DNA from: Vibrio furnissii CIP 102972
Lineage (GTDB): Bacteria; Pseudomonadota; Gammaproteobacteria; Enterobacterales; Vibrionaceae
Direction of reading: 5' to 3'
Assembly: GCF_000176175.1 (NCBI RefSeq)
Contig: NZ_ACZP01000014.1
Span: 1,488,001-1,552,000, forward strand
DNA length: 64,000 bases
Below the pieces are notes generated by a model. The model had not been told where the DNA came from. It ran no database searches and saw only the letters and a program-made list of their open reading frames with translations. The position numbers were made by a program, and so were the translations under genes. Below are positions 1-64,000 of the stretch, piece by piece (position 1 is the first letter of the stretch; each line of letters starts with the position of its first letter).

Positions 1-949
1 ACACGAACATGCCACCGTCCACCGGGTACACTTCACATCCCGCCGGCAATTGTTTGTTCAACTCATGGCACAACACTTGGCTGCGAGATTGATACAGTTC
101 TCGAATGCGCGTCAGGTGTTCAGGAAACTGCGGATGTTCCAATAGCGCATGCAGCAATGCTTGCATCGGTACGCTGGAGTGCAAATCTGCGCCTTGTTTC
201 ACTTTGATCATCGGCGTCAGGTATTCGCTGCGGCCAGAGACCGCACCCAAACGCAGGCCTGGTGATGCAATTTTCGAGAAAGAACGCAGTACGATCGATT
301 TGTTTGGACAGAAATCAGAAACGAGCGGGAAAGCATTACCTTGGAAACGCAACTCGCGGTAAGGCACATCTTCAACCATCACCACATCATACGCTTCGCA
401 CAGTGCTGCCACTTTTTGGCGTGTTTCTAACGCCCAGCTAATGCCGGTTGGGTTGTGAAAGTCGGGAACCGCATAGAACATTTTCGGGTGTTGGTTGCGG
501 AACACATCTTCCAATTCAGCCAAATCAGGGCCTTGTGGCGTCTGTGTTACCGTCACAATCTCAGCTTCCACCAAACCAAACACCTGCATGGCGCCTAAGT
601 AACTCGGGGCTTCCATCACGACTTTGTCGCCAGGGTTGATGTAGGCGCGAGCAATCAAATCGAGGCCTTGTTGAGAACCGGTACACACCATGACATCGTG
701 GGTTGCTGGCAAATCAAAGTACTGTTTCAAAAACGCAATCAGTGGACCATAACCTGCGGTTGCACCATATTGAAAAACCTCAGGTTTTTCTGCAAGACCG
801 GCTAAAGTGTCGCGCATCAGATCGATGGGGAATGTTTTTTCATCTGGCAAACCGCCAGCAAGAGAAATGACGTTTGGATCACTTGCCGCAGCTAAAATTT
901 CACGGATGTAAGAGGACTTGATCTGTTGCAGTGAACGGGCGATTTCCAT
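1..949 (-). CDS. PLP-dependent aminotransferase (MocR/2-aminoadipate aminotransferase type), 3' end cut by window edge
   Basis: The frame is open from an ATG at 949 to the left edge, giving about 316 residues with no stop. The start reads MEIARSLQQIKSSYIREIL, then AGGLPDEKTFP, a typical fold-type I aminotransferase entry. Later come the GSQQGLDL cofactor-phosphate motif, the YAVPDFHNPTG substrate motif and SFSKIASPGLRLG around the Schiff-base Lys. This is the class I/II family of LysN and standalone MocR-like aminotransferases; the amino acid substrate cannot be told. It is transcribed divergently from the AraC-type gene at 1060, which probably regulates it through the repeats in the shared gap. 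The C-terminus lies outside the window. Confidence 0.9.
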   Translation of the reverse strand, partial: MEIARSLQQIKSSYIREILAAASDPNVISLAGGLPDEKTFPIDLMRDTLAGLAEKPEVFQYGATAGYGPLIAFLKQYFDLPATHDVMVCTGSQQGLDLIARAYINPGDKVVMEAPSYLGAMQVFGLVEAEIVTVTQTPQGPDLAELEDVFRNQHPKMFYAVPDFHNPTGISWALETRQKVAALCEAYDVVMVEDVPYRELRFQGNAFPLVSDFCPNKSIVLRSFSKIASPGLRLGAVSGRSEYLTPMIKVKQGADLHSSVPMQALLHALLEHPQFPEHLTRIRELYQSRSQVLCHELNKQLPAGCEVYPVDGGMFV

Positions 950-1013
950 ATGTGCTTCCTGTATTTATGCTTTTTTTATCTTTCGAATAGTACGACTCGT
1001 TGCGTATTTTTGT

Positions 1014-1049
1014 TTGTCCATTTATGCTCAAATACTTGTCCATTTATGC
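1014..1049. promoter_or_regulatory. Direct repeat of 14 bp, likely AraC-type operator
   Basis: TTGTCCATTTATGC occurs at 1014-1027 and again, identically, at 1036-1049. The period is 22 bp, about two helical turns, which is how AraC-family dimers usually bind. A shorter echo (ATTTATGC) lies at 963-970. The repeats lie in the gap between the divergent aminotransferase and AraC genes. They would be inside the reading frame if the upstream TTG at 1000 were the AraC start, which argues for the ATG at 1060. Binding by this particular regulator is an inference. Confidence 0.55.
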
Positions 1050-1059
1050 GATCTCAGCG

Positions 1060-1929
1060 ATGAATCAACAGCACGTCTCTCGAATTAACGATATTTTGTA
1101 TTATATCCATCAAGACATCACCAATGACTTATCCGCTCGACGTCTGGCGGACTTAGCGGCCTATTCAGAACAGCATTTTCATCGTGTATTTAAACAGGTT
1201 GTCGGTGAGTCGATTCATCAATACATTCGCCGCACGCGCATGGAGTACGCGGCCAATCAATTGATGTTTGATGACAGCGCCTCGGTGATTGATATCGCCA
1301 ACAAGTGCGGGTTTAGCTCGCTTTCCTCATTCTCAAAAGCGTTTAAGGCAACGTTCCATATGTCGCCGGGCAATTGGCGACTGGGCGAGCAGCATCTCGA
1401 CAGTCAACCTTATTTGAAGGATCCCGAAGTGGCGGCGGGCTACAATCGCGTTGCCAACCTCGATCTACCGACACCGAAAATAGTGGAAACCAAAGAGCGT
1501 TTCACGGCATACGTGCGCCATCAAGGCTATAACCGTTCGATCCAGCGCGCGTGGTTGGTATTGAAAGCGTGGGCGAAAGAAGAGGGGCGCCCGTTTGATC
1601 AGCACTTTGGCCTGCATCACTCCAATCCCGCTTGGGTTGAATTGAATCAATGTCGATACGTGGCGTGTTTGGCAATTGAGGAACCACTGAAAGTACGTGG
1701 CGTGGTGAATCAAATGACGATTCCAGGCGGGTTACATGCCATGTTCCGGCTGCATGGCGTGTATGGTGAGTTGTTGCCACAAGTGAGCAAAATCTTTGAG
1801 CAATGGCTGCCCACCTCGGGTTATAAGCTGCGTTCGACACCCGCTTATGTCCACTATCACAAGAACCATTTTCTGGCTGAAGATGAGCGGTTTGAAATTG
1901 ACTTCTATCTCCCCATCAGTTTCTTCTGA
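1060..1929 (+). CDS. AraC-family regulator with GyrI-like effector domain
   Basis: The protein has 289 residues. Two helix-turn-helix units lie at about residues 25-46 (LSARRLADLAAYSEQHF) and 76-97 (VIDIANKCGFSSLSSFSKAF), the normal AraC DNA-binding pair, here at the N-terminus. From about residue 135 to the end the sequence matches the GyrI-like/AraC_E_bind small-molecule domain of Rob-like regulators (near the end, YVHYHKNHF and FEIDFYLPI). I chose the ATG at 1060 because MNQQHVSRI begins the domain directly; the longer frame from a TTG at 1000 would translate through the direct repeats. It is divergent from the aminotransferase, its most likely target. The ligand is unknown. Confidence 0.85.
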   Translation: MNQQHVSRINDILYYIHQDITNDLSARRLADLAAYSEQHFHRVFKQVVGESIHQYIRRTRMEYAANQLMFDDSASVIDIANKCGFSSLSSFSKAFKATFHMSPGNWRLGEQHLDSQPYLKDPEVAAGYNRVANLDLPTPKIVETKERFTAYVRHQGYNRSIQRAWLVLKAWAKEEGRPFDQHFGLHHSNPAWVELNQCRYVACLAIEEPLKVRGVVNQMTIPGGLHAMFRLHGVYGELLPQVSKIFEQWLPTSGYKLRSTPAYVHYHKNHFLAEDERFEIDFYLPISFF

Positions 1930-1966
1930 TTCAATTCATATCTGATTCAATTCATATCTGATTCAA
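1925..1966 (+). repeat. 16-bp tandem repeat, about 2.6 copies
   Basis: The unit TCTGATTCAATTCATA starts at 1925 and repeats exactly at 1941-1956; a 10-base partial copy (TCTGATTCAA) follows at 1957-1966. The first copy overlaps the stop codon of the AraC gene, so a change in copy number would leave the protein intact. It looks like a small slippage repeat. Confidence 0.8.
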
Positions 1967-1982
1967 TGAGTCATCGACACGC

Positions 1983-2010
1983 AAAAAAAACACGCCAGGG
2001 GGCTGGCGTG
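1983..2010 (-). terminator. Rho-independent terminator downstream of msrA
   Basis: An 8-bp perfect stem CACGCCAG/CTGGCGTG (1991-1998 and 2003-2010) with a GGGG loop is followed on the minus strand by eight T residues. It ends minus-strand transcripts, the nearest being msrA about 160 bp away. On the plus strand, after the AraC gene, there is no U-tract. Confidence 0.8.
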
Positions 2011-2167
2011 TACCTAAGAGAAGCGGTGTAAGAAAAGGACATGGACCTTAAATGGAGTAATGCGTAAACAAGACTCGTGTTTAAGCGTTTGTACAGTAAC
2101 GCCGCCGTCTTACAGAATTGTTGCGGAATGAAGAAGATTTGGATCTCCCTTCGCCGCTAACCAGTTG

Positions 2168-2650
2168 TTATTGCTTCGGATTGCGATATTTGTGCAGCAC
2201 ATCGAGTGGAATGTGGCAATAATCGCTTGGGAAGCGCGTCAGGCGATCCTGATGTTCATCATCGCTTTTTACGTAGTTCGTCAGCGCCAGCACTTCAACC
2301 GCGATGCGGTCGGCATCTGGGCGTTTGGCGATGTACTCGGCGGCATGTTTTAGGTGCTGCGGGTTGTGGCTGTAAACGCCAGTGCGATATTTCGGGCCAA
2401 CATCGATACCTTGTTTGTTGATGCTGTAAGGGTCGATGATTTCAAATAAGTAATCCATCAACTGCGCAATGCTGACTTGCGCAGGATCGAATTGGATGCG
2501 CACGCACTCGGCGTAGCCGTCATATTCGCTTTGTGTGGTTTTGGTGGTGCCATTGGCGCGTCCAGCTTCGGTCAGTGTCACGCCCGGCAAATGGCGCATA
2601 AATTCTTGAACGCCCCACAGGCAGCCGCCCGCAAAATAAATCTCTTCCAT
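2168..2650 (-). CDS. msrA: Peptide-methionine (S)-S-oxide reductase MsrA, short form
   Basis: The protein reduces methionine-S-sulfoxide in oxidised proteins. The catalytic Cys is Cys10 in FAGGCLWGVQ (the family usually has GCFWG, so Leu replaces Phe). The family block YSINKQGIDVGPKYRTGVY follows around residues 76-95. At 160 residues it is shorter than the roughly 210-residue enterobacterial enzyme and lacks the long N-terminal extension. A Cys near the C-terminus (SDYCHIP) could be the resolving residue. It stands alone between the AraC gene and the purine permease and has its own downstream terminator. Confidence 0.9.
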   Translation of the reverse strand: MEEIYFAGGCLWGVQEFMRHLPGVTLTEAGRANGTTKTTQSEYDGYAECVRIQFDPAQVSIAQLMDYLFEIIDPYSINKQGIDVGPKYRTGVYSHNPQHLKHAAEYIAKRPDADRIAVEVLALTNYVKSDDEHQDRLTRFPSDYCHIPLDVLHKYRNPKQ

Positions 2651-2730
2651 TGTTTACATCTACAACGTCATGAATGTGGTGCGACTCTAGCAAATTGAGG
2701 CGGTAGGAGAAACCCGATCAGACGCAATAA

Positions 2731-2754
2731 AAAGCCTGCTTGAACGCAGGCTTT
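2731..2754 (-). terminator. Terminator after NCS2 permease
   Basis: A 9-bp perfect stem AAAGCCTGC/GCAGGCTTT (2731-2739, 2746-2754) with a 6-nt loop. The A-run at 2728-2733 gives the U-tract on the minus strand. It lies 24 bp beyond the permease stop. Confidence 0.85.
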
Positions 2755-2777
2755 GGCTGTATGGGAATCAGGCTAGA

Positions 2778-4163
2778 TCAGCGTTCGCTGACGGCGGCCA
2801 CCGATGACGATGATGTGGACGCTGTATTTGTCTCGTGTTCAGGCAGCACTAAGGTCATTACAATAGCGGCAATGCCACTGGTGGTCACCGGAGAACCAAA
2901 CACGCTTTGCAGCAACTTGGGCATCGCTTTCATCACATCCGGTACCAGCATCACGCCCAAACCGATGCCAAACGAAACAGCCAGAATCATCAGATTGCGG
3001 CGATCCAAGCGCTCACGCGCGATGATTTTAATACCTGCCGCCGCAACGGTGCCGAACATCACCAAGGTTGCGCCTCCAATCACGGGTTTGGGAATCGTGG
3101 TGAGAATCGCGCCAATCATCGGGAACAACCCCAATACGCACAGGATGAGCGCGACAAAGTAACCCACATAACGGCTGGCGATGCCAGTCAGGTGAATCAC
3201 GCTATTGTTCTGACTGAACGTGGTGTTTGGAAAGGTGTTGAATACCGCGGCCAGCATCGAGTTCACGCCATCGCCGAGAATGCCGGATTTCACGCGGCTT
3301 AAATACGCCGGGCCAGTGACGGGCTGTTTGGTGATCATGCAGTTGGCGGTGATATCGCCGGTCGATTCAATCGCCGTAATCGCATAAATCACGGCAATTG
3401 GCACAAACGCGTACCAGTCGAAGTCAAAGCCATATTTGAATGGCACCGGAATACTGACCAACGGCTGCTGAAAGGCGTGACCCAGATGCACCATGCCCAT
3501 GCTGGCGGCGGCCACATAACCCAATACCATGCCGACCAGAATCGAAGAGAGGCGCACCATCAAATGACGAGAGCGGTTGAGTGCAATGATGGTGACTAAC
3601 ACGACTGCGCCGAGCGCTAAGTTGTGCCATTGGCCAAAGTCGGGTGCGTTGACGCCGCCGGCTAAATCCGTCATGCCGACTTTAATCAGGGAAATGCCGA
3701 TGGTGGTGACCACAATGCCCGTGACCATTGGCGTGATGATGCGGCGTAACTTGCCAATGCATTGCGAAAGCACAATTTCGATAAATGCCCCAACGAAACA
3801 GACGCCAAAGATCAGCGCCAGAATCTCTTCCGGGCCACCGCCTTTGGCTTTGGCGATAAAGCCTGCTGCCAGTACCGAGCTCAAAAACGCGAAGCTGGTG
3901 CCTTGTACACAGATCATGCCTGCGCCAATTGGGCCAATGCGTCGCGCTTGAATAAACGTCCCGATACCAGACACAATCAGCGCCATGCTGATGAGGTAAG
4001 GCACATGATCGCCCAATCCCAACACGCCGCCGATAATCAGCGTAGGGGTGATGATTCCGACAAAACTGGCCAGCACATGTTGCAGGCCTGCGTACAGTGC
4101 TGCGCCAGGCGTTGGCTTATCGTCGAGCCCGTAAATCAGGTCGTGACTTTCCTTGTGAGACAT
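2778..4163 (-). CDS. NCS2-family purine (urate/xanthine) permease
   Basis: This is a 461-residue membrane protein of the nucleobase:cation symporter-2 family, with about 12-14 hydrophobic segments. Family signatures are visible: LQHVLASFVGIITPTLIIGG near the N-terminus, FVPIAVIYAITAIESTGDI, and the GDGVNSMLAAVFNTFPNTTF then SQNNSVIHLTGIASRYVG block typical of UacT/XanQ/UapA-type transporters. I took the ATG at 4163 as start because AAGGAAG precedes it; a longer frame to 4250 has no ribosome site and would cross the operator. A TTGTATACAA palindrome ends 10 bp before the start codon, so GntR control is likely. Context (allantoinase, racemase) favours urate or another oxidised purine as substrate. 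Confidence 0.9.
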   Translation of the reverse strand: MSHKESHDLIYGLDDKPTPGAALYAGLQHVLASFVGIITPTLIIGGVLGLGDHVPYLISMALIVSGIGTFIQARRIGPIGAGMICVQGTSFAFLSSVLAAGFIAKAKGGGPEEILALIFGVCFVGAFIEIVLSQCIGKLRRIITPMVTGIVVTTIGISLIKVGMTDLAGGVNAPDFGQWHNLALGAVVLVTIIALNRSRHLMVRLSSILVGMVLGYVAAASMGMVHLGHAFQQPLVSIPVPFKYGFDFDWYAFVPIAVIYAITAIESTGDITANCMITKQPVTGPAYLSRVKSGILGDGVNSMLAAVFNTFPNTTFSQNNSVIHLTGIASRYVGYFVALILCVLGLFPMIGAILTTIPKPVIGGATLVMFGTVAAAGIKIIARERLDRRNLMILAVSFGIGLGVMLVPDVMKAMPKLLQSVFGSPVTTSGIAAIVMTLVLPEHETNTASTSSSSVAAVSER

Positions 4164-4173
4164 ACTGACTTCC

Positions 4174-4183
4174 TTGTATACAA
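4174..4183. promoter_or_regulatory. GntR operator, permease promoter
   Basis: Perfect palindrome TTGTATACAA just upstream of the permease ribosome binding site. It is identical to the sites at 6771 and 7000 in the same block, and has the short AT-centred form expected for FCD-type GntR proteins. The candidate regulator is encoded at 6082-6753. Confidence 0.7.
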
Positions 4184-4343
4184 TATTGTTGACATATTTT
4201 GCATCAATACAGCAAACACTATGCCAGTAAATTTCTGACCAGTTAGTCAAGGTAATTCAGCGAGTTAGGCTATAACGCACGAATGTTGGTGCTGAAATGT
4301 TGTTCGATTGTGGTGCACTTGCATTAAATTGGGTTGCATAAAA

Positions 4344-4377
4344 AAACCGCCGGACAGGAAGGGCGTCGCGGCGGTTT
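4344..4377 (-). terminator. Terminator after puuE
   Basis: Stem AAACCGCCG/CGGCGGTTT (4344-4352, 4369-4377) with a 16-nt loop. The A-run at 4340-4346 gives T residues on the minus strand. It closes the GntR-racemase-puuE unit 20 bp after the puuE stop. Confidence 0.8.
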
Positions 4378-4397
4378 GTAAAAACAGAATCAACGAG

Positions 4398-5324
4398 TTA
4401 AGCCGGGTGATGCGCAATCCAGTGACGAGCAATTTGTTCGCGAGTCGCCACCCAAACACCCTCATGCTGCGCGACGTAGTCGAGGAATTTCTTTAACGCC
4501 ATAAAACGACTGGGCTTACCAATGACGCGGCAGTGTAGACCGATCGACATCATTTTGGGTTTATCGGCACCTTCTGCGTACAAACAGTCAAAGTTCTCCT
4601 TGAGATACTGAAAGAACTCTTCCCCGTGACTAAACCCATAAGGGGAGGAAAACCGCATATCGTTGGTATCCAAGGTGTAGGGCACAATCAGGTGCGGACG
4701 CGTTGAACCGGGATGCTTGTTGTCTGGCACTTGGGTCCAGAATGGCAGGTCATCCCCGTAGTAATCTGAGTCATACAGCAAACCGTCTTGTTCAGCGACC
4801 AACTCGCGGGTGTTGGGGGAATCGCGGCCAGTGTACCAACCGATTGGGCGTTTCCCCGTGAGGGATTCAATCAGATCGAGTGCCTGATACATGTGCTGGC
4901 GCTCTTGCTCGATCGGCATGTTCTGGTAATGAATCCATTTTAAACCGTGGCATGCGATTTCGTGCCCATCTTCAATGAAGGCTTGTGTTACTTCTGGGTT
5001 ACGTTGTAACGCAGTCGCAATACCAAAAATGGTCAGCGGTAATTCCCGCTTTTTAAATTCGTTAAGAATGCGCCACACCCCAGCGCGCGAACCGTATTCA
5101 TACAGGGATTCCATGCTCATGTGGCGAGCGGGGAACGGCTCGGCGCCCGCAATTTCCGATAAAAAGGTTTCGGCGTGCGGATCGCCGTGTAAGACGCAGT
5201 TTTCTCCGCCTTCTTCGTAATTCAAGACAAACTGCAGCGCGATTTTTGCGCCGCCTGGCCAGTTGGCATCCGGTACATTGTCGCGGCCGTAGCCGATGTA
5301 ATCGCGAGGATTTGAGATTTCCAT
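4398..5324 (-). CDS. puuE: Allantoinase PuuE (polysaccharide-deacetylase fold)
   Basis: The enzyme hydrolyses allantoin to allantoate and belongs to the PuuE/NodB-fold allantoinases, not the amidohydrolase AllB type. PuuE hallmarks are present: RDYIGYGRDNVPDANWPGGA at the N-terminus, LQFVLNYEEGGEN, the HEIACHGLKWIHYQ motif and GRDSPNTRELV. The length is 308 residues, as usual for the family. The ATG at 5324 is preceded by AAGGAA; the longer frame starts with a GTG at 5342. It lies 22 bp downstream of the racemase gene and is followed by a terminator, so it is the last gene of a three-gene operon led by the GntR regulator. Confidence 0.93.
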   Translation of the reverse strand: MEISNPRDYIGYGRDNVPDANWPGGAKIALQFVLNYEEGGENCVLHGDPHAETFLSEIAGAEPFPARHMSMESLYEYGSRAGVWRILNEFKKRELPLTIFGIATALQRNPEVTQAFIEDGHEIACHGLKWIHYQNMPIEQERQHMYQALDLIESLTGKRPIGWYTGRDSPNTRELVAEQDGLLYDSDYYGDDLPFWTQVPDNKHPGSTRPHLIVPYTLDTNDMRFSSPYGFSHGEEFFQYLKENFDCLYAEGADKPKMMSIGLHCRVIGKPSRFMALKKFLDYVAQHEGVWVATREQIARHWIAHHPA

Positions 5325-5346
5325 ATCGAAGTTCCTTGTCACTGAC

Positions 5347-6078
5347 TTAACGGCTCCAATGTTGATAACGGCCGTGAAATGATTTTTGAAGTGGCGCGGC
5401 GTAGTTGCCGCTTTTGGACGTCGTGAGTTTGAGTGCTTGTAATGATTCGGCTAATTTGACGGCGGCTGCCACACCATCAATCACTGGCACATTGAGCGCC
5501 GCGGAGAGTTCGGCTGCTAAATCAGACATCCCGGCGCAGCCGAGCACAATCGCTTCCGCGCCGTCTTGGTTGATGGCAGCCCGGCACTCTTGCAACAACT
5601 GTTGATAGGCCGATGCCTGAATCTGTTCCAGATCCAGCACCGCGATGTCGGTTGCGCGAACGCCTGAGCACAGATGATGGTAGCCGTAACGATGCAGTAG
5701 ATGCTCGGCTGCGGGCAGCGTGCGCGACATGGTGGTCACCACACCAAAGCGGTGTGACACTAAACTTGCCAATTGAAATGCTGCGCCCGCGATACCAATG
5801 ACAGGTACTGAAGCCAGTTCGCGCGCGGCATCTATCGCCGGATCGCCAAAACAGGCGATGATATGGGCGTCAACGCCTTCTGCTTCACCTTGTGCAATCA
5901 CATCGAGCAGCGCTGCGGCGGCAATGGTTTCATCCAAGGCGCATTCGATACTTTCCGGGCCATGCGCCGGATTGCGGGCGATGATTTCACTACTGTATAA
6001 ACATACAGACTGCGCAGAAAGTGCTATTTTGTCGGTCATGCCCTGACACGTATTGGGGTTGATCAGTTGAATTTTCAT
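5347..6078 (-). CDS. hpxA: Allantoin/hydantoin racemase (Asp/Glu racemase family)
   Basis: This 243-residue protein of the Asp/Glu/hydantoin racemase superfamily interconverts allantoin enantiomers in Hpx-type pathways. It begins KIQLINPNTCQGMT, as hydantoin racemases do, and has the two catalytic cysteines expected: Cys76 (IIACFGDPA) and Cys181 (VLGCAGMSD). It sits between the GntR gene (4-bp gap) and puuE, so the three are translated as a unit. UraD makes S-allantoin; a racemase next to puuE suggests that both enantiomers are to be used. The allantoin substrate is inferred from this context; other hydantoins are possible. Confidence 0.85.
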   Translation of the reverse strand: MKIQLINPNTCQGMTDKIALSAQSVCLYSSEIIARNPAHGPESIECALDETIAAAALLDVIAQGEAEGVDAHIIACFGDPAIDAARELASVPVIGIAGAAFQLASLVSHRFGVVTTMSRTLPAAEHLLHRYGYHHLCSGVRATDIAVLDLEQIQASAYQQLLQECRAAINQDGAEAIVLGCAGMSDLAAELSAALNVPVIDGVAAAVKLAESLQALKLTTSKSGNYAAPLQKSFHGRYQHWSR

Positions 6079-6081
6079 TGA

Positions 6082-6753
6082 TTAATCCATGTGCGCGAAC
6101 AGCGAGTTAAAATCCACCTGAGCATCCTGTTTGCCCGTTAACGAGATCGACTGTTTGATGTGAAGTAGGTGGTGGCGCATCCATTCTTGTGCTTGGCCGA
6201 CTTTACGTTGGTCGAGCAGATCAATCAGCTCAACATGATCGCCACAATCGCAGCTCACACTTTCGCGCGTACCGTAGGCGGCTATCACTAGCGATGAGCG
6301 GTAGCACAACTGCTCAATAAACTCTGCCAGTACCTGATTGTTTCCCATACGCGCCAGTTCATAGTGAAACTTCGCCGTCAGTTGAATCGATTTAGAGAGA
6401 TTGCCTTCATTGTCTGCCTGTTTTTCCAGCGCCACCATGTCACGAAAATGCTGCGCGACTTTCAGATTCCAGTTTTCACTGATTTCAGGCACCAGAAGTG
6501 GTTCTAACATAATGCGGCTATCCAACACTTCTTCTGCTTCTTGGCGGCTGGGGCGGTTCACCTGCGCGCCTTTATTGGGCTGAATCACCACAAACCGCTC
6601 CAGCGCCAAACGTTGCAGCACTTTTCGAATCCCTGTTCGGCTCACACCAAACGCTTCTGAAAGTTTATCTTCTGGCAGTCTTTCGCCTGGGGGAAGCTGG
6701 TGCTCGACGATCGCTTTCAGCATCTTTTGATAAATTTTTTCGTCGTTAGACAT
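6082..6753 (-). CDS. GntR-family (FCD subfamily) transcriptional regulator
   Basis: A 223-residue regulator. The winged helix is at about residues 1-70 (DKLSEAFGVSRTGIRKVLQ is the recognition helix region) and an all-helical FCD ligand domain follows (about 80-210, with SRIMLEPLLVPEI and conserved His residues such as KFHYELARMGNN). The ATG at 6753 is preceded by AAAGAGAG; the longer frame to 6828 would cross the operator. The gene leads the racemase-puuE operon and has TTGTATACAA 17 bp upstream, so it very likely regulates itself as well as the permease and the 7000 promoter. It corresponds in position and type to HpxS of Klebsiella hpx clusters. The ligand may be allantoin or a later intermediate (inference). 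Confidence 0.9.
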   Translation of the reverse strand: MSNDEKIYQKMLKAIVEHQLPPGERLPEDKLSEAFGVSRTGIRKVLQRLALERFVVIQPNKGAQVNRPSRQEAEEVLDSRIMLEPLLVPEISENWNLKVAQHFRDMVALEKQADNEGNLSKSIQLTAKFHYELARMGNNQVLAEFIEQLCYRSSLVIAAYGTRESVSCDCGDHVELIDLLDQRKVGQAQEWMRHHLLHIKQSISLTGKQDAQVDFNSLFAHMD

Positions 6754-6770
6754 ACGCACTCTCTTTACTG

Positions 6771-6804
6771 TTGTATACAACTTACCGCTGCAATATGTAT
6801 ACCA
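6771..6804. promoter_or_regulatory. GntR operator pair at its own promoter
   Basis: A perfect TTGTATACAA lies at 6771-6780 and a degenerate copy (ATGTATACCA) at 6795-6804. The centres are 24 bp apart, on about the same face of the helix. The first copy is 17 bp upstream of the GntR start codon, which suggests autorepression. Confidence 0.65.
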
Positions 6805-6999
6805 TGTTGTGAAAGGTCTACAGGCCAATCAATCCGTCATTCTCGATTTTAAATCGCCAATTTGCTGAAATTTTATGCACTAACATGTGGCGTGCTGAAC
6901 TTTCGTGGTGCATTCTAAGTCTAGTTCAAAGTGGCTATCATCACCGAAAGCCAGTGATTTCAATACATTTCGATTTTGGCACGCTCCTTGTATTTACGA

Positions 7000-7009
7000 T
7001 TGTATACAA
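7000..7009. promoter_or_regulatory. GntR operator, plus-strand promoter
   Basis: TTGTATACAA inside the 12-bp palindrome ATTGTATACAAT. A weaker neighbour (TTGTATTTAC) begins at 6988. It lies 20 bp upstream of the 7030 stub start and about 300 bp upstream of the ABC transporter operon, which it probably controls. Confidence 0.65.
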
Positions 7010-7029
7010 TGTGAAAACAAGGATGCGAC

Positions 7030-7110
7030 ATGATGAAAAAGGAATTCCCAGTCAGCGACAGACTCGCTAACGCAGATTTGCTTCCGGATAAAGAACAGAA
7101 GTGGGGCTGA
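7030..7110 (+). pseudogene. N-terminal stub resembling an NCS1 allantoin/purine permease (or a 26-aa ORF)
   Basis: An ATG at 7030 (a second at 7033) follows AAGGA with 6-nt spacing, and 26 codons run to a TGA at 7108. The peptide contains DRLANADLLPDKEQKWG. NCS1 nucleobase/allantoin permeases (PucI/HyuP type) characteristically start with an x-L-x-N-x-DL-x-P...-RxWG stretch and then continue WYN.. into helix 1. Here the stop comes right after KWG, and no continuation is found in any downstream frame. The promoter operator, ribosome site and first codons therefore seem to survive from a deleted permease gene. A functional leader peptide or microprotein is the alternative. Confidence 0.5.
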
Positions 7111-7306
7111 AACGATTGCACCACCATTGATCGATTCTGCACCAAAAGTTCCACCATAGACGTCATTCTTCAGGGCGTAAACGCCGATGATTGTTTCTAA
7201 GTTAATAAAATCGTTACGGTTTTTATTTTTATCTTAAGTTGGCGCAATCGTTGCAAATGACTCGATAGATGTTTCAAACGTTTCATTATCGATAAGGAGA
7301 TTCACA

Positions 7307-8098
7307 ATGAAAATAGTTGCAGCAATGTCGAGTGTGCTCATGTCTGCCAGCCTGTTGTTCGGTGCGACCACCGCGCAAGCCGACCAACTGGAGTCTGTCC
7401 AACAGAAAGGGGTGTTGAAAGTTGCGGTTCCCCAAGACTTTCCGCCTTTTGGTTCTGTGGGGACTGACCTTAAGCCTCACGGATACGACATTGATATGGC
7501 CGGGTATCTGGCCCAAAAGCTCGATGTCAAACTGGAATTGGTGCCGGTCACCAGTGCAAACCGAATTCCTTACCTGCAAACCGGTAAAGTGGATTTGGTG
7601 ATTTCGAGCATGGGTAAAAATGCGGAACGTGAAAAAGTGATCGATTTCAGTGCGGCGTATGCGCCTTTCTATCTCGGCGTATTTGGTTCATCGGATGAAG
7701 CGGTGACCAGCGCGCAGGATCTGAGCGGCAAAACCATCGGTGTGACACGCGGCTCAGTGGAAGATTTGGAACTGAGCAAGATTGCGCCGAGCGACGCCAC
7801 CATCAAACGTTTTGAAGATAACAACGCCACGTTGTCCTCATTCCTGTCTGGTCAGGTGAGCCTGATTGCGACCGGCAATTTGGTGGTGACAGAAATCGCA
7901 ACTCGTTATCCGGCCAAAGCGCCACAAACGAAGTTCCTGCTGAAAAACTCACCATGTTATGTGGGGGTGATGAAGGGCGAAGACGCACTGCTAAAAGAAG
8001 TGAACCGTCTGATCACCGAAGCGAAACAAGACGGTGTGTTGGAAGGCTTCTCGCAAAAATGGCTGAAAGCACCGTTTCCTGCGGATCTGGGTGCGTAA
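7307..8098 (+). CDS. Amino-acid-type ABC transporter, periplasmic substrate-binding protein
   Basis: A 263-residue family 3 solute-binding protein (PAAT type). The signal peptide covers about residues 1-25 (hydrophobic core SSVLMSASLLFG, ending QADQ). The mature part starts LESVQQKGVLKVAV, then PPFG..., GYDIDMAGYLAQKL, and VDLVISSMGKNAEREKVIDFS, the standard family 3 landmarks. AAGGAG precedes the start. It is the first gene of a long plus-strand operon that leads into purine ring-cleavage enzymes, so the ligand may be a ureide or a small amino-acid-like intermediate rather than a common amino acid (inference). Confidence 0.9.
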   Translation: MKIVAAMSSVLMSASLLFGATTAQADQLESVQQKGVLKVAVPQDFPPFGSVGTDLKPHGYDIDMAGYLAQKLDVKLELVPVTSANRIPYLQTGKVDLVISSMGKNAEREKVIDFSAAYAPFYLGVFGSSDEAVTSAQDLSGKTIGVTRGSVEDLELSKIAPSDATIKRFEDNNATLSSFLSGQVSLIATGNLVVTEIATRYPAKAPQTKFLLKNSPCYVGVMKGEDALLKEVNRLITEAKQDGVLEGFSQKWLKAPFPADLGA

Positions 8099-8113
8099 CG
8101 TGAAGGGCGAAGC

Positions 8114-8782
8114 ATGAGCTATCAGTTGGACTTTAGCGGTTTGACGCCTTACCTGCCACAGTTTGTGGCAGGGTTGGGCACCACCGTAGAACTGACCATC
8201 ATCTCAACCGTTGGCGGACTGTTGCTCGGCACATTGTGTGCGGGCGCAAAAACCAGTCAGGCCAAATGGCTGAAGTTTGTTTGCACCTGCTACATCGAAG
8301 TGATCCGTAACACCCCGTTTATCGTGCAGTTGTTCTTTATCTTTTTTGGTCTGCCGGCACTCGGTATCAAACTCAGCGCCTGGCAGGCGGGCGTGATTGC
8401 GATGGTGATTAACTTGGGGGCGTATTCGGCGGAAATCATTCGCGCTGGTATCGAAGCGACACCAAAAGGGCAGTGGGAGGCAGGGAAAACTTTGGGATTG
8501 ACCCGCATGCAGATTTTTACACGCATTGTGATTCCGCCTGCGTATCAACGTGTTTATCCGGCGCTTGTCAGCCAGTGCATCATTGTGATGTTGGGGTCTG
8601 CGGTGGTGTCACAGATTTCGGTGGAAGATCTGACGTTTGCGGCCAACTTCGTTCAGTCGCGCAGTTTTCTGAGTTTTGAATCGTACATGCTGACGGCGGC
8701 GATTTATCTAGTGCTTGCGATTGTGATGCGCCAGATGTTTGCGTTCGTTAAACGTGTCTCGTTTAAGAACCCGTCGTTGTAG
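8114..8782 (+). CDS. ABC transporter permease 1 (His/Glu/Gln/Arg type)
   Basis: A 222-residue inner-membrane permease with about five hydrophobic segments. The coupling loop carries the EAA-like motif GIEATPKGQWEAGKTLGLTR, which contacts the ATPase. RNTPFIVQLFFIFFGLPALG is typical of HisM/GlnP-type permeases. The start is 15 bp after the binding protein stop, with GAAGGGCGAAG ahead of it. It pairs with the permease at 8795. Confidence 0.92.
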   Translation: MSYQLDFSGLTPYLPQFVAGLGTTVELTIISTVGGLLLGTLCAGAKTSQAKWLKFVCTCYIEVIRNTPFIVQLFFIFFGLPALGIKLSAWQAGVIAMVINLGAYSAEIIRAGIEATPKGQWEAGKTLGLTRMQIFTRIVIPPAYQRVYPALVSQCIIVMLGSAVVSQISVEDLTFAANFVQSRSFLSFESYMLTAAIYLVLAIVMRQMFAFVKRVSFKNPSL

Positions 8783-8794
8783 GAGAGCGCCACC

Positions 8795-9445
8795 ATGATG
8801 CAATTTACCGATTGGGATATTTTTCGCAGCCTATTGATGGCCGCTCGCTGGACCGTTGCACTGTCGCTGATCGCTTTTGTCGGCGGCGGGTTGCTCGGAC
8901 TGTTGATTACCTTGCTGCGTAGCACGCGACACTCCGTGTTTACCGGCGTCATCAAGTTGTATGTGGAACTGTTTCAGGGCACGCCGCTGCTGATGCAGCT
9001 GTTTCTCGCCTTCTTTGGTTTATCCCTCGTGGGCGTGGAAGTCAGTGCCTGGACAGCCGCCGTGTTGTCATTGACGTTATTCAGCAGTGCCTTTTTTCAC
9101 GATATCTGGCGCGGCTGTATCGAATCACTGCCGAAAGGCCAGTGGGAAGCGTGCCGCACTTTGGGGCTGAGCTATCTGCAGACCATGCGTTACATCATTG
9201 CGCCGCAAGCCGCGCGTCTGGCCATTGCGCCAACGGTCGGATTTTCGGTTCAGATTGTTAAAGGCACTGCGCTGGCATCCATCATCGGATTCGTTGAGCT
9301 GACCAAAGCCGGCACCATGCTCAACAACGCCACATTCCAGCCGTTCAAAGTGTTCGCGCTGGTTGCACTGCTTTACTTTGCCATTTGCTTTCCGCTTTCT
9401 GCGTTAGCCCGATATTTGGAGACTCGAAACCATGTCGCTCGTTAG
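8795..9445 (+). CDS. ABC transporter permease 2 (His/Glu/Gln/Arg type)
   Basis: A 216-residue permease homologous to its neighbour, with the coupling motif CIESLPKGQWEACRTLGL and the ELFQGTPLLMQLFLAFFGLS block. AGGAGAG precedes the ATG 12 bp after the first permease. Its 3' end overlaps the ATPase gene by 14 bp, so translation is coupled. Two different permeases imply a heterodimeric channel. Confidence 0.92.
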   Translation: MMQFTDWDIFRSLLMAARWTVALSLIAFVGGGLLGLLITLLRSTRHSVFTGVIKLYVELFQGTPLLMQLFLAFFGLSLVGVEVSAWTAAVLSLTLFSSAFFHDIWRGCIESLPKGQWEACRTLGLSYLQTMRYIIAPQAARLAIAPTVGFSVQIVKGTALASIIGFVELTKAGTMLNNATFQPFKVFALVALLYFAICFPLSALARYLETRNHVAR

Positions 9446-10160
9446 TGTTGAACAAGTCCATAAATATTATGGCGAAAACCACGTCCTGAAAGGGGTCGAC
9501 TTAAAAATCAATCCGGGTGAAGTGGTGTCGATCATCGGCCGCAGCGGCTCGGGGAAAAGTACGCTGCTGCGCTGTATGAATGGCTTGGAAGACTACCAGG
9601 AAGGCGTGATCATTGTGGACAGCCAAGCGGTAGAAAACGACGATTACAAATTGCGCCTGTTGAGCCGCAGTGTGGGCATGGTGTTTCAAAGCTTCAACCT
9701 GTTCCCGCACATGACCGTCGGCGAGAACGTGATGCTGGCACCAAAGCTGGTCTTAAAGAAAAGCAGTGAAGCGTGTGAAACACTGGCCCGTGAACTGCTC
9801 GAAAAAGTCGGTCTGGCCGATAAGTTTGATGCCTATCCGACCAATCTGTCCGGCGGCCAGCAACAACGCGTGGCGATTGCACGTTCATTAGCCATGAATC
9901 CGAAAGTGCTGTTGTGTGATGAAATCACGTCAGCGCTGGACCCGGAGCTGGTTGGCGAAGTGCTGAAAGTGCTGGAACAACTGAAAGCGGAAGGGATGAC
10001 ACTGATTCTGGTGACGCACGAAATGAACTTTGCCCGCGATGTGGGCGATCGCGTGGTGTTTATGAATCAGGGGAAAGTGTGGGAAACCGGGCCGAGTGAA
10101 ACCGTGTTTGCAGCGCCGCAAACCCCAGAGCTACAAAGCTTTTTATCCGCCGTTCGTTAA
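9432..10160 (+). CDS. ABC transporter ATP-binding protein (GlnQ/HisP type)
   Basis: A 242-residue ATPase with Walker A GRSGSGKST, the Q-loop VFQSFNLFPHM, signature LSGGQQQRVAIARSLA, Walker B VLLCDEITSALD and the switch His in LVTHEM. Note Ile in place of the usual Pro after the catalytic Glu (DEITSALD instead of DEPTSALD), a change seen in part of this family. It completes the 7307-10160 importer. Confidence 0.95.
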   Translation: MSLVSVEQVHKYYGENHVLKGVDLKINPGEVVSIIGRSGSGKSTLLRCMNGLEDYQEGVIIVDSQAVENDDYKLRLLSRSVGMVFQSFNLFPHMTVGENVMLAPKLVLKKSSEACETLARELLEKVGLADKFDAYPTNLSGGQQQRVAIARSLAMNPKVLLCDEITSALDPELVGEVLKVLEQLKAEGMTLILVTHEMNFARDVGDRVVFMNQGKVWETGPSETVFAAPQTPELQSFLSAVR

Positions 10161-10179
10161 TCATCTTGATGGAGTCAGC

Positions 10180-10998
10180 ATGACCAATAATCACCACTCA
10201 CTCAGTGAACGAATTACCCAGCAATATTCACGCTTGACCGAAAGCAGCCGCCGGGTGGCAGACTATCTGCAACTGAATCCGGAAAAGATTTTAATGCTGT
10301 CGACGGCTGAAATCGCTGAAGCCTGCTCGGTATCGAAAACCAGCGTGAGTCGTTTTATTCGTCAACTGGGTTATGAGGATCATGTTGCACTTCGTCAGGA
10401 GCTGATGCAGGAGCGCGAAAAGGGGATTCCGGTATTAACATCCAATATCGAAGACCCAGAAATTCAACACGATATGCGCGCCTTAGAGCAACTATGGGCG
10501 CAGTTAGCGACGCTGGATGTCACGGAATTGGTTGAGGCCATCGCCAACGCCAAACGGGTGAAAATCATCGGCTATCGGAACAGTTACCCGCTGGCGATGC
10601 ATTTTCGTCAGCAACTGATGCAGTGTCGCGCCAACGTGGAGCTGCTGCCGTTGCCGGGCCAGACCTTGGGAGAAGATTTGGTCTCGATTGCGGACGACGA
10701 TTTTGTCATTGTGATTGGTATCCGCCGACGCGTTGCTCAGTTTGAAAAGATCATTCATCACCTGAGCGGTAAGCCGTGTTTACTGATCACCGACCAATCG
10801 GGTCAGAAGTATGCCGATGCTGTGGCACATTTTTTAGTGTGTCATATGAATAATCAGGCACCTTTGGATAGCTATGCCGTGCCTATGAGCTTAATATCCT
10901 ATTTGGTTAACAAAGTGTATCGTCACCTCGGACAACATGCCGCCCAGCTGAGTCGCCATATCTCGCACAGCTATGCGCAATTGAACGAAGTGGAATAA
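10180..10998 (+). CDS. RpiR/MurR-family regulator with SIS domain
   Basis: A 272-residue regulator. An N-terminal HTH_6 domain covers about residues 1-75 (STAEIAEACSVSKTSVSRFI, then RQLGYEDHVALRQEL) and a SIS domain about 110-250 (KRVKIIGYRNSYPLAMHF; ADDDFVIVIGIRRR). The ATG at 10180 has GGAG six bases ahead; the longer frame from 10096 overlaps the ATPase gene. SIS domains usually bind phosphosugars, but RpiR proteins also occur next to purine and ureide genes. Being inside the operon, it may set a second control point on top of the GntR regulator. Confidence 0.88.
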   Translation: MTNNHHSLSERITQQYSRLTESSRRVADYLQLNPEKILMLSTAEIAEACSVSKTSVSRFIRQLGYEDHVALRQELMQEREKGIPVLTSNIEDPEIQHDMRALEQLWAQLATLDVTELVEAIANAKRVKIIGYRNSYPLAMHFRQQLMQCRANVELLPLPGQTLGEDLVSIADDDFVIVIGIRRRVAQFEKIIHHLSGKPCLLITDQSGQKYADAVAHFLVCHMNNQAPLDSYAVPMSLISYLVNKVYRHLGQHAAQLSRHISHSYAQLNEVE

Positions 10999-11044
10999 TT
11001 CAAACGTAACATCACACAACATAACAAAGAGCAAAAATAACGAC

Positions 11045-12043
11045 ATGAATGTATTAGCAAAAATCAAAAAGGAATGGTTTCTGGTCGGGATGGTGGTTGC
11101 CATTCTGCTGGCGACTGTGACGTCTGAATTTGGCCGTTCCGGTGGCATGATCCACTTGGATCAACTGACGGGCGTCGGCGTCGCCATTGTCTTCTTCCTC
11201 CATGGTCTTGGGCTTTCTCCTCAAGCGATCAAAGCGGGCGTGACTAACTGGCGTCTACACATTTACATTCAAATCGCGACATTCGTGGTTTACCCGATCC
11301 TGTGGGTCATTTTTGGTGAGGCGTTCCTCGCTTACATGCCTGCGGCGCTGGCATTTGGCTTCTGTTATCTACTCGTTCTGCCAAGCACCATTTCGTCGTC
11401 GGTGGCAATGACCAGCGTCGGCAAAGGGAACGTTCCGGGCGCAATCTTTAACGCATCACTTTCCAGTATTATTGGCGTGTTCATCACACCACTTTTGATT
11501 CAACTTTTTATGGGATTTGAAGGCGTACAACTGGATTTGCTGGACTCGGTGATCTCGATTTCCAAACTCTTGCTGCTACCGATGATTGCGGGCCAACTCA
11601 TGCGTCCTTATTTAGTCGCTTGGGTGGATCGTCATAAAGCGGTGGTCAATAAGGTCGACAAATACGTGATTCTTCTCATCGTTTACAACGCCTTCTGTGA
11701 TTCCGTGGTGAATGGCATTTGGAGCGAGTTCTCGATGGGTTTGCTGGTCAGCTCTATTGCGATTTGTACCGTGATTCTGCTGTTTATGGTGCACCTGATT
11801 CAATGGGGCGCACGCCGCACCAAATTTACGTTGCCGGATGAAGTGGCTGCGGTGTTCTGTGGGACGAAGAAAACACTGGCCGCGGGCATTCCGATGGCGA
11901 AGGTGATTTTCGGCGCGGATCCATCGCTGGGGATGATTTTGCTGCCTATCATGCTGTATCACCCGATTCAGATTTTCTACTGCGCAGTACTGGCGAACCG
12001 TTACGCGCGCCAAAGCGAATCCCTGAAGACGGTGACCAACTAA
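11045..12043 (+). CDS. BASS-type (bile acid:Na+ symporter-like) transporter
   Basis: A 332-residue membrane protein with about nine or ten hydrophobic segments, of the SBF-like branch of the bile acid:sodium symporter superfamily. Visible landmarks are VFFLHGLGLSPQAIKAG, LPSTISSSVAMTSVGKGN, GAIFNASLSSIIGVFITPLL and a late FCGTKKTLAAGIPMAKVIF block. It lies 46 bp after the RpiR gene and 100 bp before the amidase. Members of this branch move organic anions; a pathway intermediate or the end product (e.g. oxamate or oxalate) is plausible but not shown. Confidence 0.85.
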   Translation: MNVLAKIKKEWFLVGMVVAILLATVTSEFGRSGGMIHLDQLTGVGVAIVFFLHGLGLSPQAIKAGVTNWRLHIYIQIATFVVYPILWVIFGEAFLAYMPAALAFGFCYLLVLPSTISSSVAMTSVGKGNVPGAIFNASLSSIIGVFITPLLIQLFMGFEGVQLDLLDSVISISKLLLLPMIAGQLMRPYLVAWVDRHKAVVNKVDKYVILLIVYNAFCDSVVNGIWSEFSMGLLVSSIAICTVILLFMVHLIQWGARRTKFTLPDEVAAVFCGTKKTLAAGIPMAKVIFGADPSLGMILLPIMLYHPIQIFYCAVLANRYARQSESLKTVTN

Positions 12044-12092
12044 GCAGCATCAGTCGATTCGCTGCAAATCGCTTCAAAAAATCAACAAAAGC

Positions 12093-12118
12093 TTAGGTGC
12101 TGCGGATTCAGCGCCTAA
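12093..12118 (+). other. Intra-operon stem-loop without U-tract
   Basis: Stem TTAGGTGCTG/CAGCGCCTAA with one G-T pair (12093-12102, 12109-12118) and a 6-nt loop, in the gap between the carrier and the amidase genes. No T-run follows on the plus strand, so it is more likely an mRNA stability or processing hairpin than a terminator. Confidence 0.45.
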
Positions 12119-12143
12119 AAGGAACACCACGGAAGGATACAGA

Positions 12144-13325
12144 ATGAGTAAGGACGCTCGTATTTATTGCGCTCAGGGGCCAGACACGCTGCCCGCCACC
12201 GCGCAGGGAACGCTCTCTGGCACCCGATTTGTCTTCAAAGATTTATTTGACGTCGAAGGCTACGCCACAGGTGCGGGCAATCCCACTTGGCTGAAAACCC
12301 ATCAAATGGCGACGGCCACATCACCACTGATCACCGCGCTGCTCGGGCAGGGCGCTGAATGCGTTGGCCGTGTTCAAACCGACGAGCTGGCATACAGCCT
12401 CAATGGTCAGAACAGTCATTACGGCACACCCATCAATCCGAAAGCGCCGAATTGTATTCCCGGCGGTTCATCCAGTGGCAGCGCGGTCGCAGTGGCGAAA
12501 AACGATTGCGACTTTGCTATCGGCACCGACACGGGTGGGTCAATCCGCGTGCCGGCCAGTTATTGCGGCTTATTTGGCTTGCGTCCAACCCTCGGCACGC
12601 TTGATCTGTCCCACTGTTTTGAATTAGCGAAAAGTTTCGATACCGCCGGCATTTTCACGCGTGACTTACGCCTGATGCGCGATGTGTGGTCGGTGCTGGT
12701 GGCACGTCATCAATCCGGCGAACGAGTGACGCGCGTTTATCTCGATGCGCAGTGCCAAGCGGTGATGAGCGCCGCTCGTCTTGAACGTTTGAGCCAGCAG
12801 TGTCAGCGCGCGGGGATTGAGATCATTCAAGGTAATGTTCTGGCACAAAATGGCTGGTCACTGACGGACCTGAGCTTACTGTTTCGCACCATTCAAGGTT
12901 TTGAAATTATCGAACATCACGATGCGTGGCTCACGCAGTATGGCGACAGTCTGGATCCGGCGATCGGGGAGCGCGTTGAGTGGGCCAGAACCATCACTTG
13001 TGAGCAGTATGACCACGCGAAAGGACGACAACAGGATTTTCAGCAACAGATACTGACACACCTGAAGCAACAACGTTGCCTGTGGGCAATACCGACCACG
13101 CCATCGGGCCCGCCGTCACTGACGATGCCGGCTGGTGAACTGGCGGTCTATCGCTCGCAGTTGATGGGGCTGACCAGCATTGCAGGACTGTCGGGATTAC
13201 CGCAACTCCATCTGCCCATGGAAGAATTATTAGAAGGCCCGTGCGGTATCTCACTGATGGGTTTGCCTCATCAGGAAGAGACGCTGCTTGTCACGGGTGA
13301 AGCCGTTTACAACGGCGCATGTTAA
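12144..13325 (+). CDS. Amidase signature family hydrolase
   Basis: A 393-residue enzyme with the Ser-cisSer-Lys triad: Lys32 (FVFKDLFDVEG), the GGSSSGSAVAVA block (Ser109-111 contains the cis-Ser) and the nucleophile Ser133 in GTDTGGSIRVPAS. It is shorter than many family members (450-500 residues) and resembles the AtzE/HpxY-like branch. It sits 11 bp ahead of the HpxW-like gene, and Klebsiella hpx clusters also have an amidase next to hpxW. It may hydrolyse an amide or ureide made during allantoate breakdown (oxalurate or a ureido acid); the exact substrate is unknown. No AtzG-like small partner is seen. Confidence 0.85.
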   Translation: MSKDARIYCAQGPDTLPATAQGTLSGTRFVFKDLFDVEGYATGAGNPTWLKTHQMATATSPLITALLGQGAECVGRVQTDELAYSLNGQNSHYGTPINPKAPNCIPGGSSSGSAVAVAKNDCDFAIGTDTGGSIRVPASYCGLFGLRPTLGTLDLSHCFELAKSFDTAGIFTRDLRLMRDVWSVLVARHQSGERVTRVYLDAQCQAVMSAARLERLSQQCQRAGIEIIQGNVLAQNGWSLTDLSLLFRTIQGFEIIEHHDAWLTQYGDSLDPAIGERVEWARTITCEQYDHAKGRQQDFQQQILTHLKQQRCLWAIPTTPSGPPSLTMPAGELAVYRSQLMGLTSIAGLSGLPQLHLPMEELLEGPCGISLMGLPHQEETLLVTGEAVYNGAC

Positions 13326-13336
13326 GGAGAACGTGA

Positions 13337-14902
13337 ATGAAGCATCAAACGGCATTTACTGCCCCGCACTTTAAGGCCGCGCAAGTCGGTCAGCAGATTC
13401 TCGACGCTGGCGGCACCGCCAGTGAAGCCATGGTCGCTGCTGCCGCGATGATTGCGGTGCAATACCCGCACATGAACGGCATTGGTGGGGACAGTTTTTG
13501 GCTAATCGCTAAAGCAGGCCAGACACCCGTTGCTATCGATGGCTGTGGCGCTGCAGCGTTGAATGTGGATGTCGAATACTATCGCGCGCTGGGTGATGAA
13601 CTGCCATTCAGTGGCGGTGAATCGGCGATTACCATGGCCGGCACCATTGCAGCGTGGCAAAAAGCACTGGAAGTAGATGCGGGGACATTGACGTTAACCG
13701 AACTGCTGCAACCTGCAATTGATGCCGCCCGTGACGGTGTGGAAGTGACGCAAAGCTTAGTCAACGCCAGCGAAAAAACCTTTGAACGCCTAGCCTCATT
13801 GCAAGCTTTTGCGCAGAACTTTCTCAAGCAGGGCCAAACGCTCAAAGTCGGCGATACCTTAGTGAACGAGGCGCTGGCCAACACATTACAAACCTTGGCT
13901 GAGCGTGGGCTAGATGATTTCTATCGTGGCGAGATCGCCGCCTCTGCGGCGAAAGAGCTGCAAGCCGCAGGCAGCCCGCTGACGTTGGACGACTTTCACG
14001 CTCATCAGGCAAAAGTGATGGCACCGCTCACCGTCAACACTGCCAAAGGGCGTTTATACAACTTCGGCGCGCCCACACAAGGTGTGGCATCACTGTTGAT
14101 TCTGGCGATTTACGATCGGCTGGCATCACAAGCGCAAAGCGAAGTCGACCACATTCATCTGTTGGTTGAAGCGACCAAACAAGCCTTCATCATTCGCGAT
14201 CGAGAAGTGTGCGACGAAGAATTTTTAAGCCAGCCGCTGCAGGAATGGCTCATCGACGCCGTTGTTGACCAGTGTGCGGCCAATGTGTCCTTAAATGAGG
14301 CGCTGCCTTGGCCGCATCAGGCCAAACCGGGCGATACCATTTGGATGGGCGCGAGCGATCAATACGGCACCATGGTGAGCTTCATTCAAAGCGTGTATTG
14401 GGAGTTCGGTTCGGGTGTGTTTTTACCAGAAACGGGCATTTTGTGGAACATTCGTTCAAAGAGCTTCTCGCTCGACGCCCGTCACCACAATGTGTTGGCG
14501 CCGGGCAAAAAGCCGTTCCATACCTTGAATCCGGCCTATGCCGAACTCGCTGATGGCCGCCGCATGAGTTACGGCACCATGGGCGGCGAAGGCCAGCCAC
14601 AAACGCAAGCGTGCTTGTTTAGCCGCTACCACTATCAAAATTTCTCGCTCAGTGATGCGATTGCTGCGCCGCGTTGGCTGCTTGGCCGCACATGGGGCAA
14701 CAGCACCAACAATTTACGACTTGAACAATCGCTGTATGAGCAATATGGCGATGCCTTAAAACAACGTGGCCACGATGTCACCTTTGTGGCCGATTGCAAC
14801 GAACTCATGGGACACGCTGGCGCAATCATTCTCGATACGCATGGAAAGGCGTGTGCGACCAGCGATCCTCGTAGTGATGGAACCAGTTTACTTGGAGAAT
14901 AA
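13337..14902 (+). CDS. hpxW: Gamma-glutamyltransferase-fold hydrolase, HpxW-like oxamate amidohydrolase
   Basis: A 521-residue Ntn-hydrolase precursor of the GGT family. The N-terminal part has NGIGGDSFWLIAKAG and a GAPTQGVASLLIL block; autoproteolysis is expected before Thr334 (in KPGDTIWMGASD), the start of the small subunit, which continues GTMVSFIQSVYWEFGSGVF and YGTMGGEGQPQTQ. There is no signal peptide, unlike periplasmic GGT, which fits a cytosolic HpxW. HpxW of Klebsiella hydrolyses oxamate to oxalate and ammonia in urate breakdown. Genes before and after (amidase, aminotransferase) are 11 bp and 1 bp away. Confidence 0.85.
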   Translation: MKHQTAFTAPHFKAAQVGQQILDAGGTASEAMVAAAAMIAVQYPHMNGIGGDSFWLIAKAGQTPVAIDGCGAAALNVDVEYYRALGDELPFSGGESAITMAGTIAAWQKALEVDAGTLTLTELLQPAIDAARDGVEVTQSLVNASEKTFERLASLQAFAQNFLKQGQTLKVGDTLVNEALANTLQTLAERGLDDFYRGEIAASAAKELQAAGSPLTLDDFHAHQAKVMAPLTVNTAKGRLYNFGAPTQGVASLLILAIYDRLASQAQSEVDHIHLLVEATKQAFIIRDREVCDEEFLSQPLQEWLIDAVVDQCAANVSLNEALPWPHQAKPGDTIWMGASDQYGTMVSFIQSVYWEFGSGVFLPETGILWNIRSKSFSLDARHHNVLAPGKKPFHTLNPAYAELADGRRMSYGTMGGEGQPQTQACLFSRYHYQNFSLSDAIAAPRWLLGRTWGNSTNNLRLEQSLYEQYGDALKQRGHDVTFVADCNELMGHAGAIILDTHGKACATSDPRSDGTSLLGE

Positions 14903-14903
14903 C

Positions 14904-16136
14904 ATGACCGCCCAAAACGAACTTTTTGAAACCCTGAACCCACCACAGCGTCTGCTGATGGGCCCGGGACCAATCAATGCCTACCCACGCGTTCATCAGG
15001 CCATTTCTCAGTCTCTGATTGGCCAGTACGATCCGGTCATGACCGGCTACATGAATCAGGTGCAGTCCCTGTATCGCGGTGTTTTCCAGACCCAAAACCA
15101 GCAGACCCTGTTGGTGGATGGCACGGCGCGCTCCGGCATTGAAGCGGTATTGGTGTCGGTGTTACAGCCCGGCGACAAGGTACTGGTGCCGGTGATTGGC
15201 CGCTTTGGTCACTTGCTGTGTGAAATTGCTCAGCGCGTTGGCGCTGAAGTGAAGACCATCGATATCGAATGGGGGGAAGTGTGCCCGCCGGAAAAAGTCG
15301 AAGCGGCAATCAAAGCGTTTCAACCGAAGCTACTCGCGACCGTGCAAGGCGATACCTCCACCACAATGAACCAGCCGCTCAAAGAGATGGGCGAAATCTG
15401 TCAGCGTTATGGCGTGCTGTTCTACTGTGACGCTACCGCATCAATTGCGGGGAACGATCTTAAAGTCGACGAATGGCATCTTGATGCGGTGTCGGCTGGC
15501 TTGCAGAAATGCCTTGGCGGGCCTTCCGGTTCAGCGCCTATTACCCTGAGCGATCGCTGCGCAACCGTGATTAACCGCCGTAAACACGTCGAAGCGGGCA
15601 TTCGTGCCGACCACCACACCCAAGGCGAAGAGGCGATGATTCAGTCCAACTACTTCGATTTGGCGATGATCATGGATTACTGGGGCCCAGAACGGTTGAA
15701 CCACCATACGGAAGCGACGTCGATGCTCTATGCCGCACGTGAATGTGCGCGCCTTTTCCTTGAAGAAGGCGCAGACAAGGTGATTGCACGCCATCAACAA
15801 GCAGGGGATGCGCTGGCGGCAGGCCTGCGTGCCATGGGGTTGGAATTGTTCGGCAACCAAGCTTACAAAATGAACAACGTGGTCGGCGTCTACATTCCGG
15901 CCAATGTGAATGGTGATGCGATTCGCCTTGAGCTGCTGCAACGCTTCGGGATTGAAATTGGCACCTCGTTTGGTCCGCTGCATGGCAAAATTTGGCGCAT
16001 CGGAACCATGGGATACAACGCCCGCCAAGAATGCGTGCTGGCAACGCTTGCAGCGCTGGAAGCGATTTTGATCAAACACAAAGCAGCGATTGTGCCGGGG
16101 CAATCCGTCGTTGCGGCAATGGAATTCTATGCCTAA
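14904..16136 (+). CDS. (S)-ureidoglycine-glyoxylate-type aminotransferase (PucG/HpxJ-like)
   Basis: A 410-residue class V PLP aminotransferase. It starts TLNPPQRLLMGPGPINAYPR, then GQYDPVMTGYMN, as in PucG and alanine-glyoxylate transaminases. The Schiff-base Lys is Lys202 in SAGLQKCLGGPSG, and the phosphate site VDGTARSGIEA is at about 71-81. PucG transfers the amino group of ureidoglycine to glyoxylate, giving glycine and oxalurate. The ATG at 14904, preceded by GGAG, is one base after the hpxW stop; a longer frame from 14766 runs inside hpxW. With an AllC enzyme next to it, this defines the allantoate to ureidoglycine to oxalurate branch. Confidence 0.88.
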   Translation: MTAQNELFETLNPPQRLLMGPGPINAYPRVHQAISQSLIGQYDPVMTGYMNQVQSLYRGVFQTQNQQTLLVDGTARSGIEAVLVSVLQPGDKVLVPVIGRFGHLLCEIAQRVGAEVKTIDIEWGEVCPPEKVEAAIKAFQPKLLATVQGDTSTTMNQPLKEMGEICQRYGVLFYCDATASIAGNDLKVDEWHLDAVSAGLQKCLGGPSGSAPITLSDRCATVINRRKHVEAGIRADHHTQGEEAMIQSNYFDLAMIMDYWGPERLNHHTEATSMLYAARECARLFLEEGADKVIARHQQAGDALAAGLRAMGLELFGNQAYKMNNVVGVYIPANVNGDAIRLELLQRFGIEIGTSFGPLHGKIWRIGTMGYNARQECVLATLAALEAILIKHKAAIVPGQSVVAAMEFYA

Positions 16137-16199
16137 TCACACCAGTCAGGTGGATGCAAAATACAACGTGAGTTTGGCGAATCAACGCAAGGAGCGCTG

Positions 16200-17438
16200 A
16201 TGATTACAGCAGAAAAAAATACCATGGCGCAGCAGGCGAAAAAGCTGATGGAGCAAGCCGACACGCTGGCTCAATTCAGCGCTGACGAGGGCGCAATCAC
16301 GCGCGCCTATCTGACGCCTCAGCATCGCGCCGCCCATGACCAGCTGGCGCAATGGATGCGTGATGCGGGCCTTGAAACCTGGCAAGACAGTGTCGGTAAT
16401 CAGTGGGGGCGTAAAGTGTCCGCCAATCCGACCCAACCGACGCTGATTCTCGGCTCTCATAGTGACACCGTCACTAATGCAGGCAAATATGACGGCAATT
16501 TAGGCGTACTGCTGGCCATCGAAACGCTTGCTCAACTGGCGGATGAAGCGTTTCCGTTTCATGTCGACGTGGTTGCGTTTGCCGATGAAGAAGGCACCCG
16601 TTTTAACACCACATTGATCGGTTCCAGCGGCGTGGCTGGATGCTTTCATCCGCAATGGCTGGACGTGAAAGATGCCGATGGCATCTCGATGGCGGATGCG
16701 ATGCGTGCGTTTGGCCTGGATCCACAACTGGCTGGCTGCGATGCACGTTTGGCGGAAGATACGCAGGCGTATCTGGAAGTGCATATTGAGCAAGGCCCAG
16801 TATTGGAAGCGGAGAACCTGCCAGTCGGCGTGGTCACCGGGATTGCTGGTGCGAAGCGCTTTCAATGCCAAGTGAAAGGCATGGCGGGCCATGCGGGCAC
16901 CGTGCCAGTAGATTTACGCCGCGATGCGTTGTGTGGCGCTGCGGAAATGATCATCGCCATCGAGAAGTTCGCGCAGCAAAATGGGATTGTTGCCACCGTT
17001 GGTAAATGTGACGTGTTGCCGGGCGCTGTCAACGTGATTCCTGGCGACACCCGTTTCACGATTGATATTCGCAGTTTGTCGCAAGCCACATTAGAACTGT
17101 GCACGGTTGATTTGTTGGCACAGCTTGCCGACATTGCCCGCAATCGCAACTTGGGGTTTGACTACCAAACCATCTACCAAGCGGAAGCGGTGTTGTGCAG
17201 TGAGAAGCTTCAGCAACAATGGGCGGATGTGGTCGAAACCGTCACCCAGATCGCGCCCCGTTTTCTACCGAGTGGTGCAGGGCATGACGGGCTGGCTATG
17301 ACCAAACTCACCGACATTGGCATGCTGTTTGTGCGCTGTGAAAAAGGGATCAGTCACCATCCGCGAGAGCAGGTGATGGAAGCTGATGTGCTGACCGCAC
17401 TCAACTGCTTTGTTGAGATGGTGAAACGCTTTCGCTAA
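16200..17438 (+). CDS. allC: Allantoate amidohydrolase (AllC/HpxK, M20 family)
   Basis: A 412-residue binuclear metal hydrolase of the AllC/hydantoinase-carbamoylase (M20) family. It hydrolyses allantoate to ureidoglycine. Metal ligands are seen in LGSHSDTV (His), GKYDGNLGVL (Asp), FADEEGTRF (Glu), LEVHIEQGPVLE (His) and GISHHPREQ (His). The dimerisation insert contains GMAGHAGTVP. AAGGAG lies just before the ATG at 16200. It is the last gene of the plus-strand operon and is followed 25 bp later by a strong terminator. Confidence 0.9.
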   Translation: MITAEKNTMAQQAKKLMEQADTLAQFSADEGAITRAYLTPQHRAAHDQLAQWMRDAGLETWQDSVGNQWGRKVSANPTQPTLILGSHSDTVTNAGKYDGNLGVLLAIETLAQLADEAFPFHVDVVAFADEEGTRFNTTLIGSSGVAGCFHPQWLDVKDADGISMADAMRAFGLDPQLAGCDARLAEDTQAYLEVHIEQGPVLEAENLPVGVVTGIAGAKRFQCQVKGMAGHAGTVPVDLRRDALCGAAEMIIAIEKFAQQNGIVATVGKCDVLPGAVNVIPGDTRFTIDIRSLSQATLELCTVDLLAQLADIARNRNLGFDYQTIYQAEAVLCSEKLQQQWADVVETVTQIAPRFLPSGAGHDGLAMTKLTDIGMLFVRCEKGISHHPREQVMEADVLTALNCFVEMVKRFR

Positions 17439-17462
17439 CCGTCATCATCGGATAATTCAACT

Positions 17463-17488
17463 GAAAGCCCGGTAATAACCGGGCTTTC
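17463..17488 (+). terminator. Terminator of the plus-strand allantoin operon
   Basis: A 10-bp perfect stem GAAAGCCCGG/CCGGGCTTTC (17463-17472, 17479-17488) with a TAATAA loop, then a pyrimidine-rich tail (TCTTTCTATTTCTC). It can also serve the convergent EF-hand gene. Confidence 0.85.
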
Positions 17489-17515
17489 TCTTTCTATTTC
17501 TCTCGCAATCCGATG

Positions 17516-17800
17516 TCATTCATCGTGGTTTGGACGCTGTGGTGGTTGATGGTTTTTCATAAACGTATCCACTTCGGTTTCGGTTAACTGCCCATCACTA
17601 TTGCTATCCATGTCGCTGAAATCACGCTGCATGGGGCCTTGCACTTCATCTTGTGTCAATACGCCATCGCCGTTGCTGTCCATATCCGAAAAGCTCGGAG
17701 GCGGTCCCATCTCCGGGCGATCGCTCGGTTGGTTTTGAGCCATGGCCGACGCCGACAACAAAGTGCAGCCCAATAAGGCAAAAAGCGAAATAGATTTCAT
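17516..17800 (-). CDS. Small secreted EF-hand protein
   Basis: A 94-residue protein with an N-terminal signal peptide (KSISLFALLGCTLLSASAMA). Two EF-hand calcium loops follow: DMDSNGDGVLTQDE and DMDSNSDGQLTETE, each with Asp at loop positions 1, 3 and 5 and Glu at 12. A Pro-rich region leads in and a hydrophilic tail ends in HQPPQRPNHDE. AAGGA precedes the ATG at 17800. It is probably a periplasmic calcium-binding protein; its partner is unknown and nothing ties it to purine metabolism. Confidence 0.85.
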   Translation of the reverse strand: MKSISLFALLGCTLLSASAMAQNQPSDRPEMGPPPSFSDMDSNGDGVLTQDEVQGPMQRDFSDMDSNSDGQLTETEVDTFMKNHQPPQRPNHDE

Positions 17801-18278
17801 GTGTTCGTCCTTCATTGATTGGAATATTGAATGTCGTTCTTATGATTGAACGCAGCATTGGAGCGATGACTGGGCAAAGGGTTCGCGACTTTACATTGCT
17901 TTACACTTCGCTTAGCCACGCATTGTGCGTGAACATTTAATGCAATAATTCTCAAAACTGATAAAGCGTAAATAAGAATGGATTCTATTTGTATTTAGTG
18001 GAAAGCCCACAAATATGCGCTAGAGTTTATATCATTCTTCAACAAAGAAGATGAGGGGCGGTGGTCACCCGGTGTGAGCAGCACGATGAATTCGTCACGC
18101 ACCCAAACGATCACGGTGCTCAGTGTGGTTGAGTCACTCTATGAAGCGGGAAAGGCACGAAATTGACACAGTTCAATCGTCTTGATGGGTGTTTTTGAGT
18201 GGCAAGCGATCACCATGCTTGAAACGAACGCAACAACGTCAACTGTCTCCATTGGCAATGGAGCGCGAGGCTAGAGTG
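17801..18278. other. Intergenic region with no recognised gene
   Basis: 478 bp between the EF-hand gene and the 56-aa membrane protein. The left part (17880-18030) is AT-rich and could hold promoters for both sides. The segment 18050-18150 is GC-richer and has inverted stretches (GGTGGTCACC near 18060-18069), which might be structured RNA. It does not match a riboswitch that I can recognise. Confidence 0.5.
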
Positions 18279-18449
18279 ATGAAAAAGACATACTCCTCTT
18301 CAGATTACAGTGAAGGCTTTCTGTTTTCCTACTTTATGCAGTTATTTCCAACCTTCATGATCATTGCGTTGGTGGTGATCGCGCTGTCCAATATGCCGGA
18401 TTTGTCTCTGGCAGCATTGATTCAACAGGTCTCCTCGGTGAGCAATTAA
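18279..18449 (+). CDS. 56-residue single-pass membrane protein, unknown
   Basis: The peptide starts KKTYSSSDYSEGFLFSYF and has one hydrophobic segment (about residues 19-38, MQLFPTFMIIALVVIALSNM), then a polar tail. I chose the ATG at 18279; a longer frame to 18189 is low in coding character. The ribosome site is weak (GAGG 9-12 bases upstream). It lies alone ahead of the bidirectional terminator shared with puuD. I do not recognise a family. Confidence 0.55.
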   Translation: MKKTYSSSDYSEGFLFSYFMQLFPTFMIIALVVIALSNMPDLSLAALIQQVSSVSN

Positions 18450-18511
18450 GTCACTATTCTGGTCACTTGATTTCTCCTTGAACCCGCCCGTGGGTTGTCC
18501 ATCAACGATAA

Positions 18512-18542
18512 AAAAGCCACTTGGTTCCTCCAGGTGGCTTTT
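18512..18542. terminator. Bidirectional terminator between small membrane protein and puuD
   Basis: Stem AAAAGCCACTTGG/CCAGGTGGCTTTT (18512-18524, 18530-18542) with one G-T pair and a short TTCCT loop. A-run before and T-run after let it act on both strands. It ends the seven-gene xdh-puuD operon 21 bp after the puuD stop. Confidence 0.85.
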
Positions 18543-18562
18543 GTTTATCTTCGTCTTTTCAA

Positions 18563-19798
18563 TTAGTTGAGTGCAGACAATGCCTGCTTAAGCTGCTGGC
18601 GTTCTTCGTCCGTCATCTGGGTTTTATTGAGAAACGGCATATCTGCGCTGTCTACGGCGCGAGCAATGATGCGTGATTTCCAGCGGTTAATGTCCTGCCA
18701 GCTATCAAATACCGCGCCACTCGGCGCTACTTTGAAGATGTCATCCGTTGGCGTGGCACTGTGACACTGGCTGCACCGTTGTTCGATGATCTGCTGCGCA
18801 ATGTGTTGATCCGCATTGAGCGACGCTGTGATCGTCGCACTGGCAGGCGCAGCATCACGCGCATTTGATTTCGCCATATGCATCTGTTCGGTCGCTTGCC
18901 AGCTAATCACGACGGCCAGAGCAAACATCGCGGCCGCACCAGAAAACATCACGAACGGTTTTTTCTCACCGGCATGTTTGAGGTTGAAGTAGTGACGAAT
19001 ATACGCACTGATCACCAGAATCAGCATCCCCACCAACCAGCTGTGCGCATGTTGATACACCATCGGGTAATGGTTGCTGATCATCAGGAAAATCACCGGC
19101 AGTGTGAAGTAGTTGTTGTGAATCGAGCGGCGTTTGCCTTCTAGTCCGGGCGCAGGATCGACCGGTTCACCCGCGGCCACCTGCGCAACCATTTTACGCT
19201 GACCCGGAATAATCTTATGGAAGACGTTATTGACCATAATGGAGCCAATTAATGCCCCCATATGGATGAACGCGCCGCGGCCGCTGAACAGGTGCGTAAA
19301 TCCATAGAAAAACAGCGCACCAAAAGCGATTAACGCGCCACTGAACAGCAGCGTGTTGCGGCCAAGCGGAGAGCGCATCGAGCCCTCATACACCACGACG
19401 CCAAGCAAAATACCGCCCACACCCACACCAACCGCTTGCAGCGAGGTGAGTTCCATCACACGTGGGTCGACCAGATACGCTTGCGCGTTGAAGTAATACA
19501 TCCAAATCAGCAATGCCGAACCCGTCAGCCAGGTCGAATAGGCTTCCCATTTAAACCAATGCAGTTTCTCCGGCATTTTTTCCGGGCCAACCTGATATTT
19601 GGCCACTTCATAGAAACCGCCACCATGTACAGCCCAAAGATCGCCTTTAATACCTTTGTCTTTTTTCCATTGCGGCGGGGTTTCTAAGCTGTTGTCCAGC
19701 CACGTGAAATAGAAGCTCGCACCAATCCATGCGATGCCACAAATTACATGAAACCATTTGATGAATAACGCAAACCATTCGTAGAGTTGTGGCCACAT
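18563..19798 (-). CDS. puuD: Membrane urate oxidase PuuD with C-terminal cytochrome c domain
   Basis: PuuD oxidises urate to 5-hydroxyisourate and passes electrons to the respiratory chain instead of making peroxide. This 411-residue protein has the PuuD entry (FIKWFHVICGIAWIGASFYF, then TWLDNSLETP), about eight membrane segments, and conserved His residues such as GFTHLFSGRGAFIHMGALIG. The last 85 residues form a c-type cytochrome module with the heme site CSQCH (QRCSQCHSATP) and a distal Met candidate (DSADMPFLNK). It is the last gene of the operon. Its start overlaps the end of guaD by 55 bp, an unusually long overlap. Confidence 0.93.
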   Translation of the reverse strand: MWPQLYEWFALFIKWFHVICGIAWIGASFYFTWLDNSLETPPQWKKDKGIKGDLWAVHGGGFYEVAKYQVGPEKMPEKLHWFKWEAYSTWLTGSALLIWMYYFNAQAYLVDPRVMELTSLQAVGVGVGGILLGVVVYEGSMRSPLGRNTLLFSGALIAFGALFFYGFTHLFSGRGAFIHMGALIGSIMVNNVFHKIIPGQRKMVAQVAAGEPVDPAPGLEGKRRSIHNNYFTLPVIFLMISNHYPMVYQHAHSWLVGMLILVISAYIRHYFNLKHAGEKKPFVMFSGAAAMFALAVVISWQATEQMHMAKSNARDAAPASATITASLNADQHIAQQIIEQRCSQCHSATPTDDIFKVAPSGAVFDSWQDINRWKSRIIARAVDSADMPFLNKTQMTDEERQQLKQALSALN

Positions 19799-21126
19799 AA
19801 CACCATATCCTTTTGATAGACTAATTTTCCATGAACGTAAGTTCTCTCGATCACTCGCTCATCGCCAAGGGTGATCAGGGCGAAAAGCTGCTCAGACAAA
19901 TCCTGACAACGCAATGTGCGCTGTTTGAGCATTGGAAATGCAGTGAGATCGAGTTCGATGAAGTCGGCTTCAGTGCCGATGTTAAAATTCCCAATCAGGT
20001 GATCGAGTCCCATTGACGCGGCGGCGCCTTGCGTGCAGAGGTAGAGCGATTCAAACGCATCGAGGCTGACGCCTTGCAATTGACAGATTTTGTAGGCATC
20101 TGCCTGATTGCGCAGCAGGCTCAAACTGGTGCCGCCCCCCACATCGCTGGCAATCGACACCGGAATCCCGGCGTCTTTCGCTTTGTCATACGGAAACAGG
20201 CCGCTGCCGAGAAAGAGGTTGGAAGACGGGCAGAAGGCGATGGACGCACCGCTACTGGCCAGCGTTTGTTGTTCACGCTCGCTCAGATGAATCGCATGGC
20301 CGAACAGCGCACGGTCGCGCACCAGATGATTGCGTTCATACACCCCCAAATAATCATCATCGTGCGGATAGAGCTCTTTCACCCACGCCACTTCGTTGAT
20401 GTTTTCGCTCAAGTGAGTCTGAATGAAGGTATCCGGATGCTCATCGGCCAACTGTCCGGCTTTTGCCAACTGTTGCGGCGTGCTGGTTGGCGCAAACCGC
20501 GGCGTAATTGCGTACAGGGCACGGCCTTGATTGTGCCAGCGTTCGATCAGCGCTTTGCTGTCGCGATACGACGATTCAGGCGTGTCTTGCAGTGCGTCAG
20601 GACAGAAGCGATCCATCATCACTTTGCCGCAAACCATGCGCGCGTCGTATTGCTCGGCCGCTTCAAAAAAGGCGTCCACCGACTGTGGATGCACCGTTGC
20701 GTAAACGCTCGCCGTGGTCGTCCCATGCGCAAACAATTGTTGCAGGAAAAATTGCGCCTGAACTTTTGCGTAGTCGTAGTTGGAAAAGCGCAGTTCAGTC
20801 GGGAACGTGTAAGTGTTGAGCCAGTCGAGCAATTGTTTGCCGTAGCTGGCGATGATTTCGACTTGCGGAAAATGCACGTGCGAATCAATCATGCCGGGAA
20901 TCAACAACCCGCGGTGCTGGATCACGTTGCCCTGGATCAGCAACGCTTTATTGGCCGACACCGAGAAGAACGCTTTCGCATCACCCACATGCTGTATACG
21001 ACCATGTTCAATGACTAAAACACCGTCGTTCCAGTATTCATAATTGTCCTTTGGTGACAATGTCACTTTAGGGAAGTGCAAAATGCTTCCCCGGTGAACT
21101 TGCCATGCTGAATTGTCTTTCACCAT
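19744..21126 (-). CDS. guaD: Guanine deaminase GuaD
   Basis: A 460-residue amidohydrolase that deaminates guanine to xanthine. The zinc ligands are in GMIDSHVHFPQ (HxH), QTHLSENINEV (His) and GHAIHLSE (His), with Asp in IASDVGGGTSLS; these motifs define bacterial and eukaryotic guanine deaminases. The ATG at 21126 lies 2 bp past the hiuH stop region; the longer frame to 21198 overlaps hiuH. The C-terminus carries a short extension (about 15 residues after VYQKDMV) that overlaps puuD. It feeds xanthine into XdhAB. Confidence 0.93.
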   Translation of the reverse strand: MVKDNSAWQVHRGSILHFPKVTLSPKDNYEYWNDGVLVIEHGRIQHVGDAKAFFSVSANKALLIQGNVIQHRGLLIPGMIDSHVHFPQVEIIASYGKQLLDWLNTYTFPTELRFSNYDYAKVQAQFFLQQLFAHGTTTASVYATVHPQSVDAFFEAAEQYDARMVCGKVMMDRFCPDALQDTPESSYRDSKALIERWHNQGRALYAITPRFAPTSTPQQLAKAGQLADEHPDTFIQTHLSENINEVAWVKELYPHDDDYLGVYERNHLVRDRALFGHAIHLSEREQQTLASSGASIAFCPSSNLFLGSGLFPYDKAKDAGIPVSIASDVGGGTSLSLLRNQADAYKICQLQGVSLDAFESLYLCTQGAAASMGLDHLIGNFNIGTEADFIELDLTAFPMLKQRTLRCQDLSEQLFALITLGDERVIERTYVHGKLVYQKDMVLCGHNSTNGLRYSSNGFM

Positions 21127-21127
21127 A

Positions 21128-21451
21128 TTAACTGCCTCGGTAACTCGAGTAGGAATAAGGCGAGAGCAGCAATGGAATGTGATAGTTGCGCATTTCACTC
21201 ACCGTGAAATGCACGTCGATCATTGGGAAAAATGCCTGTCCAAATTGCGCCTCACAGTAGGGTTGCACTAAAAATCGTAGCGTGTAGTTGTGCGTATCGA
21301 GTGCGACCTCGGTAAATTTGACTCGGCCATCTTGGTCGGTTTGTGCTTCAGCAAGGCACTCAAAACTGCCCAAGCGAAACAGCTTGACGGTAATATCTGC
21401 GGCCGGGCGGCCATTGGCGGTGTCGAGTACATGACAACTTAATTGATTCAT
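21128..21451 (-). CDS. hiuH: 5-Hydroxyisourate hydrolase (transthyretin-like, HiuH)
   Basis: A 107-residue protein that opens 5-hydroxyisourate to OHCU. It starts NQLSCHVLDTANGRPAADI with catalytic His7, and ends in YSSYRGS, the YRGS C-terminal signature that separates the hydrolase from transthyretin. It overlaps uraD by 4 bp and is followed at once by guaD. There is no signal peptide. Confidence 0.95.
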   Translation of the reverse strand: MNQLSCHVLDTANGRPAADITVKLFRLGSFECLAEAQTDQDGRVKFTEVALDTHNYTLRFLVQPYCEAQFGQAFFPMIDVHFTVSEMRNYHIPLLLSPYSYSSYRGS

Positions 21452-21939
21452 AGGTACGCTTCCATTCTGATATGACTGATTTTTTGTTGTTCAATTGCAG
21501 CTTGTTGCAGCTCTTGTTGGTATGTTCGGTGAATACGTGCCTTGAGCAGGCCCAGCATGTCGTCGGCACTTTTGTTGGTGGCGCAGACAATGAAAATAAA
21601 GCCAAACTTTGCGCGGTATTGTTGATTCAACGCCAGCAGTTCTTGCAGCGTTTCATTGGACGCCAGTTGAACCAGACCTTGTTCCTTGGCACTCAGCGCT
21701 TTACCCTGCGCGTATTTCTTCTCAAGACTGGCCATGTCACCGATCATCGGGTGTCCGGCAAAGGCTTCCAGCCAATCGGCTTCTTCAAGCTGGGCAAACG
21801 CGGCATCTGCGGCATCGTTCAATGCTGCGGCCGACGCAAACGGCATCGCCGCCTGCATAAGTTGTTGCCAACGTCTGCTGGTACAAATTTGTGCCAGCTG
21901 TTCTTCACTCAAATCGAGTTGATTCAGGGTGGAGTTCAT
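21448..21939 (-). CDS. uraD: OHCU decarboxylase UraD
   Basis: A 163-residue protein that decarboxylates OHCU to S-allantoin. The signature AFAGHPMIGD holds the catalytic His; SNETLQELLALNQQYRAKFG and FIFIVCATNKSADDML follow, as in UraD/HpxT. The ATG at 21939 overlaps the xdhC stop (4 bp, ATGA type) and has AAGGAAA upstream; the longer frame would run inside xdhC. It is placed directly before hiuH, so the two steps after PuuD are co-expressed. Confidence 0.95.
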   Translation of the reverse strand: MNSTLNQLDLSEEQLAQICTSRRWQQLMQAAMPFASAAALNDAADAAFAQLEEADWLEAFAGHPMIGDMASLEKKYAQGKALSAKEQGLVQLASNETLQELLALNQQYRAKFGFIFIVCATNKSADDMLGLLKARIHRTYQQELQQAAIEQQKISHIRMEAYL

Positions 21940-22817
21940 TCGTGCGTTTCCTTGAGTGATTTGCGCGCTTGGTTGGCTTGCTGCCACTGCGCATCACCAT
22001 TTGATGGCGCTGGTGTTTGATGAGCGAACAGGCCAATCAATTGCGCCGCGACAGACACCGCCACTTGCATTGGTAACTTTCCTTGTACATCTGGGAGGCC
22101 GATTGGGCAGGTCAGGGCATCAATCCATGCCGGATTGCTCAGCTGTTCTTTGAGACGAAACTCAAACCGTTGACGCTTGCCTTGCGAACCAATTAAACCC
22201 ACAAACGCAAAGCGCCGTGCTTCTAGCGCAGACAGCGTTAATTCGAAATCCAACGCGTGATCTTGGGTCATGATGATGAGATAGGCGTTATCGTTCAGGC
22301 TGGTCATCGCCTGACGCGGGTCGTCGCAATGGTGTGTTTCGACGCCAAGTTGAGCGAGCGGCGTGAGCCACTCAGCACGGTTATCCACCACTTTTACGTG
22401 ACACGGTAACTCAGAAAGCACGCGCGTCAACGCCTGACACACGTGGCCTGCACCGAAGATGACCACCTGCGGCGTTTGCGTTTGAAAGTACTCAAACATC
22501 ACTTGTACCGCACCACCACAACATTGCCCCAAATCCGCCGCGAGAGAAAAGCGTTCAATCGTGACGTCGCTGTGCTTGGCTTTGAGATGTTCACGCGCTA
22601 GCGCAATGACTTGATACTCCAGATTGCCACCGCCTAGCGTGTCAAACTGCGCCGTCTCTGTGATCACCATCTTGGCACCGCTGGTACGAGGCACGGAACC
22701 AACATAAGCGACAACCGTTGCGATGCAGTACGCTTCGCCGCGCTGTTCGAGTTGCTGACACGCCGCGAGCCAATTGAGGCCCGGACTTGCCAGAAAGGCG
22801 TTATGAGAGAATGACAT
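21936..22817 (-). CDS. xdhC: Xanthine dehydrogenase accessory protein XdhC
   Basis: A 293-residue chaperone that binds molybdenum cofactor and inserts the sulfurated form into XdhB. N-terminal XdhC_CoxI features include VVAYVGSVPRTSGAKMV and LGGGNLEYQV, followed by QCCGGAVQVMFEYF. The C-terminal Rossmann part has VVIFGAGHVCQALTRVL and RFAFVGLIGSQGKRQRF. It overlaps xdhB by 17 bp upstream and uraD by 4 bp downstream. Confidence 0.93.
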   Translation of the reverse strand: MSFSHNAFLASPGLNWLAACQQLEQRGEAYCIATVVAYVGSVPRTSGAKMVITETAQFDTLGGGNLEYQVIALAREHLKAKHSDVTIERFSLAADLGQCCGGAVQVMFEYFQTQTPQVVIFGAGHVCQALTRVLSELPCHVKVVDNRAEWLTPLAQLGVETHHCDDPRQAMTSLNDNAYLIIMTQDHALDFELTLSALEARRFAFVGLIGSQGKRQRFEFRLKEQLSNPAWIDALTCPIGLPDVQGKLPMQVAVSVAAQLIGLFAHQTPAPSNGDAQWQQANQARKSLKETHE

Positions 22818-25179
22818 CGGCGTTCTCCTTCACTGGATGGCTTTCAAGCAACTGCTGTTGATGCTCACAGGCGCTCAAAATCATTTCGCCTGTTGCCGGC
22901 GCATGCAGGTGCGGCGCGCAGCGATGCTCAGAAATGGACGCCACTGCGTCATAAATAGCGCACCAGACGCTGATCGCATGCATGAACGGGGGCTCACCAA
23001 CAGCTTTTGAGCGATAAATGCTGTGCTCCGGATTGGCTTTGTCATACAGCGCAATCTGCATCTGTTTTGGGTAATCACCAATGGTCGGAATTTTGTAATT
23101 CATCGGACTGTTGCTGAGCAGGCGACCGTCTTTGGCCCACACCAATTCTTCGGTCGTCAGCCAACCCAATCCCTGAATAAACGCGCCTTCGATCTGGCCG
23201 CGGTCAATCGCCGGGTTAAGGCTGCTGCCCACATCATGCAGAATGTCCACGCGATCCACGCGCAATTCGCCCGTCAACGTATCAATGGTGACTTCTGAGC
23301 AAGAGGCGCCGAGCGAGAAGTAGAAGAACGGGCGACCCGTCGCGGTGGCACGGTCGTAACCGATTTTTGGTGTTTGATAAAAGCCACTGGCCGAGAGCGA
23401 CACGCGATGCATGTAGGCTTGTTGCACCAGTTCCGCCCAAGAAACAGGGTTCGCGGCACCCACCAAAGTGTCGTTGACGATATCCAGGTCATCGCAGTGA
23501 TAATGTTCGCAAGCAAACGCCAGTAAACGTTCCTTGATGGTCATGACCGCATTGTGAGCTGCCATCCCATTGAGATCGGCGCCTGATGAGGCGGCGGTCG
23601 GTGAGGTGTTTGGCACTTTGTCGGTGCGTGTTGATGTTACGAGGACTTTATCAAGCGAAATCCCCATCGACTGCGCCACAATCTGCTGAACCTTGGTGTG
23701 CAGACCTTGGCCCATTTCCGTCCCGCCGTGCGAGACCTGCAATGTGCCATCAGTGTAGATGTGAATCAGCGCACCCGCTTGGTTGAGGTGCGTGGCGGTA
23801 AACGCGATGCCGAACTTGATGGGGGTGAGCGCCAGACCTTTTTTCAGCACCGGATTGCGCTTGTTCCACTGTTCGATTTCCAAGCGGCGCGTGCGGTAGT
23901 CTGCGTCAGCTTCTAACTGCTCGATGATGCCGCGCATCTCGTCATACTGTTCCACTTCCATCCCGTATGGCGTGATGTTTTTGCCCGCGCGATACAGGTT
24001 GTTCAGGCGCACATCCAGTGCATCGAGTCCGGTGGCTAGCGCCAGTTCCTGCATCGCTTTTTCAATCACGATCATGCCTTGTGGACCACCAAAGCCTCGA
24101 AACGCGGTGTGAGAGACCATATCGGTTTTGAGACGATTGCCAACCACCGTGGCCTTGCCGAGGGAATAGGCATTGTCGGCATGGAACATCGCGCGATCGA
24201 CAATGGCATCCGAAAGATCCGGCGAGTGACCGCAGATGCCGTTCACTTCAACACTGGCGGCTTGGATCACACCTTGTTGGTCCGCCGCAAGTTGATAGCG
24301 GTTATAGAAGGGGTGGCGTTTACCCGTTGCTGTCATGTCCACGGCGCGTGGCAAACGCATTTTTACCGCACGTTTGGTGTGAAACGCACCCAGCGCCGCC
24401 ATACATGCCCATTGCGCAGCCTGACTCTCTTTACCGCCAAATCCGCCGCCCATGCGGCGCATATCGACGGTGACTCGGTTAAAATCAACCGCCAGCACTT
24501 CGGCAACCAGCTTTTGGACTTCCGACGGGTTTTGGGTTGAAGAGCGCAGAAAGATGCCGCCATCTTCAGTGAGTTCAGCAAGGCTCGCTTGGCCTTCCAG
24601 ATAAAAGTGCTCCTGACCGCCCACATGTAGGTCACCATCAAGATGAATGTCGGCTTGGTCGAACAGCGTCGTGTCGGGATTCGGGCCCATTTGATGGCGA
24701 GCCAGTAAAGGTTCGTGAAGACTCGCTTCGGCATAACTCAGGGTGACATTGTCACTTTTTGTATATTCAACGTTGGCCAGACGAGCCGCTTTCCAGGCCT
24801 GTTCATGACTGGTCGCCAGCACCAAAGCGATGGGTTGACCGAAATAGCGAATCTCGCCGTTCAGCATCAGCAACGGGTCACCTTTAAAGATGGTTCCGAT
24901 GTCTTTTTCGCCCGGAATATCGTCCGCCGTCAGCACTCGAACGACACCGTCGGCCTGACTGACAGCGCTCAGATCCACCGAGCTGACTTGGCCCTTAGCA
25001 ATCGCGCTGGTGACAACGGCTGCGTGTAAACAACCGCGCGGCGTTGCGTAGTCATCTAAAAACTGCGCTTCACCACTGACTTGTTTTTCGGCACTTTCGT
25101 GCTGGTGAGAACGCCCAACCACCTGGAACGCGGTGTGCGGCTGCGTGTGTGAGGATTCAATCGACGTTAATTTACGCAT
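22801..25179 (-). CDS. xdhB: Xanthine dehydrogenase molybdopterin subunit XdhB
   Basis: A 792-residue large subunit that hydroxylates hypoxanthine/xanthine to urate at the Mo centre. Cofactor motifs are MGGGFGGKESQAAQ, TAFRGFGGPQGM and GTEMGQGLHTKV; the catalytic Glu is in AVGEPPFMHA near the C-terminus. The order after GEAQFLDDYATPRGCLH is typical of bacterial XdhB. The ATG at 25179 lies 8 bp inside the xdhA end; a longer frame to 25200 has no advantage. It forms an (alpha-beta)2 enzyme with XdhA. Confidence 0.95.
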   Translation of the reverse strand: MRKLTSIESSHTQPHTAFQVVGRSHQHESAEKQVSGEAQFLDDYATPRGCLHAAVVTSAIAKGQVSSVDLSAVSQADGVVRVLTADDIPGEKDIGTIFKGDPLLMLNGEIRYFGQPIALVLATSHEQAWKAARLANVEYTKSDNVTLSYAEASLHEPLLARHQMGPNPDTTLFDQADIHLDGDLHVGGQEHFYLEGQASLAELTEDGGIFLRSSTQNPSEVQKLVAEVLAVDFNRVTVDMRRMGGGFGGKESQAAQWACMAALGAFHTKRAVKMRLPRAVDMTATGKRHPFYNRYQLAADQQGVIQAASVEVNGICGHSPDLSDAIVDRAMFHADNAYSLGKATVVGNRLKTDMVSHTAFRGFGGPQGMIVIEKAMQELALATGLDALDVRLNNLYRAGKNITPYGMEVEQYDEMRGIIEQLEADADYRTRRLEIEQWNKRNPVLKKGLALTPIKFGIAFTATHLNQAGALIHIYTDGTLQVSHGGTEMGQGLHTKVQQIVAQSMGISLDKVLVTSTRTDKVPNTSPTAASSGADLNGMAAHNAVMTIKERLLAFACEHYHCDDLDIVNDTLVGAANPVSWAELVQQAYMHRVSLSASGFYQTPKIGYDRATATGRPFFYFSLGASCSEVTIDTLTGELRVDRVDILHDVGSSLNPAIDRGQIEGAFIQGLGWLTTEELVWAKDGRLLSNSPMNYKIPTIGDYPKQMQIALYDKANPEHSIYRSKAVGEPPFMHAISVWCAIYDAVASISEHRCAPHLHAPATGEMILSACEHQQQLLESHPVKENADVILS

Positions 25180-26584
25180 GTTGCACCAACCTTGTTTCAA
25201 CGTGTTGCGATTCCAGATAAAAGCGTTGCAGCAGGTTTTGTACCAACTTCACTCGATAGTCAGCACTGCCACGTACATCGCTCAGTGGCTGAATCAGTGT
25301 AGGCACTAGGGCTTTTGCGGCGTGAACGATAGGCAGTGACAATGGGCGGCCAACGAACACTTTTTCCAGCTCATGCAGTCGCACCGATTTCGCGGCGACG
25401 CCGCCTGCTGAAATGATGCAGTGCTTCACACGACCATCGGTTGCAATGGTCATATTGATGCCCAGCGTCACGGTCGCAATGTCATCTTCGTAACGCTTAC
25501 TGATTTTGTAGATTGCATGATGCTGATTCGGCGCCAAACGCGGCAAGTGAATCGCGCTGATCCATTGATTGGGTTTCAATACCGTTTCGCGATAGCCGGT
25601 AATGTAATCTTCGGGTGCAAACAGAATGCGAGTTTCACCATCATCGACTTCGATACGGCCATTGAGACTGATCAGAAGCGGGGCGATGTCGCCAATCGGC
25701 GAGGCATGGCCAAGACTGCCACCGAGCGTTGCGCGGTGACGAATGGTTAAACTGCCCAAACGTTCAATGACTTCATCAGCGGTTGGGAAATGCGCTTTGG
25801 CAAATTCGTGAACCTGATTCATCGGCACCGCTGCGCCAATTCGCCAGCCTGACGTGGTTTCAGAAATCCCCAGCAGATCATCCACATGCGAAATATCGAT
25901 GAGTTGCGGCAGCGACTTCATGTGTTGGGTCACTTCGAGCGATAAATCGGTCCCGCCTGCGATAATTTTGGCATCCGGCATGACGGCAATCGCTTCAGCC
26001 AACGCTTGACGGTTAGCTGGACGCGCGTAATGTGGCTCGCTGCTTTCGGCCACAGAACCGAGCCAGAGTTTCACGGCTTCGTCATCACGGCTGAGTGGGT
26101 CTTCAATTTGGCTGTGAGCAATGGTGTTCGCGGCGTCAATCAGCGGGCCATAGCCTGTGCAGCGGCATAAATTTCCGGCGAGAAAATCGCTGGGGTTTTC
26201 GGGAGCCGTTTCTTGTTTTGAAAGGGCGTACAACGACATCACAATCCCCGGCGTGCAAAAGCCACATTGCGTGCCGTGTTTATCGACCACCATTTGCTGA
26301 ACCGGGTGCAACGCGTCACCCTGTTTGAGATGTTCAACAGTCCTGATCTGTTTGCCATGCAGTGCATGAATTGGTGTAATGCAGGCGTTGATCTGACGAT
26401 AACGAAGGCGCTCAGATTCATCCAGATCGACCATGACGACGGTGCAGGCACCGCAATCGCCACTGGCGCATCCTTCTTTAGAGCCTGTCATCTGTTTTTG
26501 TTCGCGCAAATAGTTGAGCAGCATGGTATCCGCCTTGGCCGATTCCACTCTGATCACCTCGCTGTTAATCATGAGCTCTAACAT
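25172..26584 (-). CDS. xdhA: Xanthine dehydrogenase FeS/FAD subunit XdhA
   Basis: A 470-residue small subunit. The plant-type [2Fe-2S] cluster is in GCASGDCGACTVV, the second cluster in QCGFCTPGIVMS and NLCRCTGYGPL. The FAD domain follows from about residue 200 (AKIIAGGTDLSLEV; TIRHRATLGGSLGHASPIGD), and the C-terminal CO-dehydrogenase-flavoprotein domain ends the chain. It leads the operon xdhA-xdhB-xdhC-uraD-hiuH-guaD-puuD. GAGGAAG precedes the ATG at 26584. The RutR-like box at 26606 is 21 bp upstream of the start, a position fit for repression. Confidence 0.95.
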   Translation of the reverse strand: MLELMINSEVIRVESAKADTMLLNYLREQKQMTGSKEGCASGDCGACTVVMVDLDESERLRYRQINACITPIHALHGKQIRTVEHLKQGDALHPVQQMVVDKHGTQCGFCTPGIVMSLYALSKQETAPENPSDFLAGNLCRCTGYGPLIDAANTIAHSQIEDPLSRDDEAVKLWLGSVAESSEPHYARPANRQALAEAIAVMPDAKIIAGGTDLSLEVTQHMKSLPQLIDISHVDDLLGISETTSGWRIGAAVPMNQVHEFAKAHFPTADEVIERLGSLTIRHRATLGGSLGHASPIGDIAPLLISLNGRIEVDDGETRILFAPEDYITGYRETVLKPNQWISAIHLPRLAPNQHHAIYKISKRYEDDIATVTLGINMTIATDGRVKHCIISAGGVAAKSVRLHELEKVFVGRPLSLPIVHAAKALVPTLIQPLSDVRGSADYRVKLVQNLLQRFYLESQHVETRLVQHA

Positions 26585-26605
26585 AACTTCCTCTGTCTTT
26601 AAAAC

Positions 26606-26621
26606 TTGTCCAATTGGTCAA
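26606..26621. promoter_or_regulatory. RutR-like operator at xdhA promoter
   Basis: TTGTCCAATTGGTCAA, one mismatch from the E. coli RutR consensus TTGACCANNTGGTCAA. Like the two other copies (27860, 31726) it is preceded by AAAAC. The TetR protein at 31894 is the likely binder. Confidence 0.75.
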
Positions 26622-26631
26622 CTTGCTAGGT

Positions 26632-26671
26632 AAAAAACGGCTCGCGCACCGTGAGCAGGAGACGCGAGCCG
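26632..26671 (-). terminator. Terminator after BMP binding protein
   Basis: A 9-bp stem CGGCTCGCG/CGCGAGCCG (26638-26646, 26663-26671) with a 16-nt loop, followed on the minus strand by six T residues. It separates the binding-protein gene from the xdh operon, whose promoter box begins just after it. Confidence 0.85.
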
Positions 26672-26680
26672 GAAGTGAGA

Positions 26681-27757
26681 TTAGTTAGGGATCTTGGCGT
26701 CGATACCTTCGACGTACCAGTTCACGCCTGCAAGTTCTTTATCGGTTAGAGAATGACCCGCAGCGATCACGGAATGGCCTTGGTTGTCATTCATCGGGCC
26801 GGTAAACGGAACGATAGCGCCAGACTTAATTTTGTCCTCTGTACTGAGTATAGCTTGTTTGATTTCAGCAGGGAGGTTCGGGTTGATGGACACAATCTGC
26901 AGCACGTCATCTTTCAGACCGCCCCAGTAATCCTGTGGCTTCCAGTTTTTATCCATCACACCTTCGACGGTTTTGATGTAGTGCGGCGCCCAGTGGTCAC
27001 GCACGGAGAACATGTGTGCCTTCGGCGCAAAATGGCTCATGTCAGACGCTTGGCCGATCCCCATCACACCACGTTTTTCAGCGGCAATCAGTGGCGCCGG
27101 GCTGTCGGTGTGTTGAATGATGATGTCTGCGCCTTGGTCAATCAGTGCGTTCGCTGCATCCGACTCTTTGCCTGGGTCATACCAGGTGTTGACCCAAACA
27201 ATTTTCAGTTTGATGTCTGGATTGACGCTCTTCGCGCCCAGATAGGTGGCATTGATGTCGCGAATCACTTCCGGAATCGGGAACGTTGCGATGTAGCCCA
27301 GCGTGTTGGTTTTGGTGGCCATCCCCGCAGCGACACCAGATACATAACGACCTTCATAGGTGCGCAGCACGTACGTGCCCAAGTTTTTATCCATCTTGTA
27401 GCCGGTGGCGTGCTCAAAGGTCACTTTCGGAAAACGTTTCGCCACTTTCGCCGTTGGGTTCATAAAGCCAAAAGAGGTGGTAAAAATCACGTCATTGCCC
27501 GATTTTGCCAACTGCGTGATCACGCGTTCTGCATCCGCGCCTTCCGGTACGTTTTCAACAAAGGTGGTTTTGACCTTTCCGCCGAAGTACTTTTCCATTT
27601 CGATACGGCCTTGGTCGTGCTCATAGCTCCAACCATGGTCGCCAATCGGCCCGACATAGACAAAGCCGACTTTCAGCGGATCATCCGCCAGCGCCGAAGT
27701 TGAGAGCAGTGCAGACACAGAAAGTGCCGCAGCAGTCATCCACTGATTTAGTTTCAT
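26681..27757 (-). CDS. BMP-family ABC transporter substrate-binding protein (nucleoside/purine)
   Basis: A 358-residue periplasmic binding protein of the BMP/PnrA (Med) family, which binds purine nucleosides or bases. A signal peptide covers about residues 1-24 (TAAALSVSALLSTSALADD). BMP landmarks are VGFVYVGPIGDHGWSYEHDQ, NDVIFTTSFGFMNP, and GADIIIQHTDSPAPL. The ATG at 27757 follows CGGAGAA; longer frames start further into the promoter. It has its own RutR-like operator and terminator, apart from the ATPase-permease genes, which allows higher expression of the binding protein. Confidence 0.92.
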   Translation of the reverse strand: MKLNQWMTAAALSVSALLSTSALADDPLKVGFVYVGPIGDHGWSYEHDQGRIEMEKYFGGKVKTTFVENVPEGADAERVITQLAKSGNDVIFTTSFGFMNPTAKVAKRFPKVTFEHATGYKMDKNLGTYVLRTYEGRYVSGVAAGMATKTNTLGYIATFPIPEVIRDINATYLGAKSVNPDIKLKIVWVNTWYDPGKESDAANALIDQGADIIIQHTDSPAPLIAAEKRGVMGIGQASDMSHFAPKAHMFSVRDHWAPHYIKTVEGVMDKNWKPQDYWGGLKDDVLQIVSINPNLPAEIKQAILSTEDKIKSGAIVPFTGPMNDNQGHSVIAAGHSLTDKELAGVNWYVEGIDAKIPN

Positions 27758-27859
27758 GAAATTCTCCGTTTTCATTTTATGGTTTGAGTTGAGATTGTTG
27801 CTGTTTGAATTAAGGCGTTCGGTTTGCAACGCATCGTTATGAATGGATAAAGCAAAAAC

Positions 27860-27875
27860 TTGACCAATTGGTCGT
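27860..27875. promoter_or_regulatory. RutR-like operator at BMP gene promoter
   Basis: TTGACCAATTGGTCGT, 102 bp upstream of the BMP start codon. The left arm and the central half of the right arm match the RutR consensus exactly. Confidence 0.75.
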
Positions 27876-28053
27876 GTTTTGAAAATTTATTTTTCATTGA
27901 TAAGAGAAAGCCTTACACAGCAAGGCATCGAAAGAGAAAGACGTGCTTCAAGCAGGGTAAACATGAGTTGGCGCTGATGTGAGAATGCGTAATTTTGGTG
28001 CTTAGTGATTCATGATGTGCACACATTTGATGCAGCTTAAATCAGCCGCTATA

Positions 28054-28080
28054 AAAATAAAAAAAGCCCGCAGTGCGGGC
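28054..28080 (-). terminator. Terminator of nucleoside ABC ATPase-permease operon
   Basis: Stem AAGCCCGCAGTGCGGGCTT centred near 28073, with a long A-run on its left (T residues on the minus strand). It lies about 40 bp after the permease stop at 28119. Confidence 0.85.
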
Positions 28081-28118
28081 TTCCTCATGTCGTGACGTTT
28101 TCGTCATGACGATACAAT

Positions 28119-29048
28119 TTAGTGACGTTTGGGATCAAATGGCTTGCCTAAACTCATCGGCGTCGCTAGCTTCTGGCGCAGCTCGTTTGAACTGAGCAGA
28201 ACCATCACCACAACCGTTGCCACATACGGCGTCATTGCCAAGAGGTTTGGTGAAATATCCACGCCCACACCTTGCATCATCAAATGCATGATAGACGTGA
28301 AACCAAACAGATACGCGCCCAAAACCAGATAGCCAATTCGCCACGACGCGAACACCACCAAAGCCAGCGCAATCCAGCCGCGGCCTGCGGTCATGTTTTC
28401 CATCCACATCGGCGTGTAGGCGAGGGACATATACGCGCCAGCCAAACCTGCCAGCGCGCCTCCGATTAAGGTGACAATGTAACGCACTTTAATCACCTCA
28501 ATGCCAAGCGCATTGGCTGAGTGAGGATTTTCGCCAACCGCGCGAATAATCAGACCCGCGCGTGTCTTGTGCAGCACCCACCAAGCGCCAACGATCAACA
28601 CGAAGCTGAGGTAGACCAGCAAGTCATGATTGAACAGCAATGGGCCAATGAACGGAATGTCACTCAGCAGTGGGATCGGTATCGCTTTGAAGCCGACGAT
28701 CGTCGAACCGACTAAGCTGCCGCCAAGAAACGCACTAAGACCCGTACCAAAGATGGTCAATGCCAGCCCAGTCGCCACCTGATTGGTGCTCAAGGTTAAT
28801 GTCAAGACGCCAAACAGCAGTGCCATCAACATACCAGCCAACATGGCAACCAGAATGCCAACTAATAAACTGCCGGAGAAATAGGCGCCCGCGAATCCCG
28901 CCATCGCGCCCATCAACATCATACCTTCCTGGCCCAAATTCAATACGCCCGTTTTTTCACAAATCAACTCGCCCAAAGCGATGATGAGTAACGGGGTTCC
29001 GGTTTTCAATGCCGCAATACACAGCGATTGAATCAATAACGCATCCAT
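28119..29048 (-). CDS. Nucleoside/purine ABC transporter permease (YufQ/RbsC-like, second)
   Basis: A 309-residue BPD_transp_2 family permease with about nine hydrophobic segments. It has GELICEKTGVLNLGQEGMML near the N-terminus, which is highly typical of permeases paired with BMP binding proteins, and VGENPHSANALGIEVIKVRY in the coupling loop. The start overlaps the stop of the first permease by one base (ATG/TAA junction at 29048), so translation is coupled. Terminal gene of the ATPase-permease-permease operon. Confidence 0.92.
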   Translation of the reverse strand: MDALLIQSLCIAALKTGTPLLIIALGELICEKTGVLNLGQEGMMLMGAMAGFAGAYFSGSLLVGILVAMLAGMLMALLFGVLTLTLSTNQVATGLALTIFGTGLSAFLGGSLVGSTIVGFKAIPIPLLSDIPFIGPLLFNHDLLVYLSFVLIVGAWWVLHKTRAGLIIRAVGENPHSANALGIEVIKVRYIVTLIGGALAGLAGAYMSLAYTPMWMENMTAGRGWIALALVVFASWRIGYLVLGAYLFGFTSIMHLMMQGVGVDISPNLLAMTPYVATVVVMVLLSSNELRQKLATPMSLGKPFDPKRH

Positions 29049-30154
29049 TATGCGGCTCCTTTTTCGTCTACAAGCGTGGTTTGAGCGGGCGCCCGTAACG
29101 CGCTTTTGGGGACAAAGCGATAGTGAATCAGAAAATCACACGCCAGCAGGAAAAACAGCAGCGTGCCTTGGAAAAGCCCGGTGACCGCGGTTGGCAGCCC
29201 GAGTTCGATTTGTGCCAGATCGCTTCCCATGTAGAGCGCGCCCATAAATAGCGATGCGACAATCACACTGATCGGATTCAGACGCCCCAAGTACGCCACG
29301 ATAATGGCTGCGTAGCCATAGCCCGGCGAAACAGACGGCACCAGTTGACCAATCGGGCCCGCGACTTCGGCTGCGCCAGCAAAACCTGCCAATGCGCCAG
29401 CAAACAACATCACGCCCCAAACGAGGCGATGCTCTGAAAAACCGGCGTATTTGGCAGCCGAACGTTCAGAGCCAAGCACGCGTAATTGAAAGCCGGGCAG
29501 GGTTTTGAACAGCACAACACCCGAAACCATCGCAATCACGACCGCAACAATGATTGATGCTGAAGCGCGTCCGCTGTCAAACAGTGGATGTAGCAGCGCT
29601 GCATCGGCAAACATTTGAGATTCAGGAAAACCAAACCCTTGCGGATCGCGAAGCGGACCATGCACCGCCCACAGCAGCACATACAATCCGATGTAGTTGA
29701 GCATGATGGTAGTAAGAATGATGTTGGTGTGAAAACGGCGGTTCAGCCATGTTGGGATTGCAGCCCAGCCTGCGCCTGCAGCCATGCCCGCAATTAAGGT
29801 TGCCAGCAGCATGCCAATTCCTGAGGTGTCATCGGCGTTCACCGCGACCGCACTTGCCGCCACGGCGCCAATCAATAACTGGCCTTCCGCACCAATATTC
29901 CAGATGTTGGCACGATAACAGAGCGCTAAACCCACGGCACACAGCATCAATGGCGCGGATTTCACCAGTAATTCGCCCAAGTTGTAGCTGTCGGAAAAGG
30001 GCATCATCACAAACACCTGAAACGCTTTCACCGGGCTGACGTCCAGCCACACAAACAGCATACTGGAAACAGCGAGCGTTAAGGTCACAGCGATGAACGG
30101 CGAGAGCCACATCATCAACTTTGAACTTTCCAGACGAGGTTGCACGTTAAGCAT
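29048..30154 (-). CDS. Nucleoside/purine ABC transporter permease (YufP-like, first)
   Basis: A 368-residue BPD_transp_2 permease, longer than its partner because of an N-terminal helix. Landmarks are LGELLVKSAPLMLCAVGLAL, YRANIWNIGAEGQLLIGAVA and VLGSERSAAKYAGFSEHRLV. The ATG at 30154 is preceded by a strong AGGAGG and lies 8 bp inside the ATPase gene; the longer frame to 30211 has no such site. It forms the channel with the 28119 permease. Confidence 0.92.
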   Translation of the reverse strand: MLNVQPRLESSKLMMWLSPFIAVTLTLAVSSMLFVWLDVSPVKAFQVFVMMPFSDSYNLGELLVKSAPLMLCAVGLALCYRANIWNIGAEGQLLIGAVAASAVAVNADDTSGIGMLLATLIAGMAAGAGWAAIPTWLNRRFHTNIILTTIMLNYIGLYVLLWAVHGPLRDPQGFGFPESQMFADAALLHPLFDSGRASASIIVAVVIAMVSGVVLFKTLPGFQLRVLGSERSAAKYAGFSEHRLVWGVMLFAGALAGFAGAAEVAGPIGQLVPSVSPGYGYAAIIVAYLGRLNPISVIVASLFMGALYMGSDLAQIELGLPTAVTGLFQGTLLFFLLACDFLIHYRFVPKSALRAPAQTTLVDEKGAA

Positions 30155-31676
30155 GGGCCACCTCCTGCGACGCCATAAAGCCGCCTGCAATCCACTCACC
30201 GATTTGATCAATGGACGTGTCCGCCGTTTTTACCGCCGAAGAAACGTGGCCCTCATAAATTGCGGCGAGGCGATCGCAAAGCACGAACAGCTCATCAATA
30301 TCTTCAGACACCACCAGAATGGCAGCACCTTGGTCGCGCAATGCGATCAACTGTCGATGAATTGCGCTGGCCGCACCAATATCGACGCCCCAAGTCGGGT
30401 GCGCACAAATCAATACACGCGGCGCTTGTGCCACTTCACGCCCCATGATGAATTTTTGCAGATTCCCGCCCGACAAACTTTTCGCTTGCGACTGTTCGTT
30501 GCGGCACTTGACCTGATTGGTTTGAATCAGTTTTTGGGCCATAGCTTTGAGTTTGGGAAATTGAATCACACCGCTGCGACAAAGTGAGCGCGTATGCGTC
30601 AGCAGGGTATTCTCTTCTAAACTCATCTCCGGTACGGCACCTTGTCCCAAGCGATTGGCCGGGACGTAGGCTAAGCCCAGTTGGCGGCGGCACCCTGCAT
30701 GCAAATGGCCAATCGGCGTATTTTGCCACTGGATCGCGTCTTTCTCGGCGCGCGTGTCTTCGCCGCTCAGCACGGCCAATAAGTCTTCCTGACCATTGCC
30801 CGCAACGCCGGCCAAACCAAAGATTTCGCCACCGCGAAGCTCAAGATTAATGCGCTTTAAGCTGCATCCGAACGGATGAGACGGCGCGAGTGACAGATCG
30901 ACCGTGCGGAGCACCACCGTTTCACCGGTAGTTTTTGGGTACGTTTCCGACAATTGGGTTTCATCGCCAACCATCATGCGCGCAATTGAATTGGGCGTTT
31001 CGCGGGCAGGGTTGCATTCCCCCGTCACTTTGCCGCCACGCAGTATCACAGCGCGATGACAAAGCGTGGTGACTTCCTTTAGCTTGTGGCTGATGAACAA
31101 AATCGCGCAGCCTTCAGACGCCAGTTGATTGAGCACGGTAAACAACCCTTCGATCTCCTGCGGGGCCAGTACCGAGGTCGGCTCATCAAGGATCAGCAGT
31201 TTTACGTTCTGAATCAAACAACGCAAAATTTCAACCCGTTGGCGCTCGCCGATACTCAGGCTGTGAACGTAACGATCCGGGTCCACGTGCAACTGATATT
31301 GTTCGCTTTTTTCGATAATGGTTTGGCGTAAATCATCCAAAGAGTCGAGAAATTCTTTATCTAGCCCCAACTGGATATTTTCTAACACCGTCAGGGTTTC
31401 AAACACAGAGAAGTGCTGGAACACCATGCCAATTCCCATGGCGCGGGCTTGATTGGGGGATGTCATGCTGACTTCATGATTGTTCCATAAAATTGCACCT
31501 TCACTGGGTGCGTTGACCCCGTAAATCATTTTCACCAGCGTGGACTTGCCAGCGCCATTTTCACCCAGCAACGCAAGAATTTCGCCGGGAAACAGTTTGA
31601 GATTCACTTTGTCATTCGCCACGACACCCGGGAAAAACTTACTGAGATTCCACAGTTCGAGAAGTGGTGTAGTCAT
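30147..31676 (-). CDS. Nucleoside/purine ABC transporter ATPase (two-domain, YufO-like)
   Basis: A 509-residue ATPase with two ABC domains in one chain. The first has Walker A GENGAGKST, signature LSIGERQRVEILR and Walker B LLILDEPTSVL. In the second, the P-loop is degenerate (GVAGNGQEDL) and the signature is LSGGNLQKFIMGRE, as usual in sugar/nucleoside double ATPases. The ATG at 31676 is preceded by AAAGGAA; the frame open to 31877 runs across the RutR-like operator. First gene of the ATPase-permease-permease operon and divergent from the TetR gene. Confidence 0.93.
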   Translation of the reverse strand: MTTPLLELWNLSKFFPGVVANDKVNLKLFPGEILALLGENGAGKSTLVKMIYGVNAPSEGAILWNNHEVSMTSPNQARAMGIGMVFQHFSVFETLTVLENIQLGLDKEFLDSLDDLRQTIIEKSEQYQLHVDPDRYVHSLSIGERQRVEILRCLIQNVKLLILDEPTSVLAPQEIEGLFTVLNQLASEGCAILFISHKLKEVTTLCHRAVILRGGKVTGECNPARETPNSIARMMVGDETQLSETYPKTTGETVVLRTVDLSLAPSHPFGCSLKRINLELRGGEIFGLAGVAGNGQEDLLAVLSGEDTRAEKDAIQWQNTPIGHLHAGCRRQLGLAYVPANRLGQGAVPEMSLEENTLLTHTRSLCRSGVIQFPKLKAMAQKLIQTNQVKCRNEQSQAKSLSGGNLQKFIMGREVAQAPRVLICAHPTWGVDIGAASAIHRQLIALRDQGAAILVVSEDIDELFVLCDRLAAIYEGHVSSAVKTADTSIDQIGEWIAGGFMASQEVAHA

Positions 31677-31725
31677 GTTGAGCAGATTCCTTTCTATTTT
31701 TTTTCGAAAGGGTAAATGCAAAAAC

Positions 31726-31741
31726 TTGACCAAGTGTTCAA
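31726..31741. promoter_or_regulatory. RutR-like operator at ABC ATPase / TetR divergent promoter
   Basis: TTGACCAAGTGTTCAA, 49 bp upstream of the ATPase start; one arm has T instead of G. It lies in the gap shared with the TetR gene, so one site may control both directions. Confidence 0.7.
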
Positions 31742-31893
31742 ATCTTGTCGGGATAAGGCGTGAGGGGGATGGCGTATCACGGCACTGAACCATAAATGTG
31801 CAACTGCTTAAAAAGAGTGCATATTTCGACGCTTGACAAGCGGTGCATAAGCATTGATTACTGTAATAAAGGGCCAATATGAAAGGAGTTCAC

Positions 31894-32535
31894 TTGGATA
31901 CGGAACTGAGACCGCAGAAACGCTCAATCTCCGGAGAAATTCGCCGCCGCAATCAGGAATTAATCTTGCAGGCCGCCGCTGATGAGTTCGTCAAACATGG
32001 TTACAAAGGCACATCAGTTCAGGCGATTGCTGACCGAGTGAATTTGCCCAAAGCCAACATTCTGTATTACTTCAAGTCCAAAACCGGGCTGTATAAAGCG
32101 TTATTGCAAGACATTCTCACGCTGTGGAATGAAGGTTTTTCAGAAAGTGCCATCGACAGTTCGCCACAAGCGGTGCTGCGCAATTATATCGTCGGCAAAA
32201 TGCGCTACAGCCGAACGCATCCTCAAGAGTCAAAGATTTTCGCTCAAGAGATTATTCAGGGCGCGCCGGTGATTCGTGATGAAATTCAGTTTCCGGTCGT
32301 CAACTGGGCAGCAGGCAAAGCGAGTGTGATCAACGCGTGGGTCGAACAGGGCTTAATTCGCCCGGTTGATCCGTTGCATTTGCTGTTTTTGATTTGGGGC
32401 GCGACGCAGTTTTACGCAGACTTTGATACCGAAATTCAGCTCATCAAAGGCGCGCCGATGTCTGAAGAAGAGTTTGAACAGGCGCAGCAGTTTCTGGTTG
32501 ATGTGATTTTACGCGGCTTAGCCGTGACGTCGTAA
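31894..32535 (+). CDS. TetR-family regulator of the RutR type
   Basis: A regulator of about 213 residues. The N-terminal HTH includes GTSVQAIADRVNLPKANILY and YFKSKTGLYKALL; the C-terminal ligand domain (SRTHPQESKIFAQEIIQGAP) resembles that of E. coli RutR, the uracil-responsive regulator. A TTG at 31894 has AAAGGAG five bases ahead, stronger than the site before the ATG at 31879, so I prefer the TTG start. Three RutR-like boxes lie at the ABC ATPase, BMP and xdhA promoters, and none is seen outside this region of the window. It probably represses purine uptake and oxidation until a purine or pyrimidine ligand appears. Confidence 0.9.
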   Translation: MDTELRPQKRSISGEIRRRNQELILQAAADEFVKHGYKGTSVQAIADRVNLPKANILYYFKSKTGLYKALLQDILTLWNEGFSESAIDSSPQAVLRNYIVGKMRYSRTHPQESKIFAQEIIQGAPVIRDEIQFPVVNWAAGKASVINAWVEQGLIRPVDPLHLLFLIWGATQFYADFDTEIQLIKGAPMSEEEFEQAQQFLVDVILRGLAVTS

Positions 32536-32560
32536 CGTATAGAGCTTCATGGAGGAAGCA

Positions 32561-33421
32561 TTGAGTTCAAATAGTCATCAAAAAGTCCCGTTATTCGGGC
32601 TCGGGATCGCCGGTAATTTCGCGGGTCATTTACAGCAAACCGGGGAGGCTAATGCGTTGCAGGGCGCGGTGGATGCCAGTCGCCCGCAGGCACTGTTTCC
32701 CTTCTTTGTGCCGAATGCCACGGAACCTTATCTTGCTGTTAATCCGTACTCGTTTGATACCGTATTATTACCATCGGATGTGAATGCAAAAGTGCAGATG
32801 GAGCCGGAAATTGCGCTGGTCGTGACGGTGAAATATCTTGGCACGTCGGTGATCGGCTTGGTGCCAGAATCGATGACGTTACTCAACGATTTAACCCATC
32901 GCAATGCCGTTGTGAGCAAATTGGCTGAAAAGAAAAACTGGGGCATGGCGTCGAAAGGGATTGCGCCCAATGCGTGGCCATTGAGCAGTTTCAGCGCTGC
33001 GGACGGTTTGAGTAAGTATCGGTTCTGTAGCTTTCATGCTCGCGATGGACGTTGGGCTGCGTGTGGCCATGATGTGTCGCTGAGCAACTACAGTTATTGT
33101 TATGAGCAGTTGATTTCTTGGTTGATTGAACAGATCAATCAGCAGAAAAACGAAGGTGCATTGCACAGCATCGCAGCGTTACTTGCAGAGGCAGGTTACC
33201 CCAAGCGTATGTTGATTTCGTTGGGTTCATCGCGTTATACCGACTATGGCGAGCAACATCACTTGTTGTCCGGTGACGCGTTGTGCGCCGTGTTATACGA
33301 TTCCAGCCGCATTGATTTGTCGCAGGTGACCGAATTGGTCAAGACAGAGCAGTTTGATGCTTTAAACCAACACCACATCGTGTTGTCACAGCGCTGCTTT
33401 ACCAAGGGTGATTCGGATTAA
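32561..33421 (+). CDS. DUF5718-like protein of unknown function
   Basis: About 286 residues, cytoplasmic, no signal or membrane segment. It begins KVPLFGLGIAGNFAGHLQQT, which I associate with DUF5718; family assignment is from memory. The TTG at 32561 has GGAGGA four bases ahead, while the ATG at 32549 has no ribosome site, so the TTG is more likely. It follows the TetR gene by 25 bp and may be co-transcribed. A strong terminator follows. Its link to purine use is only positional. Confidence 0.7.
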   Translation: MSSNSHQKVPLFGLGIAGNFAGHLQQTGEANALQGAVDASRPQALFPFFVPNATEPYLAVNPYSFDTVLLPSDVNAKVQMEPEIALVVTVKYLGTSVIGLVPESMTLLNDLTHRNAVVSKLAEKKNWGMASKGIAPNAWPLSSFSAADGLSKYRFCSFHARDGRWAACGHDVSLSNYSYCYEQLISWLIEQINQQKNEGALHSIAALLAEAGYPKRMLISLGSSRYTDYGEQHHLLSGDALCAVLYDSSRIDLSQVTELVKTEQFDALNQHHIVLSQRCFTKGDSD

Positions 33422-33461
33422 CGCTGCCGCGATCACTGCATCCAAACACCCCTTCAAAAGC

Positions 33462-33486
33462 AAAGGAGCCACATGGCTCCTTTTTT
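33462..33486 (+). terminator. Terminator after DUF5718-like gene
   Basis: Stem AAAGGAGCC/GGCTCCTTT (33462-33470, 33475-33483) with an ACAT loop, then more T residues. It also lies between the converging diguanylate cyclase gene and this operon. Confidence 0.9.
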
Positions 33487-33547
33487 ACTGCTGCAATGAT
33501 GTTTGCTACGGCGATAATATTTATGACGGCATCAGATAGCGTTGTGC

Positions 33548-34996
33548 TTAGGACTTCACGCGATGGCGGCCTTCTTTTTTCGCAGCCAGCAGCAGCTTAT
33601 CGGCCTGTTCAAACGCGGAAACGAAGTTGTCGTTGCTTTTCATTTCGGTCACGCCAAAACTGCATGTGACAATGTCACCAAAATCATCGATATAGAGATG
33701 CCCAATGGCCTGACGCAAACGCTCGGCCACTCGAATCGCACCGGATAAATCATCGCCGGGCAAAAGCAACATGAATTCATCACCGCCAAAGCGCCCAATT
33801 TTGTCTGACGGTCGAATTTCTTGTTTGACCAAGTTGGCTATCGCAATCAACACTTTGTCGCCGACAATGTGGCCATGGTTGTCATTGATTGCCTTAAAGT
33901 TATCGACATCAAACAGCACCATCGAGACCGGCTGGTTGTAGCGGCGCGCGCGTATCACTTCGTCATGCACGTTGCGAATGAAGAATTGGCGCGTTTGTAC
34001 ATCTGTCAGAATGTCTTGCTCTGAAAGACGACGGAGTTTCTGGTTGTCCACCAGAATGTGGGGCACCCACAACCCAAAATAGGTATTGGCGGCGAGCAAA
34101 TAGATGGTGAATTGATACACCATGGCGCGATCGGAAAGCCCCAATACATCGACGAACACGGCCGTAAGCGTGCTCAACAGCGCTAAGCTCACGAATGAAC
34201 GAGTCGCGGTTTCCGTAAACACAATCCACATTTGCGCAATGCCGAGGAAGAAGACCATAAAGACGATTTGCGATGTGGGATACGCACTCACCAGAATGCT
34301 GATCACGAACAATATCGCACTGGCTGTCATCAGTTTATAGATAAACGGCGCTTTGGGCGCATCATCAATCAGCGGTTTGAAATGTTTGGTAATCCAGCGA
34401 CCTTCTGAGGGATAAAATGCCCCCAGCACAGACACTACAATCGGGGTAATCACCACAACGCCAATCAAATCGCCCACCCACCAAGGCACCCAAAGGTCCA
34501 TGATGTCGCCATACTCAATAATGCCAGTGATCGCGAGCGCTGTAGAGCCGCCGACCGCCGCAACCAACGATGAACAGACCGACAGGATTAGAAACGTCAG
34601 AATTAGATTGGGGATTTTCACACTGTCTTGCTGCGAACTGATCTGTTTGAGGAGCGCAGCGCCGAGCCAATAGGAAAAACTGTGGATCGCGGCAAACAAC
34701 AACCCGGTTGAAACGAGGGTGGTGAACGGTTGTTGCGAACCGTACATGCTGTTTTCCCAAAAGGTGGCAGCAACCGAACAAAACATGAGAACGGGAAGAT
34801 AAGACCAGCCCAAGACCAGAAATATCGCGAATGTCACCCCAGCAGGCGGAAACCAAATACTCACGTGGGGTTCATATTCCATCAGCGCAGCAGCGCGCCA
34901 AAGGATCAGCCAGGCGAGGGCAATGACAATCGGGCGAAGTGATACAAAGCGCATCCATTTACCATATAACGACGGAACATCTTGATTAACAGCCAA
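33548..34996 (-). CDS. Diguanylate cyclase with MASE1 membrane sensor
   Basis: A 482-residue protein. About nine hydrophobic segments in the first 310 residues form a MASE1 sensor (EYEPHVSIWFPPAGVTFAIF is its usual signature). The GGDEF domain follows: FRQFF-type lead, GGDEF at residues 404-408, with an RxxD inhibitory site (RPSD) five residues before it. Both active and product-inhibition sites are intact, so it should make c-di-GMP with feedback control. It is divergent from the beta-barrel gene at 35265. Confidence 0.9.
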   Translation of the reverse strand: MAVNQDVPSLYGKWMRFVSLRPIVIALAWLILWRAAALMEYEPHVSIWFPPAGVTFAIFLVLGWSYLPVLMFCSVAATFWENSMYGSQQPFTTLVSTGLLFAAIHSFSYWLGAALLKQISSQQDSVKIPNLILTFLILSVCSSLVAAVGGSTALAITGIIEYGDIMDLWVPWWVGDLIGVVVITPIVVSVLGAFYPSEGRWITKHFKPLIDDAPKAPFIYKLMTASAILFVISILVSAYPTSQIVFMVFFLGIAQMWIVFTETATRSFVSLALLSTLTAVFVDVLGLSDRAMVYQFTIYLLAANTYFGLWVPHILVDNQKLRRLSEQDILTDVQTRQFFIRNVHDEVIRARRYNQPVSMVLFDVDNFKAINDNHGHIVGDKVLIAIANLVKQEIRPSDKIGRFGGDEFMLLLPGDDLSGAIRVAERLRQAIGHLYIDDFGDIVTCSFGVTEMKSNDNFVSAFEQADKLLLAAKKEGRHRVKS

Positions 34997-35113
34997 ATGT
35001 CCTCCTTGACACTCACAACTCAGAGACGGCTTATTTAATACTAGTACTGAACATTCACTCAGTAACTACTTATTGCGTTTTTATTCATTTATATACAAGT
35101 TGATTAAGGAAAT

Positions 35114-35127
35114 TTGACACAAATCAA
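35114..35127. promoter_or_regulatory. FNR-like palindrome
   Basis: TTGACACAAATCAA, one mismatch from the FNR consensus TTGATNNNNATCAA, in the gap between the MASE1 cyclase and the barrel gene. CRP and FNR sites are similar; either could bind. Its target promoter is not clear. Confidence 0.35.
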
Positions 35128-35264
35128 AAGATTGAAGCGATGAATCATATGGAGTGGATCGAGTTCTCAACTGGGCGACATACGGATAAACTTTGATACC
35201 GCCCGTGCTCGGGATGAACTAACATAACCGATATATTCAACCGAAGGCTGATCACTGGCGACGT

Positions 35265-36245
35265 ATGCTCAATTCCCTTTATCGATTCACCGCAATTAGC
35301 GCCCTGTGTTTGTATTCGTCGTGGGGTCATGCCGGGTATGCGTCGATTCAGAATTTTTTGGAAAACAGCTTCGCAGCCACGATTGTGCTGAGCGACAGTG
35401 ATGTGTTTACCGTGGGGATCAGCGATTTTGACCCCAATGAGTTTCTCAATACGGACAACGAAAACTGGGGCACGGAAGATTCCATCGACAACCGTAAAAA
35501 ATATGCGGTCTCGACATTGCCGTATACCTTTGAACTGAGCGATCCAGACGCGATAAACCAGCACAGTGTGTTGCTGCGGTTATCCGGCATGGTGACGGAA
35601 GAGACGCTGCAGTTTGCCGCCGATGAGCCCAAAGATGACTTTCGCCAAGTGATTGTTGATTTGTACGCGGCGTATCGCTTTCGCCACACATTCAATGAAC
35701 ATTGGTCGTTTGAACCGGGATTTGGCGTGCATCTGCTGCGCTACGAGAACACGCTTGATTACAACAGCCCGACGGGCAAGCAAGTGGCGCCATATCTCGA
35801 TAATCTGCTGTTTAACACCACCGCATGGGCGAATGTTTACGAACCGCACTTTAAACTCAAATATCAAGCCGAAGAAAGTTGGGGGCGCTGGAATGTCTCT
35901 TCCTCATGGCACTATTTTTACGGCTATGGCTGGGGCGATGCAAACCAAGGGGACATTGGTCATCCAGAAGGGTGGTATATCGCTAACACCATCACAGGCG
36001 TCTACGACTTTTCTCAAGTTGGCCGCTCGGTGCAGTCAATCTATTCCAGCTTAAGACGTGTGGATGTAGGGAGTGATATTCAACAACCGCTGGGTACGTC
36101 CATGTACTACGAAGCGAGTGTGGGTTGGTTGATGACGCCGCCGTTTGAAATCAGCTTTATCGATAACATCGGGATTGGGTTGTCTCTGAATTACGGCAGT
36201 GCATTCAAAGGGGGCAGTATTGTGCTGTTCTTTAATCAGGATTAA
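35265..36245 (+). CDS. Outer-membrane beta-barrel protein (solitary autotransporter-barrel type)
   Basis: A 326-residue protein with a signal peptide (about residues 1-23, ending SSWGHAGYA). The rest shows alternating amphipathic strands with many aromatic residues (HWSFEPGFGVHLLRYEN; NVSSSWHYFYGYGWGDAN), ending in a strand GSIVLFFNQD. It matches my recollection of the Vibrio family named solitary outer-membrane autotransporter-like barrel; no passenger domain is present. It lies between two cyclase genes; its end overlaps the end of the 36242 gene by 4 bp. Confidence 0.75.
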   Translation: MLNSLYRFTAISALCLYSSWGHAGYASIQNFLENSFAATIVLSDSDVFTVGISDFDPNEFLNTDNENWGTEDSIDNRKKYAVSTLPYTFELSDPDAINQHSVLLRLSGMVTEETLQFAADEPKDDFRQVIVDLYAAYRFRHTFNEHWSFEPGFGVHLLRYENTLDYNSPTGKQVAPYLDNLLFNTTAWANVYEPHFKLKYQAEESWGRWNVSSSWHYFYGYGWGDANQGDIGHPEGWYIANTITGVYDFSQVGRSVQSIYSSLRRVDVGSDIQQPLGTSMYYEASVGWLMTPPFEISFIDNIGIGLSLNYGSAFKGGSIVLFFNQD

Positions 36246-37477
36246 CCGGCATTTTTCACGCAGTTTCGACCTGCTTTTTTCGCGGCGTACAAAGCTTGGT
36301 CAGCGAACTTCAACGCCTCATTTGGGTCTCGTTGTAAGGTGCTGTCGCACAAACCGATACTCACCGTGATGTTGACCGACATGCGCTTTGAATCCGAGCG
36401 CTGTTTGGCGCCATCTTTGTCATTTTTTGGGCGAGATTCCAGATTACGAATCACCAAGTCATACGCTTCGATATCCGCACGCAATAGCTCGAGATAATCC
36501 ATCGCTTGTTCTGCGGTTTTACCTTTGAACAGCACTGTAAATTCTTCACCACCGTAGCGATACACCTTCGCGCGCCCTTGCACCATGCGCAAACGAGCCG
36601 CAACCAACTTCAACACATCATCACCCGTTTCGTGGCCATACGAATCGTTAAAGCTTTTGAAATGGTCCACATCCACCATCGCCACGGTGAACTTGCGGCC
36701 TAAGTGGCGCATATCCAATTCCAGAGCATGCCGCCCCGGCAACTGCGTCAGTCGGTCGTTAAACGCCATCTCATAGCTGGCCGACAGCAAATACAGGATC
36801 AGTAACACACCGGCGAGCGAAAACATCGTGCTCGACACATACTGAATCTGGAAAAAGATGAAGGTGTTGGCGGCAAGCAGAATCGAGGTGTAGATCACCA
36901 CATCCATCAAGCGATTTTTGGTCAAGACAAAAATGCTGGTTACCCCGACCAATGCCGCGAGATACAACACCAAAATGAAGGGCAGTTTCGAGACCTGATC
37001 GACGGAATAGAGCAGCCCTTCACTTAATTGTGCGAAGCCGCCCGATTCGTATTGCGTGATGATGAGAAAACACCACACACCAAACATGGCAAGAATGCCC
37101 AGATACGTGGCAAAACCACGGCTGAATAATCCGCCATTTTTGAACGCGTAGCTCAACAAACACGCCACGGGGAGCAAAATCGCCAAGAGCGATAACTCCA
37201 GCAACGTCGATCCTGAGCTGAGTGGGGTTTGTAACCGATACTGAATGACCCAATAACAGATCAACATCGCGCTGGCGACCATCGCCATACGACTCTGTTT
37301 GAACAGATGGGCGATCGCAATCGCTGCGATAAATAGCACGTAAGGAAGATTGCCCGCAAAACCCAAGTTTGAGCGGGTAACCAGAATGACGTTATTCATT
37401 CCAAACCACAATGCGCACAGCAAAATGATCGGGAACGCAAACCGAAACCAATACGAGGTAACTAGACTCGATGACAT
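36242..37477 (-). CDS. Membrane diguanylate cyclase (GGEEF), no inhibitory site
   Basis: A 411-residue protein with about seven hydrophobic segments (residues 10-235) and a C-terminal GGDEF domain with GGEEF at 309-313. The RxxD inhibitory site expected five residues earlier is missing (the residues are QGRA). A basic, polar insert of about 17 residues (RPKNDKDGAKQRSDSKR) interrupts the domain around 349-365. It should be active, but without the usual feedback. The start ATG at 37477 has a weak ribosome site. Confidence 0.88.
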   Translation of the reverse strand: MSSSLVTSYWFRFAFPIILLCALWFGMNNVILVTRSNLGFAGNLPYVLFIAAIAIAHLFKQSRMAMVASAMLICYWVIQYRLQTPLSSGSTLLELSLLAILLPVACLLSYAFKNGGLFSRGFATYLGILAMFGVWCFLIITQYESGGFAQLSEGLLYSVDQVSKLPFILVLYLAALVGVTSIFVLTKNRLMDVVIYTSILLAANTFIFFQIQYVSSTMFSLAGVLLILYLLSASYEMAFNDRLTQLPGRHALELDMRHLGRKFTVAMVDVDHFKSFNDSYGHETGDDVLKLVAARLRMVQGRAKVYRYGGEEFTVLFKGKTAEQAMDYLELLRADIEAYDLVIRNLESRPKNDKDGAKQRSDSKRMSVNITVSIGLCDSTLQRDPNEALKFADQALYAAKKAGRNCVKNAG

Positions 37478-37784
37478 GTTCTAACAACTAGCCATTTGAC
37501 ATAATGACAATTTAAAAAATAGTTATGTGGGCTAGCATACTTCGATTTAATGATTTTCCAAGCCTTTTGCTAAACTTAAGGCGTAAAAGCGAGCGGTTAG
37601 CCATAGATTTTATCTAGGATATACGACATTCATTGCCTATCCATTAACTGTTGGCTAGTGTAGCCAGATACCTTATCAGGCCTTGAATACCCTTCAAACC
37701 GCTTCATACAGCGAATGCGTTGAGTGATGATGCTGTTGAAGTGGGGGAAGAAAACCGCGAGACTTCGCGATCAGGAGAGTAACG
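37478..37784. other. Intergenic region, promoters only
   Basis: 307 bp between the divergent cyclase and ComFB-like genes. Small inverted stretches occur (GGCTAGC near 37530; TTGGCTAGTGTAGCCAG near 37648) but no gene or known riboswitch was recognised. AGGAG before 37785 is the ribosome site of the next gene. Confidence 0.6.
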
Positions 37785-38159
37785 ATGCAAATCAGCGTTG
37801 ATGTTCACAACTACATGGAAACTCTGGTTGGCCAAGTGTTGGCCCAGGACCAATACGTAGACAACTATTCCAACGAGCAATTGGCGGATCTCGCCTGCTT
37901 GGCGCTCAGTCAGATTCGTCCGATCTACATTCGTCATGATGTCGATTTTCTGTCGGCACTGCCGGAAGCTCGTTTGGTAGTATTAAAGAAACGGGCGCAG
38001 ACGGCCGTGCAAGCCGCTGAGTCAATGATCGTGGACGATCGTCGTAAAAATCGTGATGATGACGAGGTTCCGGTGGTGATTGCCCAAACGCGTTTTGATG
38101 AAGACGCGGAACTTGAATGGTACGAAAAGCCGATTGTCGGGCATAAAAACCAGCATTAA
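37785..38159 (+). CDS. ComFB-like small protein
   Basis: A 124-residue acidic protein with the late-competence ComFB fold: VHNYMETLVGQVLAQ at the N-terminus, then LADLACLALSQIRPIYIRHD, the LxxLNxxxPxY-like block of the family. The last 35 residues are charged. A ribosome site AGGAG precedes the ATG. ComFB proteins in other bacteria have been linked to c-di-nucleotide binding, which fits two neighbouring cyclases, but this is an inference. Confidence 0.82.
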   Translation: MQISVDVHNYMETLVGQVLAQDQYVDNYSNEQLADLACLALSQIRPIYIRHDVDFLSALPEARLVVLKKRAQTAVQAAESMIVDDRRKNRDDDEVPVVIAQTRFDEDAELEWYEKPIVGHKNQH

Positions 38160-38183
38160 ATTGAATTACCCAAAGGAGTTATT

Positions 38184-38462
38184 GTGGGACTGTTTTCTCG
38201 TTTATTTGGCGGTAAGTCAGAAAATCAAATCGAAGTGGTTCAACCGGTTGAATACAAAGGCTTTCTCATTTACCAAGAGCCGATTTCAGAAGGTGGCCAG
38301 TATCGTATTGCCGGACGCATCACCAAAGAGGTTGATGGCGAATTGCAAACCCATCGCTTCATTCGTTCAGACGTCGTGCCCAGTAAGGACGACGCCAAAG
38401 AATTGATGCTGAAAAAAGCGCAAATGTTCATTGATCAAATGGGTGGAAAGATCTTCTCTTAA
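38184..38462 (+). CDS. HlyU-type (PF10115-like) small protein
   Basis: A 92-residue protein starting GLFSRLFGGK, followed by VEYKGFLIYQEPISEGGQYR and FIRSDVVPSKDDAKELMLKK, the layout of the short HlyU-like family found in Vibrio and other proteobacteria (not the ArsR-type HlyU). It uses a GTG start at 38184 with AAGGAG ahead, and lies 24 bp after the ComFB-like gene, so they are likely co-transcribed. A terminator follows. Confidence 0.85.
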   Translation: MGLFSRLFGGKSENQIEVVQPVEYKGFLIYQEPISEGGQYRIAGRITKEVDGELQTHRFIRSDVVPSKDDAKELMLKKAQMFIDQMGGKIFS

Positions 38463-38492
38463 CTCATCCAGTCGTTGACAGAAATCATAAAT

Positions 38493-38528
38493 AAAAGGGC
38501 CATAAGTCGATATGCTGATGGCTCTTTT
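38493..38528 (+). terminator. Terminator after HlyU-like gene
   Basis: Stem AAAAGGGCCAT/ATGGCTCTTTT (38493-38503, 38518-38528) with one G-T pair and a 14-nt loop, then GTTTTTTTG. Confidence 0.85.
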
Positions 38529-38758
38529 GTTTTTTTGTGTACTTTGCAAATTCCTGTTTTTATAGATATTTGTCTATACTGGTTTGACCTCTGCTGAGTT
38601 GATGCGCTGTTGTATTCCGTGCCTCGGTTCAACAGAATCCTTTACTACCTCACGTAGTAAGCAAAGAAAGTGTGTATTTATATAACAAAGAGCTTGAAGT
38701 TAGGTGAGTCGTTAGATAAAAACAGAATAATCATTGTGCCAATAGTCAAGGAACTGCT

Positions 38759-40306
38759 ATGCAAATTGGTGTACCAAAAGAAATACTCGCAGGAGAAACG
38801 CGAGTCGCTGCTTCCCCCTCGTCGGTTGAACAGCTCATTAAGCTAGGGTTTGAGGTCGTTATCGAATCTCAGGCAGGATCGCTGGCCAGTTTCGAAGATG
38901 CTGCTTATCAAGCAGCGGGCGCGACCATGGCGAGTAAAGATGACGTATGGCAATCGGACATCGTCTTAAAAGTGAATGCACCTGTCAGCAACGAAGAAGT
39001 TGATGAAATTTCTTTGCTCAAGGAAGGCGCAACACTAATTAGCTTCATCTGGCCGGCGCAAAATGCTGAACTGATGGAAAAACTCACCGTGAAAAGCATC
39101 AACGTGATGGCGATGGACTGCGTACCTCGTATTTCACGCGCTCAGGCGCTGGATGCTTTGTCTTCCATGGCCAATATTGCCGGGTATCGTGCGGTCGTTG
39201 AAGCGGCGCATGAATTCGGTCGCTTCTTTACCGGCCAAATCACTGCGGCAGGTAAAGTCCCACCGGCGAAAGTATTCGTTGCGGGTGCTGGCGTTGCTGG
39301 CCTTGCTGCGATCGGCGCTGCCGGTAGCCTCGGTGCCATTGTTCGCGCATTCGATGTTCGTCCAGAAGTGAAAGAACAAGTACAGTCGATGGGCGCTGAG
39401 TTCCTTGAAGTGGATTACAAGGAAAACTCTGGCTCTGGCGACGGTTACGCAAAAGAGATGTCGGATGACTTCAACAAGAAAGCGGCTGAACTGTACGCCG
39501 CGCAAGCGAAAGACGTTGATATCATCATCACCACGGCACTGATCCCTGGCAAACCTGCGCCAAAACTGGTGACCAAGGCGATGGTCGACAGCATGAAGCC
39601 GGGTAGTGTGATTGTCGATTTGGCCGCAGCCAACGGCGGTAACTGTGAATACACCGTCAAAGATGAAGTGTTTGTCACCCCCAATGGCGTCAAAGTGATT
39701 GGCTACACCGACATGGTTGGTCGCCTGCCAACGCAATCATCTCAGTTGTACGCAACCAACCTTGTGAACCTGCTGAAACTGCTCTGCAAAGAGAAAGACG
39801 GCAACATCGATATCAACTTTGATGATGTCGTGCTGCGCGGTGTCACCGTGGTGAAAGCGGGTGAGATTACTTGGCCTGCGCCACCGATTCAGGTGTCAGC
39901 GCAACCTCAGCAGCAAGCGAAAGCACAGCCGGTAAAAGAGAAGAAAGAAGAGAAACCTGTTTCACCGGTGAAAAAACTGGTGGGTTTGGCTGTTGGTGTC
40001 GGCGCATTTGCGTGGATTGCATCAGTCGCGCCAGCCGCGTTCCTCGGTCACTTTACCGTGTTCGTATTGGCTTGTGTGGTGGGTTACTACGTCGTTTGGA
40101 ACGTCACGCATTCATTGCATACGCCGCTGATGTCAGTAACCAACGCGATCTCAGGCATTATCGTAGTAGGTGCACTACTGCAAATCGGGCAAGGAAACGG
40201 TGCTGTCACTTTCCTTGCATTTATCGCAGTGCTGATTGCAAGCATCAACATCTTTGGTGGCTTTACCGTGACCAAACGTATGCTTGAAATGTTCCGTAAA
40301 AACTAA
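38759..40306 (+). CDS. pntA: NAD(P) transhydrogenase subunit alpha
   Basis: A 515-residue inner-membrane subunit. The enzyme moves hydride between NADH and NADP using the proton gradient. The N-terminal NAD domain has [19 protein letters not shown] and the nucleotide loop [21 protein letters not shown]; a mobile loop region ends [20 protein letters not shown]. After a Gln/Lys-rich linker (about 380-405) come four membrane segments (from [18 protein letters not shown]). Typical of PntA. Its gene is 11 bp before pntB. Confidence 0.97.
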
Positions 40307-40317
40307 GGGAGTACACA

Positions 40318-41694
40318 ATGTCTGCAGGATTAGTACAAGCGGCGTACATTGTTGCTGCTCTGTTTTTCATTTTGAGTTTGGCAGGTCTGTCGAAGCAGGA
40401 GTCTGCGAAGGCAGGTAACTATTACGGTATCGCGGGGATGACCATCGCGTTGCTGGCAACAATCTTCAGCCCTGGCGCTTCAGGCCTCGCGTGGATCATT
40501 CTGGCGATGGTGATTGGTGGCTCGATCGGGATGCATTTCGCGAAGAAAGTTGAAATGACCGAAATGCCAGAATTGGTCGCTATTCTTCACAGCTTTGTGG
40601 GGATGGCTGCGGTTTTGGTCGGTTACAACAGCTATCTGGATGCGCCAGAAGTGGCCACCCATGCTGAACATGTCATTCACCTTGTTGAAGTCTTTATCGG
40701 TGTGTTCATTGGTGCGGTGACGTTTACCGGTTCCATCGTGGCCTTCGGTAAACTGCGTGGCATCATCAAATCATCACCTTTGAATCTACCCCACAAGCAT
40801 AAGCTGAACCTTGCAGCGCTGGTGATCTCAGCCTTGTTGCTGACTCGCTTTGTGAACGCTGACGGCAGCATGTTTGCGCTGATCGTGATGACACTGATTG
40901 CGTTCGCGTTCGGTTACCACTTGGTGGCTTCAATCGGCGGTGCCGATATGCCAGTTGTGGTATCGATGCTGAACTCGTACTCAGGTTGGGCGGCCGCGGC
41001 AGCAGGCTTTATGCTGGCAAACGATCTTTTGATCGTGACCGGTGCGCTGGTTGGTTCTTCAGGTGCAATTCTGTCTTACATCATGTGTAAGGCGATGAAC
41101 CGTTCGTTCATTAGCGTGATCGCAGGTGGCTTTGGCCAAGAAGTTGTGATTAGTTCAGATGAAGAGCAGGGTGAACATCGCGAGATCAACGCTGAAGATG
41201 TGGCGGATATGCTGAAAAACTCGAAGTCTGTAATCATCACTCCGGGATACGGTATGGCGGTTGCACAGGCTCAGTACCCAGTCTTTGAGATCACCGAAAA
41301 ACTTCGTGCCATGGGTGTTGAAGTGCGATTTGGTATTCACCCGGTAGCGGGGCGTCTGCCTGGTCACATGAACGTACTGTTGGCGGAAGCGAAAGTGCCT
41401 TACGACATCGTATTGGAAATGGATGAGATCAACGATGATTTCTCAGACACCGATACCGTGTTGGTGATTGGCGCGAACGACACCGTGAACCCAGCGGCGC
41501 AAGAAGATCCGAACAGCCCAATCGCGGGGATGCCGGTTCTGGAAGTGTGGCACGCACAAAACGTTATCGTATTCAAACGTTCGATGAATACGGGTTACGC
41601 GGGTGTGCAAAACCCACTGTTCTTTAAAGAGAACACATACATGCTGTTTGGCGATGCGAAAGATAGTGTAGACGCCATTTCTAAAGCACTGTAA
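40318..41694 (+). CDS. pntB: NAD(P) transhydrogenase subunit beta
   Basis: A 458-residue partner of PntA. The N-terminal 265 residues contain about eight or nine membrane segments ([40 protein letters not shown]). The NADP-binding domain follows, with [36 protein letters not shown] and [25 protein letters not shown] precedes the ATG. A strong terminator follows the stop. Confidence 0.97.
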
Positions 41695-41713
41695 TCTCCG
41701 ATTCTCAAGACAC

Positions 41714-41740
41714 AAGAAGCCAGCATTTAGCTGGCTTCTT
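41714..41740 (+). terminator. Terminator of pntAB
   Basis: An 11-bp perfect stem AAGAAGCCAGC/GCTGGCTTCTT (41714-41724, 41730-41740) with an ATTTA loop, then TTATTATTC. Confidence 0.9.
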
Positions 41741-41824
41741 TATTATTCGATGATGCATTATTGACAGCAATATAACACGCCAAATGTATCTTTCTAAGAG
41801 AATACGTTATAGTTTTGTAACCCT

Positions 41825-43300
41825 ATGATCTGCCGAAGATTCAAATTGATTAAAGCGATACTCAGAACCCTAGCAGTTTTAGGGCTATTCACATCAACCT
41901 CATCTTATGCAGATTCGCTGCCTGAGCGCATCGATCTGTTTGTATCGCTATTTGACTACCAATCGGCCGTTGTATCGTACGACATTCGCGAAATCCAGAA
42001 TGACTACCCAACACGTCTTCTGACGCCCGATACCATGTTGCCGCAAACCTCCGCTTATCCATTAAAAGATATCCAGCAACTGTATAGCCTGGCTCAAACC
42101 TGTACCGGAAAACTACCGCTCAACCCACTGGTCACCGAACCGCTGGTTTTTACACGCGCCATCTGTAAAGGCACGCAGTTACCCATGCGTTGGTTTGCCC
42201 GCAGCGCGTTGATTCACCCTGGCGGTGGGACATACGCTTCGCGCTATGCGGAAGTCCACACCGACAAAACAAGCGACCTGCAACAATACATGCACATTCA
42301 GGAACGTCCGCAAGCCGAAACCAACACCTTATTGGGCCGTTTGCAGAGCATGAATGAAGACACGATGACAGCATTGATCGCCGGCGCCGTTATGTTTGGG
42401 GACGATACGGAACTTTGGCTGAGAAAAGGGGACGAATATTACGTTTTCGATGAAGAAACTTGGAATCGAAACGCCAGCAAAGCCGGATTATCGTTTAACA
42501 TAGTCACTTCAGACAGCACGTGCTTTGTGCAGCGCGGCAACATCTGTTGGGACATTGAAGATCATTCTGATTTGTTACGAATTAGTATGGTCGCATTGGT
42601 GATTGCCAACATACTTTTGGTATTTGGTTGGTCAATTTATCGTTGGAATTCAAAGCGTCAGGACATGAAGAGCCGCATGCTCATTCTGCAAATCCTTACG
42701 CATGAGCTACGCACACCGATCGCAAGCCTGTCGTTGACCGTCGAAGGCTTTCGTCGCGAATTTGAACATTTGCCTGAGTCTGTATACGATGAGTTCCGTA
42801 GACTGTGTGAAGATTCACGTCGATTAAGGCAATTGGCAGAGGCAAGTAAGGATTATTTGCAATCTGATAACAAACCTCTTGCAACAGACTGGGTTCCGTC
42901 CGTTGAAGAGTGGTTACAATACAAGGTTGAAGAGGAATTCGCCGAGCCGGTAGAACTCAAAATTAACGAAGACATTGCAGCCAAACTGAATGTCTACTGG
43001 CTGGGGACTTGTGTCGATAATTTAATACGCAACGCGGTCAAATATGGCGTTGCGCCCGTGACATTGGAAGTAATTACTAAATCTAACTCTGTCACAATCA
43101 AGGTTACGGACCAAGGAACGCTTACAAACAAGGATTGGCGTCATTTACGCAAGCCATTTGTCAGTAAAAGTGGCTTAGGACTTGGCTTAACTATAGTAGA
43201 ATCGATGGTCGGGCGAATGGGTGGAACAATGACCCTAATCGGACCGCCGACCACTTTTATATTGGAGATACCCTGTGAAACAGACATTGCTTCTCGTTGA
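41825..43300 (+). CDS. vxrA: Sensor histidine kinase VxrA
   Basis: A 491-residue kinase. The signal/first membrane segment is at about 10-30 (TLAVLGLFTSTSSYADS), a periplasmic sensor of about 220 residues (DUF3404 type) follows, then a second membrane segment (about 258-275, VALVIANILLVFGWSIYRWN). The H-box LTHELRTPIASLSLT holds His293; the ATPase part has NLIRNAVKYG and SGLGLGLTIVESMVGRMGG. VxrAB (also called WigKR) controls cell-wall stress and type VI secretion in V. cholerae. It overlaps vxrB by 26 bp. Placement directly after pntAB is the V. cholerae order as I recall it. Confidence 0.93.
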   Translation: MICRRFKLIKAILRTLAVLGLFTSTSSYADSLPERIDLFVSLFDYQSAVVSYDIREIQNDYPTRLLTPDTMLPQTSAYPLKDIQQLYSLAQTCTGKLPLNPLVTEPLVFTRAICKGTQLPMRWFARSALIHPGGGTYASRYAEVHTDKTSDLQQYMHIQERPQAETNTLLGRLQSMNEDTMTALIAGAVMFGDDTELWLRKGDEYYVFDEETWNRNASKAGLSFNIVTSDSTCFVQRGNICWDIEDHSDLLRISMVALVIANILLVFGWSIYRWNSKRQDMKSRMLILQILTHELRTPIASLSLTVEGFRREFEHLPESVYDEFRRLCEDSRRLRQLAEASKDYLQSDNKPLATDWVPSVEEWLQYKVEEEFAEPVELKINEDIAAKLNVYWLGTCVDNLIRNAVKYGVAPVTLEVITKSNSVTIKVTDQGTLTNKDWRHLRKPFVSKSGLGLGLTIVESMVGRMGGTMTLIGPPTTFILEIPCETDIASR

Positions 43301-43934
43301 AGATGATAAAAACCTAGCTGACGGACTTCTAGTTAGTTTGGAGCAAGCAGGATATGACTGTTTACATGCAGAGACGATTGCTGGTGTAAAGCAATATTGG
43401 GAAAAAGCCGACTTGGTGATTCTTGACCGTCAGTTACCTGATGGCGACTCAGTGCAGCACCTCGCGGATTGGAAAAAACTGAAAGACGTGCCAGTCATTT
43501 TGCTGACTGCGCTTGTCACCGTGAAAGATAAAGTGACCGGTTTAGATGCAGGCGCCAACGACTATCTAACAAAACCTTTTGCCGAAGCAGAATTATTTGC
43601 CCGCGTGCGCGCTCAGCTTCGTTCTCCTGAAAATGAAGATCAGGATGACAGCAAAGTCGTGACTGCGAATTTAACCATCGATAAAGCCACTCGCGAAGTG
43701 TTCTTTAATGGTGAATCGATCACGCTTACACGTACTGAATTCGACCTGCTGCTGTTTTTAGCAAGCAACCTTGGCCGCGTATTTACACGTGATGAACTGC
43801 TGGATCATGTGTGGGGTTACAACCATTTCCCAACCACACGTACCGTGGACACCCACGTTCTACAGCTACGCCAAAAACTACCAGGTTTAGAAATCGAAAC
43901 GCTGCGTGGTGTTGGCTACAAAATGAAAGCGTAA
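43275..43934 (+). CDS. vxrB: Response regulator VxrB (OmpR family)
   Basis: A 219-residue regulator. Receiver domain residues are LLVEDDKN (acidic pair), Asp51 in LVILDRQLPDGD, LLTALV and the Lys in DYLTKPF. The OmpR-type winged helix at the C-terminus has LTRTEFDLLLFLASNLGRVF, TRDELLDHVWGY and RTVDTHVLQLRQKL. It is translated in overlap with vxrA and lies 3 bp before vxrC. Confidence 0.95.
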   Translation: MKQTLLLVEDDKNLADGLLVSLEQAGYDCLHAETIAGVKQYWEKADLVILDRQLPDGDSVQHLADWKKLKDVPVILLTALVTVKDKVTGLDAGANDYLTKPFAEAELFARVRAQLRSPENEDQDDSKVVTANLTIDKATREVFFNGESITLTRTEFDLLLFLASNLGRVFTRDELLDHVWGYNHFPTTRTVDTHVLQLRQKLPGLEIETLRGVGYKMKA

Positions 43935-43937
43935 CGA

Positions 43938-44816
43938 ATGCGAATAACTGCGTTACTGATGGGCACGCTACTATGCGTGCCTCTTTCAGCACAAAGTGTG
44001 GAGTGGTTTGAGAACAACACACCGCTTACACAAGCTCATCAACATCTGCTCAACAACGATTTAGAGAGCATGTTTGCCTCTCTGGTTGAAGTGTGGCAGC
44101 TTGAACACAACAAAAATATCAAATCCCATCTGAATGATCTTCTCGTTCAGTCACTGACGGTCGATTGCGGTAAAGGGTTGGACAGCAAACCTTTTCCAGA
44201 ATGGATTAAATCGGTGTTGATTCGTCGTATCGACATTCAAAGTCCAGGTCGTGATGCTTACCAAGTTCTCATTGATACCAAAGCGAAGAAGGCGATTGCC
44301 GACATTCGTTTAACGCAATGGGTTGATAAACCACTGTCCAATGACAGTACGTTTACTCGCACTGACCGTGACAACGTCACAAGTCAAAACATCTCGTATC
44401 TCAAACGCTACAACCTCAATACCAAATTGAACATGGGTCTGTATCGTTTAGACATTACCGCCAACGACCAAGAATCGTGGAGCGCTTGGGTGATTTTTGG
44501 TGAACCCAAAGCAAAGCAAACCGTACGTTGGGCGTCGAAAGATCAGTGGGTGGTTGAAAAGAACGCACTGCTTAATCGTTTCTGTCCGTTGCCTAAATTG
44601 GGCGTGTCGGTTTTCGATTATGTGGATGGTAAATACAAAGAGATTTGGAATCAGAGCTACGAATCCGATTATCCAACCTCATTGGAACTGAACAATCTCC
44701 CTTCCGATCGTTATGTTTTAGCCGTCTCGATGACGCATCAACGGTGGCAAGGGCCCATCACAATTGAGCAATCTCAAGTTATCAGCAAAACATATGACGT
44801 TTCTCTAGAGGAATAG
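43938..44816 (+). CDS. vxrC: VxrC, periplasmic DUF2861-like protein
   Basis: A 292-residue exported protein with a signal peptide (RITALLMGTLLCVPLSAQSV). It has an N-terminal helical part and a beta-rich C-terminal half (ESWSAWVIFGEPKAKQTVRW; PLPKLGVSVFDYVDGKYKEI). I assign it to the DUF2861 family by its place between vxrB and vxrD. Its role in the Vxr pathway is accessory and not defined by sequence. Confidence 0.88.
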   Translation: MRITALLMGTLLCVPLSAQSVEWFENNTPLTQAHQHLLNNDLESMFASLVEVWQLEHNKNIKSHLNDLLVQSLTVDCGKGLDSKPFPEWIKSVLIRRIDIQSPGRDAYQVLIDTKAKKAIADIRLTQWVDKPLSNDSTFTRTDRDNVTSQNISYLKRYNLNTKLNMGLYRLDITANDQESWSAWVIFGEPKAKQTVRWASKDQWVVEKNALLNRFCPLPKLGVSVFDYVDGKYKEIWNQSYESDYPTSLELNNLPSDRYVLAVSMTHQRWQGPITIEQSQVISKTYDVSLEE

Positions 44817-44876
44817 CTAAAGATAATAGAGAATATGCCGCTATAAAACGAAACGGAACTTACGGTTTATATCGGC

Positions 44877-46049
44877 ATGAATAACAAACTCAAATTTCTT
44901 GCGCTGTCAGTCGCGATTGCCGCGCCCAGTGCCTTTGCAGCAAACTACGCCGTAGAAGCTCGCGGTGATGCCATGGGCGGCGTTGGTGTCGTCTCCGCCA
45001 ACTACCTCACAGCCCCATTTTATAACCCTGCAATCGTTGCCATTTACCGACGCAATGACGATGCAGGCATGATTCTTCCCAGTATCGGCTTTACCTACAA
45101 CGACCCAGATCAAATGGTCGATGGCATGGATAACATTTCCAGCATAATCGACAGTGGCGATCTCAACCGCGCTGGCGAATTGCAAACAGCCATGAACGAC
45201 GTCAGTGGTGACGTTCTTAGCGCCCATCTTGGTGGCGTTGTCGCATTTGGTATCCCAAACCGCTATCTTGCTATGAACATTTTTGGTAAGGCGTATACCG
45301 AATCTTTTGCCACCACGAACATCGCAGATTCCTGCCCGAGTTACACAGAAGGCTCGGATGAGTGTACCTTTGAGAAAGCGCAAAACAGTACTGTTAACGC
45401 AGTGTCCGTCGCCGTGACTGAAGTCGGGATCACGTTTGCGAAATACCAAACGTTCATGGGACAACACATATCCTTTGGTATCAGCCCGAAACTACAACGC
45501 ATCTATACCTACGTCTACGAAGCCAGCCTCAACGATTACGATATCAAAGATCTGCGCGAAAACAGCAATGGCGAAACCACGTTTAATATCGATGCCGGTG
45601 CACTTTGGTTCTACGGGCCGTTTCGTATCGGTGTGGCCGCGACCAACTTGATCAGCCGAGACATCGAAACGAAAAGCGTCGCGTCTAAAGTGTCAGGGAA
45701 TCCCAACCTACAATACGCTTATCAAATTCGTCCGCAATTTACAGTCGGTGCCGGTTTAGTTGCAGATTACGTCACTTTAAGTGTCGACTACGATATCAAT
45801 GAAGATCAACGCTACAAAAGTTTTGCCGACAATACACAAATGATTCGTGTTGGTGGCGAAATCGATTTGATGCGCCAACTGAAACTGCGGGCAGGGTATT
45901 ATAAAAACTTAGCCTATAGCGGTAGTGAAGGGACGGTTACGGCCGGTGTGGGGATCTCGCCACTGAACCTGTTCCAATTGGATATTGGTGCCAGCTACAC
46001 CAACGAAGATGCCATGGGCGGTTTCATAAACTTCCTTGCGAGTTACTAA
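44877..46049 (+). CDS. vxrD: VxrD, outer-membrane TraF-like (PF13729) protein
   Basis: A 390-residue protein with a signal peptide ([16 protein letters not shown]). The mature part starts [20 protein letters not shown] and the C-terminal half is a beta-barrel-like repeat of amphipathic strands ([38 protein letters not shown]) ending in an aromatic residue (NFLASY). It belongs to the conjugal-transfer-TraF-like outer-membrane family. It starts 60 bp after vxrC. Confidence 0.9.
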
Positions 46050-46066
46050 ACGAACCACTATAGTTG

Positions 46067-46092
46067 GGCTCCTTAAACAAGGAGCCTTTTTT
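46067..46092 (+). terminator. Terminator/attenuator hairpin that contains the vxrE ribosome binding site
   Basis: An 8-bp perfect stem GGCTCCTT/AAGGAGCC (46067-46074, 46079-46086), AAAC loop, then six T residues (46087-46092) directly followed by the ATG of vxrE. The right arm is itself the AAGGAG ribosome site. The element both looks like a Rho-independent terminator after vxrD and would hide the ribosome site of vxrE when folded. Confidence 0.85.
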
Positions 46093-46251
46093 ATGTTTGA
46101 TGATTTACCCACGCTATCACACGCCGAGCAACAAGCTGCGGTTGAAAAGATTCAGGCCCTGATGTCGCAAGGCATAAGCACCGCAGAAGCAATCAAAATC
46201 ATTGCTCAGGAAATACGACAACAACAAGCAGAGCAACAAACCAAAGAATAG
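46093..46251 (+). CDS. vxrE: VxrE, YoaH-type (UPF0181) small protein
   Basis: A 52-residue cytosolic protein: [20 protein letters not shown], then [20 protein letters not shown] and a Gln-rich end. This is the YoaH/UPF0181 family. The ATG at 46093 directly follows the U-tract of a terminator hairpin whose right arm is the ribosome site, so it is read only by transcripts that pass the hairpin, and translated only when the hairpin is open. Confidence 0.9.
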
Positions 46252-46275
46252 GGCACGTCAGTGCTCTTTTTTTTT
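46251..46275 (+). terminator. Terminator after vxrE
   Basis: Short stem GGGCAC/GTGCTC (46251-46256, 46261-46266, one G-T pair) with a GTCA loop and nine T residues. It starts at the last base of the vxrE stop codon. Confidence 0.75.
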
Positions 46276-46844
46276 GCCTTTCATTTAGACTTACAACTCC
46301 AGCCCCACCCCTAGAAATTACCCACAAAATACTGTTTAAAGATAAATAAAACATTTAAAACAATGAGTTAATGCAGAATAAAACACTACATTAGGTTCGA
46401 TTTTACTTGTTGATGTAATTTTATTACACGTCAAATTACACACCCAAATGGTGCCAGTTTATTATTCTGTCACGTTACGGTGTGATTACTTACTGTTGCC
46501 ATATCTGCTGTAGTTACTTGTATTGAATTGAACACCAGAGAAATAGCAGCCAATCCAACCGCCAATCGAAAGGCACAACATCAAGATTTGATTTGGTTCC
46601 GAACAACAGCGCCATACAGCACAAAATATATGAGGTAACTCCTAGTGACGTTGTCACTCAAATAAACGGTGTGGATGTAGATCGAGAAGGTTTGAAATCG
46701 AACGAGTGTCTGTCTCAGAGTACGCAATCTGAGGGTTAGCAATAAAAAACACAGTAACTTGCGCCATAAACCGGGAAAAGATCGCGGTCTAACTTAGCGC
46801 GACGCCGTAAAGTGGCTTGTTGAGAAATGACAAGAGGAAAGTCA
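46276..46844. other. Poorly coding gap with PDZ-like relic
   Basis: About 570 bp between vxrE and the orphan secreted protein. The first 230 bp are very AT-rich. At 46575-46739 a frame without a start codon encodes 54 residues (see the separate entry). Nothing else was recognised. Confidence 0.6.
46575..46739 (+). pseudogene. Possible PDZ-like gene relic
   Basis: An open frame of 54 residues with no usable start, containing LVPNNSAI and PSDVVTQINGVDVDREGL. The pattern resembles the PDZ carboxylate loop and the GDxIxxINGxxVxxxxxL strand of trypsin-like protease or secretion PDZ domains, with the middle altered. It stops at TAG (46737). It may be a decayed fragment; chance cannot be excluded. 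Confidence 0.25.
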
Positions 46845-47462
46845 GTGAAATTTGTATCTATGGGCTTTGGTTTATGTGCAGCGCTGATCTCAATCAGTTC
46901 CCATGCTTCATTTCAGAAGAACGAATACTTCGATTCAATGTACAACAAGAACGTCTATGAACGTTACGTAACTAGCGGTGGTAATCACTTAGGTTTTCGA
47001 TGTGATTCTGATACCTACAAGCGCACCATGTACCTGACATTTGGATCGCAGAACGCTATCGGTTCACCGAACCAAGAAATGAAATTGCGTATTAAGATTG
47101 ATGGCGGGAACATTTACGATCTTGATGGCCGAATGTACTCATCAAGTTATGAAAGTGGAGTCGTCGAAAACTATCCTAAAGAGCTGCTTTACGCGATCAA
47201 GCAAGGTCGCACAGCCCATTTAGAGGTATACAGCTATAACGCTAGAAAGATTCGCGCATCATTCAACTTATCAGGTTCAAGCAACGCGGTGAACGATGTT
47301 AGCAGCCGTTGTGATATAACTTTTCAAGCTGACCCTTACACCAATTACAACGCAGAAATCATGCGTTTACAACAAGAGAGAGACCATAAGATTTATTTGC
47401 TAGAGCAAGAGTATGCGAAGAAGATTGCTGAGATTCGCTCAAAAGCCTATGGAAGATATTGA
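46845..47462 (+). CDS. Orphan secreted protein with C-terminal coiled coil
   Basis: About 205 residues. A GTG at 46845 has AGAGGAAA ahead and begins the signal peptide (KFVSMGFGLCAALISISSHA); the ATG at 46827 has no ribosome site and is less likely. The mature domain has two Cys (FRCDSDTYKR and SSRCDITF), probably a disulfide, in a beta-rich region. The last 40 residues form a charged helix (MRLQQERDHKIYLLEQEYAK). I do not recognise a family. It is flanked by poorly coding sequence, unlike the dense gene order around it. Confidence 0.75.
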   Translation: MKFVSMGFGLCAALISISSHASFQKNEYFDSMYNKNVYERYVTSGGNHLGFRCDSDTYKRTMYLTFGSQNAIGSPNQEMKLRIKIDGGNIYDLDGRMYSSSYESGVVENYPKELLYAIKQGRTAHLEVYSYNARKIRASFNLSGSSNAVNDVSSRCDITFQADPYTNYNAEIMRLQQERDHKIYLLEQEYAKKIAEIRSKAYGRY

Positions 47463-47563
47463 CACACTGGGCGATCTTTCCGTTTCATACCTGATTTATT
47501 TGAGACGCGATGCGTAGCTGATACTCATCGTTTTAATCATGTTAAGGATTCACAATCGTGTGA

Positions 47564-47725
47564 AGCATTCGAGTTGACCGCAACGATAATCCGTCTATAA
47601 AAGCGCTATGGGAAAGCATCGGGCTGGGATTGCAAGGAATATCAATGGCTGCGGGCAGCTTAGCTCTATACGCGACCGAGGTTAAAGCGTCACTATTACA
47701 GTGCGCATTATGTACGTTATGTTAA
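47564..47725 (+). pseudogene. Protein-like open frame without start codon
   Basis: After an in-frame TGA, 53 codons encode NDNPSIKALWESIGLGLQG, then ISMAAGSLALYATEVKASLL and a Cys-rich end. The upstream half looks like real protein but has no start; an internal ATG at 47644 with AAGGAA six bases ahead could give a 26-residue peptide. A decayed gene tail or a small protein are both possible. Confidence 0.25.
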
Positions 47726-47741
47726 ATTGAGTTCACTAATA

Positions 47742-47769
47742 AGAAGAGCACGTTCTTTGGTGCTCTTCT
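47742..47769 (+). terminator. Stem-loop, probable terminator
   Basis: A 10-bp perfect stem AGAAGAGCAC/GTGCTCTTCT (47742-47751, 47760-47769) with an 8-nt loop; the tail (CTGCTGTGTTTGG) is only moderately T-rich. Confidence 0.5.
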
Positions 47770-47877
47770 CTGCTGTGTTTGGTTTGTTTGGTTATCTAGC
47801 GATGACATTCAACATAACTGGATTTACCATAAAATAGCTAATAACTACTTTGCTATCTAACGATATCAACCTGGTTA

Positions 47878-48189
47878 TTAGCCACCAGCCAGTTTGACTT
47901 TAAAGCCTTTCTTTTCCAGTAACGCTTTAATTTTTTCTCTCATGTCGCCTTGGATTTCAATTTCGCCATCTTTAACGGAACCGCCACAACCACACACTTT
48001 TTTCAGTTCTGCAGCAAGCAGCTTTAACGGCGCATCATCTAAGTCTAATCCCTTAACGATGCAAACGCCTTTGCCTTTACGTCCTTTGGTTTCTTTGTGG
48101 ATACGGACAATGCCGTCGCCTTTAGGACGCTCAATTTTCTCAGGTTCCTGTTTAATTCGGCCGACTTCTGTCGAATATACAAGTGTCAT
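47878..48189 (-). CDS. yciH: SUI1/eIF1-like translation factor YciH
   Basis: A 103-residue protein of the SUI1 fold. Landmarks are VRIHKETKGRKGKGVCIVKG, LDLDDAPLKLLAAELKKVCG, CGGSVKDGEIEIQGD and a Lys-rich C-terminal helix KIKALLEKKGFKVKLAGG. Bacterial YciH is proposed to influence start-site selection under stress. It lies 8 bp after the DUF3319-like gene and is its likely operon partner. Confidence 0.93.
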   Translation of the reverse strand: MTLVYSTEVGRIKQEPEKIERPKGDGIVRIHKETKGRKGKGVCIVKGLDLDDAPLKLLAAELKKVCGCGGSVKDGEIEIQGDMREKIKALLEKKGFKVKLAGG

Positions 48190-48197
48190 GATTTCTA

Positions 48198-48578
48198 CTA
48201 CTTCTTCTGTTGTGCTTCCGCTCGCTGTTTTGCGAGTAAGAAAGCTTCGATATGTTTTTGAATAGCAACTTTAGAACCTTTGATTAAGCGGCCATTAAAA
48301 AAACAATACCATCCGTTTGCTTCACCGGTGTCGTTCTTTATCGTGAACCCGTTGAAGTTTTCGTGTGCGCCCGCAGCGACTTCGCGTTTACGGCCCACCG
48401 ACTCGAATTCTCTCGGGTCGATAATCGATGCCGTGTCACACCACCAATCAATGCTTTTCTTTACGGCGGCTAAGTTGCCCGTTAACACATGGTTCTTGAT
48501 CTGAACTTGCCACACTTCGTTAGAATTTGGCGCAGATTTAAGGGTAAACCCTCGATAAGTAGCTAAAGCCATACGCAT
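48198..48578 (-). CDS. DUF3319-like small protein
   Basis: A 126-residue cytosolic protein made of two similar halves. Each has a G(F)T(I/L)K motif: ATYRGFTLKSAPNSNEVWQV and NFNGFTIKNDTGEANGWYCF, each followed by a helix (TGNLAAVKKSIDWWCD; IKGSKVAIQKHIEAFLL). This internal duplication supports a real gene. I place it in DUF3319, a family I know from Vibrio. The function is unknown. Co-directional with yciH. Confidence 0.8.
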   Translation of the reverse strand: MRMALATYRGFTLKSAPNSNEVWQVQIKNHVLTGNLAAVKKSIDWWCDTASIIDPREFESVGRKREVAAGAHENFNGFTIKNDTGEANGWYCFFNGRLIKGSKVAIQKHIEAFLLAKQRAEAQQKK

Positions 48579-48673
48579 CTGGTTCTTCTAGTTGCAGTTA
48601 CCTAAATAATAATTGTATATCCTGTGTTAGCAAGTATATTTATCACTAAAACCGTAAGTTATAGTGCGCTAGG

Positions 48674-49642
48674 ATGAAAAAAAACCTTACTATCATCACA
48701 GATCAAAGTATTTTAAAACATAAGCTTAATGAGTTTGATCGTCTTGTCACTCTAGAGCAAGTTGATCAGCTCACGCAGCATCAGTACACTCGAAACTCGC
48801 TGCTAGCCTTCACAAAAGATTGGAATCTGTTCCTCAATTTCTGTCAATTACGCACCGTGCGTGCGTTGCCTGCGTCGGTCACCGCCGTCAGACAGTTTCT
48901 TGAACATGAGGCTCGTTCAAGAAAATTCAGCACATTAAAACGTTACGCGGTCACTATTAGTTTAATCCATACCCTACTCAACCAACGCGATCCAACCGCT
49001 AACAGCCAAGTGCGTACCGCCCTTCAACAATTACGGTTAGACAAATATGGCGATGCCACTCAAGCCTCGAGCTTTGAATCTCATCATCTTCATCAGCTGT
49101 TTGAACAATTGAAGAACAAGCAGTCGCCCAAGCCGGTGCGCGATCTCGCCATTTATCATGTGATGTTCGAATGCGCGCTCAAACGTGCGGAGCTGAAAGC
49201 GCTGCACGTTCATCAACTTGTCATCAATGAGAGTAACGAAGAACAATACTCGCTGACGCTTGCTGATTCACGCTATGTGTTATCGTTGCAAGCGAGCCGA
49301 TGTATCACAAAATGGTTGAATTGCATTGGGGAACACGATGGTGTGCTATTTCGCGCCATCGACCGTCACGGAAACGTGTCTTCATCGGCGTTGGATGATT
49401 CGTCAATTTTTCGAATCTTACGCAATGCCGGCGCTTATTTGGGAGATGAAACGCTGAAGTTTTCCGGACAATCAACACGAATTGGCGCCGCGAAAGAGTT
49501 GGCCAAACAAGGCTACAAAGCGAAAGATATACAGGCGTTTGGGCGTTGGCTCAGCCCCGCAATGCCTTATCAATACATGGGTAATGACCACACTGCGGAG
49601 CGAGAGAAGCTAAAATTTGTGAAATTTAAGCCTTGGGAGTAA
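48674..49642 (+). CDS. Cre-like tyrosine recombinase with altered active site
   Basis: A 322-residue protein. The N-terminal SAM-like core-binding part (about 20-110, FTKDWNLFLNFCQLRTVRAL) is followed by a catalytic domain close to phage P1 Cre: FSGQSTRIGAAKELAKQG matches FSGHSARVGAA-type sequence, with Arg171, Arg269, Trp292 and nucleophile Tyr301 in place. Gln266 stands where the catalytic His of the HxxR box should be. No attachment sites, cargo or tRNA are seen nearby; the gene ends inside the tail of ddl by 17 bp (convergent). It may be a domesticated or impaired recombinase. Confidence 0.82.
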   Translation: MKKNLTIITDQSILKHKLNEFDRLVTLEQVDQLTQHQYTRNSLLAFTKDWNLFLNFCQLRTVRALPASVTAVRQFLEHEARSRKFSTLKRYAVTISLIHTLLNQRDPTANSQVRTALQQLRLDKYGDATQASSFESHHLHQLFEQLKNKQSPKPVRDLAIYHVMFECALKRAELKALHVHQLVINESNEEQYSLTLADSRYVLSLQASRCITKWLNCIGEHDGVLFRAIDRHGNVSSSALDDSSIFRILRNAGAYLGDETLKFSGQSTRIGAAKELAKQGYKAKDIQAFGRWLSPAMPYQYMGNDHTAEREKLKFVKFKPWE

Positions 49643-50630
49643 GAGAACGACGCACGCAATCTGCGAGGAATTCATCGAATTGATGGCCATTGTTCGCCAA
49701 CATTTTCGGGAACATGGAAATTGGTGTCATGCCGGGAAAGGTATTCACTTCATTCAGATAAACGTGACCTTCTGGCGTCAGGAAGAAGTCAATGCGTGAC
49801 AAATGACGCAGTTTCATGTGCGTAAACACCTTTTGTGCCACCTGATGAATCAACGCCTGTTGTTCATCGGTTAGATTGCCAGCTTCCACTTCCGTACGAG
49901 AATGGCTGTCGGTGCTGTACTTCTCTTCGTAGCTGTAAAACGCATCTTCTGGCGCGATAATTTCACCCGGTTTGGTAATGAACAGCTCGCCATTCATTTC
50001 ATAAGCTGCAACTTCCAGCTCACGAGGTTTCACCGCTTGCTCGACCAACACTTGCTCTGAATAGCTAAACGCCGCATCAATCGCCGCCGCAATTTGGTCT
50101 TCTTTTGTGACCTTGTAACAGCCAACCGAAGAGCCTTGGCGCGCCGCTTTGATAAACAAGCTGCCCCATTTCGCAAATGCGTCTTGCGTGTTTTTTAGCG
50201 CCTGTGCATTGTTTTCAGACAGGAATAAATAAGGCGTGTTTGGAATACCTAACGCGTCGTACCACAGCTTTGAGGTGATTTTGTTGAAGCTGTTGGAACT
50301 GGCTTCAGGGCCACAACCCAAGTAAGGAATGCCTGCCAATTCAAACATAGATTGGATGTCGCCCGTTTCACCAGGGTAACCGTGAATACATGGAATAACG
50401 AAATCAATCTTGAGCGACAAACCTTCGCCATTCAACGTGGCTGAGTTCGTATCTAAATACACAATCTCACCCGTATCGGAGAACCATCCCTCTTTTTTCA
50501 TTTCCACCCTGACCACATCGAAGTCAGGCGTCAGTGATAATTGCTGCTGTAGATAGTTCGCAGAAACCAGCGAAACTTCATGTTCTGAAGAGCCGCCGCC
50601 ACACAAAAGTAAGATAGTTGTTTTTGTCAT
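49626..50630 (-). CDS. ddl: D-alanine-D-alanine ligase
   Basis: A 334-residue ATP-grasp enzyme that makes the D-Ala-D-Ala dipeptide of peptidoglycan. Motifs include LLCGGGSSEHEVSLVSANYL, CIHGYPGETGDIQSMFELAG, KAARQGSSVGCYKV and FLTPEGHVYLNEVNTFPGMT. The ATG at 50630 has GGAAAGA ahead; the longer frame to 50678 has no site. It lies alone between convergent recombinase and the SPOR gene. The V. cholerae copy lies in the same neighbourhood as I recall it. Confidence 0.95.
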   Translation of the reverse strand: MTKTTILLLCGGGSSEHEVSLVSANYLQQQLSLTPDFDVVRVEMKKEGWFSDTGEIVYLDTNSATLNGEGLSLKIDFVIPCIHGYPGETGDIQSMFELAGIPYLGCGPEASSNSFNKITSKLWYDALGIPNTPYLFLSENNAQALKNTQDAFAKWGSLFIKAARQGSSVGCYKVTKEDQIAAAIDAAFSYSEQVLVEQAVKPRELEVAAYEMNGELFITKPGEIIAPEDAFYSYEEKYSTDSHSRTEVEAGNLTDEQQALIHQVAQKVFTHMKLRHLSRIDFFLTPEGHVYLNEVNTFPGMTPISMFPKMLANNGHQFDEFLADCVRRSLTPKA

Positions 50631-50747
50631 TAGATCTTTCCGTGACACCAAATAGGAATTGCCCACTATGATAGTCAATTCGTCATGAACTTACACTGTT
50701 CGAGACAATTTCTCACACAATCATGGTTTAAGTGGTTAGAGATCAAA

Positions 50748-50777
50748 CAACAAAGGGGCTAAATAGCCCCTTTGTTG
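50748..50777 (-). terminator. Terminator after SPOR lipoprotein
   Basis: A 13-bp perfect stem CAACAAAGGGGCT/AGCCCCTTTGTTG (50748-50760, 50765-50777) with an AAAT loop. The T-run beyond it on the minus strand is short (TTTGATC). Confidence 0.75.
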
Positions 50778-50789
50778 CGTCAGTCAGAG

Positions 50790-51374
50790 TTAGTTCAACT
50801 TGTTTAGTGTTGGGAACTCAGAATTCTTGATGGAGTCGATGCTCTTCACGAATGGTTTCAGAGATTGGAACTCACCAGGCAGCGTGCTGATCGCTTCTGC
50901 AGCCTCTTTGCGCGTTGCGTAGTCACCATAAAGCACGGTGTACCATTTGGTGCCATTCACGACTTTGTAGTTTTCCCAAACTGGCTGGCCATCTTTTGGC
51001 AGTTTGTTGGCAAACTGATCTACTTTAGTTTGTGTACCCACCGCAACAACTTGAATCGTAAAGCCGTAGCGAGGATTCATTTGAACTTGTTTGGCTGTTG
51101 GCGGAGTGATTGCAACCGCAGGTTTCGCTTGAGTCTGAGGACTCATCTTGACCACTTTCTTCTCGTTGTCAGCCGGCGTCATCTTGATAACGTTCAGCTC
51201 AACGTTTTTCTCGGTCACGCCTTCAGCCGTGCCTTCATCAGACACAACAGGTTGCGGAACTTCAGCAACGGCAAACTCTTCCGTATGACTTTCCGTGGTC
51301 ACATCAGTGATGTAGCTTCCCGAGGAACAAGCAGCGAGGACCGCTGACAAGCCAACAATTGCAACTTTTTTCAT
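50790..51374 (-). CDS. SPOR-domain lipoprotein
   Basis: A 194-residue protein. The lipobox is LSAVLAACSSG, with lipidation expected on Cys16. A long low-complexity linker (about 20-100) leads to a C-terminal SPOR domain (about 105-180): GFTIQVVAVGTQTKVDQFAN, KWYTVLYGDYATRKEAAEAI. SPOR domains bind denuded glycan strands at the septum, so this is an outer-membrane division/cell-wall protein. It is followed by a terminator and a 111-bp gap before ddl. Confidence 0.88.
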   Translation of the reverse strand: MKKVAIVGLSAVLAACSSGSYITDVTTESHTEEFAVAEVPQPVVSDEGTAEGVTEKNVELNVIKMTPADNEKKVVKMSPQTQAKPAVAITPPTAKQVQMNPRYGFTIQVVAVGTQTKVDQFANKLPKDGQPVWENYKVVNGTKWYTVLYGDYATRKEAAEAISTLPGEFQSLKPFVKSIDSIKNSEFPTLNKLN

Positions 51375-51590
51375 GGATTCTTAAACACTCTAAGTAGAAA
51401 GTAATTAAATCATGCCGATAGCGGCGCTGAGAATCAAGCACAGCAGCCGAATTATCACCGATATCCTGTGATTTGTGACACAAAGTGGACTCACTTCGCT
51501 GCTGACAGGATCACAACCGCATCAAATACACGAACAGTTTAATCCGGAATTAGTTAGGATATAAACAGGTCAACCTGTGGCGCAATAATT

Positions 51591-54278
51591 ATGAATAATT
51601 TAAGTCAGTTACTGAAGCCTAAATCCGTTGCGGTGATTGGGGCGTCGATTCGCCCGTTCCGTGCCGGAAACATCGTCATGAAAAATCTGCTTCAAGGTGG
51701 ATTTGATGGCGCCATTATGCCCGTGACACCCTATTACCCTTCGGTATGCGGCGTGCTGGCGTATAAAACCATTGATGCATTGCCCTTAGTGCCCGACATC
51801 GCCATTTTATGCACGCACGCGTCACGCAACGTCACCATCTTTCGGCAATTGGCGGATAAAGGCGTCTCTAACGTCATTGTACTCTCGTCAGACATGTACA
51901 CGTTGGATGCACAAGGCCGTGAAATTCAAGAACAATGCACCGCGATTGCCAAAGAATCGGGCATGCGCGTGCTTGGCCCTAACAGCTTAGGTTTGATCCT
52001 ACCGTGGATCAATTTCAACGGTTCGTTCTCTCCAGTCACCGCATCACGCGGAAACATTGCGTTTATCTCCCAATCGGCAGCAGTATGTACCACCATTCTC
52101 GACTGGGCGAACGACAAACAGATCGGCTTTTCCGCGTTTGTCTCGTTGGGCAATGCCAGTGACATCGATTTTTCGGATCTACTGGACTGCCTCAGTACCG
52201 ACAAACACACCGACGCGATTTTGCTCTATGTCGATACGATTAAAGACGCGCGGCGGTTTATGTCTGCGGCGCGTGCCGCTTCGCGTAACCGACGCATTCT
52301 GGTGTTAAAAGGCGGTCGCACAACCGCAGGTCGCAAAGCAGCACAAATGCACACCGGGGGCGATGACACGCTCGACATCATTTACGACTCAGCAATTCGC
52401 CGCACCGGTATGCTGCGCGTGAACAACACGCACGAACTGTTTGCCGCGGTAGAAACCTTAACCCATTCCGTACCACTGCGTGGTGAACGCCTTGCGATCA
52501 TCACCAACGGTGGCGGCCCTGCGATTATGGCGATCGATACCTTGCTTGAACGTGGCGGGAAACTTGCTGAACTTGAAGCATCGGTGTTCGAGACGCTCAA
52601 TCAATGCCTGCCACAAAGTTGGTCGCACAGTAATCCCATCGATATCGTCGGCGATGCCGACCACACACGGTACGTGAACGCGTTGAATGCCGTGCTAGAC
52701 AGTGACGACATTGACGCCATTTTGATCATGCACAGCCCGTCTGCCATTGCGCATTCTGAACAGACCGCGCAAGTCATTGTCGATGCGATCAAAGCACATC
52801 CACGCTCGCCACGCTTTAACATTCTCACCAACTGGTCGGGAGAACTCACGGCGAAACCGGCGCGCCAGATCTTCAATCAAGCCGGTATTCCAACATATCG
52901 AACGCCAGAGAGCGCGGTGGTTGCGTTCATGCACTTGGTCGAATACCGACGGAACCAAAAGCAACTGATGGAGACGCCCACCACCGCCGAAGCCGTGCAC
53001 GTGTCTGAAGTCAACAGCGCCAAGCAGTGGATTAATGAACACCTAGAACAAGCGAACTTGGCACATTTGGATACCCACCAAATCGGGACGTTATTGAAAT
53101 GTTTTAACTTCAATGTGCTACCGACTTGGATTGCGTCCGATGCCAGTGAAGCGGTTCATATTGCCGAAACCATTGGTTATCCGGTGGCGGTGAAGCTGCG
53201 CTCACCAGACATTGCACACAAATCTGACGTGCAAGGGGTTATGCTCAACTTGCGAAACAGCGCAGAAGTGGCCAGTGCGGCGCAAGCGATTTTGGATCGC
53301 ACCCAAATCTCCTACCCGTCTGCTAATATTCATGGACTGCTGGTTCAAGGCATGGCAAAACTGGCTGGCGGTGAAGAACTTCGCATTAAGGTTAAACACG
53401 ACACCACTTTTGGCCCGGTGATTTTGCTGGGACAAGGCGGCTCAGAATGGAATGAATCGATCGATGCCGCGGCAGCGCTGCCGCCGTTGAACATGACACT
53501 GGCGCGCTATTTGATTGTGCGTGCCATTCGAAGCGGCAAGATTCGTCTGCAAAAATTGCCTGTCCCGATCGACATTGAAGGCCTGTCTGAATTCTTAGTT
53601 CGAATCTCGCAAATGGTGGTTGAGTGTCCGCAAGTACACGAACTGGATATTCATCCAGTCCTTGTCAACGGCAGCCAATTTACCATCCTCGATGCCGACT
53701 TAACCTTGAAGCGTTTCGAAGGCGATGCCCAAGGCCGCTTGGCAATCCGCCCATACCCTGCGGAGATGGTGGAAGATGTGGAAGCCAAAGATGGCGAACG
53801 CGTCACGATTCGCCCCATCCTGCCTGAAGATGAACCCGACCACGCGGCGTTCATTAAAAAAGTCAGCAAAGAAGATCTCTACAAGCGATTTTTCTCGGAT
53901 GTTGGGGAGTTCCACCATGAAGCTCTAGCCAACCTCACGCAAATTGATTACGACCGTGAAATGGCGTTTGTGGCGGTCAGCCACCAAGGAGACAAAGAGG
54001 AGATCATTGGCGTCTCACGCGCGCTGATTAACCCAGAAAATACCGATGCCGAGTTTGCGATTTTGATTCGCTCAGACCTGAAAGGAAAAGGCTTAGGCAA
54101 GATTTTGATGGGGAAAATCATCGATTACTGTCGCAACAAAGGCACTGCGCAAATTTCAGGGATGACCATGCCCACCAACCGTGGCATGTTGACATTGGCA
54201 CAACGGTTGGGGTTTGCCGTCGATATCCATTTTGAAGATGGCACCGCCGACATGGTCTTGCCGCTGAACGGTCAGTGA
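51591..54278 (+). CDS. Acyl-CoA synthetase (NDP-forming)/GNAT protein acetyltransferase (Pat)
   Basis: An 895-residue protein. The N-terminal CoA-binding domain (SVAVIGASIRPFRAGNIVMK) and the succinyl-CoA-ligase-like part (about 150-460, FISQSAAVCTTILDWANDKQ; GGRTTAGRKAAQMHTGGDD) are followed by an ATP-grasp domain (about 485-700) and a C-terminal GNAT domain (about 735-895, VTIRPILPEDEPDHAAFIKK; RSDLKGKGLGKILMGKIIDY). This is the Pat/PatZ layout; such enzymes acetylate lysines of metabolic enzymes such as acetyl-CoA synthetase. Convergent with the LysR gene, with a shared terminator. Confidence 0.9.
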   Translation: MNNLSQLLKPKSVAVIGASIRPFRAGNIVMKNLLQGGFDGAIMPVTPYYPSVCGVLAYKTIDALPLVPDIAILCTHASRNVTIFRQLADKGVSNVIVLSSDMYTLDAQGREIQEQCTAIAKESGMRVLGPNSLGLILPWINFNGSFSPVTASRGNIAFISQSAAVCTTILDWANDKQIGFSAFVSLGNASDIDFSDLLDCLSTDKHTDAILLYVDTIKDARRFMSAARAASRNRRILVLKGGRTTAGRKAAQMHTGGDDTLDIIYDSAIRRTGMLRVNNTHELFAAVETLTHSVPLRGERLAIITNGGGPAIMAIDTLLERGGKLAELEASVFETLNQCLPQSWSHSNPIDIVGDADHTRYVNALNAVLDSDDIDAILIMHSPSAIAHSEQTAQVIVDAIKAHPRSPRFNILTNWSGELTAKPARQIFNQAGIPTYRTPESAVVAFMHLVEYRRNQKQLMETPTTAEAVHVSEVNSAKQWINEHLEQANLAHLDTHQIGTLLKCFNFNVLPTWIASDASEAVHIAETIGYPVAVKLRSPDIAHKSDVQGVMLNLRNSAEVASAAQAILDRTQISYPSANIHGLLVQGMAKLAGGEELRIKVKHDTTFGPVILLGQGGSEWNESIDAAAALPPLNMTLARYLIVRAIRSGKIRLQKLPVPIDIEGLSEFLVRISQMVVECPQVHELDIHPVLVNGSQFTILDADLTLKRFEGDAQGRLAIRPYPAEMVEDVEAKDGERVTIRPILPEDEPDHAAFIKKVSKEDLYKRFFSDVGEFHHEALANLTQIDYDREMAFVAVSHQGDKEEIIGVSRALINPENTDAEFAILIRSDLKGKGLGKILMGKIIDYCRNKGTAQISGMTMPTNRGMLTLAQRLGFAVDIHFEDGTADMVLPLNGQ

Positions 54279-54284
54279 GCTGAA

Positions 54285-54321
54285 AAGCCACCGCCGGATC
54301 TTGACGATCGAGCGGTGGCTT
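54285..54321. terminator. Bidirectional terminator between Pat and LysR genes
   Basis: A 10-bp stem AAGCCACCGC/GCGGTGGCTT (54285-54294, 54312-54321) with a 17-nt loop, between convergent genes. Confidence 0.8.
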
Positions 54322-54328
54322 GTTGATC

Positions 54329-55225
54329 TTAAACCAAATGCCAATTTTTCTTGAGGTATTGAATACACCAAGATTTTGCTTCACCAATCTTGTTTCGACG
54401 CCAGGCCATGATGATTTCCATGTCAATTCCCTGGCTACCTTCAATCTTCTTGAGTTTTCCTTCAGCAATCAATGGCTCAGCCACATGCTTTGGTAACGTA
54501 CCAATGCCGAGGCCATTCACCAGTGCTTGGCATTTAGCATTAAAGTTGGTCACTGTCAGGCGCGGTTGCTTTTCCAAAATATTCACACTCATGGCGGGTT
54601 GATCGCGCGCGGTATCGGCAATGGCAATTGCACGGTATTTTTGGCGCGCTTCGTCATCAAACTCACCGCTGCGTTTATGAACGTAATGATCGCTCGCAGC
54701 CACCCACATCATTTCCATGGTGCCCAGCGGTTCCGCTTTCACATCTTGCGGCAAGGTGTCGATTTTCGGACAAATCAACAAATCCGCGCGGTCAGCGGCT
54801 AACGATTCCCAGCCCCCTGCTAGAATATCTTCTTGAAGGCGAACACGTGTCTTGCTGACATTGCCTAACGCTTCGACCAGCGGGAAGAAGTTGGCAATCG
54901 GAATGATGCCATCAAACGCCAACGTGATGTCCAGCTCCCAGCCGTTCGCCAATAAAGTTGCATCGTTCACCAGTTTCTCCGTCGCGGAAAGGATGGCACG
55001 TCCCCGCTCCAATATCAGCTTGCCTGCATCGGTGAAGTTCGCTTTATGACCTGAGCGGTCGAAAATCATGATATCCAGATCCTGTTCCAACTTTTGAATC
55101 TGGTAACTCAACGAACTCGGCGCACGATTCAACTCATTCGCCGCCGCTGCAAAACTGCCACGACGCTCAATCGCATCGAGTATGTGTAACGCCTCTAACG
55201 TAATTGGACTTTGCAAAACCAACAT
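54329..55225 (-). CDS. LysR-family transcriptional regulator
   Basis: A 298-residue regulator. The winged helix is at about 10-70 (LEALHILDAIERRGSFAAAA; LNRAPSSLSYQIQKLEQDL, then DIMIFDRSGHKANFTDAGK). The effector domain follows (about 95-295). It is of the branch with YafC-like proteins. It is divergent from hutA with a 244-bp gap; a CRP-like palindrome lies close to its start. Its target is not clear; a V. cholerae homologue sits at the same place next to hutA as I recall it. Confidence 0.9.
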   Translation of the reverse strand: MLVLQSPITLEALHILDAIERRGSFAAAANELNRAPSSLSYQIQKLEQDLDIMIFDRSGHKANFTDAGKLILERGRAILSATEKLVNDATLLANGWELDITLAFDGIIPIANFFPLVEALGNVSKTRVRLQEDILAGGWESLAADRADLLICPKIDTLPQDVKAEPLGTMEMMWVAASDHYVHKRSGEFDDEARQKYRAIAIADTARDQPAMSVNILEKQPRLTVTNFNAKCQALVNGLGIGTLPKHVAEPLIAEGKLKKIEGSQGIDMEIIMAWRRNKIGEAKSWCIQYLKKNWHLV

Positions 55226-55252
55226 CCTTATATTGATAGAACGCCCACTAAG

Positions 55253-55268
55253 CGTGATTCAAATCACA
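55253..55268. promoter_or_regulatory. CRP-like site
   Basis: CGTGATTCAAATCACA, one base from the TGTGA-N6-TCACA core, 27-42 bp upstream of the LysR start codon. Confidence 0.5.
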
Positions 55269-55389
55269 CTTATTTAATAAAGTAAAAACTTTATTTCTAG
55301 CGTTATTGTGGATTAACTGATTGATTAAATTACTTTAATTGACCTAATCATGACATTTTTAATAGAAAATTGACCGCAACAACACAAAT

Positions 55390-55408
55390 GCAAATGATAG
55401 TAATTATT
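55390..55408 (+). promoter_or_regulatory. Fur box at hutA promoter
   Basis: GCAAATGATAGTAATTATT matches 14 of 19 positions of the consensus GATAATGATAATCATTATC. It lies about 62 bp upstream of the hutA start. Iron-regulated heme receptors normally have such a site. Confidence 0.65.
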
Positions 55409-55469
55409 ATTTAGATCCAATACACTCTGCCGCGAACATACTTATATGGACTTACTAAGGTAAAAGCAG

Positions 55470-57572
55470 ATGTATAACCGATCCTTACTATCGATGGCGA
55501 TTGTCCTGGCTCTCTCTCCTTCCGTCTATGCAGACGATTATGCCTCATTCGACGAAGTCGTGGTATCCGCGACCCGCACAAATCAAACGCTCGGTAACAC
55601 CGCCGCAAAAGTTGACGTGGTGAGTGAGAAAGACATTGAGAAAAACATGTCGAAAGATATCGGCGAAGTGTTTGAATATACGCCAGGTGTCACCGTCAAT
55701 GGTTCGAATCGTCAAGGCATCCAAAACGTAAATATTCGTGGTGTTGAAGGCAACCGCGTGAAAATTCTGGTTGACGGCGTAGCACAAGCGCAAGCCTTTG
55801 ACGGCCAACCGTACGACTTCATTAACTCCAGTGCAGTGTACATTGAACCGGACATGGTCAAAAGTGTTGAAGTGGTGAAAGGTGCGGCGTCAAGTCTGCA
55901 CGGCAGTGACGCCGTAGGCGGTGTTGTGGCATTCGAAACCAAAGATCCGCGTGATTTCTTAAAAGACGGCGAATCCTTTGGCGGCCAAGTGAAGCTCTCC
56001 TACTTTTCAGAAGACAAATCATTCAGTGAGCACGTCGCGCTGGCCAACCGTATCGGCGATTTAGAAACCCTCGTGGCGTTTACCCGTCGTGATGGCGAGA
56101 AAATCGATAACTTCTCAAACAACACCCATGAAAACTACTCCGTCACCGACCAAGATACGTCGAAAAACGATCTGTTGATTAAGCTGCAATATCAGCTCAA
56201 TCCTGCCCATCGCCTTGAGTTACTGGGGGAAGTCATTCATAACGAATCGGATTCGGACATCTACCACGCCACTTATACGCAATACAGCGGTGAAGACACC
56301 ACGAAGAAAACCCGCATTGGCTTGAAACATATCTGGAACGCTGATTTGGGCATGGCAGACACCATCACCAGCAAAGTGACGTGGCAGAAGAAAGATGACA
56401 ACGGCATCACCCACCGCACCAGCTCAACAGCCAGTGAACGCAAAGACTACGTTTACAAAGACAACCGTTGGGATGTCGAAACTCAGTTCGACAAACTGCT
56501 GACCATTGGCAGTGTTGAACACAACTTCATTTACGGTGTTAGCCTGACGGCGGCGGACATTGAAAACACCAACATGACCTACAACCTGCTGACCAACACC
56601 AGCAGCCAGACGGTGTACACGCCTGATTCGACCGAGCGTAAAGTGGGCGTATTCTTGCAAGATGAGATGGCGTTCATGAACGGCAGCCTGATCATCACTC
56701 CGGGAATTCGTTACGACTGGTTTAACACCAATCCGGACGACATTGATGGCACCAGCTACGAAACGTACAAAGACTCCGCCGTTACAGGTCGTGTGGGTGC
56801 GGTTTATCACCTCAACGACCAAAATACTGTCTTCTCTCAAGTGAGCCAAGGCTTCCGCGCACCAACCTTCAGCGAACTGTACTACGTGTATGGTGGCGGC
56901 TGTTACTACGGCTTCTGTTATGAAAACATTCCAAACCCGGATCTGAAGTCGGAAGAAAGTATTTCGTATGAGCTGGGCTATCGTCATCGCACCGCGGCAA
57001 CCCGTTCTGAGATTTCGTTCTTCTACAGCGATTACGACAACTTCATCGATCAAACCAGCAGCAACGATGGTTCGATGACCTCGTACTACTACACCAACAT
57101 CGATCAAGCGACCATCAAAGGTGTGGAACTGAGCAATACCCTATTGCTGGACAAACTGATCAACGCGCCACAAGGGATGAGCACTAAATTGGTTGCCGCC
57201 TACACCGAAGGTGAAGATGGCGAAGGAAACCCACTCAACAGTGTTAACCCTTGGAACGCAGTTGTTGCGTTGAACTACGACGCGCCAAGCACACAATGGG
57301 GCTCAAGCCTGAAAGTGAACTACACCGCGAAGAAATCATCAAGCGACATCAATAGCGACGATTCTTCACAAACCGAAATGCCAAGCGCGACCATCGTTGA
57401 TATCACCGCGTATTACAAACCGATCAAAGACGTGACACTGACAGCCGGTATTTTCAACGTGACGGATAAAGAGTACTACAAGTGGAATGACGTGCGCGGT
57501 TCCAGCGAACTGGATCTCGATAAGTCTCAGCCAAAACGTAACTTTGCAATCACAGCGAAGTACGAATTTTGA
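55470..57572 (+). CDS. hutA: TonB-dependent heme/hemoglobin receptor HutA
   Basis: A 700-residue outer-membrane receptor. The signal peptide ends about residue 21 (SVYADDYAS), followed by a TonB box-like DEVVVSATRTN and the plug (GVTVNGSNRQGIQNVNIRGV; VEVVKGAASSLHGSDAVGG). The barrel has the heme-receptor FRAP box (GFRAPTFSELYY) and an NPDL version of the NPNL box (IPNPDLKSEES). No His occurs between the two boxes, but a Cys pair does (CYYGFC). It ends in NFAITAKYEF with terminal Phe. A Fur box lies upstream. The order and neighbours match V. cholerae hutA. Confidence 0.92.
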   Translation: MYNRSLLSMAIVLALSPSVYADDYASFDEVVVSATRTNQTLGNTAAKVDVVSEKDIEKNMSKDIGEVFEYTPGVTVNGSNRQGIQNVNIRGVEGNRVKILVDGVAQAQAFDGQPYDFINSSAVYIEPDMVKSVEVVKGAASSLHGSDAVGGVVAFETKDPRDFLKDGESFGGQVKLSYFSEDKSFSEHVALANRIGDLETLVAFTRRDGEKIDNFSNNTHENYSVTDQDTSKNDLLIKLQYQLNPAHRLELLGEVIHNESDSDIYHATYTQYSGEDTTKKTRIGLKHIWNADLGMADTITSKVTWQKKDDNGITHRTSSTASERKDYVYKDNRWDVETQFDKLLTIGSVEHNFIYGVSLTAADIENTNMTYNLLTNTSSQTVYTPDSTERKVGVFLQDEMAFMNGSLIITPGIRYDWFNTNPDDIDGTSYETYKDSAVTGRVGAVYHLNDQNTVFSQVSQGFRAPTFSELYYVYGGGCYYGFCYENIPNPDLKSEESISYELGYRHRTAATRSEISFFYSDYDNFIDQTSSNDGSMTSYYYTNIDQATIKGVELSNTLLLDKLINAPQGMSTKLVAAYTEGEDGEGNPLNSVNPWNAVVALNYDAPSTQWGSSLKVNYTAKKSSSDINSDDSSQTEMPSATIVDITAYYKPIKDVTLTAGIFNVTDKEYYKWNDVRGSSELDLDKSQPKRNFAITAKYEF

Positions 57573-57593
57573 TTTCAGAGCTTCCATGATCAA

Positions 57594-57617
57594 AAAAGCC
57601 AGCGAAAGCTGGCTTTT
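57594..57617. terminator. Terminator of hutA
   Basis: A 10-bp perfect stem AAAAGCCAGC/GCTGGCTTTT (57594-57603, 57608-57617) with a GAAA tetraloop; A- and T-runs on both sides let it work on both strands, also for the 57668 small gene. Confidence 0.9.
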
Positions 57618-57667
57618 CTTTTATTTAAAACATTCAAAAGGAAAAGAAAAAATGAGAATGAAGTAAA

Positions 57668-57745
57668 TTATTTGTTTTCTGCCATTTCTTTTTTAACCAT
57701 AACCACAGCGGCTACGATAAAAGTAATAACTAGCGCAAGTTCCAT
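57668..57745 (-). CDS. 25-residue single-pass membrane protein
   Basis: A short frame on the minus strand from ATG at 57745 to TAA at 57668. The peptide starts MELALVITFIVAAVVMVKKE and ends MAENK: a clean 14-residue hydrophobic helix with a negative residue before it and Lys residues after it, which would orient it with the C-terminus inside. The ribosome site AAGGGGAAA is four to five bases ahead. The hutA terminator lies behind it. It is below the size limit of usual gene finders. No family was recognised. Confidence 0.6.
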   Translation of the reverse strand: MELALVITFIVAAVVMVKKEMAENK

Positions 57746-57943
57746 AGTTTCCCCTTATTTTTTAGCAACTTCTCGCTCCAATTCGGAACAACTGCAGTGT
57801 ATCACTTCCAAAACTTATTGGTAGCCCGATGCATTAAAATTATAATTTTTATCGATCGAGATCAAAATTAGACCTAACCCCATGAAATTTTAAGTTTTCT
57901 GAACCGATTTTCCAATAATTTCAAAAGATAACTTGGAGAGTGT

Positions 57944-58195
57944 TCATTTTACCACCACCTTGCCACCCGCAATTTTCCACGCTGGCGCACCGCGAATCAT
58001 GGCTTCGCGCGCAAACTCGCTCCCACAATTCGGACAACGCCCATCGCCCTGCGTCGCATCTTGAGCGATGCGAGCGTTGAAGCATTTGATGAGCGCGCCC
58101 TTGCCGCCTTTATGGTATTTGAATAACACCGTGCGACACTTCGCGCAGGAAATGTCGACCGTCTTCTCAGGCAGTTTTTTTCTCGGTTTTGCCAT
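57944..58195 (-). CDS. Small zinc-ribbon protein
   Basis: An 83-residue protein with two CxxC pairs (ISCAKCRTVLFKYHKGGKG and GRCPNCGSEFAREA), enough for one zinc ribbon. The N-terminus is basic (AKPRKKLPEK). It starts one base after the sgrR stop (TAAG ATG), so it is the second gene of an sgrR operon. Its role is unknown; a nucleic-acid or protein contact is typical for such modules. Confidence 0.75.
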   Translation of the reverse strand: MAKPRKKLPEKTVDISCAKCRTVLFKYHKGGKGALIKCFNARIAQDATQGDGRCPNCGSEFAREAMIRGAPAWKIAGGKVVVK

Positions 58196-58196
58196 C

Positions 58197-59888
58197 TTAA
58201 TCGAACTCGGGTTTCACCCACACTTGCGCGAAATCAAACCAGCCCAGCGCGTTGCATTTGGCATTTTGCAACGAACCACACTGATCTTTGGAAACACCCA
58301 GCCAGCAATGGAACATCGGAATAATTTGATGTTGCTCAACCAACGACTTACCAAGCTCTTTCGCCGGAAAAACCGCCTGTGAGTCAGCACGCCATTGATC
58401 CACCAAACTGCACCAATAGTTGAAGTCGTCACCGCGGCTTAAATGCTCGACATCAGAATAATTTAGCAACCAGCCCGCCAACGCATCATCGCGGTGGTTG
58501 GCGATGCCCATGGCCTTAATCCAAATATCTACCGCCGTTTCTTCCGTCAATGACAACTCGTATTTAATGAATTCAACATGGATACCATCTTCATTCAGTA
58601 CCTGTTGAATCACTTTCGCGAGTGTCGGAAACATCGGATGCTGCGCATGATAAGCGACTGTCACTGAACGTTGCGCCGGCGGCGTGATGGTAAAATCGCT
58701 CGGCGCCTGATGATACCAACCCGGTTTAAGGCCATAAGCGGGTAAAACGCCCAATTCCACCACTTTTTCTTCCGGGATGCGGCGAAACAGATTCAGCGTA
58801 CTGAGTTTGTTGTGAAAATAGGTGGCCCATTGAGAGTCTTTCGCTAAGCCATTCTTGCGGTTTAATAGCAAGTAGGTACAGCCGGGATCGAGGTCGACGT
58901 CTTCGGTCGAAGACCCCCGCGGAGTTTTAATGGGATGCGACAGGCTCGGAAACACCATGGAGGAATGCGCTTCATCAATCACCCACACTTCCACGCGATC
59001 AAGCAGCGGCCGAAACCCGAAGTAGCCATCAAAAGCTTGCAGCACCAAACGTTTCTCATCATTGACGATCACTTTGTATGGGCCGCTCCCAATCGGCATC
59101 AAATCGAAATCGTCACCGCGCTGTGATTCTGGCAAGAGAATTTTGGCACACGCCTCCGACAACAGCAGCGGCAATCGATGATCCGGCTTTTGCAGATGGA
59201 TATCCACCACGCAATCACCCGGTGACATCACGGTATCAATGTGAGAGAACAGATTCACAAAACGCAGTTGCCATAAACTTTGGATCACAATGTCGGTGGT
59301 CAGCAGTTCGCCATTGTGAAAGCGGACACCGGGGCGAATGTAAAAACGCCAATGGGTTGGCGTGATGGCTTCCCATGTGTGCGCCAAATCGGGTTGCAGT
59401 TGTTCGTCTTCATCAAGACGCGTCAAACCGCTGTAGATTTGGCGAGCGATGTGCAATTCAGAGCGACGCATGGGCTTGAGCGGATTGAGCATCGACAACG
59501 GTCGATAGTACGGCAAACGAACCACCTGCAAGCCTTCTTGATGCTGCACGCCTAAGTAACTCTGAATCACTTGCGTGAGCTTGGCAGCATCTTGATCAAG
59601 TACCGATAACGCCTGACCAATTTTGCCCTCTTCAAGATAGCGCCGTGCGAGATTCTCGCTCACATCCGACCGGCTGCGTTTAAACAACAATTGCGACAGT
59701 TTGCCTCGACCAGCGGCGGGATGCCATTCGATCCACCCTTCTTCTTCCATTTTATTCAATACAATTCGCGCGTTACGCCGAGTACAGAACAAAATTTCTG
59801 TGACATCTTCAAGTTGGGTGTCCGTGTCCTGACCATTGAAGTGTTCGAACAGGGTTTCGAACTGGACACGTAAGCGAGGGCTACTCAT
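58197..59888 (-). CDS. sgrR: SgrR-type transcriptional regulator with solute-binding domain
   Basis: A 563-residue regulator. An N-terminal winged helix (about 1-110: VTEILFCTRRNARIVLNKME, then EEGWIEWHPAAGRGKLSQL) is fused to a SBP_bac_5-type solute-binding domain (about 170-460: IARQIYSGLTRLDEDEQLQP; WRFYIRPGVRFHNGELLTTD). This architecture is typical of SgrR, the activator of the sugar-phosphate stress sRNA in enterobacteria. No SgrS-like RNA was recognised upstream. A ribosome site before the ATG is weak. Confidence 0.88.
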   Translation of the reverse strand: MSSPRLRVQFETLFEHFNGQDTDTQLEDVTEILFCTRRNARIVLNKMEEEGWIEWHPAAGRGKLSQLLFKRSRSDVSENLARRYLEEGKIGQALSVLDQDAAKLTQVIQSYLGVQHQEGLQVVRLPYYRPLSMLNPLKPMRRSELHIARQIYSGLTRLDEDEQLQPDLAHTWEAITPTHWRFYIRPGVRFHNGELLTTDIVIQSLWQLRFVNLFSHIDTVMSPGDCVVDIHLQKPDHRLPLLLSEACAKILLPESQRGDDFDLMPIGSGPYKVIVNDEKRLVLQAFDGYFGFRPLLDRVEVWVIDEAHSSMVFPSLSHPIKTPRGSSTEDVDLDPGCTYLLLNRKNGLAKDSQWATYFHNKLSTLNLFRRIPEEKVVELGVLPAYGLKPGWYHQAPSDFTITPPAQRSVTVAYHAQHPMFPTLAKVIQQVLNEDGIHVEFIKYELSLTEETAVDIWIKAMGIANHRDDALAGWLLNYSDVEHLSRGDDFNYWCSLVDQWRADSQAVFPAKELGKSLVEQHQIIPMFHCWLGVSKDQCGSLQNAKCNALGWFDFAQVWVKPEFD

Positions 59889-59969
59889 AAAGGGGAAATC
59901 TCATTTGAACGACTACGCCAATGAGTTTCCCTATTTTCAAGAGATTTGACAAGTAAGAGCTGGGAATCT

Positions 59970-60203
59970 TTAAGCGATGTCACAGCCTAATTCTGTGGCG
60001 AGCAAACGAAGTTGCGCTTCGTTATCTAACTTCAATGACCATTTCGCTTCAGAGCCGTTCACCGCAACCACATTTGCGCCGCGGCCAATCAGTTCAACGG
60101 CATCACTTTGCGCTTGCAACGTGACGTGATGCTCCCCTTGCAAACGAATCACCAACTCATGCGCCGTCACGATAATTTTTCCGCTTTTAAATTCGATGAC
60201 CAT
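59970..60203 (-). CDS. DUF3389-like small protein
   Basis: A 77-residue protein, cytosolic, with IEFKSGKIIVTAHELVIRLQ at the N-terminus and an acidic end LLATELGCDIA. It starts at the base next to the thioesterase stop (TAA ATG), so the two are translated together. I recall such proteins as DUF3389 in Vibrio. The function is unknown. Confidence 0.75.
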   Translation of the reverse strand: MVIEFKSGKIIVTAHELVIRLQGEHHVTLQAQSDAVELIGRGANVVAVNGSEAKWSLKLDNEAQLRLLATELGCDIA

Positions 60204-60656
60204 TTACGCCTCTGTGCTCAGTTTTTGTTTGTTGTTCTTGGCTTTCTTCACCGCCATCGTTAAACGGCTGGTACACACCAAACGGCCACGTTCATCGGTG
60301 ATGGTGATTTGCCATACCTGTGTCGAAACGCCCAAATGAATCGGAGTCGCAGTGCCCACCACATGTCCTTCTCGCATCGAACGGATGTGGTTGGCGTTAA
60401 TGTCTAGCCCGACACAGTATGACTCATCGTCAACACAAAAATTGGCCGCAACAGATCCCAAGGTTTCCGCCAGTACCACCGATGCGCCACCATGCAACAT
60501 GCCAAGCGGCTGATGGGTAAAGTGACACACTGGCATCGTCGCAGAGACTGAGTTCTCTCCAATCTCGGTATAAATAATTTGGAGATGATCAATCAGCGTA
60601 TTTTTTGAGGTGGCGTTAAGAATCTCTAAGCTGATCGGCTTTTTCCAAATGTCCAT
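60204..60656 (-). CDS. Hotdog-fold thioesterase (MenI/YdiI-like)
   Basis: A 150-residue PaaI/MenI-type thioesterase. The active-site loop is QPLGMLHGGASVVLAETLGS, with Glu as the expected catalytic base, then GLDINANHIRSMREGHVVGT. Such enzymes cleave acyl-CoAs, in MenI the DHNA-CoA of menaquinone synthesis; the substrate here is not certain. First gene of a two-gene unit with the DUF3389-like protein. Confidence 0.88.
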   Translation of the reverse strand: MDIWKKPISLEILNATSKNTLIDHLQIIYTEIGENSVSATMPVCHFTHQPLGMLHGGASVVLAETLGSVAANFCVDDESYCVGLDINANHIRSMREGHVVGTATPIHLGVSTQVWQITITDERGRLVCTSRLTMAVKKAKNNKQKLSTEA

Positions 60657-60828
60657 GTGAATATCCTTGCGTTAAGCGGCTGACTGACCCGCCAAAAAAG
60701 TGTGAGTTGGCTCTATTGTAACGTGCTGAATGGCAATGACAAAACGACATTCGTCGTCAATTCAGCAACAGCCATGATATGATTTCAACGTTTTTATCAC
60801 GCCACCTTATGCTCGACCGGAGATCTCA

Positions 60829-61617
60829 ATGCGCCCATGGTTTAAAGCTTCTTGCATCCTTACAGTAATCGGCCTAACAGCTTGTGCCGCGTCCCCCACG
60901 GGTCGCAATCAGATCCTGCTGTTTTCCAACAAAGACATGAGCAGTTTAGGCGCGCAGTCTTTCGATCAAATGAAACAGGAAACGCCGATCAACAAAGACG
61001 CAAAAACAAATCGTTACGTGCAATGTGTCGCTAACGCGATTACTGCGCAGATTCCACAGCAGGCAGGTTATGACAGCTGGGAAGTGGTGGTATTTGAAAG
61101 CGATCAAGTCAACGCATTCGCGCTTCCAGGCGGAAAGATTGGTGTCTATACCGGCCTGCTCAACGTTGCCGTGAACCAAGATCAACTGGCCACGGTGATT
61201 GGCCACGAAGTGGCGCACGTACTCGCCAATCACAGTAATGAACGGTTATCGCAAAGCCAATTAGCCAGTATGGGGCTGCAAGTCACTGACTTAGCAATAG
61301 GCTCCTCGGCATACGCACAATATAAAGATGTCACCATGGCCGCGTTGGGTGTGGGCGTTCAATATGGGGTGATCCTACCTTATGGCCGTTCTCAAGAATC
61401 CGAAGCGGATATTGTGGGCTTAGAACTCATGGCGCGCGCTGGGTTTAACCCACAGCAAAGTATTGATTTGTGGCAGAACATGGCCAAAGCTTCTGGAGGA
61501 AGTCAACCGCCGGAATTGCTCTCCACCCACCCGTCACACAGCACACGCATTCATGATTTAAGCGCAAAGATCAAAACATTACCGACCTCTTCGACGCCAC
61601 GTCCCCAGTGCGGCTGA
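60829..61617 (+). CDS. M48-family metalloprotease lipoprotein
   Basis: A 262-residue lipoprotein with lipobox LTAC (ILTVIGLTACAAS). The zinc motif HEVAH has His126, Glu127 and His130 (VIGHEVAHVLANHSN), and the third ligand is the Glu in QESEADIVGLELMARAGF. The C-terminus ends THPSHSTRIHDL, typical for LoiP/YcaL-like outer-membrane quality-control proteases. It stands alone between divergent and co-directional neighbours. Confidence 0.92.
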   Translation: MRPWFKASCILTVIGLTACAASPTGRNQILLFSNKDMSSLGAQSFDQMKQETPINKDAKTNRYVQCVANAITAQIPQQAGYDSWEVVVFESDQVNAFALPGGKIGVYTGLLNVAVNQDQLATVIGHEVAHVLANHSNERLSQSQLASMGLQVTDLAIGSSAYAQYKDVTMAALGVGVQYGVILPYGRSQESEADIVGLELMARAGFNPQQSIDLWQNMAKASGGSQPPELLSTHPSHSTRIHDLSAKIKTLPTSSTPRPQCG

Positions 61618-61758
61618 TACAAATCACACAATTTGGGGTTGTTTGTATCAATTCAATACAAATAACCCGTTGATTTACCGTGTTTGATGCAATATCCCTT
61701 TAAATCTTGTGCGTAAAGTGGATAATACGCGCCTACGAAATTTTACAAGGTGGGTTTT

Positions 61759-62325
61759 ATGTCTACGGAAGCAACGCTACTTACACGCTGCGAATCTAAA
61801 TGTGAACTTTGTGCTGCAGAGTCACCTCTATCTCCTTTCGTGGTTGCACCACATACACAAGTGACTGTGGACCACGCAGTGATGCTATGTGATACCTGTA
61901 AAGGTCAGATTGAAGACCCAGACACCGTAGATGCCAACCACTGGCGCTGCCTCAATGACAGCATGTGGAGTCAGGTAGCACCTGTTCAGGTGTTGGCTTG
62001 GCGTCAACTGAAGCGTCTGGCGACCACTGAAGGTTGGGCGCAGGATCTGGTCGAAATGATGTACATGGAAGAGGAAACTCAGAAGTGGGCAGAAATCGGT
62101 ATGGATGACGATGCAGACAAACCGCTGGATGTGAACGGCGTTGAGCTGAAAAAAGGCGACGACGTGACCGTGATTAAAGACCTTCCAGTGAAAGGGTCAA
62201 GCATGGTGATCAAACAAGGTACTGCGGTACGCGGTATCGCGCTGACAGACGACCCAAAACACATTCAGGGTAAAGTCAACGGTCAGACCATGTACATCAT
62301 TGCGGAATACTGCCGCAAGAAGTAA
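61759..62325 (+). CDS. yjdM: PhnA/YjdM-type zinc-ribbon protein
   Basis: A 188-residue protein. An N-terminal zinc ribbon (CESKCELCAAE and MLCDTCKGQI) and a C-terminal SH3-like PhnA domain (about 120-185: VNGVELKKGDDVTVIKDLPV, then VKGSSMVIKQGTAVRGIAL). The family was named for phosphonate use but that role is not established. The ATG at 61759 follows AAGGTGG. The terminator at 62368 follows. Confidence 0.9.
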   Translation: MSTEATLLTRCESKCELCAAESPLSPFVVAPHTQVTVDHAVMLCDTCKGQIEDPDTVDANHWRCLNDSMWSQVAPVQVLAWRQLKRLATTEGWAQDLVEMMYMEEETQKWAEIGMDDDADKPLDVNGVELKKGDDVTVIKDLPVKGSSMVIKQGTAVRGIALTDDPKHIQGKVNGQTMYIIAEYCRKK

Positions 62326-62367
62326 TTGAGATAAAGCGCGGCTTCGGTCGCGTTTTCTTTATGCCAT

Positions 62368-62397
62368 AAAAAAGCCGACACGAATGTCGGCTTTTTT
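62368..62397. terminator. Bidirectional terminator
   Basis: A 13-bp perfect stem AAAAAAGCCGACA/TGTCGGCTTTTTT (62368-62380, 62385-62397) with a CGAA loop, between the phnA-type gene and the small minus-strand gene. Confidence 0.9.
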
Positions 62398-62410
62398 GTA
62401 TCGCTTTTGC

Positions 62411-62602
62411 TTAGCGTGACAAACCAATGTCACGTTGCATGTGGCTAGATAATTCTGCACTGTGGTAAGTGCGCGTTTGTTTGTCATCAACAAACAGAAT
62501 ATCAACCAAATGTTTCATCAATCCTTTGAAGTTAACCGCGTAGGTTTTTTTATCCATAGAGGTTGGTGCTGTAACAGTACCCAAACGCATTGCTTGTGCC
62601 AT
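62411..62602 (-). CDS. Small protein with DUF1127-like tail
   Basis: A 63-residue basic protein, no signal. It ends HSAELSSHMQRDIGLSR; the last segment resembles the end of the DUF1127 (YjiS-like) module (..LRDIGLSR). The ATG at 62602 has AGAGAGG ahead. The terminator of the neighbouring gene lies 14 bp behind its stop. The function is unknown. Confidence 0.7.
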   Translation of the reverse strand: MAQAMRLGTVTAPTSMDKKTYAVNFKGLMKHLVDILFVDDKQTRTYHSAELSSHMQRDIGLSR

Positions 62603-62979
62603 GTGAGCCTCTCTTAAATAAATCGGTAACTTACTGTGTTGGCACGAATATTAGGCAACTTCGGCGGATTAAAAAAATGACAAAATTTGGCCATTCGGAT
62701 TAGTTTAACTTATGAAACAATCCAGCAACAACCGCTAAAATATCCATGCTTAAACACCGCATGATTAGTCACTTTATACTCATTGCTGCGCATAAATAAT
62801 GAGCAACAATTTCACGCGTCACAATGACATACAATTTATTTACACAACAAAAAAGCAAATTATTGTGAGCGTGGTTTATACACATGAGATGTATACATGA
62901 GCTATACATATAGCCTGTACACATCCTCTGTACAGAAGTGTGCTACGACCGAACCCTGTCAATCGCAGCACATCGTCAC
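62603..62979. other. AT-rich gap with repeated TATAC/TGTAC palindromes
   Basis: 377 bp with no gene that I can support. At 62878-62935 several short palindromes follow each other (ATGTATACAT at 62890-62899, then CTATACATATAG and two TGTACA). They may be a terminator region for the TerC gene or protein-binding sites. Confidence 0.5.
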
Positions 62980-63939
62980 CTACTCTTCTGATTTAACGTG
63001 ACTTAACGTGGCATGGCGTTGGCCTTTGATCACCGACGCAATCACCGCCGTCAGCATGGTCAACAGCAGTACCAATAGCGAAACCGGGGTTGGGATTTCC
63101 CACGCCGATCCCACCAGTAACATTTTGACGCCGATAAACATCATAATGAACGACAGTGCGGGTTTGAGATAGATAAACTTATCCATCATGCCTTGCAACA
63201 CAAAGTAAAGTGAGCGCAAGCCCAATAACGCGAACACGTTTGCCGCCAGCACCAAGAATGGCTCACGTGTGACGGCGAAAATCGCCGGGATCGAGTCCAA
63301 AGCAAACATCACATCCATAAACGCAATGACGCCAACGACAATGAACATCGGAGTCGCCCACCAACGTTGGTTCTGACGCACCCACAAGGCATTGCCAGCA
63401 AACGAATCTGTCACCGGGACAAATCGGCGAATGAGTCGTTCTGGCGCTGGGTTAATTTCCTCATCGCCTTTGTCACGTGCCAGTTGAATCCCCGTCCAGA
63501 TCAGAAACAGCGCAAACACGTACAGCAACCAGTGATACGTTGCGAGCAGCTCAGCACCGACAAAAATCATCACCGCACGCAGTACCAACGCACCAATCAC
63601 CCCCCACAATAGCGCGCGAGGACGCAAATGCTCAGGAACAGCATATTGATGAAAGATGATGGCAAAGACGAATAGGTTATCGACGCTCAACGACTTCTCT
63701 AACAGATAGCCAGTGAGAAACGATACGGTCGCTTTTTGCGCGCTATAGTGGCTGTCGGGCGCGTACACGTCCCAGAAATAATAAATGCTTGCAGCAAAAA
63801 CGAAGGCCAAAGCAAACCAGAACACACTCCAGAGGGTTGCGCGCTTGAGCGTTACATTCCCCCCTCGGGTTTGCCAAATATCGAGAGTAACTAAAGACAG
63901 GGTTAGGACAGCAAATCCTACATAAGTTATTGGGGCCAT
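62980..63939 (-). CDS. alx: TerC-family membrane protein (Alx-like manganese exporter type)
   Basis: A 319-residue membrane protein with about nine hydrophobic segments. TerC/Alx motifs are LLEKSLSVDNLFVFAIIFHQ (acidic-polar motif in the membrane) and VIAFMDVMFALDSIPAIFAV, later NVFALLGLRSLYFVLQG. The ATG at 63939 has GGAGG ahead; the longer frame to 63999 has no site. Alx of E. coli is a manganese exporter controlled by a Mn riboswitch; here a stem-loop lies in the visible part of the leader. Confidence 0.9.
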   Translation of the reverse strand: MAPITYVGFAVLTLSLVTLDIWQTRGGNVTLKRATLWSVFWFALAFVFAASIYYFWDVYAPDSHYSAQKATVSFLTGYLLEKSLSVDNLFVFAIIFHQYAVPEHLRPRALLWGVIGALVLRAVMIFVGAELLATYHWLLYVFALFLIWTGIQLARDKGDEEINPAPERLIRRFVPVTDSFAGNALWVRQNQRWWATPMFIVVGVIAFMDVMFALDSIPAIFAVTREPFLVLAANVFALLGLRSLYFVLQGMMDKFIYLKPALSFIMMFIGVKMLLVGSAWEIPTPVSLLVLLLTMLTAVIASVIKGQRHATLSHVKSEE

Positions 63940-63952
63940 AAATCCTCCATAG

Positions 63953-63992
63953 GCGGAAGGATTGAAAACCGTCACGTTTCGAAACCTTCCGC
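63953..63992 (-). promoter_or_regulatory. Leader stem-loop upstream of the TerC gene
   Basis: GCGGAAGG and its exact complement CCTTCCGC (63953-63960, 63985-63992) enclose a 24-nt loop in the leader; the hairpin ends about 5 bp before the GGAGG ribosome site. It may be part of a manganese-responsive leader, but the rest lies outside the window. Confidence 0.45.
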
Positions 63993-64000
63993 ATAGCAAC

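Follow-up and report, generated by a model that had tools for sequence, protein, structure and literature searches.

The leader of vxrE in Vibrio furnissii combines a promoter-like sequence with a hairpin immediately behind vxrD, and this element probably acts as a dual-transcript insulator that sets vxrE apart from the vxrABCD operon. An mRNA that reads through from vxrD holds both arms of the inverted repeat, so that the hairpin would form; where a T-tract is present it should terminate the incoming transcription, and transcripts that pass the terminator would carry a closed Shine-Dalgarno (SD) sequence. The transcript from vxrE's own promoter would start within the 5' arm or the loop and hence lack the 5' arm; on this short mRNA the AAGGAG would be free and vxrE would be translated. 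It would thus be vxrE's own promoter, rather than transcription of the operon, that sets the output of the gene. From sequence comparisons and predicted folds we infer that the promoter is active, where its transcript starts, that the long transcript is terminated and that the two transcripts are translated differently. The features lie as follows in the window, that is, the whole stretch of 64,000 nucleotides that was analysed:

44877..46049, plus strand: vxrD (TraF_2-type), whose last codons contain the -35 box; putative source of read-through transcripts
46036..46041, plus strand: -35 box TTGCGA of the predicted vxrE promoter, from the promoter scan, in the last codons of vxrD
46059..46064, plus strand: -10 box TATAGT of the predicted vxrE promoter, from the promoter scan, conserved in Vibrio
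46067..46074, plus strand: 5' arm of the hairpin, GGCTCCTT, at the discriminator position of the promoter
46071..46075, plus strand: predicted vxrE mRNA start, 7-11 nt past the -10 box, placed by spacing and pyrimidine-purine steps
46075..46078, plus strand: loop AAAC, from the sequence
46079..46086, plus strand: 3' arm, AAGGAGCC, with AAGGAG at 46079-46084 as the SD site of vxrE
46087..46092, plus strand: T-tract TTTTTT of the terminator-like element, touching the vxrE start codon
46093..46251, plus strand: vxrE, 52 aa, UPF0181 (PF03701; Pfam match E 1.7e-24)
46250..46276, plus strand: a further hairpin of terminator-like form with a long T-run; it overlaps the stop codon of vxrE

UPF0181 we take to be the YoaH family. 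The genes are arrayed as vxrA-B-C-D-E and encode a DUF3404 kinase, an OmpR-type regulator and DUF2861, TraF_2 and UPF0181 proteins; the vxr names follow the earlier note on this DNA and PMC4441509. An in-frame TTG further upstream (ORF 46036-46251) was rejected as the start of vxrE, given that the Pfam match begins at the ATG at 46093 and the SD sequence fits that ATG. Two terminator-like hairpins bracket the gene (46067-46092 and 46250-46276).

Read directly from the sequence, the hairpin at 46067-46092 is GGCTCCTT-AAAC-AAGGAGCC-TTTTTT, followed by ATG at 46093-46095, which agrees to the base with the sequence and position given in the earlier note; also as claimed there, its stem overlaps the AAGGAG of vxrE. 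The hairpin begins 17 nt 3' of the vxrD stop codon, and the AAGGAG ends 8 nt 5' of the ATG. With the wobble pair G46066-T46087 included the stem has 9 pairs, and the fold of 46066-46092 reaches -13.9 kcal/mol (z -3.47), a value as low being found in 2 of 200 shuffles. A GC-rich stem-loop followed by a T-tract, the sequence signature from which an intrinsic terminator is predicted, is present, so that in this window the hairpin is both terminator-like and SD-covering. On its own a hairpin with a T-run is commonplace: the stretch 40500-49000 holds 10, where shuffles give 8.4, and the 64-kb window has perfect 8-bp stems with T-rich tails at several further places. Stems that overlap an SD sequence are rarer: among the 43 window ORFs that have an SD-like site and a length of 120 codons or more, a set for which vxrE itself is too short, 4 reach a score of at least 15 and none a score of at least 18, and vxrE's own stem scores 21.5. 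In a FourU RNA thermometer a run of four U pairs with the SD sequence; this candidate was set aside, as the arm opposite AAGGAG is CTCCTT, which holds no U-run. The Rfam search placed no family over the hairpin, its best matches lying elsewhere (E 0.44).

Comparison across the genus lends the element a conserved promoter-like sequence, a covarying hairpin predicted to hide the SD sequence, a fixed spacing between the two, and a presence that depends on gene context. Among the 148 Vibrio genomes searched, 137 have UPF0181 above the cut-off, and these together with 9 further Vibrio gave the 146 sites that were read; G026 (under the family cut-off), a second copy in G070 and L002 (a duplicate of the window site) were excluded before counting. 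Upstream of vxrE lies vxrD at 128 sites, vxrC without vxrD at 17, and neither at 1. At thresholds of at least 8 for the -10 weight matrix and at least 15 for the SD-overlapping stem, the 128 sites with vxrD upstream include 116 with a -10 box, 122 with the stem, 111 with both and 110 with both at the fixed spacing; the stem is missing in 6 and a -10 box of score 8 in 12. A narrower test, confined to stems between the -10 box and the ATG, gave a score of at least 15 at 116 of 122 sites, against 11% of shuffled segments, and 106 of the 122 outscored all 20 of their own shuffles. The earlier note had held that its reading falls if the hairpin is not conserved; the pairing is kept in other Vibrio vxr loci (122/128), with the compensatory changes described below.

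Directly 5' of the hairpin, and absent from the earlier note, lies the sigma70-like promoter TTGCGA-17-TATAGT (46036-46064). The 5' arm fills the gap between its -10 box and the predicted start; the latter would lie in the arm or the loop. A simple promoter scan is no richer than shuffles (8 found, 13.5 expected), and since promoter-like matches are no commoner than in shuffles, the case for the promoter lies in conservation and not in its match to the consensus. The exact TATAGT recurs at 107 of the 122 Vibrio sites with vxrD upstream, and TTGCTA, TTGCGA or TTGCCA at a 17-bp spacer at 68 of them. The vxrD stop codon and the -10 box are 0-86 nt apart, or 251 nt in a single outlier. From the -10 box to the first loop base there are 7-13 nt (mode 10) at 110 of 128 sites, and this tight distance puts the 5' arm where the discriminator sits.

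The promoter bears directly on the main reading of the earlier note, according to which vxrE could be expressed by read-through from the operon, with temperature, antitermination, a trailing ribosome or an sRNA as possible ways to open the hairpin; on that account no separate promoter would matter. Such an account fits a hairpin that in the window is terminator-like and SD-covering. It also fits V. cholerae, where RT-PCR and RNA-seq detected RNA across the vxrD-vxrE junction and the five genes are described as co-transcribed in the available text of PMC4441509, the abstract of which nevertheless names a four-gene operon; the junction RNA agrees with read-through but is silent on translation. 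It is harder to reconcile with a TATAGT that stands at 107 of 122 sites and at a fixed distance from the loop, with a stem as stable as -13.9 kcal/mol, and with the retention of TATAGT where vxrD is not directly upstream. This is the case in L058 and L074, where vxrC is followed by a gap of about 120 nt (with a 6-bp stem in L074), and in L056, which has neither vxrC nor vxrD upstream and a stem score of just 13. Read-through with opening of the hairpin is therefore unlikely to be the principal mode of vxrE expression, and the conserved promoter and a predicted mRNA start in the 5' arm or loop move us away from it: an mRNA that starts there cannot form the trap, and so no opening signal would be needed.

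Where exactly the vxrE mRNA begins is thus of consequence for the insulator. Pyrimidine-purine steps are favoured transcription starts, and with sigma70 transcripts usually begin some 6 nt or more past the -10 box. At the 110 sites such steps cluster 9 and 10 nt past the -10 box (39 and 48 sites), close to where the loop begins; the window has such a step 11 nt past it, at 46075. The predicted cost of freeing the SD sequence was calculated for 116 of the 122 sites, the 6 without a recognisable SD 4-mer being left out. In RNA arriving from vxrD the median is 12.9 kcal/mol, which by the predicted fold places the SD sequence in a stable stem in the upstream-initiated transcript, as in hairpins of the T4 type. 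For starts 7, 8, 9 and 10 nt past the -10 box the medians drop to 3.0, 2.7, 2.6 and 2.5 kcal/mol, and with a start at 8 the cost is lower by at least 3 kcal/mol at 108 of the 116 sites. The window follows suit, with 9.6 kcal/mol in the read-through RNA and 2.9, 2.6, 2.4 and 1.6 kcal/mol for starts at 7, 8, 9 and 10. Closer to the -10 box the median cost rises steeply, from 3.0 kcal/mol at offset 7 through 3.8 (6), 5.3 (5), 6.9 (4), 9.9 (3) and 11.6 (2) to 11.8 (1). Because it is high at offsets 1-3, the insulator reading depends on the mRNA starting some 6 nt or more past the -10 box.

If, on the other hand, the vxrE promoter fires and RNA synthesis starts 1-3 nt past the -10 box, the mRNA would open with the full hairpin, which would then be a 5'-terminal riboregulator or stability element. 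G residues 2-3 nt past the box are possible starts, and such starts would keep the SD sequence closed (medians of 11.8 to 9.9 kcal/mol). This spacing is, however, unusually short for sigma70, and the pyrimidine-purine steps gather 9-10 nt past the box (39 and 48 of 110), which makes an early start quite unlikely. A promoter function could also account for part of the conservation of the 5' arm by way of its G residues, and a G at -5 is described in the accessible text of PMC10911233 as prolonging the life of the open complex; this would leave the covariation of the stem unexplained.

The earlier note had further described the hairpin as a good terminator after vxrD. The description holds in the window, where the element is terminator-like, but does not extend to the genus: a T-tract (5 or more T among the 9 nt preceding the ATG) is found at just 72 of the 128 sites and missing from 56, and in V. 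splendidus (L253) its place is taken by AAGGAGCAGAGC-ATG. A tree of vxrD C-termini requires a minimum of 12 changes for the T-tract and of 6 for the SD hairpin (missing in 6 of 128 rows). The predicted terminator half of the element is thus not general across Vibrio. This imbalance also weighs against the idea that the hairpin is an ordinary vxrABCD terminator which overlaps the SD sequence by accident and has no regulatory meaning for vxrE. In favour of that idea, species without vxrE carry a strong terminator-like stem at the same place. Ten of the 15 Vibrio without a UPF0181 match were sampled; all ten have vxrC, nine have vxrD within the analysed stretch, and all nine of the latter have a strong stem after vxrD (score 24-29.5), with no -10 box of score 8 and no ORF of at least 30 codons starting just past the stem. 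Against it, where vxrE is present the SD-overlapping stem (122/128) is kept far more often than the T-tract (72/128), and the -10 box is coupled to the stem at 110 sites, so that an accidental overlap is very improbable. In the vxrE-less genomes L308-L313 the terminator-like stem after vxrD, which reads AGCTCTCTCTGAAA(A)GAGGGGGCT in five of the six, resembles the vxrE element in a decayed form.

The element changes with gene order. Where vxrE directly follows vxrC, in 15 Vibrio and 10 genomes of the genus g11, no -10 box is found (0/25) and an SD-overlapping stem of at least 15 occurs once (L098, score 15.5); sites with vxrC upstream and a recognisable SD sequence (15/21, all genera) have a median SD cost of 1.5 kcal/mol. 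In V. ulleungensis (L242) and Vibrio sp. qd031 (L246) vxrE lies away from vxrC and vxrD and TATAGT is kept, and the V. ulleungensis leader is nearly the same as that of L056. The upstream neighbour of vxrE in V. ulleungensis is a divergent gene, read as cupin-like. The pattern, then, is of an element after vxrD, none in the vxrC fusion (save for the L098 stem), a hairpin weakened behind a divergent neighbour, and a plain terminator without vxrE. As far as sequence can tell, the stem after vxrD is simply terminator-like where vxrE is lacking, and is joined to a promoter and a ribosome site where vxrE follows.

Beyond Vibrio, an SD-overlapping stem of at least 15 is present in 7 of the 12 genomes with vxrD upstream, and in L164 the stem CGCGACTTC...GAGGTCGCG comes immediately after TAGAAT. 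The Vibrio -10 matrix finds no match in any of the 12, and their -10 boxes were chosen by the general consensus. The UPF0181 gene of g8 comes with a promoter-like sequence and lacks a hairpin of this kind, though the upstream gene can be co-directional (L146); insulation is therefore not universal. In L170, L171 and L174 (g10), at most 90 nt from the UPF0181 start, a -10-like TAAAAT appears by eye to sit in the loop of a GC-rich inverted repeat with a T-run. The g10 arrangement, with a promoter inside a terminator loop, is possibly another route to the same end.

Covariation indicates what the stem is kept for. Across the 70 sites of a model-guided alignment both partners vary in 5 of 7 pairs, with 28 double-changed cells against 5.1 in shuffles (0/500 shuffles) and a covariation score of 0.204 against 0.104 (0/500 shuffles); further pair types are weakly above chance (10 against 8.0, 9/500 shuffles). 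With the partner shifted by 1-3 columns, 0-5 double-changed cells remain. This alignment holds 70 of 72 sources, picked from 100 as the better full-length matches, and so leans towards structure, with V. splendidus-type sites mostly missing from it; a first model alignment was discarded for containing opposite-strand matches. An independent, alignment-free check swapped the 5' and 3' halves of the hairpin between species. Over 96 distinct sites the hairpins' own pairing score is 19.3 against 14.9 when swapped, and over 35 arm-class representatives 17.2 against 12.1 (sd 0.47), with none of 20000 permutations as high. On the vxrD tree the outermost pair has undergone at least 11 state changes, unpaired states counted, and the fourth pair has switched between U-A and C-G at least 3 times. 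Judged by these changes, the stem is selected as RNA. A chance overlap of terminator and SD sequence is rejected on the genus-wide conservation together with the covariation. We also reject, as extremely improbable, the reading of the inverted repeat as a DNA operator that a repressor binds at the -10/+1 region: the palindrome does sit over the predicted start, but both its arms and the length of its loop differ greatly between sites, with compensation, a variation incompatible with an operator of fixed geometry.

Within the V. furnissii genome the element appears to stand alone. The string AAGGAG-T5-ATG occurs 4 times against once in the reversed control, and at the other 3 sites the frame stays open for 26, 2 and 5 codons past the ATG. 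A look-alike without a gene, L005 (G000:C19:46982-46999), has the near-perfect palindrome GCTCCTTAAGGAGC, a T-run and an ATG with 5 open codons. GGCTCC-N-GGAGCC is found at 9 places, and TATANT-N-CTCC-N-GGAG at 2 including the vxrE site, against 3 in the reversed control. A model search of the genome gave the vxrE site at E 2.5e-4 and the next match at E 2.1. No convincing second copy emerged from these searches, which detect close look-alikes and would miss fold-back promoters with other arms.

A broader proposition seems to us evenly poised: that some 60 bp in a bacterial core locus act as promoter, discriminator, SD trap embedded in the start site, and terminator, freeing a gene from its operon in a manner that varies with gene order. 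If the insulator reading is true, vxrE belongs to the operon at the level of RNA without adding to the protein that the operon yields; VxrE should then not increase on induction of the operon, and the phenotypes of vxrE are to be interpreted separately. The description of vxrABCDE as one operon in PMC4441509 draws, in its available text, on RT-PCR and RNA-seq, and if such designs are common, genes that RNA-seq counts in a polycistronic mRNA may be silent on it. According to the accessible portions of two reports, type VI secretion is unchanged by deletion of vxrC, D or E (PMC10268840), and a table lists V. cholerae vxrE insertions among those depleted under tobramycin at 50% MIC, vxrE being the sole vxr gene in the part of that table that was examined (PMC6606805). 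These results fit, if weakly, a role for vxrE separate from the operon. A Salmonella screen (PMC12767474) may concern yoaH. The locus offers a genus-wide natural experiment on how a gene is insulated inside an operon, and the insulator reading makes the sharp prediction that the vxrE mRNA has its 5' end in the arm or the loop.

In the literature, judged mostly by title and the start of the abstract, no prior case of such a design at a chromosomal core gene was found, which is not proof of absence. The closest relatives in logic are in bacteriophage T4, where gene e (lysozyme), soc, 49 and I-TevI have hairpins with a promoter inside (PMC3014915, PMC2988022) and I-TevI, segB and mobE are of like design (PMC2988022), as far as the accessible text of these papers goes. 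There, as is proposed for vxrE, long transcripts fold a hairpin over the SD sequence, and transcripts from a promoter just 5' of the ribosome site lack the 5' portion of the hairpin and are translated. Unlike gene e, vxrE belongs to a bacterial core locus with a sigma70-like and not a phage late promoter, and its stem also bears a T-tract at 72 of 128 sites; no homology is claimed. With an ordinary intrinsic terminator the vxrE hairpin shares the GC-rich stem, a 4-nt loop and six T, but its right arm is the SD sequence, its tail touches the start codon, its 5' arm lies in a promoter and the T-tract is missing at 56 of 128 sites. Fold-back inhibition in IS10 gives a similar protection from outside transcripts. 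In IS200, outside transcripts are terminated and barred from translation by stem-loops at the start of the gene, one terminating impinging transcripts and another occluding the ribosome site (PMC3196728, in its available text). The IS200 arrangement consists of two separate stem-loops at a transposase gene, whereas vxrE, a chromosomal UPF0181 gene, has one stem that would do both tasks, and does not fall within the IS200 type. What differs from these known designs is that a single stem would serve as the trap and, in about half of the species, as the terminator, in combination with a sigma70-like promoter and at a bacterial core locus.
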